Made by a program: the position numbers and the translations under genes. 35,747 bases of DNA from Myxococcota bacterium (lineage in GTDB: Bacteria > Myxococcota_A > UBA9160 > SZUA-336). The DNA lies in the NCBI GenBank assembly GCA_035498015.1, contig DATKAO010000112.1, positions 1 to 35,747 of the forward strand, in the 5' to 3' direction. A model generated the notes under the pieces. That model ran no database searches and was not told where the DNA came from. It was given only the letters and a program-made list of their open reading frames with translations. Of the stretch, positions 1 to 35,747 are shown piece by piece. Numbering within the stretch: position 1 is the first letter of the stretch; each line of letters begins with the position of its first letter.

Positions 1-2
1 TG

Positions 3-455
3 CCCGCTCCGCCGACGCCTCCGCCGACCACGGTCGTGATCGTGCGCCCGGCCAACCCGGCCCCGCCGCAGACCGTGCCGGCGTCGCCCGACGGCACGGC
101 GCCGCCCCAGCCGCTCCCGACCTCGGCCAGCTTCGAGCTCAGCCCATCGGTGCACCGGTTCGTCGACGACTGGCTGCGCGCACAGGAGACCCACGACTCA
201 CAGCTCTTCACCTCGCTCGGCTTCCGCGCGCTCCCGGCCGACCTCGCCGGCACCTGGACCACGCGCAACAGCTACCGCCTGCTCGCCGCGAGCATCGACG
301 AGGAGCGCTCGACGCCAGACACCGTCTACCTCCGCGTCGTCCTCAGCTACGCCTTCACCGACCCCACCGGCCGCTTCCGGACCCAGGACGAAGAGCGAAT
401 GATCCTGCGCGCGACCGGCGACCGCCTCCAGTTCGAGGGCCGCTGGCAGCAGTGA
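3..455 (+). CDS. C-terminal part of a proline-rich protein with a possible NTF2-like domain
   Basis: The reading frame is already open at the window edge, so the true start lies upstream and about 150 C-terminal residues are seen. The first 40 or so residues are rich in Pro, Ala and Thr (a linker). The remainder (VHRFVDDWLRAQ through FEGRWQQ) has the alternating helix-then-strand look of small NTF2/SnoaL-like domains that end accessory regions of envelope or signalling proteins in deltaproteobacterial relatives. That assignment is by general resemblance only; no catalytic motif is visible. The gene ends with TGA and faces the tRNA-Ser/glutamate dehydrogenase unit, with a 270-base convergent gap filled mainly by repeats. 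Confidence 0.6.
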   Translation, partial: PAPPTPPPTTVVIVRPANPAPPQTVPASPDGTAPPQPLPTSASFELSPSVHRFVDDWLRAQETHDSQLFTSLGFRALPADLAGTWTTRNSYRLLAASIDEERSTPDTVYLRVVLSYAFTDPTGRFRTQDEERMILRATGDRLQFEGRWQQ

Positions 456-526
456 GTCCAGCTCCGAGTCACGCGCCAGCGGCGAAGCCGCGCGCAATCT
501 TCTCGAGCTGGCCGATCGTTACTGCG

Positions 527-610
527 AGGCCGAGCGAAGGCCGCCCTGAGCGAGGCCCGCAAGGCCCGGAAGGGCCGCGCAGTGAGCCGCAGGCGAACGT
601 AGTCAGTCAG
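527..610 (+). repeat. Dispersed intergenic repeat, copy 1 (84 bases)
   Basis: First of two head-to-tail units in this gap, beginning AGGCCGAGCGAAGGCCGCCC and ending GTAGTCAGTCAG. It contains a perfect hairpin at 563-576 (GGCCC, loop GGAA, GGGCC). Related units occur near 28480 and 33278, always between converging genes. Translated on the minus strand it gives an Arg/Leu/Ala-rich open frame that is an artefact of composition. Confidence 0.9.
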
Positions 611-688
611 AGGCCGAGCGAAGGCCGCCCTGAGCGAGGCCCGCAAGGCCCGGAAGGGCCGCGCAGCGAGCCGCAGGCGAGCGAAGGG
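611..688 (+). repeat. Dispersed intergenic repeat, copy 2, tail truncated
   Basis: Direct tandem copy of the preceding unit at a period of exactly 84 bases, nearly identical up to GCCGCAGGCGAGCGAAG, where it loses the GTCAGTCAG tail. The hairpin GGCCC-GGAA-GGGCC recurs at 647-660. There is no spacer between the units, which distinguishes it from a CRISPR array. Confidence 0.88.
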
Positions 689-695
689 TGAGTGG

Positions 696-712
696 CCGCG
701 CGCTGCGCGCGG
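696..712. other. GC-rich hairpin downstream of the tRNA
   Basis: CCGCGCG-CTG-CGCGCGG forms a perfect 7-base-pair stem with a 3-base loop, 13 bases beyond the 3' end of tRNA-Ser in the direction of its transcription. It lacks a T-run, so it is at best an atypical terminator or processing barrier for the glutamate dehydrogenase/tRNA transcript. Confidence 0.35.
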
Positions 713-725
713 ACGAGTCTCACTG

Positions 726-815
<90 letters not shown>

Positions 816-825
816 GGCGCGGACC

Positions 826-3800
826 CTAGCACAGGCGCCGGATGCGCTGCGACAGCACCAGCAGGGGCGCGAGCGCGCGCGACCCGGAGTCGATTGCAGC
901 GGCGATTTCCTCGACGGCACGCAGGGTTGGCTCGTGCGAGGGCCGGCTGCGCGAGGTCCGGCGGGCGGCGCTTCCGAGCTCGCGCTCGCACAGCTCGGCG
1001 AGCGCGCGATGCATCTCGAGGCCGAGCGCGGCGGCGCCGATCCGGCTCCAGCCGTCGGCCAGCTCCACCTGGCAAAGGCGCTCGAGCAGCCAGTGGATGC
1101 GCGTGCGCGCGCCGAGCTCCCCCCAGACTTCGAGCGTGCGCGCGACCGGCGTGGACGCGCGCTCCGCGATCCACAGCACGGGCAGAGCGCGCGCCAGGGC
1201 CGAGAGATCCGGCGTGCCGCCGAGCTTCGCGCGCAGCTCGGCGAGCCCCGCGGCCCGGCGGCGCTCGTCCGCGGGCTCGCGCAAGGCGCGCCCTTCGAGA
1301 CCCAGCGACAGCAGCGCGGCCTGGCTGACCGCATCCTCCACGGCCAGCCGCGCGCGCAGCCGTGACTCCTCGGAATCGGGGCTCGACTGCAGGGCCTGGC
1401 GGGCGGCCTCGGCGCCCAGGAGCGAGTCGGCGGAGAGCCAGGCGCACAGCACCTCGCTGGGAGTCACTCCCAGCGCGCGCACCGCCTCGGGCACGAGACA
1501 CACCCCCGCGCGGTCGACGGCGTGGTTCACGAGACAGGTCGCGGTGATCGCATCGCGCAGCTGGTGCGTCTCGAGCTCGTGCGCGAAGCGTTCGCGCAGC
1601 GCGCGCGGGAAGTAGGCCTGGAACAGCTCCGCGAGCAGCGGGTGCGCGGGCGGGGCCGCCTGCGCGAGCCGGGTCTTGCACAAGCGCTTGGTGTAGCCGA
1701 GCAACACGGCCAGCTCGGGGCGCGTCCAGCCGCGCGCGCGCACGTGCTCGCGTCCGGGCATGCGCTCCAGCGCGGGGTCGAGCTCGGCGTTGGCGACCAG
1801 ATACTCGGCCACCTGGACCAGCCGCTCGGGATCGGCCTGCGCGCGCAGCGCGTCGAGCGAGAGACACAGGCTCTGGCTCGCGCAGCGCTCCAGCACCGCC
1901 GTGTCCGCGCTCTCCGCGCAGGCGCGCAGCACCGCGCTGCGCTCCGCGGGCGGCAGGAGCTCGCTGCCCGCCAGGGGCGCCAGCAGGATCTTGAAGTTCA
2001 CCTCGTGGTCCGACAGCGCTACGCCGCCCGCGTTGTGGATCGCGTCGGTGTCGATCCGGCCGCCCGCCAGCGCGAACTCGACGCGCGCGGCCTGCGTGAG
2101 TCCCACGTTCCCGCCCTCGGCCACGATGCGCGCGCGCAGCTCGCGCGCGTCGACGCGCACCGCGTCGTTGGCGCGGTCGCCGGCGTCGGCGTGTGACTCG
2201 CTCGAGGCCTTCACGTAGGTGCCGATCCCGCCGTTCCACAAGAGGTCGACCGGCGCGCGCAGCACGGCGCGCACCAGCTCCTCGCCCGACAGCGCCTCGG
2301 CCGTGCAGCCGAGCGCCCGGCGCGCTTCGGGTGACAGCGCGATGCGCTTCGCGCCGCGCTCCCAGACGCCGCCGCCGGCGCTGATCGCCTCGCGCGCGTA
2401 GTCGGCCCACGACGAGCGCGGCAGCGCGAACAGCCGCTTGCGCTCCTCCCAGGCGCGCTCGGGCGCGGGCTCGGGGTCGACGAACACGTGCCGGTGGTCG
2501 AACGCGGCGACGAGCTTCGCCGAGCGCATGAGCAGGAGGCCGTTGCCGAACACGTCGCCCGACATGTCGCCGATGCCGACCGCGCGAAAGCCATCGCGCT
2601 CCGCAGCGCGGCCCCACTCCGCGAAGTGTCTCTGCGCGCACAGCCACGCGCCGCGCGCGGTGATCGCCTCGCGCTTGTGGTCGTAGCCGTTGCTGCCGCC
2701 CGAGGCGAAGGCGTCGCCCAGCCAGAAGCCGTGCTCGGCGGAGGTGCGGTTCGCCACGTCGGACAGGTGCGCCGTGCCCTTGTCGGCGGCCACGACCAGG
2801 TACGGGTCGTCGCCGTCATGGCGCACGATGCCGGCCGGTGGAGTCACGCAGCCCGCCTTCACGTCGTCGGTGACTCGCAGGAGCGCGGTCACGAAGCGCG
2901 CGTACAGCCGGTCGGCCTCGGCGCGCGCCGCCTTCGGGTCGTCCGGCGCGCGGCGCAGCGCGAAGCCGCCCTTGGCGCCCACCGGCACGATCAGGCCGTT
3001 CTTGACCATCTGCGTGCGCCACAGCGCGAGCACCTCGGAGCGCACGTCCTCCGGCCGGTCACTCCAGCGCAGCCCGCCGCGCGCGACCGGACCGCCGCGC
3101 AGGTGTACGCCGACCAGCTCGCAAGAGTGCACGAAGATCTCGACCCAGGGCGCCGGCGCCGGCATGCCCTGCACGCGCGCCGAGTCGAGCTTGAACGCGA
3201 GCTCGTGCGGCGCGCCCGGGGCGGCAGGCACGTAGTGACTGGTGCGCAGCGTGCTCTGCACCAGGTTCTCGAGCATGCCGAACACGCGGTCCTCGGCGGC
3301 GCTCGCGATCGGCTCGCGCGCGGCCGCGAGCGCGCGCGCGGCCTCGGCCAGGTCGGCGTCGCGCGTGCGCGCCAGCTCGGGGTCGAAGCGCGCACGGAAC
3401 AGCTGCACCACGGCGCGCGCCGCCTGCGGCCAGCGCACCAGCGCGTCGCGCGTAGCGGCGCCGCGCGCGGCCTGGCCGAGCTGGCGCGCGAACTCGAGAT
3501 ACGCGCGCAGCACGTCGACCGAGCGCCAGTCGAGGTCGGCGGAGAGGATCAGCCGGTTCAGGTCGTCGCTGTCGACGCGCCCCGAGAGCGCGGCGCGCAG
3601 GCCGTCGAGCGCGCGCGCCTCGACCTCGCCGGCGGCGGCGCCGGGGGCCATGGGCTCGATGCGGAACGACACGATCCAGAGCGACGGCTTGGCCAGAGCG
3701 CGCACCTCGGTCGAGGTCGCGTCGATGACCTTCACGCCGAACTGGTGCACCACCGAGAGCAGCGCGGTGAGATACGGGCGCTCGCGCAGGTAGATCTTCA

Positions 3801-5433
3801 GCCGGTGCGTGCGCGCGTCGCCGTACTCGGTCGCGAAGTCGAGCCCGAGCTCGACCGAGGTCTCGCCCGCGTGCAAGCGCTCGAGGTGACGCACGTCGAG
3901 CACCGCCTCGGCGGCCGAGGTCACGACGCGGTAGGACTCGGGGAAGGCGTCGGCGTAGGCGTCGGCCAGCCGCAGCGCGCGGTCGCTCGGCTGGTCGGCG
4001 ACCAGCGCCCGCTCGAAGCGGTCCTCCCAGCGCTCGACCAGGAACGCGATCTCCTCCTCGAGCTTGCCGAGTCTCTCGAGGTCGAGCTCGCGGTCGCAGC
4101 CGCAGAAGAAGTTCACGAGCGCCAGGTCCTCGTCGAGGAACGAGCTGCGGTGGTCGATGTGCCGCGCCGCGTGCTGTGTCTCGAGCCAGCGGTCGATCTC
4201 CTCGCGGATCCGCTCCTCGTAGAGCTGCCGCGGCAGCGCGACGCACACGAAGAACGAGCGGTTGGTCGCGTCGGCGACCGTGGTCACTTCGAGCTTGCGG
4301 CGCTCGGCCGCGGCCACGATGCGCGACACGAGCCGTGCCACGTCCGCCTGCTCGGCGGGGAACAGAAACTCCACGGGCAGACAGTCATAGGCCTCCAGCG
4401 CGGTCTTGTAGGTGTGTGAGCCGATCTCGGCGCCGAGCCCGCCCACGATGCGCGTGCGGCGCGCGGCCAGGATCGGAATGTCCGACGGCCGCATGCGGAT
4501 CGCGCGGTGCGTGAGCAGGCCGACGAAGCGCCCGAAGCCGACCGTGCGCGCTTCGCGGTCCAGGAGCTTGACCGACACCGAGTCGAGTCGGCCGGGCCGG
4601 TGCACGGTCGAGTCACTGCGCGTCTTGTCGAAGAAGATCACGCGCTCGTCGTCGAGCCGCGCGCCCACGAGCGGTGGCGGCGGCACGTCGGCGCCCGCCT
4701 CCGTGAAGCGCGAGTCGTGCGCGCCGCGCAAGAGTCCCAGCCCGCTGCCCGACTCGAGCTCGACCTCCCAGCCCTTGCGGCCCCGGCGTGCGTCGTAGCG
4801 CCGGTAGCCCATGAACAGGAAGTTCTTGGCCTCGAGCCAGCGCAGCACCTGGGCTAGGTCGCGCGCGCGCTCGGGGCCGCCCGGCAGCACCGCCGCACAG
4901 GCTTCGAGGTTGGCGACGTGCTCGTGCAGGTGCGCGAGCATGGGCGCGTGATCGGCCACCACGCAGCGCGCGTCGGCGAGCGCGCGCTCGAGCTCCTGCT
5001 CGAGCTGCGCGCGCTCCGCCTCGTGCGCCAGCTGGCGCAGCTCGGCGTACACGTACGACTCACGCGTGCCGCCGACCGCCTCGCGGCCGAAGCGCGCGAT
5101 CGTCCCGTCGGCGTCGCGCTCGATCGCCAAGAGCGGGTGCAAGAGCAGGAGCTCGCGGCGCGCGAGCCTCCGCAGAGTGAGTCGCACCGAGTCGACGATG
5201 AACGGCTGGTCGGCGAGCAGCACCTCGACCGTGGTCCGGCCGGCGCGGTGTCCGCCGGGGCTGCCCACGCGCACGCGGATCTCGCCCGGCAGGCGCGTGG
5301 CGGTGAAGGCGGCGGCATCGATCGCCAGCTCGTGCAGCGCGTCCGCGCCGCGCCGCCGCAGCTCGGCGGGCTCGAGCGCGGCCTCGAGCTCGGCGCGAAC
5401 CAGCGCGTAGAGGGCCTCGTCCTTGGCTTCCAT
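826..5433 (-). CDS. Large (GDH-180 type) NAD-specific glutamate dehydrogenase
   Basis: Oxidatively deaminates L-glutamate to 2-oxoglutarate and ammonium with NAD+, a catabolic enzyme in the cytoplasm. The product is about 1535 residues, matching the 1500-1650 of the large bacterial class. The first ~700 residues are regulatory, ACT-like regions; the catalytic core follows, with RGGLRWSDRPEDVRSEV and MVKNGLIVPVGAKGGF near residues 790-825 carrying the substrate lysines, then HDGDDPYLVVAADKGTAHL near 865 and the Rossmann part (GGNVGLTQAARVEF, DAIHNAGG) near 1105-1140. The start MEAKDEALYAL was chosen because the frame upstream is low-complexity Arg/Ala/Pro sequence and would run into the oppositely oriented acyltransferase promoter. 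It is divergent from that gene and followed after 10 bases by tRNA-Ser. Confidence 0.95.
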   Translation of the reverse strand: MEAKDEALYALVRAELEAALEPAELRRRGADALHELAIDAAAFTATRLPGEIRVRVGSPGGHRAGRTTVEVLLADQPFIVDSVRLTLRRLARRELLLLHPLLAIERDADGTIARFGREAVGGTRESYVYAELRQLAHEAERAQLEQELERALADARCVVADHAPMLAHLHEHVANLEACAAVLPGGPERARDLAQVLRWLEAKNFLFMGYRRYDARRGRKGWEVELESGSGLGLLRGAHDSRFTEAGADVPPPPLVGARLDDERVIFFDKTRSDSTVHRPGRLDSVSVKLLDREARTVGFGRFVGLLTHRAIRMRPSDIPILAARRTRIVGGLGAEIGSHTYKTALEAYDCLPVEFLFPAEQADVARLVSRIVAAAERRKLEVTTVADATNRSFFVCVALPRQLYEERIREEIDRWLETQHAARHIDHRSSFLDEDLALVNFFCGCDRELDLERLGKLEEEIAFLVERWEDRFERALVADQPSDRALRLADAYADAFPESYRVVTSAAEAVLDVRHLERLHAGETSVELGLDFATEYGDARTHRLKIYLRERPYLTALLSVVHQFGVKVIDATSTEVRALAKPSLWIVSFRIEPMAPGAAAGEVEARALDGLRAALSGRVDSDDLNRLILSADLDWRSVDVLRAYLEFARQLGQAARGAATRDALVRWPQAARAVVQLFRARFDPELARTRDADLAEAARALAAAREPIASAAEDRVFGMLENLVQSTLRTSHYVPAAPGAPHELAFKLDSARVQGMPAPAPWVEIFVHSCELVGVHLRGGPVARGGLRWSDRPEDVRSEVLALWRTQMVKNGLIVPVGAKGGFALRRAPDDPKAARAEADRLYARFVTALLRVTDDVKAGCVTPPAGIVRHDGDDPYLVVAADKGTAHLSDVANRTSAEHGFWLGDAFASGGSNGYDHKREAITARGAWLCAQRHFAEWGRAAERDGFRAVGIGDMSGDVFGNGLLLMRSAKLVAAFDHRHVFVDPEPAPERAWEERKRLFALPRSSWADYAREAISAGGGVWERGAKRIALSPEARRALGCTAEALSGEELVRAVLRAPVDLLWNGGIGTYVKASSESHADAGDRANDAVRVDARELRARIVAEGGNVGLTQAARVEFALAGGRIDTDAIHNAGGVALSDHEVNFKILLAPLAGSELLPPAERSAVLRACAESADTAVLERCASQSLCLSLDALRAQADPERLVQVAEYLVANAELDPALERMPGREHVRARGWTRPELAVLLGYTKRLCKTRLAQAAPPAHPLLAELFQAYFPRALRERFAHELETHQLRDAITATCLVNHAVDRAGVCLVPEAVRALGVTPSEVLCAWLSADSLLGAEAARQALQSSPDSEESRLRARLAVEDAVSQAALLSLGLEGRALREPADERRRAAGLAELRAKLGGTPDLSALARALPVLWIAERASTPVARTLEVWGELGARTRIHWLLERLCQVELADGWSRIGAAALGLEMHRALAELCERELGSAARRTSRSRPSHEPTLRAVEEIAAAIDSGSRALAPLLVLSQRIRRLC

Positions 5434-5505
5434 CCCCGCGCTCTCATCGGCGCGGCGTGCGGCCGGGTTCGCGCACCCGGGGCGAGTGACAGGCGCGGAG
5501 CTTGG

Positions 5506-5511
5506 TAGACT
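5506..5511 (+). promoter_or_regulatory. Candidate -10 box of a leaderless-type start (TAGACT)
   Basis: TAGACT fits TANNNT and lies 8 bases before the ATG of the acyltransferase gene, where no Shine-Dalgarno is present. Transcription would begin at or next to the start codon. No convincing -35 box is seen. Similar boxes precede the starts at 6158, 11107 and 32046. Confidence 0.4.
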
Positions 5512-5519
5512 CGCCCGCC

Positions 5520-6161
5520 ATGAACGCCGCCCTGCTCCGCGCCATCTACCGCTGGGACCGCCTGCGCTTCGCGGCCTTTGCTGCGCGCTTCGGCGAGAGA
5601 CTGCGCGCGGACCCGAGCGCCTCGCCCAACCTGCGCTTCGCGCGGCTGCGCATCGAGCCGGGCGGGCGGCTCGAGGTCGGGGCCGGCTTCGCGGCGGAGC
5701 GCGCGCGCGGTAACTACGTGTGGATCCAGTCGGGCGGCCTCGTGTCACTGGGCCCGCGCGTGTGGCTGCGCACCGAGTGCGGCGAGAACCGCATCACCGC
5801 GGCCGAAGGCGCTCGCGTGGAGATCGGCGCGCGCTGTCTTATCAACGGCGCCATGCTGCACGCCAACGTGGCCATCCGGATGGGCGCGGACTCGATGATC
5901 GGCTTCGGCTCGCGCGTGCTCGACTCCGACTTCCACGACCTCGACGTGGACACGCCGGAACGCAGCGCACCGGTCACGATCGGCGAGCGCACCTGGATCG
6001 CGTCGGACGTGACCATCCTGCAGGGAGTCACGATCGGCGACGACGTGGTGATCGGCGCGCGTTCGGTCGTGACTCGCGACGTGCCTTCGCGCACGCTCGC
6101 GCTCGGCTTTCCCGCCAAGCCCGTCCGCTCGATCGGGCCGCGTGCTAGGTTGCCGGAATGA
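5520..6161 (+). CDS. Left-handed beta-helix (hexapeptide-repeat) acyltransferase
   Basis: A 213-residue protein of the WbbJ/maltose-O-acetyltransferase-like group, which transfer an acetyl or other acyl group from acyl-CoA to a sugar or similar hydroxyl or amino acceptor. Hexapeptide repeats run from about residue 70 to 190 (ARVEIGARCLINGAMLHANV, then VTIGERTWIASDVTILQGVT and IGDDVVIGARSVVTRDV), with the usual ending GFPAKPVRSIG. SDFHDLD carries the likely catalytic histidine of the family. The ATG is chosen over an in-frame GTG six codons upstream because the TAGACT box lies between them. The stop overlaps the next start (ATGA), so the following formyltransferase is translationally coupled; the pair may decorate a surface sugar, but the acceptor cannot be read from sequence. 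Confidence 0.85.
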   Translation: MNAALLRAIYRWDRLRFAAFAARFGERLRADPSASPNLRFARLRIEPGGRLEVGAGFAAERARGNYVWIQSGGLVSLGPRVWLRTECGENRITAAEGARVEIGARCLINGAMLHANVAIRMGADSMIGFGSRVLDSDFHDLDVDTPERSAPVTIGERTWIASDVTILQGVTIGDDVVIGARSVVTRDVPSRTLALGFPAKPVRSIGPRARLPE

Positions 6162-7099
6162 GCCTGCGCATCGCCCTCTTCGGCCAGGCCCAGTTCGGCC
6201 GCGACACGCTCGACCGGCTGCGCGCGCGCGGTCACGCGATCGCCGGGGTGTTCGCGCCGCCGGACTCGGGCCGGCCCGACGCGCTGGCCGAGCGCGCGGC
6301 GGAGCTCGGCCTGCCGCTCGTGCGCCGGCGCTTCTACCGCAAGAAGACCGGCGAGCCGATCACGGCCGCGCTCGCGGAGCATGCGGCGCTCGGCGCCGAC
6401 CTGAACGTGCTGGCGTCGGTGCAGGTGTTCCTGCCGCGCGAGCTCACCGACGCGCCCAAGCACAAGAGTCTCTGCTTCCACCCGTCGCTCCTGCCGCGCT
6501 TCCGGGGCGGGGCGGCGCTGCAGTGGCAGATCATCGGCGGCGAGCCCGAGACGGGTGTCTCGATCTTCGTGCCGGACGAAGGCGCCGACACCGGGCCGGT
6601 CGTGGTGCAGAAGGGGCCGGTCGCGATCGGGCCGCGCGAGACGGTCACGAGCCTGTTCTTCGAGAAGCTCCAGCCGCTGGGCATCGCGGCGCTGGTCGAG
6701 GCGGTGGACCTGGTGGCCGAGGGCCGTGCGCGGCCGCGCGCCCAGGACGAGTCACGCGCCACCCACCAGGGCCTGGTCGACGACGCGGTGGCGGCGATCG
6801 ACCTCTCGCGGAGCGCCATCGAGATCGACCGGCTGGTGCGCGGCTGCGACCCGCAGCCCGGCGCCTTCCTGCGCCACGGCGGCAAGCCCGTGCGCCTGTT
6901 CGACGCGGCGCTCGAGCCCGCGGTCGACGCGCCACCGGGCACGCTGACTCGCGCCGACCCCGCGGGCCTGGTCATCGCGCTGCGCGGCGGGGCGCTGCGC
7001 GTCGCGCGCGTGCGCGCCGACGGCGGCAAGGAGCCGGCGCACGCCTTCGCCGCGCGCGCGGGGCTGGGACCCGGCGCGCGGCTGGCGAGCGGCAGATGA
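6158..7099 (+). CDS. Formyltransferase-family protein (10-formyl-THF binding, ALDH1L hydrolase-domain-like)
   Basis: The 313-residue protein has the N-terminal formyltransferase fold from residue 1 to about 200 (RIALFGQAQFGRDTLDRLRA, then CFHPSLLPRFRGGAALQW and ETGVSIFVPDEGADTGPVVV) and the small C-terminal Fmt-like barrel from about 205. The His of HPSLLPR and the Asp of GADTGPVV correspond to catalytic residues of methionyl-tRNA formyltransferase and of 10-formyl-THF hydrolase. The overall line-up (GQ..FG...L...GH...GVF, LGA.LNVL) resembles the hydrolase domain of eukaryotic ALDH1L more than Fmt or PurU. It may therefore cleave or transfer formyl groups from 10-formyl-tetrahydrofolate to an unknown acceptor. 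ATGA overlaps join it to genes on both sides; a TAGGTT box lies 6 bases before its ATG. Confidence 0.82.
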   Translation: MSLRIALFGQAQFGRDTLDRLRARGHAIAGVFAPPDSGRPDALAERAAELGLPLVRRRFYRKKTGEPITAALAEHAALGADLNVLASVQVFLPRELTDAPKHKSLCFHPSLLPRFRGGAALQWQIIGGEPETGVSIFVPDEGADTGPVVVQKGPVAIGPRETVTSLFFEKLQPLGIAALVEAVDLVAEGRARPRAQDESRATHQGLVDDAVAAIDLSRSAIEIDRLVRGCDPQPGAFLRHGGKPVRLFDAALEPAVDAPPGTLTRADPAGLVIALRGGALRVARVRADGGKEPAHAFAARAGLGPGARLASGR

Positions 7100-7791
7100 G
7101 CGTCGCGGGCGCGGTCGCGCAGCTCGCGCGCGCCGGCCTGACGCTCAGCGGCGGTCTGCCGATCGCGGCCTACGACTCACTCGTGTCGCCGCCCTGGCGC
7201 TCGGCGGAGCTCGCTCCGGGCGCGCGCGGCGCGCTGGTCGTGGGCAACGCGGGTCGCACGTTGTGGGAGCGCTTCCAGGAATCGGCGGAGGCGGGGCTCA
7301 CCGACGACCCGCTCGACCGCTACGTGCGCCGCGCGCTCGAGGCCGCGGCGAGTCACTGGGAGCCGCGCGCCGCGGTCGCCTTCTACGCCGATCGGCGCGA
7401 AGGCGTCTACCTGCCGATCGTGGCGCTGGCGCGGCGCGCCGGCTTCGGCACCCCGGGGCGGATCGGCGTCCTGATCCACCCCGAGTACGGGCCGTGGCTC
7501 GCGATCCGGGCCGTCCTGCTCGTGCCCGAGTCACTCAGCGAGGAGCCGGTGGCGCCCTTCGACCCGTGCAGCGGCTGCCCCGCGCCGTGCGCGCAGGCGT
7601 GCGTGGGTCTCGCGGTGGGCGCGCGTGGCCTCGACGCGCGCCGCTGCTACGACACGCGGCTCGCCGATCCCGCCTGCGCCGGCGCGTGCGCCGCGCGCAG
7701 CGCGTGCGTGGTGGGCCGCGCGCACGCGTACGCGCCCGCGCAGCTCGCGCACCACATGAAGATCCGCCGGCCCGCTAGCCCGCCGTCATGA
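7096..7791 (+). CDS. Cysteine-rich Fe-S protein, QueG/ferredoxin-like
   Basis: A 231-residue protein beginning at the ATG that overlaps the formyltransferase stop. Residues 1-150 contain GFGTPGRIGVLIHPEYGPWL, similar in layout to the cobalamin/flavin-handling domain of epoxyqueuosine reductase and reductive-dehalogenase-like proteins. The C-terminal third has eight cysteines: CSGCPAPCAQAC followed by RRC, then C-x3-C-x5-C in PACAGACAARSAC, enough for two [4Fe-4S] clusters. A cytoplasmic electron-transfer or reductase role is inferred; the substrate is unknown. Linkage to the acyltransferase and formyltransferase suggests one pathway. The 3' end overlaps the 3' end of the convergent aminotransferase gene by 17 bases. 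Confidence 0.75.
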   Translation: MSVAGAVAQLARAGLTLSGGLPIAAYDSLVSPPWRSAELAPGARGALVVGNAGRTLWERFQESAEAGLTDDPLDRYVRRALEAAASHWEPRAAVAFYADRREGVYLPIVALARRAGFGTPGRIGVLIHPEYGPWLAIRAVLLVPESLSEEPVAPFDPCSGCPAPCAQACVGLAVGARGLDARRCYDTRLADPACAGACAARSACVVGRAHAYAPAQLAHHMKIRRPASPPS

Positions 7792-8653
7792 ACAGGGGGC
7801 CGTCGCGGCGCGCGAGCGCGCCGAACTCGGCGGCGAGCTTCTCGGTCACCGGGCCGGGCGCGCGCACGCCGATGCGCGCGCCGTCGAGCGTGCGCACGCC
7901 GACCACGCGCGCGCCGGTGCCCGTCAGGAACACCTCGTCGGCGGAGATCAGGTCCATGCGCGAGAGGGTCTGCTCGCGCGCCGGAATCCCGAGCCCGGCA
8001 GCGAGCTCGAGCACCGACATGCGGGTGACTCCCTCGAGCGCGCCGTCGGTGGCCGGTGGCGTGAGCAGCGCCCCGCGCCGGAACGCGAACACGTTCGCGA
8101 CCGCGGCCTCGGCCACCATGCCGGCCGCGTTCAGGATCAGCGCCTCGTCGGCGCCGCGCAGCCGCGCCTCGCGCTTGGCCATGACGCTGTTCAGGTAGTT
8201 CAAGCTCTTCACGCGCGGGTCGAGCACGTCGGCAGGGGGCCGGCGCAAGCTCACGGTGACCATGTCGACGCCCGCGCGCAGCTTCTCTTCGGGATAGAGC
8301 TCGATCTCGCAGGCGATGCACACGATCCGCGGCTGGAGACAGCGCGTCGGATCCACGCCCAGCGCGCCGTCGCCGCGAGTCACGAGCAGGCGCACGTAGC
8401 CCTCGGGCCGGCCGAAAGCGCGCGCGGTGGCCAGCACGATCTCGCGCACCGCCGCTTGGCCACCCGGGATCTCGAGCCCGATCGCGCGCGCCGAGTGACC
8501 CAGCCGCTCCAGGTGCGAGTCGAGCCGGAACACGCGCCCGCCGTACAGGCGGATGCCCTCGAACACGCCGTCGCCGTAGAGCAGCCCGTGATCGGTCACC
8601 GGGATGCGCGCGTCCGCTCCGTCGACGATCCGACCCTCGATCCAGACCTTCAT
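7775..8653 (-). CDS. ilvE: Branched-chain amino acid aminotransferase (PLP fold type IV)
   Basis: Transfers the amino group between glutamate and the 2-oxo acids of valine, leucine and isoleucine in the cytoplasm. The 292-residue length is normal. YGDGVFEGIRLY (residues 26-37) is the BCAT substrate-side motif, K149 in VKSLNYLNS is the PLP lysine, and E..VANVFAF and LTGTGARVVGV are the cofactor phosphate-binding regions. The ATG is preceded by AGAAGGAG. The start overlaps the stop of iclR (ATGA), so the two form one unit controlled from the iclR promoter. A D-amino-acid aminotransferase or 4-amino-4-deoxychorismate lyase is less likely because of the FEGIR motif. Confidence 0.92.
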   Translation of the reverse strand: MKVWIEGRIVDGADARIPVTDHGLLYGDGVFEGIRLYGGRVFRLDSHLERLGHSARAIGLEIPGGQAAVREIVLATARAFGRPEGYVRLLVTRGDGALGVDPTRCLQPRIVCIACEIELYPEEKLRAGVDMVTVSLRRPPADVLDPRVKSLNYLNSVMAKREARLRGADEALILNAAGMVAEAAVANVFAFRRGALLTPPATDGALEGVTRMSVLELAAGLGIPAREQTLSRMDLISADEVFLTGTGARVVGVRTLDGARIGVRAPGPVTEKLAAEFGALARRDGPLFMTAG

Positions 8654-9411
8654 CGCGCCTCTCCTTCTGCGCGCGGCTCGCCGCCGAGCCGCGCTTCGAC
8701 CTCGCGCGCCGCGGCGAGCAGCGCGGTGTGGAACACGTCGCGCCCGTCGAAGTGACTGCTCGGACCGGCCGCGGCCAGCGCGCCGAACAGCCGGCCGCCG
8801 CTCTGGATCGGCACCGCCACGCCCGCGAGGTCGGGGATCCACTCGCTGCGCATCGCGGCCCAGCCGCGCTGGCGCACGGCCTCGACCTCGCGCGCCAGCT
8901 CGCGCGTGTCGACCACGGTGGCCGGCGTGAAGCGCGCGAGCGGCGGCTCGAGCGGGCGGAGCGCCTGGGGCGCGAACGCGAGATACACCTTGCCGATCGC
9001 GGTGGCGTGGGCCGGGATCTCGGCGCCGATGCGCGGAGCAGCGCGCAGGAAGCCCGTGCCCTCCTGCTTGTCGAGCACGTAGAGCCGGCCCGCGCGCGCG
9101 CCGGACAGGAAGATCGTCTCGCCCAGCTCCTCGGCCACGCGCTCCACCACCGCGCGCGCTGCCGCGACCAGCGGCTCGCGGTCGAGCACGCCCAGGCCGA
9201 GCGCGAGGAGCGCGATGCCGGGCTGGTAGCGCCCGCGCGCGTCCTGCTCGACCAGCCCGCGCCGCGCAAGCGAGGTCAGGAGCCGGTGGGCGGTCGATTT
9301 GGGCAGCTCGAGGGCGCGCCCCAGCTCCGAGACCCCGCGCGGCGTCCCGCCCGATTCGTGCAGGTGGAACAGCACTTCCAGCGCCTTGTCGATCGCGCCC
9401 GAGAGCTCCAC
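8650..9411 (-). CDS. IclR-family transcriptional regulator
   Basis: A 253-residue DNA-binding regulator. The N-terminal winged helix-turn-helix is at residues 5-70 (ALEVLFHLHESGGTPRGVSE, LPKSTAHRLLTSLARRGLV) and the effector-binding IclR domain occupies 80-245 (GETIFLSGARAGRLYVLD, IPAHATAIGKVYLAF, GVAVPIQSGGRLFGALA). It directly precedes ilvE with a 4-base overlap. Two GTTCC-N7-GGAAC palindromes lie 15-51 bases before its start, at the predicted transcription start, which points to negative autoregulation of the iclR-ilvE unit. The ligand is unknown; a branched-chain oxo acid or a substrate of the neighbouring glycosidase-like enzyme are guesses. Confidence 0.93.
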   Translation of the reverse strand: MELSGAIDKALEVLFHLHESGGTPRGVSELGRALELPKSTAHRLLTSLARRGLVEQDARGRYQPGIALLALGLGVLDREPLVAAARAVVERVAEELGETIFLSGARAGRLYVLDKQEGTGFLRAAPRIGAEIPAHATAIGKVYLAFAPQALRPLEPPLARFTPATVVDTRELAREVEAVRQRGWAAMRSEWIPDLAGVAVPIQSGGRLFGALAAAGPSSHFDGRDVFHTALLAAAREVEARLGGEPRAEGEAR

Positions 9412-9425
9412 GGCTTCGGTTCTCC

Positions 9426-9462
9426 GTTCCGCAGATTGGAACAGCGTTCCTGACTGCGGAAC
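9426..9462. promoter_or_regulatory. Double palindromic operator for the IclR regulator
   Basis: Two 17-base boxes of the form GTTCC-N7-GGAAC occur at 9426-9442 and 9446-9462, separated by AGC, with centres 20 bases (two helical turns) apart. The outer arms CGTTCCGCAG and CTGCGGAACG are also perfect inverted repeats of each other. IclR-family repressors bind palindromes of this size, and the boxes cover the transcription start predicted from the adjacent promoter. Confidence 0.75.
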
Positions 9463-9463
9463 G

Positions 9464-9493
9464 AATCTAGCTCGCGCGGGGCAGCCCAGGCAA
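9464..9493 (-). promoter_or_regulatory. Candidate promoter of iclR-ilvE
   Basis: On the minus strand, TTGCCT (9493-9488) and TAGATT (9469-9464) are separated by 18 bases, a sigma70-like arrangement. The -35 starts just after the stop codon of the upstream glycosidase-like gene, and the transcription start would fall inside the second operator palindrome. Confidence 0.55.
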
Positions 9494-9497
9494 GCGC

Positions 9498-10715
9498 CTA
9501 TTCGTTGGCGCGCATCTCCAGGGCGAGCGCGGGCCAGAACGACGAGTCACTGCCGTCCGCTTCCGGGTCCTCCGCGCTGGCCGTGAACGACTCGTGGAAG
9601 CCGCGCGCGAGCGCGAGCTCCTCGAGCTGCGTGCGGGCCATGCGCGCGTCGGGTCCGCGGTCGGCGCGCGCCAGCACCAGGTGCGCCCAGTAGGCCGCGA
9701 GCGCAGACACTTGCGCGCCGTTCGCCGCGGCGGGGCCGCGCTCGTCGCGCTTGATCGGCCGAAGCGAGAGACCTTGCGTGACCCAGAGCGGCGACGCCCC
9801 GGGCCGCAGGTGCCGGTCGACGGCGCGCTTGGGCGTGCCTTCGTCGAGCAGGCTCTTCGCCGCGGCCGGCACGAGCCCGCCGGCAGTCACTCCCCGCAGC
9901 GCGGCCTGCCGGCCGCGGTTCCAGGCGGTGTAGATCTCCTGCTCGTCCCACCACAGCCGGCTCGCGATGCCCTCGGCGATCATCTCCGAGCGGATGCGCA
10001 GCTTGAGACACACGTTGGCGTCGCCGAGCTTCTCCCAGGCGTGCGAGCACGCCTCGAGCGCCACCAGCAGCCAGCCGCAGAAGATCGGGTCCTCGATCAC
10101 GAAGGCGTGACCGGCGCGCAGCGCGCGCTCGGGGTCGAGCTGGCAGGCGCTCGCCGAGCGCAGCAAGGTCGCGCTCTCGTCGCGCCACGCTTCGTCGGAT
10201 TCCTGCTCGACGAGCTCGTCGAACAGCGCCGAGCGCGCGCAGCCGGACTCGAGCGGGTGGAGGATCACCGGCAGCGCCGTGTCGGGCGGCAGGCGATGGC
10301 CCCAGATGGCGTCGAGCTCGCGCGTGCCGGCTTCGAGCAGGTCGCGCAGCTTCGCGCCGCCCGCGAACGCCAGGCGCGCGGCGGCATAGGCGGCGACCGG
10401 CGGCGCGATCAGGATCGAGCGCTCGTCCTCGCCGAACAGCGGCCCGACCTGCGCCTGATAGGCGGCGCGCGCCTCCGCGCCGAACGCGCGCGCGCCCGAG
10501 ACCAGGCCGTCGCTGCGCTGGCACTTGGCGTACAAGGCGCGCAGCTCCGCGGCCGCGGCCGCGGCGTCGACGTGGCGCAGCGCGAGCGCGACGTGCGCGG
10601 AGTCCCACGCGGAGAGCACGTTCGGTGACTCGCGGTCGGCGACGTGGAACGACACGCCGTCCGCTTCGCGCGCAAGGGCAGACAAGAGGTCCCGGCAGCG
10701 CCGCTCGAACTCCAC
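9498..10715 (-). CDS. Putative (alpha/alpha)6-barrel glycosidase-like protein
   Basis: The 405-residue protein resembles six-hairpin glycosidases of the GH63/mannosylglycerate-hydrolase type. NVLSAWDSAHVALALRHVD (about residues 33-51), ILHPLESGCARSALFD (near 150-165), ARWDEQ-like RLWWDEQEIYTAW near 255 and the ending FHESFTA...FWPALALE occupy the places of the family motifs. Several hallmark residues differ: the usual HPWESGMDNSP is here HPLESGCARSA, so the enzyme is divergent or possibly inactive. No signal peptide is seen, so it is probably cytoplasmic. The GTG start has GGGAGCGGAG just upstream. A structured leader with mini-ORF and terminator precedes it on the same strand, and iclR-ilvE follows after an 86-base gap with its own promoter. 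Confidence 0.72.
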   Translation of the reverse strand: MEFERRCRDLLSALAREADGVSFHVADRESPNVLSAWDSAHVALALRHVDAAAAAAELRALYAKCQRSDGLVSGARAFGAEARAAYQAQVGPLFGEDERSILIAPPVAAYAAARLAFAGGAKLRDLLEAGTRELDAIWGHRLPPDTALPVILHPLESGCARSALFDELVEQESDEAWRDESATLLRSASACQLDPERALRAGHAFVIEDPIFCGWLLVALEACSHAWEKLGDANVCLKLRIRSEMIAEGIASRLWWDEQEIYTAWNRGRQAALRGVTAGGLVPAAAKSLLDEGTPKRAVDRHLRPGASPLWVTQGLSLRPIKRDERGPAAANGAQVSALAAYWAHLVLARADRGPDARMARTQLEELALARGFHESFTASAEDPEADGSDSSFWPALALEMRANE

Positions 10716-10753
10716 GCTCCGCTCCCTGTTCCGGATCCCGGGTAGTGAGTAAG

Positions 10754-10821
10754 GAAAAACCCCGAAGGTGCTGCAGCCGCGAACGGCCGCCCGCTCAGTG
10801 ACAAAGCGGACCCTCGGGGTT
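10754..10821 (-). terminator. Rho-independent-type terminator with branched loop
   Basis: On the minus strand AACCCCGA and TCGGGGTT form 8 base pairs directly followed by the T-run (GGGGTTTTTCC). Inside are two sub-hairpins, CCGCT/AGCGG (10809-10805 with 10795-10791) and GCCG/CGGC with a TTCG loop (10787-10776). It ends 39 bases before the glycosidase-like start codon, so it would block that gene unless prevented from forming. Confidence 0.65.
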
Positions 10822-10869
10822 CGGGTGGTGCCTGGGCCAAGCCAAGTCAGCCACCGTTGCCAGGCTGAC

Positions 10870-10914
10870 CTAGCTGGTAACCACCTCTACCGTCACTGTG
10901 TTCGAATGAGACAC
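10870..10914 (-). CDS. 14-residue Val/Thr-rich mini-ORF, possible leader peptide
   Basis: GTG start, TAG stop, predicted peptide MSHSNTVTVEVVTS. Four of 14 residues are Val and three Thr, using AT-richer codons (GTA, GTT, ACA, TCT, CAT) that are uncommon in the surrounding genes. A perfect AAGGAGGT lies 9 bases upstream, one of the best ribosome-binding sites in the window, which argues for real translation. It is followed at once by alternative hairpins and a terminator. The same-strand cluster downstream ends in the branched-chain aminotransferase gene, so valine or threonine sensing is conceivable, but this is inference. Confidence 0.5.
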   Translation of the reverse strand: MSHSNTVTVEVVTS

Positions 10915-11042
10915 TTCCGGACCACCTCCTTCCGCGGCGCACCAAGTCGCGCGGGACCCAGCCTCCCGCTCCGGTCGCCGCCCGCCCGTCGACGGCATGG
11001 ACCGGACCGGACGCCACGCAGGCGCCCGAAGCCGACGCTTCG

Positions 11043-11070
11043 AGGGTATCGCGCGCGGCGCGGCGAGCAA
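11043..11070 (-). promoter_or_regulatory. Weak candidate promoter for the structured leader
   Basis: On the minus strand TTGCTC (11070-11065) and TACCCT (11048-11043) are spaced by 16 bases, about 110 bases before the mini-ORF Shine-Dalgarno. Both boxes are imperfect. The stretch 10932-11042 between it and the leader holds nothing else that I recognise. Confidence 0.3.
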
Positions 11071-11092
11071 GCGATGCTCTCCGCACGTTTGC

Positions 11093-11098
11093 TAGGTT
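11093..11098 (+). promoter_or_regulatory. Candidate -10 box of a leaderless-type start (TAGGTT)
   Basis: TAGGTT lies 8 bases before the ATG of the aldolase/dehydrogenase gene, with only TGCCCCCG between and no Shine-Dalgarno. This supports the ATG at 11107 over an in-frame ATG 11 codons upstream. Confidence 0.4.
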
Positions 11099-11106
11099 TG
11101 CCCCCG

Positions 11107-13194
11107 ATGCAGAAGCGCTGGAGTGACGCGGAGTCCGGCGAGTTCCGCGCGCGCTACGCGGCGTGGGGCGAGGCGCTCGCGCTGCGCGTCTACACGTCGC
11201 GACTCATCGGCGCCGATCCCGACCTGGTGCTGCACGGCGGCGGCAACACGTCGGTGAAGTCGCGCGCGCGCGACTTGTTCGGGCGCGAGGTCGACGTGCT
11301 GTGCGTGAAGGGCAGCGGCTGGGACCTGGCGAAGATCGAGCCCGCGGGCCTGCCCGCGCTGCGGCTCGAGCCGTTGGTCGCGCTGCGCGCGCTCGATGCG
11401 CTGTCCGACGAGGACATGGTGGCCGAGCAGCGCCGCGCCATGCTCGACGCGTCGGGTCCGAGCCCGAGCATCGAGACACTCCTGCACGCGTTCCTGCCGG
11501 CGCGCTTCGTCGACCACTCACACGCCGACGCGATCCTGGCGCTCACCAACCAGCCCGACGGCGAGCAGCGCGTGCGCGCGTTGTACGGCGGGCGCGTCGG
11601 CTGGGTGCCCTACGTGATGCCGGGCTTCGCGCTGGCCAAGCGCGCGGCCGAGATCTTCGAGAAGGACCCGGGCGTGGAGGGGCTCGTGCTCGAGAAGCAC
11701 GGCCTGTTCAGCTTCGGCGACGACGCGAAGACGAGCTACGAGCGTCACATTGCGCTGGTCGCACGCGCGCGCGCGCAGATCGAGTCGCAGACCGAGGGCC
11801 GCCGGCCGCTCGACGCGCGGCCGGTGGTCGCGATGCGCGAGTGGAACGAGATCGCGCCCGTGGTGCGCGGCGCGCTGGCCGCGGCCTCGGGCGATCCCGA
11901 CCGGCCCTGGCGGCGCTTCGTGCTCGAGCACCGGAGCTCCGACGAGGTCCTGCACTTCGCGGCCGCCGCGCAGGGCCCGGCGCTCGCGGCGGCGCCGCCG
12001 ATCACGCCGGACCACGTGATCCGCACCAAGGGCCCGTACCTGTTCGTCGAGCGCCCGCCCTACGCCAGCTACGAGTCACTCGCCGCCCGGCTGCGCGAGG
12101 AGGTCGACGGCTACCGCAGGCGCTACACGGAGTACTTCCAGCGCTGCACGGCGGCGCGGGGAGTCACTCGCACCATGCTCGACTCCACGCCGCGCGTGCT
12201 GGTGCTGCCGGGCATCGGCCTGGTCGCGGCGGGCGAGTCGCGCGCGGCGGCGCGCGTGGCGGCCGACATCGCCGAGCACACGCTGCGCACGAAGATCTGG
12301 GCCACGGCGATCGGCCAGTACGAAGGCCTTTCCGAGCTCGACCTGTTCGACGTGGAGTACTGGGGGCTCGAGCAGGCGAAGCTCGGCAAGGGCGAGTCAC
12401 TGCCGCTCGCGGGCCAGGTGGCGCTGGTGACCGGCGGCGCGGGGGCGATCGGCGAGGGCGTGGCGCGCGAGCTGCTGCGCGCCGGCGCCCAGGTCCTGCT
12501 GGTCGACCTGGACGAGCCGCGGCTCGAGGCCACGCGCGCGCGCCTCGGGCCGGCGGTCGAAGTCTTCCGCGCCGACGTCGCCGACGAGGGCGACGTGCGC
12601 GACGCCTTCCGGCACGCGGCCCAGCTGTTCGGCGGCGTCGACCTCGTGGTGGTGAACGCGGGCATCGCGCGCAGCGGCGCGCTCGCCGACCTCGACCTCG
12701 ACGACTTCCGCGCCGCGGTCGACGTGAACCTCACGGGCGCGTTCCTCACGCTGCGCGAAGGTCTCACGCAGCTGAAGCGCCAGGGGAGCGGCGGCAACGT
12801 GGTGATCGTCTCGACCAAGAACGTGTTCGCGCCCGGCGCGCAGTTCGGCGCGTACAGCGCCTCGAAAGCCGGCGCGCACCAGCTCGGGCGCGTGGCGGCG
12901 CTCGAAGCGGCGGCGTTCGGCGTGCGCGTGAACCTGGTCAACGCCGACGCCGTGTTCGGCGCGCCCGAGAACCCGTCGGGTCTGTGGCGCGAGGTGGGCC
13001 CGGCGCGCGCCGCGGCGCGCGGGCTCGAGCCCGAGCAGCTCGAGGATTTCTACCGCGACCGCAACCTGCTGCACGCGCGAGTCACTCCCGAGCACGTCGG
13101 GCGCGCGGTGCTGTTCTTCGCGCGGCAGGACACTCCCACGACCGGCGCCGTGCTGCCGGTCGACGGCGGCCTGCCGGAGGCGTTTCCCCGCTAG
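11107..13194 (+). CDS. Bifunctional class II aldolase / short-chain dehydrogenase (RhaD-ADH fusion type)
   Basis: A 695-residue fusion of the kind annotated as rhamnulose-1-phosphate aldolase/alcohol dehydrogenase, which splits a sugar phosphate into dihydroxyacetone phosphate and an aldehyde and oxidises or reduces the aldehyde. The aldolase half covers residues 1 to about 425: GGGNTSVK near 44-51, zinc ligands H137 and H139 in HSHAD, and H198 in EKHGLFSF. The dehydrogenase half begins near 435 with VTGGAGAIGEG (NAD binding) and has VNAGIA, the serine in STKN and the YSASK catalytic pair near 583. The length matches this fusion family (about 680-700). No other rhamnose or fucose genes are nearby, so the physiological sugar is uncertain. 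Confidence 0.9.
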   Translation: MQKRWSDAESGEFRARYAAWGEALALRVYTSRLIGADPDLVLHGGGNTSVKSRARDLFGREVDVLCVKGSGWDLAKIEPAGLPALRLEPLVALRALDALSDEDMVAEQRRAMLDASGPSPSIETLLHAFLPARFVDHSHADAILALTNQPDGEQRVRALYGGRVGWVPYVMPGFALAKRAAEIFEKDPGVEGLVLEKHGLFSFGDDAKTSYERHIALVARARAQIESQTEGRRPLDARPVVAMREWNEIAPVVRGALAAASGDPDRPWRRFVLEHRSSDEVLHFAAAAQGPALAAAPPITPDHVIRTKGPYLFVERPPYASYESLAARLREEVDGYRRRYTEYFQRCTAARGVTRTMLDSTPRVLVLPGIGLVAAGESRAAARVAADIAEHTLRTKIWATAIGQYEGLSELDLFDVEYWGLEQAKLGKGESLPLAGQVALVTGGAGAIGEGVARELLRAGAQVLLVDLDEPRLEATRARLGPAVEVFRADVADEGDVRDAFRHAAQLFGGVDLVVVNAGIARSGALADLDLDDFRAAVDVNLTGAFLTLREGLTQLKRQGSGGNVVIVSTKNVFAPGAQFGAYSASKAGAHQLGRVAALEAAAFGVRVNLVNADAVFGAPENPSGLWREVGPARAAARGLEPEQLEDFYRDRNLLHARVTPEHVGRAVLFFARQDTPTTGAVLPVDGGLPEAFPR

Positions 13195-13212
13195 TCGATC
13201 CGTCCCCCCAGG

Positions 13213-14532
13213 ATGGAGCCGCAGCCAGTGCTGAACGGGATCTTCGTGGCGCTCGTCGTCGGCGCGGTGGTCGCCGCCGCGCTCACGGGCAAGATGCCCG
13301 ACGTGAACGACGCGGCCCTGGCCGCGGCCAAGAGCGCCGTCGACATCCTGATCGGGCTGATCGGCGTCATGGCGCTGTGGCTGGGCTTCATGCGCGTGCT
13401 GCGCGAGGCGGGCGTTCTGGCCGGGCTCGCGCGCGCGCTCGCGCCCGCGCTGCGCCGGCTCTTCCCCGACGTGCCCCCCGATCACCCGGCCATGGGCGCG
13501 ATCGTGATGAACTTGGCCGCCAACGTGCTGGGCCTGGGCAACGCGGCGACGCCCTTCGGGCTGAAGGCCATGCGCGAGCTCGAGTCACTGAATGCGCGGC
13601 CCGGTGTCGCGACCAACGCCATGGCGCTCTTCCTCACCATCAACACCTCGGGGCTCGCGGTGCTGCCGCTGGGCGCGATCGCGGTGCGCGCGAGTCTCGG
13701 CTCGGACAACGCGGCGGGCATCCTCGTGCCCTCGCTCGTGGCCAGCGCCTGCGCGACGCTGGTCGGAATCGTGGCGGCCAAGCTGCTCGAGCGCTGGCCG
13801 GTGTTCGCGCCCGAGCGCGCGGCCGTGCCCGAGTCAGTGACTCCCCCCGCCGCGCCGGCGCTCGACTTCGCGGCCCTGGCCGAAGCGGAGAAGCTCGCGG
13901 CGCCCGTCCCGCTCGCGACCCCGGTGCGCTCCGCGGTCGCGATGGTGTGTCTGGCCGCCGTGCTGGTCGGGGTTCTGCGCGCGTTCTCCGCCGAGCCCAC
14001 CTTCGCCACGGCCAAGGACGTGCTCTCGTCGTGGCTCCTGCCGGCGCTCATGGCCGGGATCGCGCTCACCGGCTTCGCGCGGCGCATCCCCGTGTACGAC
14101 GCGTTCATCGTGGGCGCGCGCGAGGGGCTCGCGATCGCAGTCACCGTGCTGCCGTACCTGCTGGCGATCCTGGTCGCGGTGGGCCTGTTCCGGGCCTCGG
14201 GTGCGCTCGACGCGCTGGTCTCCGCGGTGGCGCCGGTCACGGGGCTCGTGGGCTTTCCCGCCGAGGCGCTGCCCATGGCGCTGATCCGGCCGCTCTCGGG
14301 CAGCGGCGCCCTCGCGGTCATGACGGAGACCATGCAGCACTACGGGCCTGACTCGTTCCCGGGCTTCCTGGCCTGCGTGATCAACGGCTCCAGCGAGACC
14401 ACGTTCTACGTGCTGGCGCTCTACCTGGGCAGCGTGCGCGTGCGTGCGTCGCGCCACACCGTGCTGGCGTGCCTGGCGGCGGACCTCGCGGGGGTGGCGG
14501 CGGCGCTGGGCGCGAGCCGCCTGTTCTTCTGA
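13213..14532 (+). CDS. SpmA-SpmB fusion, nucleoside-recognition (Gate) domain membrane protein
   Basis: About 439 residues of integral membrane protein. The N-terminal half is SpmA-like (MNLAANVLGLGNAATPFGLKA at about 97-116, with membrane helices near 8-28 and 45-62). A polar linker rich in Pro/Ala/Glu near 200-240 leads to an SpmB-like half (LLPALMAGIALTGFARRIPV, RPLSGSGALAVMTETM, GPDSFPGFLACVINGSSETT). In Bacillus these are two adjacent spore maturation proteins; single-chain fusions occur in non-sporulating Gram-negatives and the transported compound is not known. The ATG at 13213 has no ribosome-binding site; an in-frame GTG at 13228 with GGATGGAG upstream gives MLNGIFVAL, closer to SpmA starts, and may be the real one. 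Confidence 0.87.
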   Translation: MEPQPVLNGIFVALVVGAVVAAALTGKMPDVNDAALAAAKSAVDILIGLIGVMALWLGFMRVLREAGVLAGLARALAPALRRLFPDVPPDHPAMGAIVMNLAANVLGLGNAATPFGLKAMRELESLNARPGVATNAMALFLTINTSGLAVLPLGAIAVRASLGSDNAAGILVPSLVASACATLVGIVAAKLLERWPVFAPERAAVPESVTPPAAPALDFAALAEAEKLAAPVPLATPVRSAVAMVCLAAVLVGVLRAFSAEPTFATAKDVLSSWLLPALMAGIALTGFARRIPVYDAFIVGAREGLAIAVTVLPYLLAILVAVGLFRASGALDALVSAVAPVTGLVGFPAEALPMALIRPLSGSGALAVMTETMQHYGPDSFPGFLACVINGSSETTFYVLALYLGSVRVRASRHTVLACLAADLAGVAAALGASRLFF

Positions 14533-14552
14533 GTGGAAGGAGGGCGCGCGAG

Positions 14553-15101
14553 GTGGTAGAGAGTCTGGCCGTGAGGCTCTACGCGGCCACCGTGGCACTC
14601 GCGGCTTTCTGGGCCGCACCGTTCGCGCGCGGAGCGGACTATCTCGGCGGCGAGGTGCGCGTGTACGTGCGCTCCGGGCCCGGGCTCGAGTTCCGCATCC
14701 TGAAGACGCTGACTGCCGGCCTGCCCGCGCAGAAGCTCTCGGTCGAAGGCGAGTGGGTCCAGGTGCGGATCCCCGGCGAGACCGAGGGCTGGATCCCGAT
14801 CGGCAACCTGGTGAACGAAGAGCCCGCGAGCGTGGCGCTGCCCAAGCTGAAGGAGAAACTCGCCGCCGCGGAGGCGCGTGCGACCGAGCTCGACCAGAAG
14901 GTCACTGCGCAGGCCGCCTCGCTGGAGGAGCTCGCGCAGCTCAAGGAGCGCAACCGCGTGCTCGAGGACGACGCCTCGCGCGCGAGCTCGACCGCGCGCT
15001 GGAAGTCGCTCGCGGCGGGCTCGGGCATCACGCTCGTCGGCATCTTGATCGGCCTGCTCGCGCCGCGCGGTTCGGGTCAGCGAAGCCGCCTGAAGCTCTA
15101 G
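14553..15101 (+). CDS. Membrane-anchored SH3 domain protein (TIGR04211/YgiM-like)
   Basis: A 182-residue envelope protein: signal peptide (VRLYAATVALAAFWAAPFARG), bacterial SH3 domain at about 28-90 (VRVYVRSGPGLEFRILKTL, GEWVQVRIPGETEGWIPIGN), coiled coil at about 98-150 (LKEKLAAAEARATELDQKV) and a C-terminal membrane helix (LAAGSGITLVGILIGLLAP) with a basic tail. This order of parts is that of the TIGR04211 family, exemplified by E. coli YgiM; the function is poorly known. The GTG at 14553 is chosen because GGAAGGAGG lies 9 bases before it; a second in-frame GTG at 14571 would give a shorter signal peptide. It follows the SpmAB gene by 20 bases and precedes the ATPase by 3. Confidence 0.85.
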   Translation: MVESLAVRLYAATVALAAFWAAPFARGADYLGGEVRVYVRSGPGLEFRILKTLTAGLPAQKLSVEGEWVQVRIPGETEGWIPIGNLVNEEPASVALPKLKEKLAAAEARATELDQKVTAQAASLEELAQLKERNRVLEDDASRASSTARWKSLAAGSGITLVGILIGLLAPRGSGQRSRLKL

Positions 15102-15104
15102 CTC

Positions 15105-15902
15105 ATGGCGACCCGGCGCCGCAGCACGCGCGAGGCGCTCGCGTACCGCTGGCGTCGCGGCCGGCTCGAGCCCATCCGACACCCCGATGTGTACCCCCTG
15201 GACGGACTCATCGGCGTGGAGCGCTCGGTCGAGAGACTGCGCGCGAACATCGCGGCCTTCACGCGCGGCGAGCCCGCGCTCGACGCCTTGCTCTACGGTG
15301 AGCGCGGCACGGGCAAGTCTTCGGCGGTGCGCGGGCTCCTGGCGGAGTTCGGCGCCGCGGGCTTCCGGCTGATCGAAGTGCGGCGCGACGCGCTGCTCGA
15401 GCTGTCCGAGCTCTGGCCCGCGCTGCGCGTCCGGCGCGGGCGCTTCGCGGTGTTCTGCGACGACCTGTCGTTCGAGGAGAACGACACGAGCTGGAAGCAG
15501 CTCAAGGCCGAGCTCGACGGCGGCCTCGAGGCGCGGCCCCAGAACGCGCTGGTGATCGCCACCTCGAACCGCCGCCACCTGGTGCCCGAGCGGATGTCGG
15601 AGAATCGCGAGGCGGTGCTCGACCCCGACGGCCTCTTGCACCCGGGCGAGACCGCCGAAGAGAAAGTCTCGCTCTCGGACCGCTTCGGGCTCTTGCTGCC
15701 GTTCTTCGCCTTCGACCAGGAGACCTACCTGCGGATCGCCCGCCACCACGCGCGAGAGCTCGGCCTCGCCGGCCGAGTCAGCCCCGAGGAGTTCGAGCGC
15801 GGCGTGCTGCGCTTCGCGCTCGAGCGCGGCACGCGCAGCGGGCGCACCGCGCGCCAGGCGTGCATCGCCGTGGCGCAGTCACTCCTGGGAGGCACGAAGT
15901 GA
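15105..15902 (+). CDS. DUF815 AAA-type ATPase
   Basis: A 265-residue ATP-binding protein. The Walker A motif GERGTGKSS lies near residues 65-73, a Walker-B-like strand FAVFCDDLSF near 118-127, a sensor-like segment ALVIATSNRRHLVPER near 148-163, and SLSDRFGLLLPFFAFDQETY near 187-206, all typical of the DUF815 family found widely in Proteobacteria. The biochemical target of the family is not known. The stop overlaps the purU start (GTGA), so it is co-translated with that gene, and it follows the SH3 protein by 3 bases; the shared operon appears to be one of spacing rather than pathway. Confidence 0.88.
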   Translation: MATRRRSTREALAYRWRRGRLEPIRHPDVYPLDGLIGVERSVERLRANIAAFTRGEPALDALLYGERGTGKSSAVRGLLAEFGAAGFRLIEVRRDALLELSELWPALRVRRGRFAVFCDDLSFEENDTSWKQLKAELDGGLEARPQNALVIATSNRRHLVPERMSENREAVLDPDGLLHPGETAEEKVSLSDRFGLLLPFFAFDQETYLRIARHHARELGLAGRVSPEEFERGVLRFALERGTRSGRTARQACIAVAQSLLGGTK

Positions 15903-16750
15903 GCGAGACCGCGACGCTGGTGGTCTCGTGCCCCGACCGCAAGGGCCTGGTCGCGGCGCTCGCGTCCCTCTTGCACGACCACGGCGCGAACATCCGCGAG
16001 GCGCAGCAGCACCTGGACCCGGTGGACCGCATCTTCAGCCAGCGCATCCAGTTCGACCTGGCCGACCTGGACCTGCCGCGCGCGCAGCTCGAGGAGCTCC
16101 TGCGCATCGAGTGCGGCCGCTACCAGATGCGCTGGCGCATCTCCTACTCGGACCGCGCCAAGCGCGTGGCGATCTTCGTGTCGCGCTTCGAGCACTGCCT
16201 GTACGATCTGTTGATCCGGCACCGCCTGGGCGAGCTGCGCTGCGAGATCCCGCTCGTGATCTCGAACCATCCGGAGCTCGAGCCGATCGCGACACAGTTC
16301 GGTGTAGCCTGGCGCGTGTTCCCGATCGACAAGCAGAGCAAGGCCGCGCAGGAGGCGCGCGAGCTCGAGCTGCTCGAGCGCGAGCGCATCGACCTGGTCG
16401 TGCTCGCCCGCTACATGCAGGTGCTCTCGGCGGAGTTCATCGCACGCTACCCCGAGCGCATCATCAACATCCACCACAGCACGCTGCCCGCGTTCGTGGG
16501 TGCGCGGCCCTACCACCAGGCGCACGAGCGGGGCGTGAAGCTGGTGGGCGCGACCGCGCACTACGCCACGTCGGACCTCGACCAGGGCCCGATCATCGCG
16601 CAGGACGTCGTGGCCTGCTCCCACCGCGACACGGTCGAAGACCTGGTGCGCAAGGGCCGCGACGTGGAGCGCATGGTGCTCGCCAGCGCCGTGCGCGCCC
16701 ACCTCGACGACCGCATCGTCGCGCTGGGCCGGCGCACGGTGGTGTTCTAG
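15899..16750 (+). CDS. purU: Formyltetrahydrofolate deformylase
   Basis: Hydrolyses 10-formyl-tetrahydrofolate to formate and tetrahydrofolate, balancing the one-carbon pool and supplying formate for PurT. The 283 residues match the family: an N-terminal ACT domain (TLVVSCPDRKGLVAALASLL, residues 5-80) and a formyltransferase-fold domain with IINIHHSTLPAFVGARPYHQ and the catalytic Asp in ATSDLDQGPIIAQDV. The GTG start overlaps the preceding TGA and is preceded by GGGAGG. An unrelated hydrolase is unlikely given the ACT/formyltransferase order. Confidence 0.95.
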   Translation: MSETATLVVSCPDRKGLVAALASLLHDHGANIREAQQHLDPVDRIFSQRIQFDLADLDLPRAQLEELLRIECGRYQMRWRISYSDRAKRVAIFVSRFEHCLYDLLIRHRLGELRCEIPLVISNHPELEPIATQFGVAWRVFPIDKQSKAAQEARELELLERERIDLVVLARYMQVLSAEFIARYPERIINIHHSTLPAFVGARPYHQAHERGVKLVGATAHYATSDLDQGPIIAQDVVACSHRDTVEDLVRKGRDVERMVLASAVRAHLDDRIVALGRRTVVF

Positions 16751-16847
16751 CCAGCACCGTCTCGGGATGAGCGCATCCTAACATCAGGACTCACTCTCCC
16801 GGGCCGAGGAGTGGAGCGCCATTCCGGCACACACAGGGGGCTCGCTC

Positions 16848-17282
16848 ATGCGCTCGGTTCTGTTCGGGGTCCTGGCTCTGTCTCTCGGCTTCGCATCGCT
16901 GGCTCATGCGGTCGGGTTCGCCAGCCCGTTCACCGACGAGGCGATCTGCGGGAACATCAGCGTGGCGCCCACGCTGGCGGGGCCGGGCAGCTACACCGGA
17001 TCGACGCACTGCACGTCGATCTGCCGGGCAGTCTCCGCGCAGTGTCACCGCTTCGTGGTGCGCGTGGCCTCGTGCGACACGGCCTACGCGGTCTCGAACG
17101 CGGCGATGCAGGCGCGCAGCTGCAACGAGCTGGTCGAGGGCGCGGCGCGCATCCTGTGCCGCTCGGACGTGAAGAACACTCTGGTCGAGGCGCGCTCGAC
17201 GATCGTGAGCCAGCGCGACGCGGCCTTCGACGGCTGCGACGGCTGGGAGTCCGACTGTCAGGCGGCCTGCATGGCGCCCTAG
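16848..17282 (+). CDS. Secreted cysteine-rich protein of unknown function
   Basis: A 144-residue protein with a clear signal peptide ([21 protein letters not shown], cleavage after AHA at 21). The mature part contains ten cysteines spread over about 110 residues (ICG, HCTSIC, QCH, SCD, SCN, LCR, GCD, DCQAAC), suggesting up to five disulfide bonds in the periplasm or outside the cell. I recognise no family. It begins 97 bases after purU; the gap contains a GGATG/CATCC hairpin (near 16768-16781) and TAACAT, a possible -10 box. Its TAG stop shares the bases CTAG with the convergent groEL stop. Confidence 0.75.
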
Positions 17283-18952
17283 AAGTCCATTCCGCCCATG
17301 CCCGGCATGCCACCCATGCCGCCCATTCCGCCCATCCCGCCCATGTCGGGCGCACCGCCCGGCATCGGCGCGGGGGGCTCGGGCTTGTCGACGATCGCCG
17401 CCTCGGTGGTGATGAGCAGGCCCGCCACGCTGGCCGCGTTCTGCAGCGCGCTGCGCACCACCTTGGTCGGGTCGATGATCCCGTCCTTCACCAGGTCGGT
17501 GTACTGCTCGGTGGCGGCGTTGTAGCCGAAGTCACCGCCCTTCTCGCGCACGCGCGAGAGCACGACCGAGCCGTCCTGGCCCGAGTTCATGGCGATCTGG
17601 CGCAGCGGCGCAGTCACCGCGTGACGCACGATCTCGGCGCCGAGCGCCTCGTCGCCCGAGAGACCCAGGTCTGCGAGCGCCTTCTCGGCGCGCACCAGCG
17701 CCACGCCACCGCCCGCCACGATGCCCTCTTCGACCGCCGCGCGAGTGGCGTGCAGCGCGTCCTCGACGCGCGCCTTCTTCTCCTTCAGCTCGGCCTCGGT
17801 CGCGGCGCCGACGCGAATCACCGCCACGCCGCCCGCCAGCTTCGCCAGCCGCTCCTGCAGCTTCTCCTTGTCGTAGTCGGAGTCGGTCTCTTCGATCTGC
17901 TTGCGGATCTGCGCGATACGGCCCTCGATGTCGGACTTCTTGCCCGCGCCGCCGATGATCGTGGTGTTCTCGCGGTCCAGCACCACGCGCTTGGCCCGGC
18001 CCAGGTCGGCGAGAGTCACGTTCTCGAGCTTCACGCCCAGGTCCTCGGAGAGTGACTTGCCGCCGGTCAGCACACCGATGTCTTCCAGCATGGCCTTGCG
18101 GCGGTCGCCGAAGCCCGGCGCCTTGCAGGCGGCCACGTTCAGCGTGCCGCGGATCTTGTTGACCACGAGCGTCGCGAGCGCCTCGCCCTCGATGTCCTCG
18201 GCGATGATGATCAGCGCCTTGCCCGAGCGCGCCACCGCTTCGAGCAGCGGCACCAGCTCGCGCATGTTCGAGATCTTCTTCTCGTGGATCAGGAGATACG
18301 GGTCGTCGTACGCGCCCTCCATGCGCTCCGGGTTGGTCACGAAGTAGGGCGAGAGATAGCCGCGGTCGAAGCGCATGCCCTCGACCACGTCGAGCTCCGT
18401 GTCCATCGTCTTGGCTTCCTCGACGGTGATCACGCCCTCTTTGCCGACTCTCTCCATCGCCTCGGCGATCATCGCGCCGATCGACTCGTCGCCGTTGGAC
18501 GAGACACGCCCGACCTGCGCGATCTCGTCCTTGCCGCGCACCTTGCGCGAGCTCTTGGCGAGCTGCTCGGTGATCGCGGCGACCGCGGTGTCGATGCCGC
18601 GCTTCAGCGCCATCGGCGCCGCGCCCGCGGCCACGAGCTTCAGGCCCTGCGCGTAGATCGCCTGCGCGAGCACGGTGGCGGTGGTGGTGCCGTCGCCGGC
18701 CACGTCCGAGGTCTTCGATGCGACCTCCTTCACCATCTGCGCGCCCAGGTTCTCGAACTTGTTCTCGAGCTCGACCGCCTTGGCGACGGTGACTCCGTCC
18801 TTGGTCGAGGTCGGCGCGCCCCAGCTCTTCTCGATCAGCACGTTCCGGCCGCGCGGTCCCATGGTGACCTTCACGGCGTCGGCGAGCGCGTCGACCCCGC
18901 GCTGCAGGCCGCGGCGCGCGGCCTCGTCGAAGCGAAGCTCCTTGGCACCCAT
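17279..18952 (-). CDS. groL: Chaperonin GroEL (Hsp60)
   Basis: ATP-driven protein-folding chamber that works with GroES in the cytoplasm. The 557-residue product has [20 protein letters not shown], the ATP-binding [26 protein letters not shown] and MNSGQDGS, and ends in the typical flexible tail of GGM repeats ([20 protein letters not shown]). The start is the ATG only five bases after the groES stop; upstream in-frame codons belong to antisense readings of groES. Both genes are on the minus strand under one promoter. Confidence 0.97.
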
Positions 18953-18957
18953 CGCCG

Positions 18958-19251
18958 CTACTCCAGGATCGCGAGGACGTCGTCCTCGGAGATGATCAGG
19001 GTGTCCTCGCCGTCGAGCGTGACTTCGTTGCCGGAGTACTTCGAGAAGAGCACGCGGTCGCCCTTCTTGACGTCCATGGCGATCAGGTTGCCCTTGTCGT
19101 CCCGCTTGCCGGGGCCGGCGGCGATCACCTTGCCCTCGGTCGGCTTCTCTTTGGCGGTGTCGGGAATGATGATCCCGCCAGCGGTCTTCGACTCCTCGTC
19201 GATGCGCTGGACGATCAGCCGGTTGTGGAGCGGGCGGACTTTGGCTGCCAT
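18958..19251 (-). CDS. groS: Co-chaperonin GroES (Hsp10)
   Basis: A 97-residue heptamer-forming lid of Gro[22 protein letters not shown] at the N-terminus, the mobile loop with [13 protein letters not shown] and the C-terminal [17 protein letters not shown] are diagnostic. The ATG is preceded by AAGGAGA. No CIRCE inverted repeat (TTAGCACTC-N9-GAGTGCTAA) is found in the 94-base upstream gap, so HrcA control is not indicated. Confidence 0.97.
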
Positions 19252-19284
19252 GGGGGTCTCCTTGTGATGGGTCGGCGGGGCCGC

Positions 19285-19312
19285 ATCGTAAGGGGGCGTC
19301 CGAAGGAGTCAA
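19285..19312 (-). promoter_or_regulatory. Promoter of groES-groEL
   Basis: On the minus strand TTGACT (19312-19307), 16-base spacer and TACGAT (19290-19285), one of the best sigma70-type matches in the window. The wider CTTGACT ... CCCCCT arrangement also faintly resembles a heat-shock sigma32 promoter, so dual recognition is possible. Confidence 0.65.
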
Positions 19313-19345
19313 GTCGGCGCGGCCGCGGCGCCGATCCGAGCGGCC

Positions 19346-20134
19346 ATGAGGGCCGGAGTCATCGCCGCGGTCCTGTGTGTGCTGGTCGCGGGGAACGCCC
19401 TCGCGCAGGCCGGCTTCCGCATCTACGAGCCGCGCTCGCGCACGGCCGAGGAGCTGGCCCCCCTGGTCGCGCCCATGCTCGGGCCGGACGGCAGCGCCGT
19501 GGCGGACGCCCACGGAGGCAGCCTGGTGCTGGAAGGCGATCCGGCGGCGATCCAGCAGGCGCTTTCGGCGCTCGAGACGTTGGACCGGCCGCTGGCGCAG
19601 TACCGGATCGAGTCCGAGACCCGCAGCCGCGACTCGCTCGAGGGCGCCGCGGCGCGCATCGGCGGCTGGAGCGACCGCGGCACGTTCCGGGTGGCGCGCG
19701 TGTCGGCCGGCGCCGGCGCGGGCGCGCGCACGCACTCGGTCGCGGCCAGCGTGGTGGTGCTCGAGGGCCGCACGGCCGACGTCTGGACCGGGACCGAGGT
19801 GCCGCTGCACTTCGGCGGCGAGGTGGCGCTGGTGCCGGTGCAGAGCGGCTTCCGCGTGCGGCCGCGCACGCTGGGGACCGGCGAGATCGAGCTCGAGATC
19901 ACGCCGATCATGGCGGAGCAGGGCCGGCGCGGCACGATCCGCGAGCTGGGCGCCGCCACGGCGCTGCGGGTCCGGCCCGGCGAGTCGCTCGCGCTCGCGG
20001 GCGTCGCCGAAGAGGCGGCCGAGCGCGGCGCGGGCTTCCCGGCCGGCGCGCGCGCCGAGGCCGGCACGAGTGACTCGCTGATCGTGGTGCGGGTGACTCC
20101 CTTCGAGAGCTTGCCCGCCGCGCCCGCGCGCTAG
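19346..20134 (+). CDS. Miniature secretin-like periplasmic/outer-membrane protein
   Basis: A 262-residue protein with a signal peptide ([20 protein letters not shown]). Residues 24-92 look like a secretin N domain ([51 protein letters not shown]). Residues about 150-245 look like the end of a secretin beta domain ([51 protein letters not shown]). It is much shorter than pore-forming secretins (over 400 residues), lacking most of the barrel and gate. It could be an assembly factor, a plug-like relative or a decayed secretin. It lies alone, divergent from groES and converging on an acyl-CoA dehydrogenase with which it shares the stop bases CTAG. Confidence 0.72.
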
Positions 20135-21735
20135 GCGACCAGCGCCCGCCCGATCACCTTCAAGAGGAGCGTCGCCTTCACGCCCTCGAAGATCGGCAGC
20201 ACCTGGGCGTCGACCACGTAGCGGCTGATCGCGTACTCCTCGGCGTAGCCCCAGCCGCCGTGCAGGAGCTGCCCCTCCTGACTCACCGCGACCGCGACGT
20301 CGCAGGCGAGCAGCTTGGCCTGCGACGCGTAGGGCGCCGCGCGCCGTTCGTCCTCGTCCATGGCGGCGGCGGCGGCGTAGGTGATGGCGCGCGCCGCGGC
20401 GACCTGCGTGGCCATCCAGCCCAGCTTGTACTCCGTCAGCTGGAAGTCGATCAGCGGCTTGCCGAACTGGACCCGGTCGACCACGTATTCGGCCGTCTTC
20501 TCGAGCGCTGCCTGCGCCAGACCGCAGGCGCGGCCGCCGGTCTGGAGCCGGCCCGCGGCGAAGCCGCCCATCTGCAGGACGAAGCCCTTGCCGATGCCCG
20601 ACTCACCGCCCACGGCGTGGTCGGCGGGCACGAACCAGCGCTCGAACGAGAGCGTGAACGAGTGCATGCCGCGGTAGCCGGGGGTGGCGTCGGCCTTGCC
20701 GACCAGGCGCCCGCCGCCGGGCTGCGAGAAGTCGAACTCGTGCCCGAGCGCGCGCGGCTTGGGCACGATGAACAGCGTGAGTCCGCGGTTGCCCTTCGAC
20801 ATGTCGGGGTCGGTGCGGCACAGCACGGCCAGCACGTCGGCGCGGCCGGCGAAGGTGCACCAGGCCTTGGGCCCGTTGATCTCCCAGCCAGCGACACCGT
20901 TCTGTGTCGCGCGTTCGGCGCGGCACTTCACCGAAGCGACGTCGCTGCCCACGTCGGGCTCGGTCACCGAGATGCCGACCATCAGCTCCCCCGCCGCGAT
21001 CTTGGGCAGCCAGTGCGCCTTCTGCGCCTCGGTGCCGCCCGCGAGCAGCGCCTTGGCCAGGATCTCGGGCCGCGTGATCAGCGAGCCGGCCGCCGCGAGC
21101 GAGGCGCGCGACAGCTCCTCGGTGGTGATCACCATGGCCACGTTGCCCATCTCGACGCCGCCGTACTTCTCGGGGATCGAGAGACCGAAGTAACCCAGCT
21201 CCGACATGTTCTTGATGAACGACTCCGGCACGAGCTCGTCGTGGCGGTGGATGCGCTCGGCCTGCGGTGCCACCTCGGACTCGGCGAACGAGCGCGCGGC
21301 GTCGCGCGTGAGCACGAGGGTCTCGTCGAGCGGGCAGTCGTTCCGTCCGCGCTGCGCGGCCACCGCGCGCCCGATCGCGCGCACGCGCTCCTCGGACAGC
21401 GCTTCGCGCGCGAACGCCTGGCTCTCCTCGCTGGGCAGGTCGGCGGCGGTGAGTCCGTGCTCGGGGCCGTGGTCGCGCACCAGCCGCGACACGTCCGAGA
21501 CCACCTGGCCGGCGAACACCGCGGCCTGCTCGCGGTAGATCCCGCCCGCGGACTCGGCCCAGGCCGCCAGGTCCTGGGCGGCGCGCAGCCGGGTCGCGAC
21601 GTCGGCGAGCCGAGCAACGGCGACCTGTTGCTCGTCGATGTCGCGCGTGCGTGCGGCGGCAATTGCGCGCCCGAGCGGCGCCTGCAGCTCCGCGAGAGTC
21701 TTTCGGGTCCGGTCGATGCCCAGGGGGTTCGGCAC
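20131..21735 (-). CDS. Acyl-CoA dehydrogenase with N-terminal extension (methylsuccinyl-CoA dehydrogenase-like)
   Basis: FAD enzyme that introduces a C2-C3 double bond into an acyl-CoA. The 534 residues exceed the usual 380-400 because of a helical N-terminal extension of about 130 residues. The core has [20 protein letters not shown], the FAD-contacting [19 protein letters not shown], and [20 protein letters not shown] with the catalytic Glu in IFEG. The extension and [10 protein letters not shown] resemble (2S)-methylsuccinyl-CoA dehydrogenase of the ethylmalonyl-CoA pathway, but no other genes of that pathway are nearby, so substrate assignment is tentative. The GTG start has TTAAGGAG 9 bases upstream. 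Confidence 0.9.
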
Positions 21736-21809
21736 GCGGGTCGCTCCTTAACTGAGAGAGGGACCAGTTGTGACGGAACCGCGCCCGCTCTGCAAGCAGG
21801 CGCGCAACG

Positions 21810-21826
21810 TTTGCGGGGTCGGCAAA
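21810..21826. promoter_or_regulatory. Inverted repeat TTTGC-N7-GCAAA upstream of the pilus promoter
   Basis: A 17-base palindrome 40 to 55 bases upstream of the sigma54-type promoter. Sigma54 promoters need an upstream activator, so this could be the site of a PilR-type regulator; it could also act on the divergent acyl-CoA dehydrogenase gene, whose start is 75 bases away. Confidence 0.35.
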
Positions 21827-21864
21827 GAGTGCGCGCTGCGGCGCGCGCTGCGGGCCCCGCGCCG

Positions 21865-21880
21865 GGGCATGCCCGTTGCT
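21865..21880 (+). promoter_or_regulatory. Sigma54-type -24/-12 promoter of the pilus operon
   Basis: GGGCAT-GCCCG-TTGCT matches the sigma54 pattern TGGCAC-N5-TTGCW, with GG and GC separated by exactly 10 bases. The predicted transcription start near 21891 leaves a short leader that still contains the GGAGGCGGAG ribosome-binding site before the ATG at 21908. Pilin genes in pseudomonads and myxobacteria are known to use sigma54. Confidence 0.65.
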
Positions 21881-21907
21881 CCTTCCCCCGCCCGGAGGCG
21901 GAGCACC

Positions 21908-22588
21908 ATGCAGACTTTTCGTACCCACGCGGGTTTCTCGCTGATCGAGATCATGACCGTGGTCGCGATCATCGGCATCATGACCGTGCTGGGTCTGGCG
22001 TCGCTGCGCGGCTACTCGCGGCACGAAGAGACTCGCAAGTACGCAGCTTCGATCGCCAACGTGCTGAACCAGGCGCGCTCGCAGGCGGTCACGGACGGAC
22101 GCACCACGTTCGTCGTGTTCTCGGAGCCGACCAACGGCACGCTGCCGTTCGAGGTCGGTCAGATCGCGACGATCGTGACCGACACCGACGGCGACGGCAA
22201 GATCAGCTTCGGCGACGGCATCCGCCCGATCTTCGGGCCCAGCGGCAGCCAGAGTGCCGAGATCAGCCTCTACGGCCGGCACGGCCAGAACGCGCTGAAG
22301 ACCGCGCCGATCCCGCCGGACGACCAGTCGAAGCAGATCACCGACGGCGTGATGGGCTCGCTCGACGACGGCATGACGCTGCCCAAGGACCCCGACTTCG
22401 GCGTGCCGATGGTGGTGTTCTCGTCGCGCGGCACCCCGGTGACTCTCTCCGCGCCCGACGACTGGGGCGCGGGCGCCGGTGGCGTGTACGTGACCGACAA
22501 CGACCAGATGCTGCTCGCCGTGCTGGTCGAGCCGCTGGGCGCGGTGCACACCATGGCGTGGGACGACGCCTCGCAGAGCTGGAAGTGA
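21908..22588 (+). CDS. fimT: FimT/GspH-type minor pseudopilin
   Basis: First gene of the minor pilin operon. The 226-residue prepilin has a short leader ending HAG, cleavage before FSLIEIMTVVAIIGIM, and the conserved Glu at +5 needed for pilus assembly; the hydrophobic helix spans about residues 10-32. The globular part contains a canonical 12-residue EF-hand-like loop, DTDGDGKISFGD (residues 92-103), unusual for FimT. ATG chosen because the prepilin leader is then nine residues and GGAGGCGGAG precedes it. Minor pilins initiate the type IV pilus and carry PilY1 at the tip. Confidence 0.85.
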   Translation: MQTFRTHAGFSLIEIMTVVAIIGIMTVLGLASLRGYSRHEETRKYAASIANVLNQARSQAVTDGRTTFVVFSEPTNGTLPFEVGQIATIVTDTDGDGKISFGDGIRPIFGPSGSQSAEISLYGRHGQNALKTAPIPPDDQSKQITDGVMGSLDDGMTLPKDPDFGVPMVVFSSRGTPVTLSAPDDWGAGAGGVYVTDNDQMLLAVLVEPLGAVHTMAWDDASQSWK

Positions 22589-22593
22589 CCGCC

Positions 22594-23034
22594 ATGAAGC
22601 ACACGGTCACTCGCAAGCTATCGCGCGACGAGTCGGGTTACACGCTGATCGAGGTCATGATCGCGATGGCGATCCTGGGCATCGGCCTGATGTCGATCGC
22701 GGTCGCGCAGCTCACGGCGATCCGCATGACTGCGCGCAGCAAGAACATGCAGCAGGCGATGTTCCTGGCGCGCGAGGCGATGGACGACCTCGACGCCCGG
22801 CAGCAGCCCGGCGACCTGTTCCTCTCCACCAACGCCACCACGCCCGACGCGAAGAACCCGATCCAGGTCGGCAACGACCAGGAAGACGGCACGCGCTTCA
22901 ACCGCCAGATCACGGTGACTCCGGGCGACCCCGAGGCCGGCATGGCGCGCGTGGTCGTGCAGGTGACCTGGCTGAACGCGGCGACCAGCGCCACGAACGT
23001 GGTCCAGCTCACGGCCACCAAGAGGATTCCTTGA
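22594..23034 (+). CDS. pilV: PilV-type minor pilin
   Basis: A 146-residue prepilin whose leader ends DESG; cleavage precedes YTLIEVMIAMAILGIGLMSI, with Glu at +5. The remainder (ARQQPGDLFLST, RQITVTPGDPEAGMARVVVQ, VTWLN) has the layout of the PilV/GspI family. The ATG lies 5 bases after the fimT stop; a GTG three codons earlier overlaps that stop and is an alternative start. Confidence 0.85.
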   Translation: MKHTVTRKLSRDESGYTLIEVMIAMAILGIGLMSIAVAQLTAIRMTARSKNMQQAMFLAREAMDDLDARQQPGDLFLSTNATTPDAKNPIQVGNDQEDGTRFNRQITVTPGDPEAGMARVVVQVTWLNAATSATNVVQLTATKRIP

Positions 23035-23036
23035 TC

Positions 23037-24086
23037 ATGGGCAAGCGCACTCTCTCCGCCGCGGGCTTCACGCTGATCGAGATGATGGTCGTGGTGGTCA
23101 TCCTCGGCGTGGTCACCGCTCAGCTCTTCACGGTCTTCGCCAACCAGAAGCGCGTGTTCACCAGCAACGACCGCGCGCTCGACGTGCAGGAGTCTGCGCG
23201 ACTCACTCTCGACATGATCTCGTTCGACGCGCGCATGGCCGGCTTCATGGTGCCGCCGCGCGCCGCGGTGGCGAGCATCGACGGCGGCAAGGACCACGCG
23301 GACCGGCTGTGTCTGTCCTCGAACGGCTTCGTGCCGCCCATGAACCAGCCGGCGCCCGGGCTCGAGGGGCAGATCGACGTGTACGACGGCCTGCCGGTGT
23401 CGGCGGTCAGCGCGCTGGGCGTGGTCGAGATCCCCTTGCTCGACGTCGACGGCGACGGCAACCCCGACCTGGTCGCGGGCCAGGGCGTGATCGTCGCCTC
23501 GCACACCAAGTCGTACTGCGCGCGCATCCTGAGCATCAACATCCCGGGCCCCGGCAAGTGGGACCTCACGTTCGACGTGCCGGCCGGCGAGAACGCCTTC
23601 AACTATCTCGGCGCCGACGTGACCGATATGGTCGTCGTGCCCGCGAACATCTACGAGCTCAACGAGAAGACCATGGAGCTGCGGCGCAACACGCTGCTCC
23701 TGGCTTCGCAGGTCGAGGACTTCCAGGTCGAGTTCTGGCTCGACAACCCGGGCGTCAGCGACGGCGCCGTGCGCGCGGTGACTGCGGGCGTCGGGGTCGA
23801 CGAAGGGGACAGCGAGTTTCCCGTCAACGACCTCAACAACCCCGACCCGCCCGCGGGGCCGACCGTGGCCAACAACGACGCGATCCGCCGGGTGCGCGTG
23901 AGTCTCACGGCGCGCACCGTGCGGGAAGAGCAGATCAACGCCGCTTCGGGCCACCTGCAGGGCTCGCGCCCGAAGCTGGCCAACCGCGACGGCGACCCGA
24001 CTCCGGACACGTTCCGCCGCCGCAGCTTCAGCGCGAGCATCCTGCCTCGCAACATCAACATCGGAATGGACCTGACCCAATCATGA
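23037..24086 (+). CDS. pilW: PilW-type minor pilin
   Basis: A 349-residue prepilin with leader MGKRTLSAAG and mature start FTLIEMMVVVVILGVV, Glu at +5. Large globular domain, as in PilW (QESARLTLDMISFDARMAGF near residues 51-70 is a family signature). DVDGDGNPDL at residues 136-145 is a DxDxDG calcium-type loop. The ATG was chosen over a TTG two codons earlier because AGAGGA is then at normal distance. The 3' end overlaps pilX by ATGA. Confidence 0.87.
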   Translation: MGKRTLSAAGFTLIEMMVVVVILGVVTAQLFTVFANQKRVFTSNDRALDVQESARLTLDMISFDARMAGFMVPPRAAVASIDGGKDHADRLCLSSNGFVPPMNQPAPGLEGQIDVYDGLPVSAVSALGVVEIPLLDVDGDGNPDLVAGQGVIVASHTKSYCARILSINIPGPGKWDLTFDVPAGENAFNYLGADVTDMVVVPANIYELNEKTMELRRNTLLLASQVEDFQVEFWLDNPGVSDGAVRAVTAGVGVDEGDSEFPVNDLNNPDPPAGPTVANNDAIRRVRVSLTARTVREEQINAASGHLQGSRPKLANRDGDPTPDTFRRRSFSASILPRNINIGMDLTQS

Positions 24087-24634
24087 CTCACACAAAGAAC
24101 CAGAGACTGACTCGCGCGCTGCGCGACGAGAGCGGCATGGCGCTCTTGATCTCGGTGATCGTGCTGCTGCTCATGAGCGCGCTCGCGCTCTCGGCGCTAC
24201 AGCGCGCCGGCGACGAGGCCATCGGCAGTGGCGGCTCGCGGCGCAAGGACGCGTCGCTGTACGCCGCCGAGTCCGGCCTCGCGAAGATCAAGGTCGGTCT
24301 GTTCGACCTGTACCTGTCCGGGTTCACCAGCGTCGACGCCACCAGGCTCCAGTTCTACGACCCGGCGATGGTGACCGACGCCTACGGCAACCCGATCGAG
24401 GTGAGCACCGGCAAGCCCGAGAACGGCGGTCTGCCGGCGACGCCGGCCAAGGTCGAGCCTGCGGCCGGAGCGACGCCGAAGACCCGCAAGGGCAACGACC
24501 TTCGCATCGGCGGTCACAACTCGACCAACGGCAAAGCCATGGCTTACCCGGCGGACGTCACCACGCGCGACGCCGCCAACAGCATCGGTCACATCCAGAT
24601 CCAGTACAGCGTCTCGGAGGGTGGGGGTTACTAA
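24083..24634 (+). CDS. pilX: PilX-type minor pilin
   Basis: A 183-residue protein with leader ending DESG and a mature hydrophobic helix MALLISVIVLLLMSALALSA. It lacks Glu at +5, as PilX proteins generally do. SLYAAESGLAKIK is the PilX-family segment after the helix. ATGA couples it to pilW and TAATG to pilY1. Confidence 0.83.
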   Translation: MTHTKNQRLTRALRDESGMALLISVIVLLLMSALALSALQRAGDEAIGSGGSRRKDASLYAAESGLAKIKVGLFDLYLSGFTSVDATRLQFYDPAMVTDAYGNPIEVSTGKPENGGLPATPAKVEPAAGATPKTRKGNDLRIGGHNSTNGKAMAYPADVTTRDAANSIGHIQIQYSVSEGGGY

Positions 24635-27600
24635 TGGCCTCGAAGCGTCTCGTCCGCATCCTGTCGCTCTTCGCAGCGCTCGCGCTCGCGCGCGAGGTCC
24701 GCGCGCAGGCCGGTGACCTCGACATCCTGTCGCGCACCGTCCCGCCGATCGTCATGCTGCAGTTCGATACCTCGGGCTCGATGAAGAACATCATCCTGCC
24801 CGACGCGTATCTCACTGCGCGCGGCGCCAACTATCCGACCACCATCACCTGGTGGAACAAGGCGAACGACGTCACGAACTTCCCGGCGTCGTTCCTGGCC
24901 AGCTCGAGCACGTACTACTGCGGCACGACCTCGGGCTGCACCACGACCTACGCGACGAAGCTCTACACGGGGTCGGCGGAGGACTTCCGCCCGACCTGCC
25001 AGATCTTCGCGGCCACCGCGGACGTGAACGCGAACAAGTCGGTGTGCGTCCCGCAGACGAACCCCACCGCCGCGGGCTGCAACAACAACGGCACCAACAT
25101 TCCCAATGACGACCAGGACGACAGCAACCCGCAGGGCGGCTCGGCCACGATCAAGTGCTGGAACATGCCGCTGGGCTGCACCAACGTGCCCGCGGGCTGG
25201 ACCTGCTCGACCACCACGCGCGCGCGCAAGAAGACCAGCACCACGACGGTGAGCCAGCCTTACACCGTGATCACTGCGCCCGACGTGTCGTTTACCAGCA
25301 CGACCGACTATCCGCCCAACTACCTGTGGTGGATCGTGCAGCAGATCTACCTGGGTCACACGCCTGTGCCGTTCATCGCCGAGGACCGCAACGGCGCCGG
25401 CAAGGACGCGATCACCCAGCTCGTGAACAACGTCAACATCGACGGCCAGCCCGACCGCGTGAAGTTCGGTCTCTCGCGCTACGACTCGGGCTCGAACGGC
25501 GGCTACACCGTCGTGGTGCCCGACCTGAACAACAAGGCGACGCTGCTGTCCACGCTGGCCTCCTTGCCGGCGAGCGGCGGCACGCCGCTGTCCGAGACGC
25601 TGGTCGACACCGCGCGCTATCTCGCGGGCGCCGACAAGCTCGGCAAGTACCCCCAGTACAACCGCAGCCTGACCGGCGCGACGGTCGCCGCGTCTTCGGC
25701 TCCGCAGAGCCCGGTCACGAGCTCGTGCGAGAAGCTGTTCATCGTGGCGATCACCGACGGTCTGCCGACCAGCGACAACAACGACCACTACACGCACTCC
25801 GCGCCCAACGGCGGTGACTCGTTCGCGCAGACCTTCCCGTCGCCGTACACCAGCGACGGCAGCTACCTCGACGACGTCGCGAAGAAGCTCTACGCGACCG
25901 ACCTGCGCACGACCCTGTCGGGCAACCAGAACGTGATCACCTACACGGTCGGCTTCACGGTCGCCTCGACGATCCTGCAGAACGCCGCGACCCAGGGTCA
26001 CGGCCTCTACTTCCAGTCGAACAACGCCAACGACCTGGCGGACTCGCTGACCGGTGCGATCACCGACATCATCGCGCGCAACACCACGCTGACTTCGGCC
26101 ACCGTGCCCGCTACGCGCAGTGCGTTCGGCAACGGCTTCTACACGGCCTACTTCGTGCCCAGCGGACACAAGCCGGTGTGGCCGGGTCACCTGGAGGCCT
26201 ACACGCTGTCGGCCGACCTGCAGGTGCTCGACGACAACAACAACCCGGCGATCGACCCGGTCACGAACCTGTTCTTCGAGCCGCGTCACCCGCACTGGGA
26301 TGCCGCGAACACGATGATCCAGGACTACAACAGCCGGACGCTCTACACCACCAAGGGCACCACGCGCATTCCGTTCACGGACGCGAACCTGGTGGATCCG
26401 AACCAGGTGACTGCCAGCGCGACCAACCTCACCACGGTGATGTTGGGCCTGGTCGACTCCGACAAGGACCGCTACCCGCAGCCGCGCACCGACGCGTCGA
26501 TCACCGATCCGAACGACCCGAACGGCGCGGTGTCCTACAAGCGCCTGGGCAGCTCGATCGTGAACTGGGTGACCGGCAAGGACGCCTTCCGCGAGGACGG
26601 CAACGATCCCAACGCGGTGCGGCCGTTCGTGTTCGGCGACGTGTTCCACTCGAGCCCGGTCGTGGTGGGCCCGCCGCCCGGCACCATGCGCTTCGAGACC
26701 GGCTTCGGGCCAGTGACTGACCCGAACAGCTTCATGGGCAAGTTCGCCCACCGCGAACGCGTGCTCTACGTCGGTGCGAACGACGGCTTCCTGCACGGCT
26801 TCCGCGCAGGCACCTTCGTCGACCCCAGCGCCAGCGTCGTGGGCGACGAGTACTACACGCCGGGCACCGGTCACGAGGTCTTCGGCTACGTGCCGGGGTT
26901 CCTCCTGCCCAAGCTGAAGCTCCTGCCGCGCGACAACATCGCGAAGCAGTACTTCGTCGACGGCGAGCCGACCGCGGCCGACGCGTGGATCGACTACAAC
27001 AGCGACAACGTGAAGGACCCGACCGACTGGACGACCGTGCTACTCACTCCGATGCGCGAAGGCGGCGCGGGCATCCTGGCCCTCGACGTCACTGACCCGA
27101 ACGCGTCGAGTGGCAACCACGGTCCGTACCCGCGGCTCATGTGGGAGTTCACGAACGCGAGCCTCGGCCAGACCTGGTCGCGCCCGATCGTCACGCGCGT
27201 GCGCGTGAAGGCGGCGGCCGGCACGGGCGACCACTGCGGCGTCGGCTACGACTGCATCGAGCAGTGGGTGGCGATCTTCGCCGCGGGCTACACCAACGAA
27301 GGCAACCCGAACATGGGCGTCTACGTGAGTGACCCGAACTCGCCGAGCTATGCGGCGGGCAAGGGCATCTTCATCGTGCGCCTGAAGGACGGCTCGGTCC
27401 TGGCGCAGCTCAAGCCCACGGCCACGGGCACGCTGTCCAACATGAAGTACGCGATGGCGGCAGAGCCCTCGGTGCTCGACCTCGACGAGGATGGATTCGC
27501 CGACGTGATCTACGAAGGCGACCTCGGCGGCCAGCTGTGGAAGTGGGACATCTCCGCGGTCGGCGTGCTGACCGGCGGCGTGGTGCCCACGACCGTGTGG

Positions 27601-28374
27601 CCCGCGGGCATCCTGTTCCAGGCTCCCGTGGCGACGGTCGCCGCGGGCGTGAAGCACTACCACAGCATCTTCACAGGTGCGGGTGCTGCGATCATGAAGG
27701 TGAAGGGTCAGGACGTGCTGACGCTGACGTTTGCGAGCGGCGAGCGCGCCGATCTCGGCTATGCCGGTGTGGCCGCGAGCGACCCGAACGCGATCACGGG
27801 CCAGTACGACGACAACAACCGGTTCTGGGTGGTCCAGGACACGACGCCGACCGGCGCGGGTGCGTTCCCGTCGAACCTGCCCATCTACGAGACCGCGTCG
27901 AGCCCGCACGACGGACTCACTGACATCACTTACACGGATCGCGACGACAACCCGGACGACAAGGGCTACTTCTTCCGGATCCCGAACGGTGAGAAGTTCA
28001 TGACCGACATGATCATCTTCGAGGGCGTCGTGCTGACCCTCTCGTACCTGCCGGATGCCGCGGGCGCCGGTGCGGACGGGAGCTGCGCGCTCGGTGGTGA
28101 CACGCTCGAGTACGCCTGGACGCTGGCCAATGGCGTGGGCGTGCTCACCGGCACCAACGGCTCGAGCGGCTCGGGTGGAAGCGTGACGACGGTGCGCAGT
28201 CAGCCGCTGGGCAACGGCGCGCCGACCAACCCGCGAATCACGGTCTCGAAGGGCTCCGACGGCACCGTGGTGATGAACTCGACGGCGCAGACCTCGATGG
28301 GTGAGGTCCAGCACCTGGGCGGTCTGCCGACCGTCGACCCGGTGAAGCCAGTCTTCTGGCGACAGGAGTTCTGA
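24634..28374 (+). CDS. pilY1: PilY1-type pilus tip adhesin
   Basis: A 1246-residue exported protein (signal peptide ending REVRAQA). The N-terminal half is a von Willebrand A-like domain: MIDAS motif DTSGS at residues 45-49 and the companion IVAITDGLPTSDNND near 368-382. The C-terminal half is the PilY1 beta-propeller: RERVLYVGANDGFLHGFRAG near 706, EGGAGILALDVTDP near 810, and the calcium loop D949-L-D951-E-D953-G-x-x-D957 followed by VIY and GDLGGQLWKWD. PilY1 sits on the minor-pilin complex, takes part in adhesion and surface sensing, and its calcium site controls retraction. The gene starts inside the pilX stop and is followed by a strong terminator, ending the operon. Confidence 0.94.
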   Translation: MASKRLVRILSLFAALALAREVRAQAGDLDILSRTVPPIVMLQFDTSGSMKNIILPDAYLTARGANYPTTITWWNKANDVTNFPASFLASSSTYYCGTTSGCTTTYATKLYTGSAEDFRPTCQIFAATADVNANKSVCVPQTNPTAAGCNNNGTNIPNDDQDDSNPQGGSATIKCWNMPLGCTNVPAGWTCSTTTRARKKTSTTTVSQPYTVITAPDVSFTSTTDYPPNYLWWIVQQIYLGHTPVPFIAEDRNGAGKDAITQLVNNVNIDGQPDRVKFGLSRYDSGSNGGYTVVVPDLNNKATLLSTLASLPASGGTPLSETLVDTARYLAGADKLGKYPQYNRSLTGATVAASSAPQSPVTSSCEKLFIVAITDGLPTSDNNDHYTHSAPNGGDSFAQTFPSPYTSDGSYLDDVAKKLYATDLRTTLSGNQNVITYTVGFTVASTILQNAATQGHGLYFQSNNANDLADSLTGAITDIIARNTTLTSATVPATRSAFGNGFYTAYFVPSGHKPVWPGHLEAYTLSADLQVLDDNNNPAIDPVTNLFFEPRHPHWDAANTMIQDYNSRTLYTTKGTTRIPFTDANLVDPNQVTASATNLTTVMLGLVDSDKDRYPQPRTDASITDPNDPNGAVSYKRLGSSIVNWVTGKDAFREDGNDPNAVRPFVFGDVFHSSPVVVGPPPGTMRFETGFGPVTDPNSFMGKFAHRERVLYVGANDGFLHGFRAGTFVDPSASVVGDEYYTPGTGHEVFGYVPGFLLPKLKLLPRDNIAKQYFVDGEPTAADAWIDYNSDNVKDPTDWTTVLLTPMREGGAGILALDVTDPNASSGNHGPYPRLMWEFTNASLGQTWSRPIVTRVRVKAAAGTGDHCGVGYDCIEQWVAIFAAGYTNEGNPNMGVYVSDPNSPSYAAGKGIFIVRLKDGSVLAQLKPTATGTLSNMKYAMAAEPSVLDLDEDGFADVIYEGDLGGQLWKWDISAVGVLTGGVVPTTVWPAGILFQAPVATVAAGVKHYHSIFTGAGAAIMKVKGQDVLTLTFASGERADLGYAGVAASDPNAITGQYDDNNRFWVVQDTTPTGAGAFPSNLPIYETASSPHDGLTDITYTDRDDNPDDKGYFFRIPNGEKFMTDMIIFEGVVLTLSYLPDAAGAGADGSCALGGDTLEYAWTLANGVGVLTGTNGSSGSGGSVTTVRSQPLGNGAPTNPRITVSKGSDGTVVMNSTAQTSMGEVQHLGGLPTVDPVKPVFWRQEF

Positions 28375-28401
28375 GCAAGTCACACACTCTCTGCTGAGAG
28401 A

Positions 28402-28439
28402 GAGCCCGGAGTCGGAAACGGCTCCGGGCTCTTGTGTTT
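28402..28439 (+). terminator. Rho-independent terminator of the pilus operon
   Basis: A perfect 10-base-pair stem, GAGCCCGGAG (28402-28411) with CTCCGGGCTC (28422-28431), a 10-base loop and the T-rich tail TTGTGTTT. It lies 27 bases after the pilY1 stop. Confidence 0.92.
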
Positions 28440-28442
28440 CAT

Positions 28443-28479
28443 GGGCTACGCTCGCCTGCGGCGAGCGAAGTCAATCAGG
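28443..28479. repeat. Remnant of the dispersed repeat in inverted/direct configuration
   Basis: GGGCTACGCTCGCCTGCGG is the reverse complement of the tail of the repeat unit, and GAGCGAAGTCAATCAG that follows is the tail in direct orientation. Together they form a perfect 8-base-pair hairpin CGCTCGCC-TGC-GGCGAGCG (28449-28467). Confidence 0.7.
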
Positions 28480-28561
28480 GGCGAGGCGAAGGCCGCCCTG
28501 AGCCTCGCGCGCAAGGTCCGAAGGACCGCGCAGTGAGCCGCAGGCGAACGAAGTCAATCAG
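28480..28561 (+). repeat. Dispersed intergenic repeat, copy 3
   Basis: Same unit as at 527-688, about 80% identical by eye (GCGAAGGCCGCCCTGAGC ... CAGTGAGCCGCAGGCGAACG). The hairpin at 28515-28527 is GGTCC-GAA-GGACC: both arms are changed relative to GGCCC/GGGCC but pairing is kept. The tail AAGTCAATCA supplies the TGA stop codon of the convergent PilZ gene. Confidence 0.88.
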
Positions 28562-28893
28562 TCGGGGTCTGGCTTTTCCAGCTGCTCGACGGCCCAGCGG
28601 AAGAAGTCGACGAACTCGCGGGGCGGCTCGTGGAGCTGCACGCCGAACGAGGGCGCGGGGTCGGACGTGGTCCAGCGCACCTCGCCGCGCAGGTTGATCG
28701 ACTCGCCCGACTCCGGGTTCTCGAAGGCGAGTGAGATCGGGCACTCGGGGCGCGGCAGGTCGCTCGAGCGCACCAGCAGGCCGGCTCGGGACACGTTCTT
28801 CAGGTGACCGACGCCCTCGGCGCCCTCGGCCATGAAGCGGATCGGGATCCGGGAAGTCAGGACTCGGCGGCGCGCGCGCGCAGAAGCGTTCAC
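28558..28893 (-). CDS. PilZ-domain c-di-GMP receptor protein
   Basis: A single-domain 111-residue protein. The N-terminus is arginine-rich (RARRRVLTSRIPIRF); R6 and R10 satisfy RxxxR, though the arginine aligned with the usual second position before IPIRF (R15) is one residue out of register. NVSRAGLLV fits the (D/N)xSxxG signature, followed by the beta-barrel strands ISLAFENPESGESINLRGEV and FGVQL. Such proteins bind c-di-GMP and often regulate pili or motility, consistent with its position next to the pilus operon and 2 kb from a GGDEF gene. The GTG start is divergent from metF. Confidence 0.85.
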   Translation of the reverse strand: MNASARARRRVLTSRIPIRFMAEGAEGVGHLKNVSRAGLLVRSSDLPRPECPISLAFENPESGESINLRGEVRWTTSDPAPSFGVQLHEPPREFVDFFRWAVEQLEKPDPD

Positions 28894-28898
28894 GCCGG

Positions 28899-28904
28899 TA
28901 GAAT
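28899..28904 (+). promoter_or_regulatory. Candidate -10 box for metF (TAGAAT)
   Basis: TAGAAT is one mismatch from the sigma70 -10 consensus TATAAT, about 55 bases before the metF ATG. The resulting leader of roughly 50 bases contains the GAGGAA ribosome-binding site and no recognisable riboswitch. Confidence 0.4.
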
Positions 28905-28959
28905 CGGAGCTTGCCCGAGCGGCCTTGAGGCACTCCCGGGCGCAGCAGGCGAGGAAGTC

Positions 28960-29820
28960 ATGCGGATCCGCGACCGATTCGGGCGAGGCCGGGCGATCGT
29001 CTCGTTCGAGTTCTTCCCGCCCAAGACCGAGGCGGGCTTCGAGTCGCTGTTCCGTGCCATCGCCGAGCTGAAGGAGCTGTCGCCGGCGTACGTGTCAGTC
29101 ACCTGGGGCGCCGCCGGCTCCACGCGGCGCAAGACCGTCGAGCTCACGGCGCGCATCCAGGACGAGATCGGAATCACGGCCATGTCGCACCTGACGTGCG
29201 TGGGCTCGAGCGCCGACGAGCTCACGGCCACGCTCGGCCAGCTGCGAGCGCTCGGCATCGAGAACGTGCTCGCGCTGGGCGGCGATCCGCCGGAGCACTA
29301 CGCGCCGCCGCCCGGCGCGCTGTGCTACGCGAACGAGCTCGTGGCGCTGATCCGCGGCGGCTTCGACTTCTGCGTGGGCGCCGCCTGCTACCCCGAGACG
29401 CATCCGCGCGCACCGAGCGCGGAGAGCGACCTGGCGATGCTGGTACAGAAGGTCGCTGCCGGCGTCGACTTCCTGATCACGCAGCTGTTCTTCGACAACG
29501 CCGACTACTTCGCGTTCGTGGCGCGCGCGCGCGCCGCGGGAATCACCGCCCCGATCGTGCCCGGCATCATGCCGATCGTGAGCAGCGCGTCGATCCGGCG
29601 CATGACCGCGCTGTGCGGCGCGCGCCTTCCCCCCGAGCTCGACCGCGCGCTCGAGCGCGCCGGCGACGACGACGAGCGCACGCAGGCAGTCGGCATCGAG
29701 TGGGCGACCGAGCAGTGCCGCGAGTTACTCGCGCGCGGCGCGCCTGGCCTGCACTTCTACACGCTGAACCGCTCGCCGGCGACGCGGCGCATCCACGAGC
29801 AGCTGGGGCTCTCGAGCTGA
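28960..29820 (+). CDS. metF: Methylenetetrahydrofolate reductase
   Basis: Reduces 5,10-methylene-THF to 5-methyl-THF with a flavin cofactor, feeding methionine synthesis. The 286 residues match the bacterial single-domain enzyme. VSFEFFPPKTEAGFESLF (about residues 11-28, with the catalytic Glu), YVSVTWGAAGSTRRKT, NVLALGGDPP, GAACYPETHPRAPS, DFLITQLFFDN and VPGIMPI are family motifs. GAGGAA lies just before the ATG. The gene ends one base before the start of the convergent PAC2 gene stop. Confidence 0.95.
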   Translation: MRIRDRFGRGRAIVSFEFFPPKTEAGFESLFRAIAELKELSPAYVSVTWGAAGSTRRKTVELTARIQDEIGITAMSHLTCVGSSADELTATLGQLRALGIENVLALGGDPPEHYAPPPGALCYANELVALIRGGFDFCVGAACYPETHPRAPSAESDLAMLVQKVAAGVDFLITQLFFDNADYFAFVARARAAGITAPIVPGIMPIVSSASIRRMTALCGARLPPELDRALERAGDDDERTQAVGIEWATEQCRELLARGAPGLHFYTLNRSPATRRIHEQLGLSS

Positions 29821-29821
29821 C

Positions 29822-30625
29822 CTACTGCGAGAATGCGCGGCGCTTGAGCTCGCGCACGTAGGCCGAGAGCTGCGGGTCGGCGGCGATCGCCTCGGAGACC
29901 TCCTGGTCGAAGGTCGCCGCGGCGGTCTCGAGCGCGGCCTTGTCGATCGGGAAGCCCGTCGCCGCTTCGACGCGCTGCAAGAGCGCGAGCGCGGCGCGCG
30001 AGTTCGGCGATGCCTGCACGTAGTGCGGCAGGCGCGCCCAGAGCGAGAGCGTGGGCGTGCCCTCGCGCGCGAGCAGCTCGCCCAGCACGCCGACGATGCC
30101 GGTCGGGCCCTCGTAGCGCGACGCCGAGAGACCGAGCTTCTGCGAGAGCTCGGCGTCGGTGCTCGAGCCCACGACCTGGATCGGCTGTGAGTAGATGACT
30201 TCGTCGAGAAACGCGCCGAGCAGGATCACGAGCCGCGCGTCGACGCGGCGCACGAGCTCCGCGATCTCGGCGCAGAACGCGCGCCAGCGCAGGTGCGGCT
30301 CGACGCCCAGCCCCACCACCAGGTCGAACTCGTGTGTCTCGCTGCGGATCGCGAAGAACTCGTGATCGGGCCAGCGGATCTCGCGCCGTCCTCCTTCGCG
30401 CGGGCGCACGTGCGGGCGCACGACGGTGAAGTCGAGGAACTCCTCGGTGTCGAGCGAGGCCAGCGGACTCGCGCTGAAGGTCTGCAACAGGTGTGCGAGC
30501 GCCGTGGTCGCGGCCTCGCCACCGTCGTTCCAGCCGGCGTACGCGAGGATCACGATCGGCGTCCGCAGATCGGTCGCAGCGTCGAAGCGCAGGGCCCGGC
30601 TGCGCGGCCCGGATGCGTCACTCAC
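29822..30625 (-). CDS. PAC2-family (proteasome assembly chaperone-like) protein
   Basis: A 267-residue cytoplasmic protein of the PAC2/COG2047-type family. Recognisable segments are PIVILAYAGWNDGGEAATTA near residues 22-41, DLVVGLGVEPHLRWRAF near 100, LVILLGAFLDEVIYSQPIQV near 131, and YEGPTGIVGVLGELLAREGT followed by SLWARLPHYV. In archaea and actinobacteria the family is linked to proteasomes or ATP-grasp enzymes; in other bacteria the role is not established. The GTG start has only a weak ribosome-binding site. It lies 38 bases downstream of the GGDEF gene on the same strand and may be co-transcribed with it. Confidence 0.85.
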   Translation of the reverse strand: MSDASGPRSRALRFDAATDLRTPIVILAYAGWNDGGEAATTALAHLLQTFSASPLASLDTEEFLDFTVVRPHVRPREGGRREIRWPDHEFFAIRSETHEFDLVVGLGVEPHLRWRAFCAEIAELVRRVDARLVILLGAFLDEVIYSQPIQVVGSSTDAELSQKLGLSASRYEGPTGIVGVLGELLAREGTPTLSLWARLPHYVQASPNSRAALALLQRVEAATGFPIDKAALETAAATFDQEVSEAIAADPQLSAYVRELKRRAFSQ

Positions 30626-30663
30626 GCTGCAGAGGCTCGCACACGAAGCGCGCGCGCGCGAGC

Positions 30664-31637
<974 letters not shown>

Positions 31638-31641
<4 letters not shown>

Positions 31642-31964
31642 GGCGCCCCCGGAACCACGACCGCGCGCAGCGTGGCGCACAGCGCCGCGGCGCGGTCCTT
31701 CACCACGGCGTCGTCGGCGCCCTGCTTCAGCGCGGACTCGAGCGACGCCGCGAGCTCGGTGATGGTCGGAAAGCCGTAGCCGCCGCCCGCACCCTTGAGC
31801 TGGTGCGCGAGTGTCTGCAGGTCGCGCAGCTCTCCGGCCGCCAGGTGCGACTCGAGCTTGGCCACGCGCGCGGGCAGCTCCGCAGCGAACTCACGCACGA
31901 TCTCGAGCATGTCGGGATCGTCTTCGTAGGTGCTGCGGATCGGTCCCATCTGCACTTGCCTCAT
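31638..31964 (-). CDS. Stand-alone histidine phosphotransfer (HPt) domain protein
   Basis: A 108-residue four-helix protein with the HPt motif LAHQLKGAGGGYGF; H54 is the predicted phosphorylated histidine. Such proteins relay phosphate from hybrid histidine kinases to response regulators. It is translationally coupled to the receiver-GGDEF protein, which is therefore its likely partner. No histidine kinase is encoded in the window. GGAG lies 7 bases before the ATG. Confidence 0.88.
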
Positions 31965-32033
31965 GAACGCGCTCCGTCTGAGCGCTTGGCCTTCCTACAT
32001 CGGCGGGGCGCAACTGTGGGTTGATGGCTCGGC

Positions 32034-32039
32034 TATCAT
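32034..32039 (+). promoter_or_regulatory. Candidate -10 box of a leaderless-type start (TATCAT)
   Basis: TATCAT lies 6 bases before the ATG at 32046, with GCGCGG between and no Shine-Dalgarno. The spacing implies a transcript starting at the initiation codon. The rest of the 81-base divergent gap from the HPt gene shows nothing else. Confidence 0.45.
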
Positions 32040-32045
32040 GCGCGG

Positions 32046-32519
32046 ATGCGCTCCAACGAAATCTTTTCGCAGATGACTCCCGACGCCGCGCTCGCCTTCC
32101 TGGACGAGGTCCACCGCGATGCGCCGCGCGTCGAGGAGATCGCGCTCTCCGCCGCCGCCAGCGCCTTCCGGCTGCGGCCCGTGTTCCTGCGCCGCCAGCC
32201 GCGCAAGCGCCAGTCCGAGTGGATGCGACAGGCGCTGTCGCGCAATGCCTTTGCCGCCGTGGCGGAGGAGGTGCTGGCGGAGTACTTCCTCGAGTATCAT
32301 GCCGAGCTCTTGGGCGAGCTGCTCGACGCGTTGGGGCTCGAGCACGAGAAGGGCGTGCTCAAGGGCGACGGCCCGCCCGTCTGTCCCGACAAGACCAAGC
32401 TCGAGGCCGCGGTCGCCGGCTTCCGCAAAGGCGAGAACGCGCCGCGCCGCGAGTTACTGCTGCGCGCGTTCGCGGCGCAGAGTGCGGTAGATTGGCCCGA
32501 ATTGGAGGCATTGTTGTAG
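32046..32519 (+). CDS. Uncharacterised protein
   Basis: A 157-residue soluble, helix-rich, charged protein with no signal peptide or membrane helix. Notable segments are PVFLRRQPRKRQSEWMRQAL (very basic) and EVLAEYFLEYHAELLGELLD (acidic/amphipathic), ending QSAVDWPELEALL. I do not recognise a family. The gene is followed after two bases by an SDR gene, so they are probably one unit. Coding is supported by third-position GC bias and by the tight fit between the HPt and SDR genes. Confidence 0.72.
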   Translation: MRSNEIFSQMTPDAALAFLDEVHRDAPRVEEIALSAAASAFRLRPVFLRRQPRKRQSEWMRQALSRNAFAAVAEEVLAEYFLEYHAELLGELLDALGLEHEKGVLKGDGPPVCPDKTKLEAAVAGFRKGENAPRRELLLRAFAAQSAVDWPELEALL

Positions 32520-32521
32520 CC

Positions 32522-33277
32522 ATGGATCTGGGGCTGGCCGGCAAGGGCATCGTCGTCACGGGTGGCAGCAAGGGCATCGGGCGCGCGGCGGCGCTGCAGT
32601 TCGCCGACGAGGGCGCGCACGTCGCGATCTGCGCGCGCGGCGCGCCAGCGCTCGAGAAGACCGCGGGCGAGCTGCGCGCGAAGGGCGTGAAGGTGTTCGC
32701 GCACGCGGCGGACGTGTCGCGCGCCGCCGAGCTCGACGCGTTTCTCGAAGCCGCGCGCGGCGCGCTCGGGCGCATCGACGTGCTGGTCAACAACACCTCG
32801 GGCTTCGGCACGAGCGACGACGAGAACGGCTGGAAGACCTCGTTCGACGTCGACGTCATGGCCAGCGTGCGCGCCTGCTGGAAGGTGGTGCCGTGGATGA
32901 CCGAGCAGGGCGGCGGCGTCATTCTGCACATCTCGTCGACCTCGGCGCTCGAGGCCGGCAGCCCGCCCGCCTATGCGGCGGCCAAGGCGGCCCTGATCAG
33001 TCACTCGAAGACGCTCGCGATCGCGCTCGCGCCCAAGAAGATCCGCGTGAACGTGATCGCCCCCGGCTCGATCGAGTTCCCGGGCGGCGTCTGGGAGACG
33101 ATCAAGCGCGTGAACCGCGCCTTCTACGACTCGATCCAGGCCTCGATCCCCTGGAACCGGCTCGGCAGCGCCGAGGAAGTCGCGAACGCGATCGTGTTCG
33201 CCGCCTCACCGCGCGCAAGCTGGGTCACCGGCGCCTGCATCCCCGTCGACGGCGGACAGCACAAGGGGAACCTGTAA
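32522..33277 (+). CDS. Short-chain dehydrogenase/reductase
   Basis: A classical 251-residue SDR, an NAD(P)-dependent oxidoreductase in the cytoplasm. TGGSKGIG (residues 13-20) binds the nucleotide, NNTSG (90-94) stabilises the fold, and S138, Y151 and K155 (YAAAK) form the catalytic set. The C-terminus PRASWVTGACIPVDGG is the usual 3-oxoacyl-reductase-like ending. NNTSG in place of NNAG and the insertion before it are common in SDRs acting on larger substrates. The substrate is not predictable. Its TAA is followed directly by a dispersed repeat. Confidence 0.92.
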   Translation: MDLGLAGKGIVVTGGSKGIGRAAALQFADEGAHVAICARGAPALEKTAGELRAKGVKVFAHAADVSRAAELDAFLEAARGALGRIDVLVNNTSGFGTSDDENGWKTSFDVDVMASVRACWKVVPWMTEQGGGVILHISSTSALEAGSPPAYAAAKAALISHSKTLAIALAPKKIRVNVIAPGSIEFPGGVWETIKRVNRAFYDSIQASIPWNRLGSAEEVANAIVFAASPRASWVTGACIPVDGGQHKGNL

Positions 33278-33395
33278 GAGGCCGAGCGAAGGCCGCCCTG
33301 AGCGAGGCCCGCAAGCGCCGGAGCATGGGTAGGGTGCCCATGCGATCACCGGTCAGTCGCGCGCAGTGAGCCGCAGGCGAACGAAGTCAGTCAGA
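33278..33395 (+). repeat. Dispersed intergenic repeat, copy 4, with altered central hairpin
   Basis: Begins GAGGCCGAGCGAAGGCCGCC right after the SDR stop and ends GAAGTCAGTCAG one base before the stop codon of the convergent small gene, filling the whole gap. The usual GGCCC hairpin is replaced by a longer insert with the perfect stem GCATGGG (33323-33329) and CCCATGC (33337-33343), loop TAGGGTG. Confidence 0.88.
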
Positions 33396-33396
33396 C

Positions 33397-33621
33397 TTAA
33401 TCGTTGTCCTCTTCGTCGCCCATGCGGCGTTCCATCGCGCCGTTGAGCTCGTTCTGGACCTTGGCGCCGATCTTCTTCGGGATCGGCTCGGCCGGTTGCG
33501 CGGGCGTCCGGAAGCCGGCGAAGAGCCCGCCGAACGCGCCGTCGGTGCCCTTGGTCAGGATCTCCGCGCCGGCCCACACGGCGAGCACGAGCAGCACGAG
33601 TCCAAGGATCTTGGCGACCAT
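33397..33621 (-). CDS. Small single-pass membrane protein of unknown function
   Basis: 74 residues: an N-terminal membrane helix (residues 3-22, KILGLVLLVLAVWAGAEIL), a Gly/Phe-rich segment (GAFGGLFAGF) and a charged tail (ERRMGDEEDND). GAGAGGAG lies upstream of the ATG. It may be a small envelope protein with the C-terminus in the cytoplasm or periplasm; no family recognised. It is divergent from the CoA-ligase pair. Confidence 0.7.
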   Translation of the reverse strand: MVAKILGLVLLVLAVWAGAEILTKGTDGAFGGLFAGFRTPAQPAEPIPKKIGAKVQNELNGAMERRMGDEEDND

Positions 33622-33672
33622 CCTGGTCTCCTCTCTTCCCGTGTATCGACCCCTGCGAATTGCCCCTTTCGG

Positions 33673-33692
33673 GCCCGTGGAGTAAAACGGGC
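33673..33692. other. Hairpin in the divergent gap before the CoA-ligase genes
   Basis: GCCCGT-GGAGTAAA-ACGGGC forms a 6-base-pair stem 26 bases before the GTG start. The 97-base gap 33622-33718 must hold divergent promoters; no confident -35/-10 pair was found. The GAGGAGGAG ribosome-binding site precedes the start. Confidence 0.3.
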
Positions 33693-33718
33693 TCCCCGAC
33701 CAGACCCGAGGAGGAGCC

Positions 33719-34927
33719 GTGCGCTTCTACGAGTACGAGTCCAAGCAGCTCCTGGCGCGCCACGGCATCGCGCTGCCGAAGGGCTCGCGCATGGCCCGGA
33801 GCGGCGCCGAGGCGCGCGAGATCGCGGCGGCGATCGCCGGCCCGGTGGTGCTCAAGAGTCAGGTGCTGACCGGCGGGCGCATGAAGGCGGGCGGCGTGCT
33901 GTTCGCAGACACTCCCGAGCAGGCGTCGGCCGCGGCCGAGAAGATCCTCGCGCTCGAGATCAACGGTCACCAGCCGCGCGGCGTGCTGGTCGAGGGCCGC
34001 GAGCCCGTGGCCCAGGAGTACTACCTGGGAGTCACCTGGGACGGCATCGCCAAGCAGCCGGTGATGATCCTGTCCGACATGGGCGGGATCGACATCGAGG
34101 AGGTCGCGGAGAAGCACCCCGACCACATCGCGAAGAAGCACTTCTCGACGCTGCTGCCGTTCTCGGAGTTCCGCGCCAAGGAGCTGGTCGCGCAGCTGCG
34201 CGTGCCGCCGGCGGACCTGAACCCGCTGATCCGTTTCGCGGCGCCGCTGGCGCGCATCTTCGCGCAGTACGGACTCACGCTGGCCGAGATCAACCCGCTG
34301 GCCAAGCTCGCCGACGGCTCGTTCGTGGCGCTCGACGCGCACGTCGACATGGAGGCCGAGGCGCGCGGCCAGCACAAGTCACTCCTGAAGGAGCTCGGGA
34401 TCGGCGAGGACGAGACGCGCATGGCGCGCGCCCCCACGCGCTTCGAGCTCGACGGCGCCGCGATCAACGCCGCCGACCACCGCGGCGTCGCCGGCAACGT
34501 GACCGAGTTCGACGGCACGCTCGGGCTGATCATCGGCGCCGGCGGCGGGTCACTCACGCTGTTCGACGCGGTGCGCAAGCACGGCGGCGACCCGGCGAAC
34601 TACTGCGAGATCGGCGGAAATCCCAGCGTCGGCAAAGTCGCGAACCTGACCAAGCTCATCCTGGCCAAGCCGGGCGTGCGCAAGGTCGCGGTGATGATGA
34701 ACGTGGTCTCGAACACGCGCGTCGACATGGTGGCGCGCGGCGTGATCAAGGGAGTCATCGAGTCGGGCGCCGACCCGGCGGAGAAGATCGCGGTGTTCCG
34801 CATCCCCGGCTCGTGGGAGCAGGAGGGCGAGAAGCTGCTGCGCAAGTACGGCGTCGAGTTCTGCGACCGCAAAGTGTCGATGTACGAGGCCGCGGGCCGC
34901 GCCGTCGCCAAGATGAAGGGGAGCTGA
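33719..34927 (+). CDS. Succinyl-CoA synthetase-like beta subunit (ATP-grasp acyl-CoA ligase)
   Basis: Forms a CoA thioester with nucleotide hydrolysis, together with the alpha subunit that follows. The 402 residues have the ATP-grasp N-terminal part (MRFYEYESKQLLARHGIALP, VVLKSQVLTGGRMKAGGVLF), the AEINPLAKL metal/nucleotide site near residues 188-196, and the CoA-ligase domain (GTLGLIIGAGGGSLTLFDAV, GGDPANYCEIGGNPS). Canonical SucC has NIFGGIVRCD where this protein has NVVSNTRVD, so it belongs to a divergent branch and malate, citrate or another acid is possible. The GTG start is preceded by GAGGAGGAG. Confidence 0.85.
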   Translation: MRFYEYESKQLLARHGIALPKGSRMARSGAEAREIAAAIAGPVVLKSQVLTGGRMKAGGVLFADTPEQASAAAEKILALEINGHQPRGVLVEGREPVAQEYYLGVTWDGIAKQPVMILSDMGGIDIEEVAEKHPDHIAKKHFSTLLPFSEFRAKELVAQLRVPPADLNPLIRFAAPLARIFAQYGLTLAEINPLAKLADGSFVALDAHVDMEAEARGQHKSLLKELGIGEDETRMARAPTRFELDGAAINAADHRGVAGNVTEFDGTLGLIIGAGGGSLTLFDAVRKHGGDPANYCEIGGNPSVGKVANLTKLILAKPGVRKVAVMMNVVSNTRVDMVARGVIKGVIESGADPAEKIAVFRIPGSWEQEGEKLLRKYGVEFCDRKVSMYEAAGRAVAKMKGS

Positions 34928-34930
34928 CCC

Positions 34931-35747
34931 GTGTCGATCCTCATCACCAAGGACACCACCTGCGTGATCCAGGGCATCACCGGCCGCGAGGCGGTCTCGA
35001 TGACCCGCGAGTGTCTCGACTACGGCACCAAGATCGTCGGCGGAGTCACTCCCGGCCGCGGCGGCCGCGAGGTGCACGGCGTGCCGGTGTACGACACGCT
35101 GGAGGAGATCGCGAAAAAGACGCGCGTCGACGCCTCGGTGATCTCGGTGCCGCCCGCGTTCGCCCGCGACGCCGCGTTCGAGGCGATCGAGAACGGCGTC
35201 CGGCTGATCGTGATCGTGACCGAGAACATCCCGCGCTTCGACGTGGCGCAGATGGTCGAGCTCGCCAAGCTGCGCGGCGCGCGCATCATCGGGCCGAACT
35301 GTCTGGGCGTGCTCTCGCCGGGCGAGGCCAAGATCGGCGGCCTGGGCGGGCGCGCCGTCGACGCGCGCAAGGCCTTCACCAAGGGCCGCGTGGGCGTGAT
35401 GTCGCGCTCGGGCGGCATGACCACCGAGATCTGCAACACGCTCTCGGCCGCGGGCCTGGGTCAGTCGACCGCGGTCTCGATCGGCGGCGACGCGATCATC
35501 GGCTCGAGCTACGCCGAGCTCATGCCCTCGTTCGAGCAGGACCCGGAGACCGACGCGATCGCCATCTACTCCGAGCCGGGCGGCCGCATGGAAGCGGACC
35601 TCGCTTGCTGGGTCGCCGAACACAAGTCGCGGCTGCCGATCGTGGCGTTCATGGCCGGCCGCTTCATGGACGCCATGCCGGGCATGCGCTTCGGCCACGC
35701 CGGCACGATCGTCGAGGGCAAGGCCGACACCACCGCGGAGAAGATCG
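34931..35747 (+). CDS. Succinyl-CoA synthetase-like alpha subunit, 3' end cut by window
   Basis: About 272 residues are visible. The CoA-binding Rossmann domain starts near residue 10 (VIQGITGREAVSMTRECLDY, KIVGGVTPGRGGREVHGVPV), followed by IGPNCLGVLSPGEAKIGG, RVGVMSRSGGMTTE, and RFGHAGTIVEG, whose His is the phosphohistidine. Canonical SucD has IGPNCPG and GHAGA; the Leu and Thr here recall NDP-forming acetyl-CoA synthetases, supporting a non-standard acid substrate. The GTG start lies 3 bases after the beta-subunit stop. Confidence 0.87.
   Translation, partial: MSILITKDTTCVIQGITGREAVSMTRECLDYGTKIVGGVTPGRGGREVHGVPVYDTLEEIAKKTRVDASVISVPPAFARDAAFEAIENGVRLIVIVTENIPRFDVAQMVELAKLRGARIIGPNCLGVLSPGEAKIGGLGGRAVDARKAFTKGRVGVMSRSGGMTTEICNTLSAAGLGQSTAVSIGGDAIIGSSYAELMPSFEQDPETDAIAIYSEPGGRMEADLACWVAEHKSRLPIVAFMAGRFMDAMPGMRFGHAGTIVEGKADTTAEKI

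Follow-up and report, generated by a model that had tools for sequence, protein, structure and literature searches.

Sequence comparison places a myxococcal RNA with a predicted mini-ORF pseudoknot beside the actinobacterial Ms_IGR-5

Attenuators of the trp type combine a short translated open reading frame (ORF), alternative helices and an intrinsic terminator. Another described RNA, Ms_IGR-5, is typed in Rfam (RF02471, 'Actinobacteria sRNA') as an sRNA, and the accessible parts of its descriptions do not mention an ORF. Relatives of Ms_IGR-5 were confirmed as an sRNA by RNA-seq in S. lividans and as an sRNA transcription unit in S. avermitilis (PMC8079986, PMC8780764). Ribosome footprints were observed in M. 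abscessus and M. smegmatis, and the authors of that study caution that many non-coding RNAs show footprints (PMC4974804). No function of Ms_IGR-5 is reported in the open papers that were searched, and searches of the literature under Rv0812/Rv0813c and under the peptide strings turned up nothing on the RNA.

In this paper we looked at a related locus on the minus strand of a Myxococcota genome, within a stretch of 35,747 nucleotides that we call the window. The original prediction described positions 10931-10754 as an attenuator-like leader, and all of its features were found to be present, including the Shine-Dalgarno (SD) sequence and the 14-codon Val/Thr-rich ORF. Based on the sequence, positions 11037-10754 are probably a free-standing RNA, about 285 nt long, that has a predicted promoter and a terminator of its own. 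The features, in order of transcription, are as follows.

11043 to 11070, minus strand: probable promoter, with a -35 TTGCTC (11070-11065), a 16-nt spacer and a -10 TACCCT (11048-11043); conservation by eye.
10932 to 11037, minus strand: structured 5' leader of the myxococcal form, from the family alignment, with a predicted 5' end.
10919 to 10931 (read 10931-10919), minus strand: extended SD AAGGAGGTGGTCC; from the sequence.
10870 to 10914 (read 10914-10870), minus strand: mini-ORF with GTG start, 14 codons and UAG stop, VSHSNTVTVEVVTS; frame conservation.
10892 to 10898, minus strand: 5' arm of helix H5, CAGUGAC, ORF codons 6-8; covariation.
10882 to 10887, minus strand: GAGGUG inside the ORF, SD-like, 6 nt 5' of the last sense codon; conservation.
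10880 to 10885, minus strand: 5' arm of helix H4, GGUGGU; covariation.
10846 to 10869, minus strand: post-stop hairpin GUCAGCC/GGCUGAC (10869-10863/10852-10846); alignment by reading.
10831 to 10846, minus strand: local hairpin CUUGG/CCAGG (10846-10842/10835-10831); alignments by reading.
10824 to 10829, minus strand: 3' arm of H4, ACCACC, just 5' of the terminator stem; covariation.
10796 to 10802, minus strand: 3' arm of H5, GUCACUG, within the apical loop of terminator hairpin 1; covariation.
10754 to 10821, minus strand: branched intrinsic terminator with outer stem (10821-10810/10769-10758), hairpin 1 (10809-10791), hairpin 2 and U tract (10759-10755); sequence, minimum-energy fold and conservation.

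With blastn the element is found once in each of the ten family relatives (10/10), and 49 other genomes of the class give no match. A covariance model, R1, was built from 13 sequences. Of 91 genomes in the class it matches 66, and of 284 in the phylum 63; there is usually one strong match per genome, and second matches are weak or short. The searches with models covered two phyla, Myxococcota and Actinobacteria. An exact-pattern scan of named genomes, which may miss copies elsewhere, gave 12 matches, 11 of them labelled Myxococcales, Deltaproteobacteria or Proteobacteria and one labelled as a 'Rhodococcus' MAG, and one pattern scan of viral contigs gave zero. The original prediction knew of no named family for this RNA; the nearest one is RF02471. 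In a lax search the window RNA scores 37.9 bits against it (E 3.2e-7), which is less than the gathering threshold of 45, and no genome of the window's class has a match over this cut-off. The alignment nevertheless spans the complete model (1-184 of 184), both for the window and for six other loci (L005, L008, L010, L015, L016 and L019). The Rhodococcus locus scores 121 bits. Among genomes of its actinobacterial family 39 of 61 have a match over the cut-off, as do 26 of 296 in the phylum sample. The SD, the end of the ORF, the pre-terminator arm and the 3' hairpin are common to the window RNA and to the RF02471 members above the cut-off. This comparison of sequences makes the window RNA a myxococcal relative, and a divergent one, of the actinobacterial Ms_IGR-5; we do not call it a member because its score lies under the cut-off.

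The mini-ORF peptide has four Val residues besides its GTG start and three Thr residues, and the ORF ends with AGC-TAG. Among 136 myxococcal and actinobacterial loci, mostly collected by BLASTN or by RNA models that are blind to reading frames, a pattern search finds 125 with a shared layout of a very strong SD, an ATG, GTG or TTG start, 7-10 AT-rich codons, GAG-GTG, three codons and a stop. Between start and GAG the frame is open in 125/125 loci, the other two frames in 26 and 0, and all three values modulo 3 occur in the distance from SD to GAG. The stop is TAG in 97 loci, TGA in 20 and TAA in 8. The 11 exceptions were read by hand: six have near-cognate starts (CTG, ACG or ATC), in two the Val codon GTA replaces GTG with the H4 partner changed to match, one (L109) has lost the stop, and in two related loci (L150 and L152) the usual ORF end is lost and H4 is kept by reading. 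The last three, in which the ORF end is lost or extended and H4 is seemingly retained, are natural tests of the need for translation. The early ORF codons were already described as AT-rich, and this trait is kept in three groups of relatives, with a G+C of 0.32-0.40 against 0.66-0.70 past the stop.

One explanation for such an ORF is that the RNA is a dual-function sRNA whose short peptide is the active product. Glu-Val, followed by three residues and the stop, is kept in 124 of 125 loci, as this idea would predict, yet there is almost no constraint on the first 5-8 residues. The peptide varies between loci and does not keep its Val and Thr residues, as in LDQPSTTASEVAAS and MYEYRTREVAAG. GAG GTG occurs in 124 of 125 loci, with one CAG GTG, although the search pattern fixes GAG/CAG-GTG and the stop distance so that these counts are partly built in. 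GAA never takes the place of this GAG, and 114 of 125 loci have NGU as the codon before it; the constraint on the ORF end therefore looks largely nucleotide-level, and we regard the active peptide as improbable.

The usual 3' tail of 16S rRNA is GGAUCACCUCCUU, and AAGGAGGTGGTCC can pair with 12-13 nt of it if G-U pairs are allowed; the tail itself was not found in this assembly. AAGGAGGTGRTCC occurs a single time in the whole 4.5-Mb genome, at this locus. It is possible that the RNA is a ribosome or anti-SD decoy that binds the 30S subunit and titrates or reports free ribosomes, with the ORF merely ending the encounter cleanly. This would fit with the sole such site in the genome and with the 13-nt run of 16S-tail match in 48 of 49 actinobacterial loci, but 25 of the 62 other myxococcal loci match over only 6-10 nt, and a decoy does not require the covarying helices H4 and H5 or a fixed distance from GAG-GTG to the stop. 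We find the decoy unlikely, although less so than the active peptide.

Other pairings of the SD region were also considered. The helix between SD and ORF that is drawn in Rfam pairs in 92.6% of cells, yet it shows zero double changes and was rejected. Helices flanking the SD (A/A' and B/B') look bistable in some families and were left out of the model, since neither holds in the window's family in a swap test; in the other Myxococcota A is enriched (0/1000) and B is not. In L087, L090, L093, L104, L116 and other loci the SD-flanking arms CCGAGAC and GAUUCGG are complementary to each other and can alternatively pair with CCGAAUC and GUCUCGG after the stop, which is possibly a bistable switch around the start site of these loci.

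Two helices connect the ORF with the terminator region. In H4 (10885-10880/10829-10824) the GAG-GTG-NNN codons pair with the bases immediately before the terminator, and in H5 the codons 5' of GAG-GTG pair with the apical loop of terminator hairpin 1. H4 was not named by the original prediction; RNAalifold itself proposed it while model R1 was being built, and it is the best conserved helix. H5 is the heptamer pairing (10898-10892/10802-10796) that had been noticed in the sequence, and it is now backed by compensatory changes. Such changes are seen for H4 between GGUGACCAUC/GAUGGUCACC (L068) and GGUGGCUGCC/GGCAGCYACC, and for H5 between CUACGACG/CGUCGUAG (L094) and CUACGGCG/CGCCGUAG.

The arms were compared in a swapped-arm test, in which terminators were located independently because placing the 3' arms by their own complement would bias H4. 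Over all groups the own arms win every draw for both helices (H4 0/1000, H5 0/1000). A control arm from the ORF start gave 313/1000 against the loop and, across groups, a weak 5/1000 against the H4 window. Taken alone, H5 is weak in the window's own family (24/1000), where the arms are too alike, and it gives 26/1000 in Actinobacteria, where the arms are mostly invariant. Pair counts in MAFFT alignments made without structure reach 98.5% of cells paired with 7 double-change cells (A3), 92.9% with 9 (A1) and 98.8% with 10 (A4), and none of 500 shuffles reaches them in any of the three; as the shuffles ignore kinship, these values are not probabilities. Slid controls, which keep the kinship, likewise stay well below on cells paired. 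The covariance and conservation comparison that had been proposed for this locus has thus come out positive for the ORF and for the helices.

The remaining parts of the RNA were mainly read from alignments. The fold of the 182-nt RNA is 3.9 standard deviations better than dinucleotide shuffles (z -3.9). By eye, the myxococcal copies have a longer structured leader than the actinobacterial ones, which seem to start ~10 nt 5' of the SD, judging from a promoter-like TTGCC-N17-TACNNT. A leader hairpin GCGGGA-GGCUGGG-UCCCGC (10969-10964/10956-10951, minus strand) is kept in the family alignment. The predicted promoter is suggested by a TTGCYC-N16/17-TACYCT that many family relatives have at the same position when the alignment is read by eye; a simple promoter consensus scan found no sigma-70 site there, and a terminator consensus scan gave no match. 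Many actinobacterial promoters of L047-L075 have a GAAAA(A) run right before the -35, similar to an UP element. After the stop, the hairpin varies in sequence yet pairs in some close relatives (GGUCCGCC/GGCGGACC and GGUCAAC/GUUGACC, by reading). The 7-bp hairpin and the competing 6-bp helix (10865-10860/10835-10830) of the original prediction are both present, but the competitor is not the conserved element, since most family relatives keep a local hairpin CCUGG/CCAGG instead. The branched, U-tailed terminator is present as described, and 39 bases separate its end from the GTG of the glycosidase-like ORF (9498-10715).

The position of the terminator raises the question of whether the RNA controls the genes that follow. 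In a classical attenuator, translation of the Val/Thr-rich leader would decide readthrough into the glycosidase, IclR and ilvE-like genes, and branched-chain amino acid sensing was suggested on this basis. The ORF, the terminator and the long-range pairing are all real, and the window and four relatives have the ilvE-like gene among their same-strand genes downstream. However, the downstream genes differ. The next gene in the window is an MGH1-like glycosidase, which is missing in two family members; an acyl-CoA synthetase follows in 17 other loci, and in Actinobacteria a nitrobindin-like gene lies in the opposite orientation. Rough gene calls from codon-position G+C put the gene that follows on the strand opposite to the RNA at 31 of 45 actinobacterial loci, and 44 of 63 myxococcal loci have it on the RNA's own strand; in the wider myxococcal set, 51 of 58 loci have a divergent gene upstream. 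Such varied downstream genes and strands fit a free-standing unit; given the same-strand count, a cis effect on the neighbour is possible in Myxococcota.

The ilvE-like gene of the window is preceded by an IclR-type regulator gene (8650-9411), and just 5' of the latter, between it and the glycosidase gene, there is a palindrome TTCCGCA...GAACgctGTTC...TGCGGAA (9461-9427, minus strand). From its sequence and position the palindrome is likely an autoregulatory operator, and it points to a separate transcription unit for the IclR-ilvE pair. In other myxococcal families (L087-L158), about 30 loci have a divergent upstream ACT-domain gene that looks like formyltetrahydrofolate deformylase (purU).

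Besides the gene context, the Val and Thr residues of the leader peptide are not conserved and there is no conserved run of regulatory codons. H4, H5 and the terminator can form together, with no arm of either helix in the terminator's outer stem, so there is no choice between terminator and antiterminator among these three. An antiterminator that excludes the terminator was not found among the H4 and H5 arms, and other antiterminators were searched non-exhaustively. H4 and H5 leave the terminator intact. The proposal that a translated mini-ORF pairs with the terminator domain is supported by conservation and covariation, but attenuation of a downstream branched-chain gene is not supported. 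Attenuation with branched-chain sensing is, in our view, the least probable of the readings discussed here and very improbable.

On the comparison of the loci, which gives the ORF, H4, H5, the terminator, the free-standing context and their conservation, we base a different reading: it is moderately probable that this is a free-standing RNA with a pseudoknot that is opened by ribosomes translating the mini-ORF. The exceptionally strong SD would load ribosomes onto the 14-codon ORF. When the ORF is free of ribosomes, its codons would be locked in the pseudoknot by H5 (codons 6-8 with the terminator loop) and by H4 (Glu-Val-Val with the pre-terminator bases), and a ribosome that arrives at the stop would have to melt both. 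GAGGUG lies at the distance from the stop at which an SD would position the final sense codon in the P site, and this suggests pausing at termination; with this start-site-like spacing GAGGUG may hold the terminating ribosome at the stop, while its invariance may also be caused by H4 or by selection on the amino acids. The RNA would then exist in two forms, one open and occupied by ribosomes and one locked and ribosome-free. Its output would probably be in trans, through ACCACC and the terminator loop, the 3' arms that would be set free, or through RNA stability, and ribosome binding is another candidate. As a tentative and rather doubtful extension, Ms_IGR-5-type RNAs might be two-phylum translation-gated switches with the ribosome as ligand, in which the 13-nt SD loads, GAGGUG parks the ribosome at the stop and the pseudoknot opens or locks to report in trans on initiating and terminating ribosomes.

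An RNA that is catalogued as an actinobacterial sRNA thus appears to be translated and to be common to at least two phyla, usually with one clear copy per genome. Its ORF seems to double as part of a covarying pseudoknot on the RNA's own terminator. Ms_IGR-5 gains a concrete mechanism that can be tested, and relatives in Streptomyces and in M. smegmatis, the latter with ribosome footprints, make such tests feasible in tractable species.

How does this RNA compare with known systems? tmRNA (RF00023) was rejected: Rfam has no match to it at the locus, ARAGORN finds only a tRNA-Ser (CGA; 726-815, minus strand) in the window, and genome-wide in this incomplete assembly RF00023 gives only three sub-cut-off matches of 76-86 bases each. 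The closest system is RF02471, which aligns over its full length and has the SD, the end of the mini-ORF, the pre-terminator arm and a GC-rich 3' hairpin in common with the window RNA; neither H4 nor H5 is drawn in its Rfam structure, where the SD pairs with the ORF, and the window RNA differs by its score under the gathering threshold and by the longer, structured leader of the myxococcal form. The trp-type attenuators share the short ORF, the alternative helices and the terminator, but the window RNA is without a constant downstream gene, conserved regulatory codons or, among the arms of H4 and H5, an antiterminator that excludes the terminator. The LEU element of Actinobacteria, found upstream of leuA, also has short leader ORF codons within a conserved pseudoknot, but it has a run of Leu codons, sits immediately upstream of leuA and pairs with that gene's SD (PMC1262725), while the window RNA has no Leu run or other repeated regulatory codon, is followed by the glycosidase gene, is probably free-standing and pairs with its own terminator. 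The dual-function sRNAs SgrS and SR1 (PMC11133741) are likewise free-standing RNAs with a small ORF; they differ from the window-type RNA, whose ORF has 11-15 codons and a mostly unconserved peptide, and whose codons themselves form conserved helices.

Follow-up and report, generated by a model that had tools for sequence, protein, structure and literature searches.

Introduction

In the literature searched, the calcium dependence of type IVa pili has so far been traced to the tip adhesin PilY1, and PilY1/PilC proteins carry a calcium site in a C-terminal propeller blade (PDB 3HX6; PMC3123361, PMC13190605). In Myxococcus xanthus, added calcium increases the minor pilins in pilus tips as well as PilY1 (PMC8833165). 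The cluster 1 tip of that organism, with TfcP, consists of minor pilins and PilY1, as does the tip described below, and the calcium dependence of whole-tip abundance was traced there to PilY1.1 (PMC8833165).

Calcium also braces the pilin-fold head of pseudopilins in the type II secretion system (T2SS), namely the major pseudopilin GspG/PulG and the minor pseudopilin GspK/XcpX, for which Ca2+ binding was measured by isothermal titration calorimetry (ITC) (PMC6211770). In GspG, the ion is located where type IV pilins carry a disulfide (PMC5131608; PMC4376143). In the literature searched, which mostly left subscription papers outside, no calcium site was found in FimT/FimU or PilW; an exception at a different place comes from Acidithiobacillus, for whose pilins a Ca2+ contact was modelled at the N-terminal Glu5 (PMC6322766). 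Here, we describe candidate calcium sites in FimT and PilW of an uncultured class of Myxococcota. In contrast to those of GspG and GspK, they lie in GspH-type (FimT) and GspJ-type (PilW) subunits, and no such loop is present in GspH or GspJ of Escherichia coli K-12.

Results

Pilus tip operon. Five pilus tip genes follow one another in the window, the whole stretch of 35,747 nucleotides that was analyzed (Table 1); fimT, pilW and pilY1 each start with ATG, at 21908, 23037 and 24634, respectively. FimT is a GspH/FimT minor pilin by its prepilin N-terminus (PF07963, 22.8 bits; cut-off, 21.2), its GspH domain (PF12019, 24.8 bits; cut-off, 21) and its FimU/GspH fold, as the AlphaFold2 model matched Pseudomonas aeruginosa FimU (4ipu; VIA-align Z 11.2, 126 residues, rmsd 2.7) and 4dq9 (Z 10.1). 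PilW is a PilW/GspJ minor pilin by its prepilin N-terminus (PF07963, 27 bits), its place in the operon and its GspJ-like fold. Its model resembled Thermus TTHA1219 (5g23; Z 13.7, 151 residues, rmsd 2.9) and XcpW/EpsJ (Z about 9; XcpW 5vtm, 8.9), while the curated Pfam PilW model PF16074 scored 15.4 bits against a cut-off of 26. The likeness of FimT to FimU and EpsH, and of PilW to TTHA1219 and XcpW/EpsJ, is one of fold; no calcium site was found described for any of these proteins in the literature searched. PilY1 combines the propeller domain PF05567 (62.2 bits; cut-off, 28.1) with a DxDxDGxxD site. Rfam and tRNA scans of the window returned a single tRNA-Ser.

Table 1. Genes and loops of the pilus tip operon, in window coordinates
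Feature	Position	Strand	Basis or remark
fimT/fimU, GspH-type minor pilin, 226 aa	21908..22588	+	N_methyl and GspH Pfam matches above cut-off
FimT candidate loop D92-D103, DTDGDGKISFGD, complete 12-residue EF-hand-like spacing	22181..22216	+	beta-hairpin of model
pilV, GspI-type minor pilin, without DxDxDG	22594..23034	+	N_methyl above cut-off; TIGR02523 partial, below cut-off
pilW, GspJ-type minor pilin, 349 aa	23037..24086	+	N_methyl above cut-off; PilW Pfam below
PilW candidate site A, D136-D144, DVDGDGNPD	23442..23468	+	class alignment A3
PilW site B remnant, D236 to E260	23742..23816	+	enlarged; ligand at position 3 missing
pilX, GspK-type minor pilin, without motif	24083..24634	+	PilX_N Pfam marginally above cut-off
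pilY1, tip adhesin, 1246 aa	24634..28374	+	PF05567 E 5.6e-17
PilY1 N-terminal DxSxS, DTSGS, residues 45-49	24766..24780	+	regex only
PilY1 calcium loop D949-D957, DLDEDGFAD	27478..27504	+	D1, D5 and D9 each 21/21 in A1

Distribution of the motif. The original prediction placed calcium-type loops in FimT, PilW and PilY1, and all three were recovered at the predicted residues. These included a full 12-residue EF-hand-like spacing in FimT and the sequence DVDGDGNPDL at PilW residues 136 to 145 (23442-23471). Each has the pattern Dx[DN]xDG, with Asp or Asn at positions 1, 3 and 5 and Gly at 6. Searches for D.[DN].[DN]G found no match in PilV or PilX of the window, nor in any of the 11 sequences extracted as PilX, at least two of which are not PilX. 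The motif was present in all three called operon genes and in none of the 21 other window genes (Fisher, 0.0005); as the rough gene caller omitted PilV and PilX, both motif-free, the operon figure is three of five proteins. In the loci of relatives, 25 of 701 non-pilus proteins (3.6%) carried the motif. This background leaves out pilus-like proteins and supersedes a cruder count of 109/727, which was inflated by false frames and pilus proteins.

The FimT loop. Relatives were operons of one uncultured Myxococcota class, aligned for FimT (A2, n = 39) and PilW (A3, n = 40); a PilY1 alignment (A1) held 21 sequences. Profile matches below 150 bits were left out. For want of a recognized prepilin start, four distinct matches, two of them FimT and two PilW and each present in two loci, were dropped as well. 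A relative of the same genus, L032, stood outside A2 and A3 and was treated separately. A Pfam GspH search of 237 genomes in the phylum, run at E 1e-6, gave matches in three.

The aligned FimT sequences share 23 to 37% identity with that of the window, and D1 of the loop, conserved in 39/39, is among 8 invariant residues. Positions 5 (D/N/S) and 12 (E/D) were likewise retained in 39/39 and D9 in 32/39. D1 and D/N3 are also retained in additional FimT of the same family and in paralogues, which likewise have an acidic residue at position 12 or close to it. EF-hand and Dx[DN]xDG loops almost always have Gly at position 6; in FimT, it occurred in only 5 of 39 sequences and Cys in 29, with W, F, Y, M or S in other FimT of the family. 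Loop length ranged from 12 to 19 residues, exceeding 12 in 30/39. In the FimT model, the loop joins mature strands 77-83 and 96-101 in a hairpin, within a block of pLDDT 92 to 95. The EF-hand profile PF00036 scored far below its cut-off (11 versus 25.4 bits; E 0.35), and so the loop is EF-hand-like rather than a member of that family; an FG-GAP match also fell below its cut-off. The idea that the loop is a general GspH/FimT feature was rejected: it was found by pattern search in 0/12 FimT from other Myxococcota families (L199-L210) and in 0/5 FimT-like prepilins at two Geobacteraceae loci (L155, L158), and the FimT-type loop is missing from E. coli K-12 GspH.

PilW and PilY1. At PilW site A, the last Asp was conserved in 40/40 sequences, D1 in 37/40 (the remaining three being gaps), D/N5 in 39/40 and G6 in 31/40. 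The DxDxDGxxD spacing is that of the PilY1/PilC calcium blade (Dx[DN]xDGxxD), although PilW and FimT are pilins and not beta-propellers. The site A loop precedes a strand at mature residues 141 to 145 in the model. Across the class, a second site, B, is more canonical (EF-hand-like) than site A, with D1 in 40/40, D/N3 in 38/40, D/N5 in 40/40, G6 in 23/40, D9 in 32/40 and E/D12 in 40/40. In the window, it has Pro at position 3 plus an insertion, with pLDDT of 44 to 58 over most of its length, and this degeneration hid it from the original prediction. Of 11 out-of-class PilW, two matched a loose 12-residue pattern, neither at the class site as judged by eye. A PDB profile search matched chiefly the pilin N-terminus, with a calmodulin-like hit (2b1u; E 0.11) over site B.

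The PilY1 loop at residues 949 to 957 corresponds to the known PilY1/PilC calcium blade in both sequence and place in the propeller, with G6 in 19/21 sequences. The PilY1 N-terminus also carries a DxSxS sequence, which presumably resembles a metal-ion-dependent adhesion site.

Cysteines in FimT. The Cys in the FimT loop and a downstream Cys were fully concordant, with both present in 29 and neither in 10 of the 39 sequences. Mapped on the PilW tree, the pair accounted for three concordant changes (sign test, 0.25). Compact full loops were found in 6/10 Cys-less but only 3/29 Cys-bearing FimT (Fisher, 0.004). The stronger claim that Cys loss accompanies a compact full loop was dropped, as the tree gave it no support. 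The pattern would fit a FimT head that is braced either by a disulfide or by calcium.

Discussion

The loops mark old acidic sites in the operons of this class, as judged from their conservation. From these alignments, the models, the rarity of the motif in other proteins and the precedents cited above, we consider it probable (about 0.58) that FimT and PilW bind structural calcium at these loops and that the FimT metal shares or replaces the work of a disulfide. Each loop would fold about one Ca2+ in the periplasm, and the ion would pin a turn exposed on the head of the pilin, namely the hairpin in FimT and the loop before the strand in PilW. Minor pilins pinned in this way could fold, withstand proteolysis and pack beneath calcium-loaded PilY1. 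In most FimT relatives, the loop Cys and downstream Cys apparently form the disulfide whose work the metal would share or take over.

Several observations count against calcium sites: the scarcity of Gly6 in FimT, the long loops, the sub-cut-off Pfam scores and the weakened loops of L032, in which Gly6 of FimT is replaced by Ser (DDDGDSRVTAAD) and the PilW loop (DIDGSAPAVD) has Ser for D5 and lacks Gly6. The first two would be expected if the conserved acidic residues were metal-free turn or interface residues, forming Asx turns or salt bridges to a neighboring pilin, with the perfect DTDGDG of the window as one draw from a hairpin whose acidic residues are conserved; position 6 of FimT is indeed often Cys or aromatic. 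However, the conserved positions in FimT and PilW site B (1, 5, 12 and mostly 9) coincide with calcium ligand positions, and PilW site A has the spacing of PilY1. A neutral turn would need no such pattern at several places in one operon, and we regard the metal-free explanation as possible but rather unlikely. A chance or compositional origin in Asp-rich proteins of a GC-rich genome is far less credible. Shuffled sequences did yield at least one D.[DN].[DN]G per protein in 1.7% of cases for FimT (0.017), 4.6% for PilW (0.046) and 0.147 for PilY1, but the FimT and PilW motifs are conserved class-wide at fixed alignment positions. Together with the shuffles and the 25/701 background, these alignments led us to reject chance.

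The original prediction held that the whole tip may be calcium-switched or calcium-stabilized. For a switch, FimT, PilW and PilY1 would load and unload jointly and so control extension, retraction or adhesion. Calcium-type loops do occur in three subunits of one complex, and P. aeruginosa PilY1 was proposed as a calcium-regulated switch (PMC13190605). However, PilY1/PilC calcium mutants of other species keep their piliation, the effects on piliation being species-dependent (PMC4471445), and calcium in M. xanthus promotes pilus formation rather than opposing retraction (PMC8833165). Furthermore, a site that can be exchanged for a disulfide would more likely be a permanent brace. A joint switch therefore appears improbable, and switching is unsupported beyond PilY1. 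Stabilization is plausible, because FimT and PilW retain their acidic skeleton throughout the class, albeit weakened in L032, and because both loops lie between beta strands in the models. As the loops recur across a group of uncultured bacteria, the probable role of calcium is to brace the tip, not to switch it.

A bolder and less likely reading is that the type IVa tip of this class may be calcium-braced at multiple sites, FimT and PilY1 each having one and PilW up to two, with Ca2+ and disulfides interchangeable in the minor pilins and the whole assembly gated by external calcium. The effects of calcium on M. xanthus minor pilins could act through PilY1 alone. If the minor pilins bind calcium, the calcium-stabilized tip observed in Myxococcus could, in this class, be explained in an additional and direct way. 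Moreover, the choice between calcium and disulfide that separates T2SS pseudopilins from type IV pilins would then be found within one minor-pilin family, where it would be testable residue by residue.

DxDxDG-type loops in the minor-pilin operon

The three calcium-type DxDxDG loops originally predicted in tip proteins of this operon are all present, at residues 92 to 103 of FimT, 136 to 144 of PilW (site A) and 949 to 957 of PilY1. No such motif was found in PilV or PilX of the window, which spans a whole contig. The motif is uncommon: among 701 other proteins encoded in loci of relatives, 25 have it, and none of the 21 other window genes called by a rough gene caller that missed PilV and PilX does. 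The loci of the relatives were recovered via the PilY1 propeller from MAGs, most of them deposited under Myxococcota, Myxococcales or Deltaproteobacteria. Scores of the window proteins against the curated PilW and PilV models fell short of the cut-off. The minor-pilin genes are on the opposite strand to pilY1, not upstream in the same direction, in the loci L036/L080 and L067/L122 of relatives, and on a different contig from pilY1 in genomes G006, G007 and G009.

Features of the pilus operon in the window
Feature	Positions	Description
Type IVa pilus minor-pilin operon fimT-pilV-pilW-pilX-pilY1	21908-28374	Pfam, NCBIfam and fold comparison concordant with the names
PilW site B	23742-23816	EF-hand-like calcium-type site conserved across the class; in the genus of the window it is enlarged and has degenerated
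Extra PilY1 motif, residues 787-795	26992-27018	DYNSDNVKD, a DxNxDNxxD match; not shared by aligned relatives

In PilY1, D1, D5 and D9 are invariant in all 21 aligned sequences and Gly6 is present in 19; this conserved loop is the known calcium blade. Genome G004, from the same family as the window, has three PilY1 genes (contigs C24, C39 and C54; loci L038-L040).

Conservation of the PilW and FimT loops

The acidic skeleton of both FimT and PilW site A is kept throughout the class. Among 40 PilW sequences, the last Asp of site A is invariant and the first is found in 37, the remaining three having a gap; position 3 is Asp or Asn in 35, position 5 in 39, and Gly6 occurs in 31. About 90 residues further on, after VEDLQ, lies a second site, B, with D1 in 40/40, Asp/Asn at position 3 in 38/40 and at position 5 in 40/40, Gly6 in 23/40, D9 in 32/40 and Glu/Asp at position 12 in 40/40. 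Across the class, no other loop of the operon resembles an EF-hand as closely as site B. Since site B of the window protein is enlarged, has Pro at position 3 and is modeled with low confidence (pLDDT 44 to 58 across most of its length), and is likewise broken in the same-genus relative (DNAGAPNGVQDGDAE), window PilW probably has one putative site, whereas most of the class has two.

Across the 39 aligned FimT sequences D1 never varies; position 12 holds Glu in 35 and Asp in 4, position 5 always holds Asn, Asp or Ser, and residues 9 and 11 are Asp and Gly, respectively, in 32 each. The loop thus rests on a class-wide site, D-x-[DN]-x-[DN]-x-x-I-D-x-G-E. Its reading as an EF-hand is weakened by the rarity of Gly6 (5/39, against Cys in 29/39) and by loop lengths of 15 to 19 residues in 30 of the 39. 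The same-genus loop (DDDGDSRVTAAD), others from the window's family (DIDADWTETAVD, DLDGSFTISTGD, DDNNNWQQDPGE) and those of FimT-like paralogues (DVDHSYSITDGD from the window's own genome, DRDASYSVTPAD, DVDGSMTISAGD, DVDRTFDQTPPD) keep ligand positions 1, 3 and 12; position 5 varies among D, N, S and T, an aromatic residue, Met or Ser stands at position 6, and of all these loops the one in the window comes closest to the canonical form. The own-genome paralogue (L191, contig C114 of G000; open frame from about base 4973) is a second, FimT-like prepilin of 321 mature residues, with no PilV- or PilW-like prepilin in the 11 kb covered at this locus. Outside the class, neither twelve FimT of other Myxococcota families nor five FimT-like prepilins encoded at two Geobacteraceae loci carried the FimT loop, and such loops were also absent from GspH and GspJ of E. 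coli K-12.

Structural context and cysteines

DxDxDG motifs usually sit in loops between strands. The site in PilY1 is reported to lie in such a loop (PMC8833165). Structure prediction placed both minor-pilin loops similarly: the FimT loop between mature-chain strands 77-83 and 96-101 (block pLDDT 95 and 92; model mean 84.7, 39 rows), and PilW site A between strands 120-124 and 141-145 (81 and 88; mean 81.1, 40 rows).

All 29 FimT with a loop Cys also have Cys at one downstream column, which holds none in the other rows; another row, L153, has two cysteines at other places. On the tree of the PilW partners (37 shared rows), each Cys trait changed three times, concordantly every time, although three pairs of changes are too few for significance. 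We read these co-varying cysteines as a putative disulfide linking loop to head. Disulfides have been described in type IV pilins where type II secretion pseudopilins have calcium (PMC5131608; PMC4376143). The Cys-type loops may also be candidate calcium binders, as acidic residues at 1, 9 and 12 are mostly retained. By eye, 6 of 11 out-of-class PilW have FDC at the place of site B, again with Cys near the site.

Calcium and the pilus tip

Each loop would most likely bind one Ca2+ in the periplasm and, by itself or alongside a disulfide, pin an exposed turn in the head of the pilin; minor-pilin heads pinned in this way would stabilize the tip complex beneath PilY1. Such a tip fits Myxococcus xanthus, in which added calcium reportedly raised both the minor pilins and PilY1.1 strongly in purified pili (PMC8833165), although PilY1 alone may account for this effect. 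Of the calcium-switched or calcium-stabilized tip originally predicted, the switch role finds no support here, but a tip braced by calcium at putative metal sites is plausible, and class-wide.
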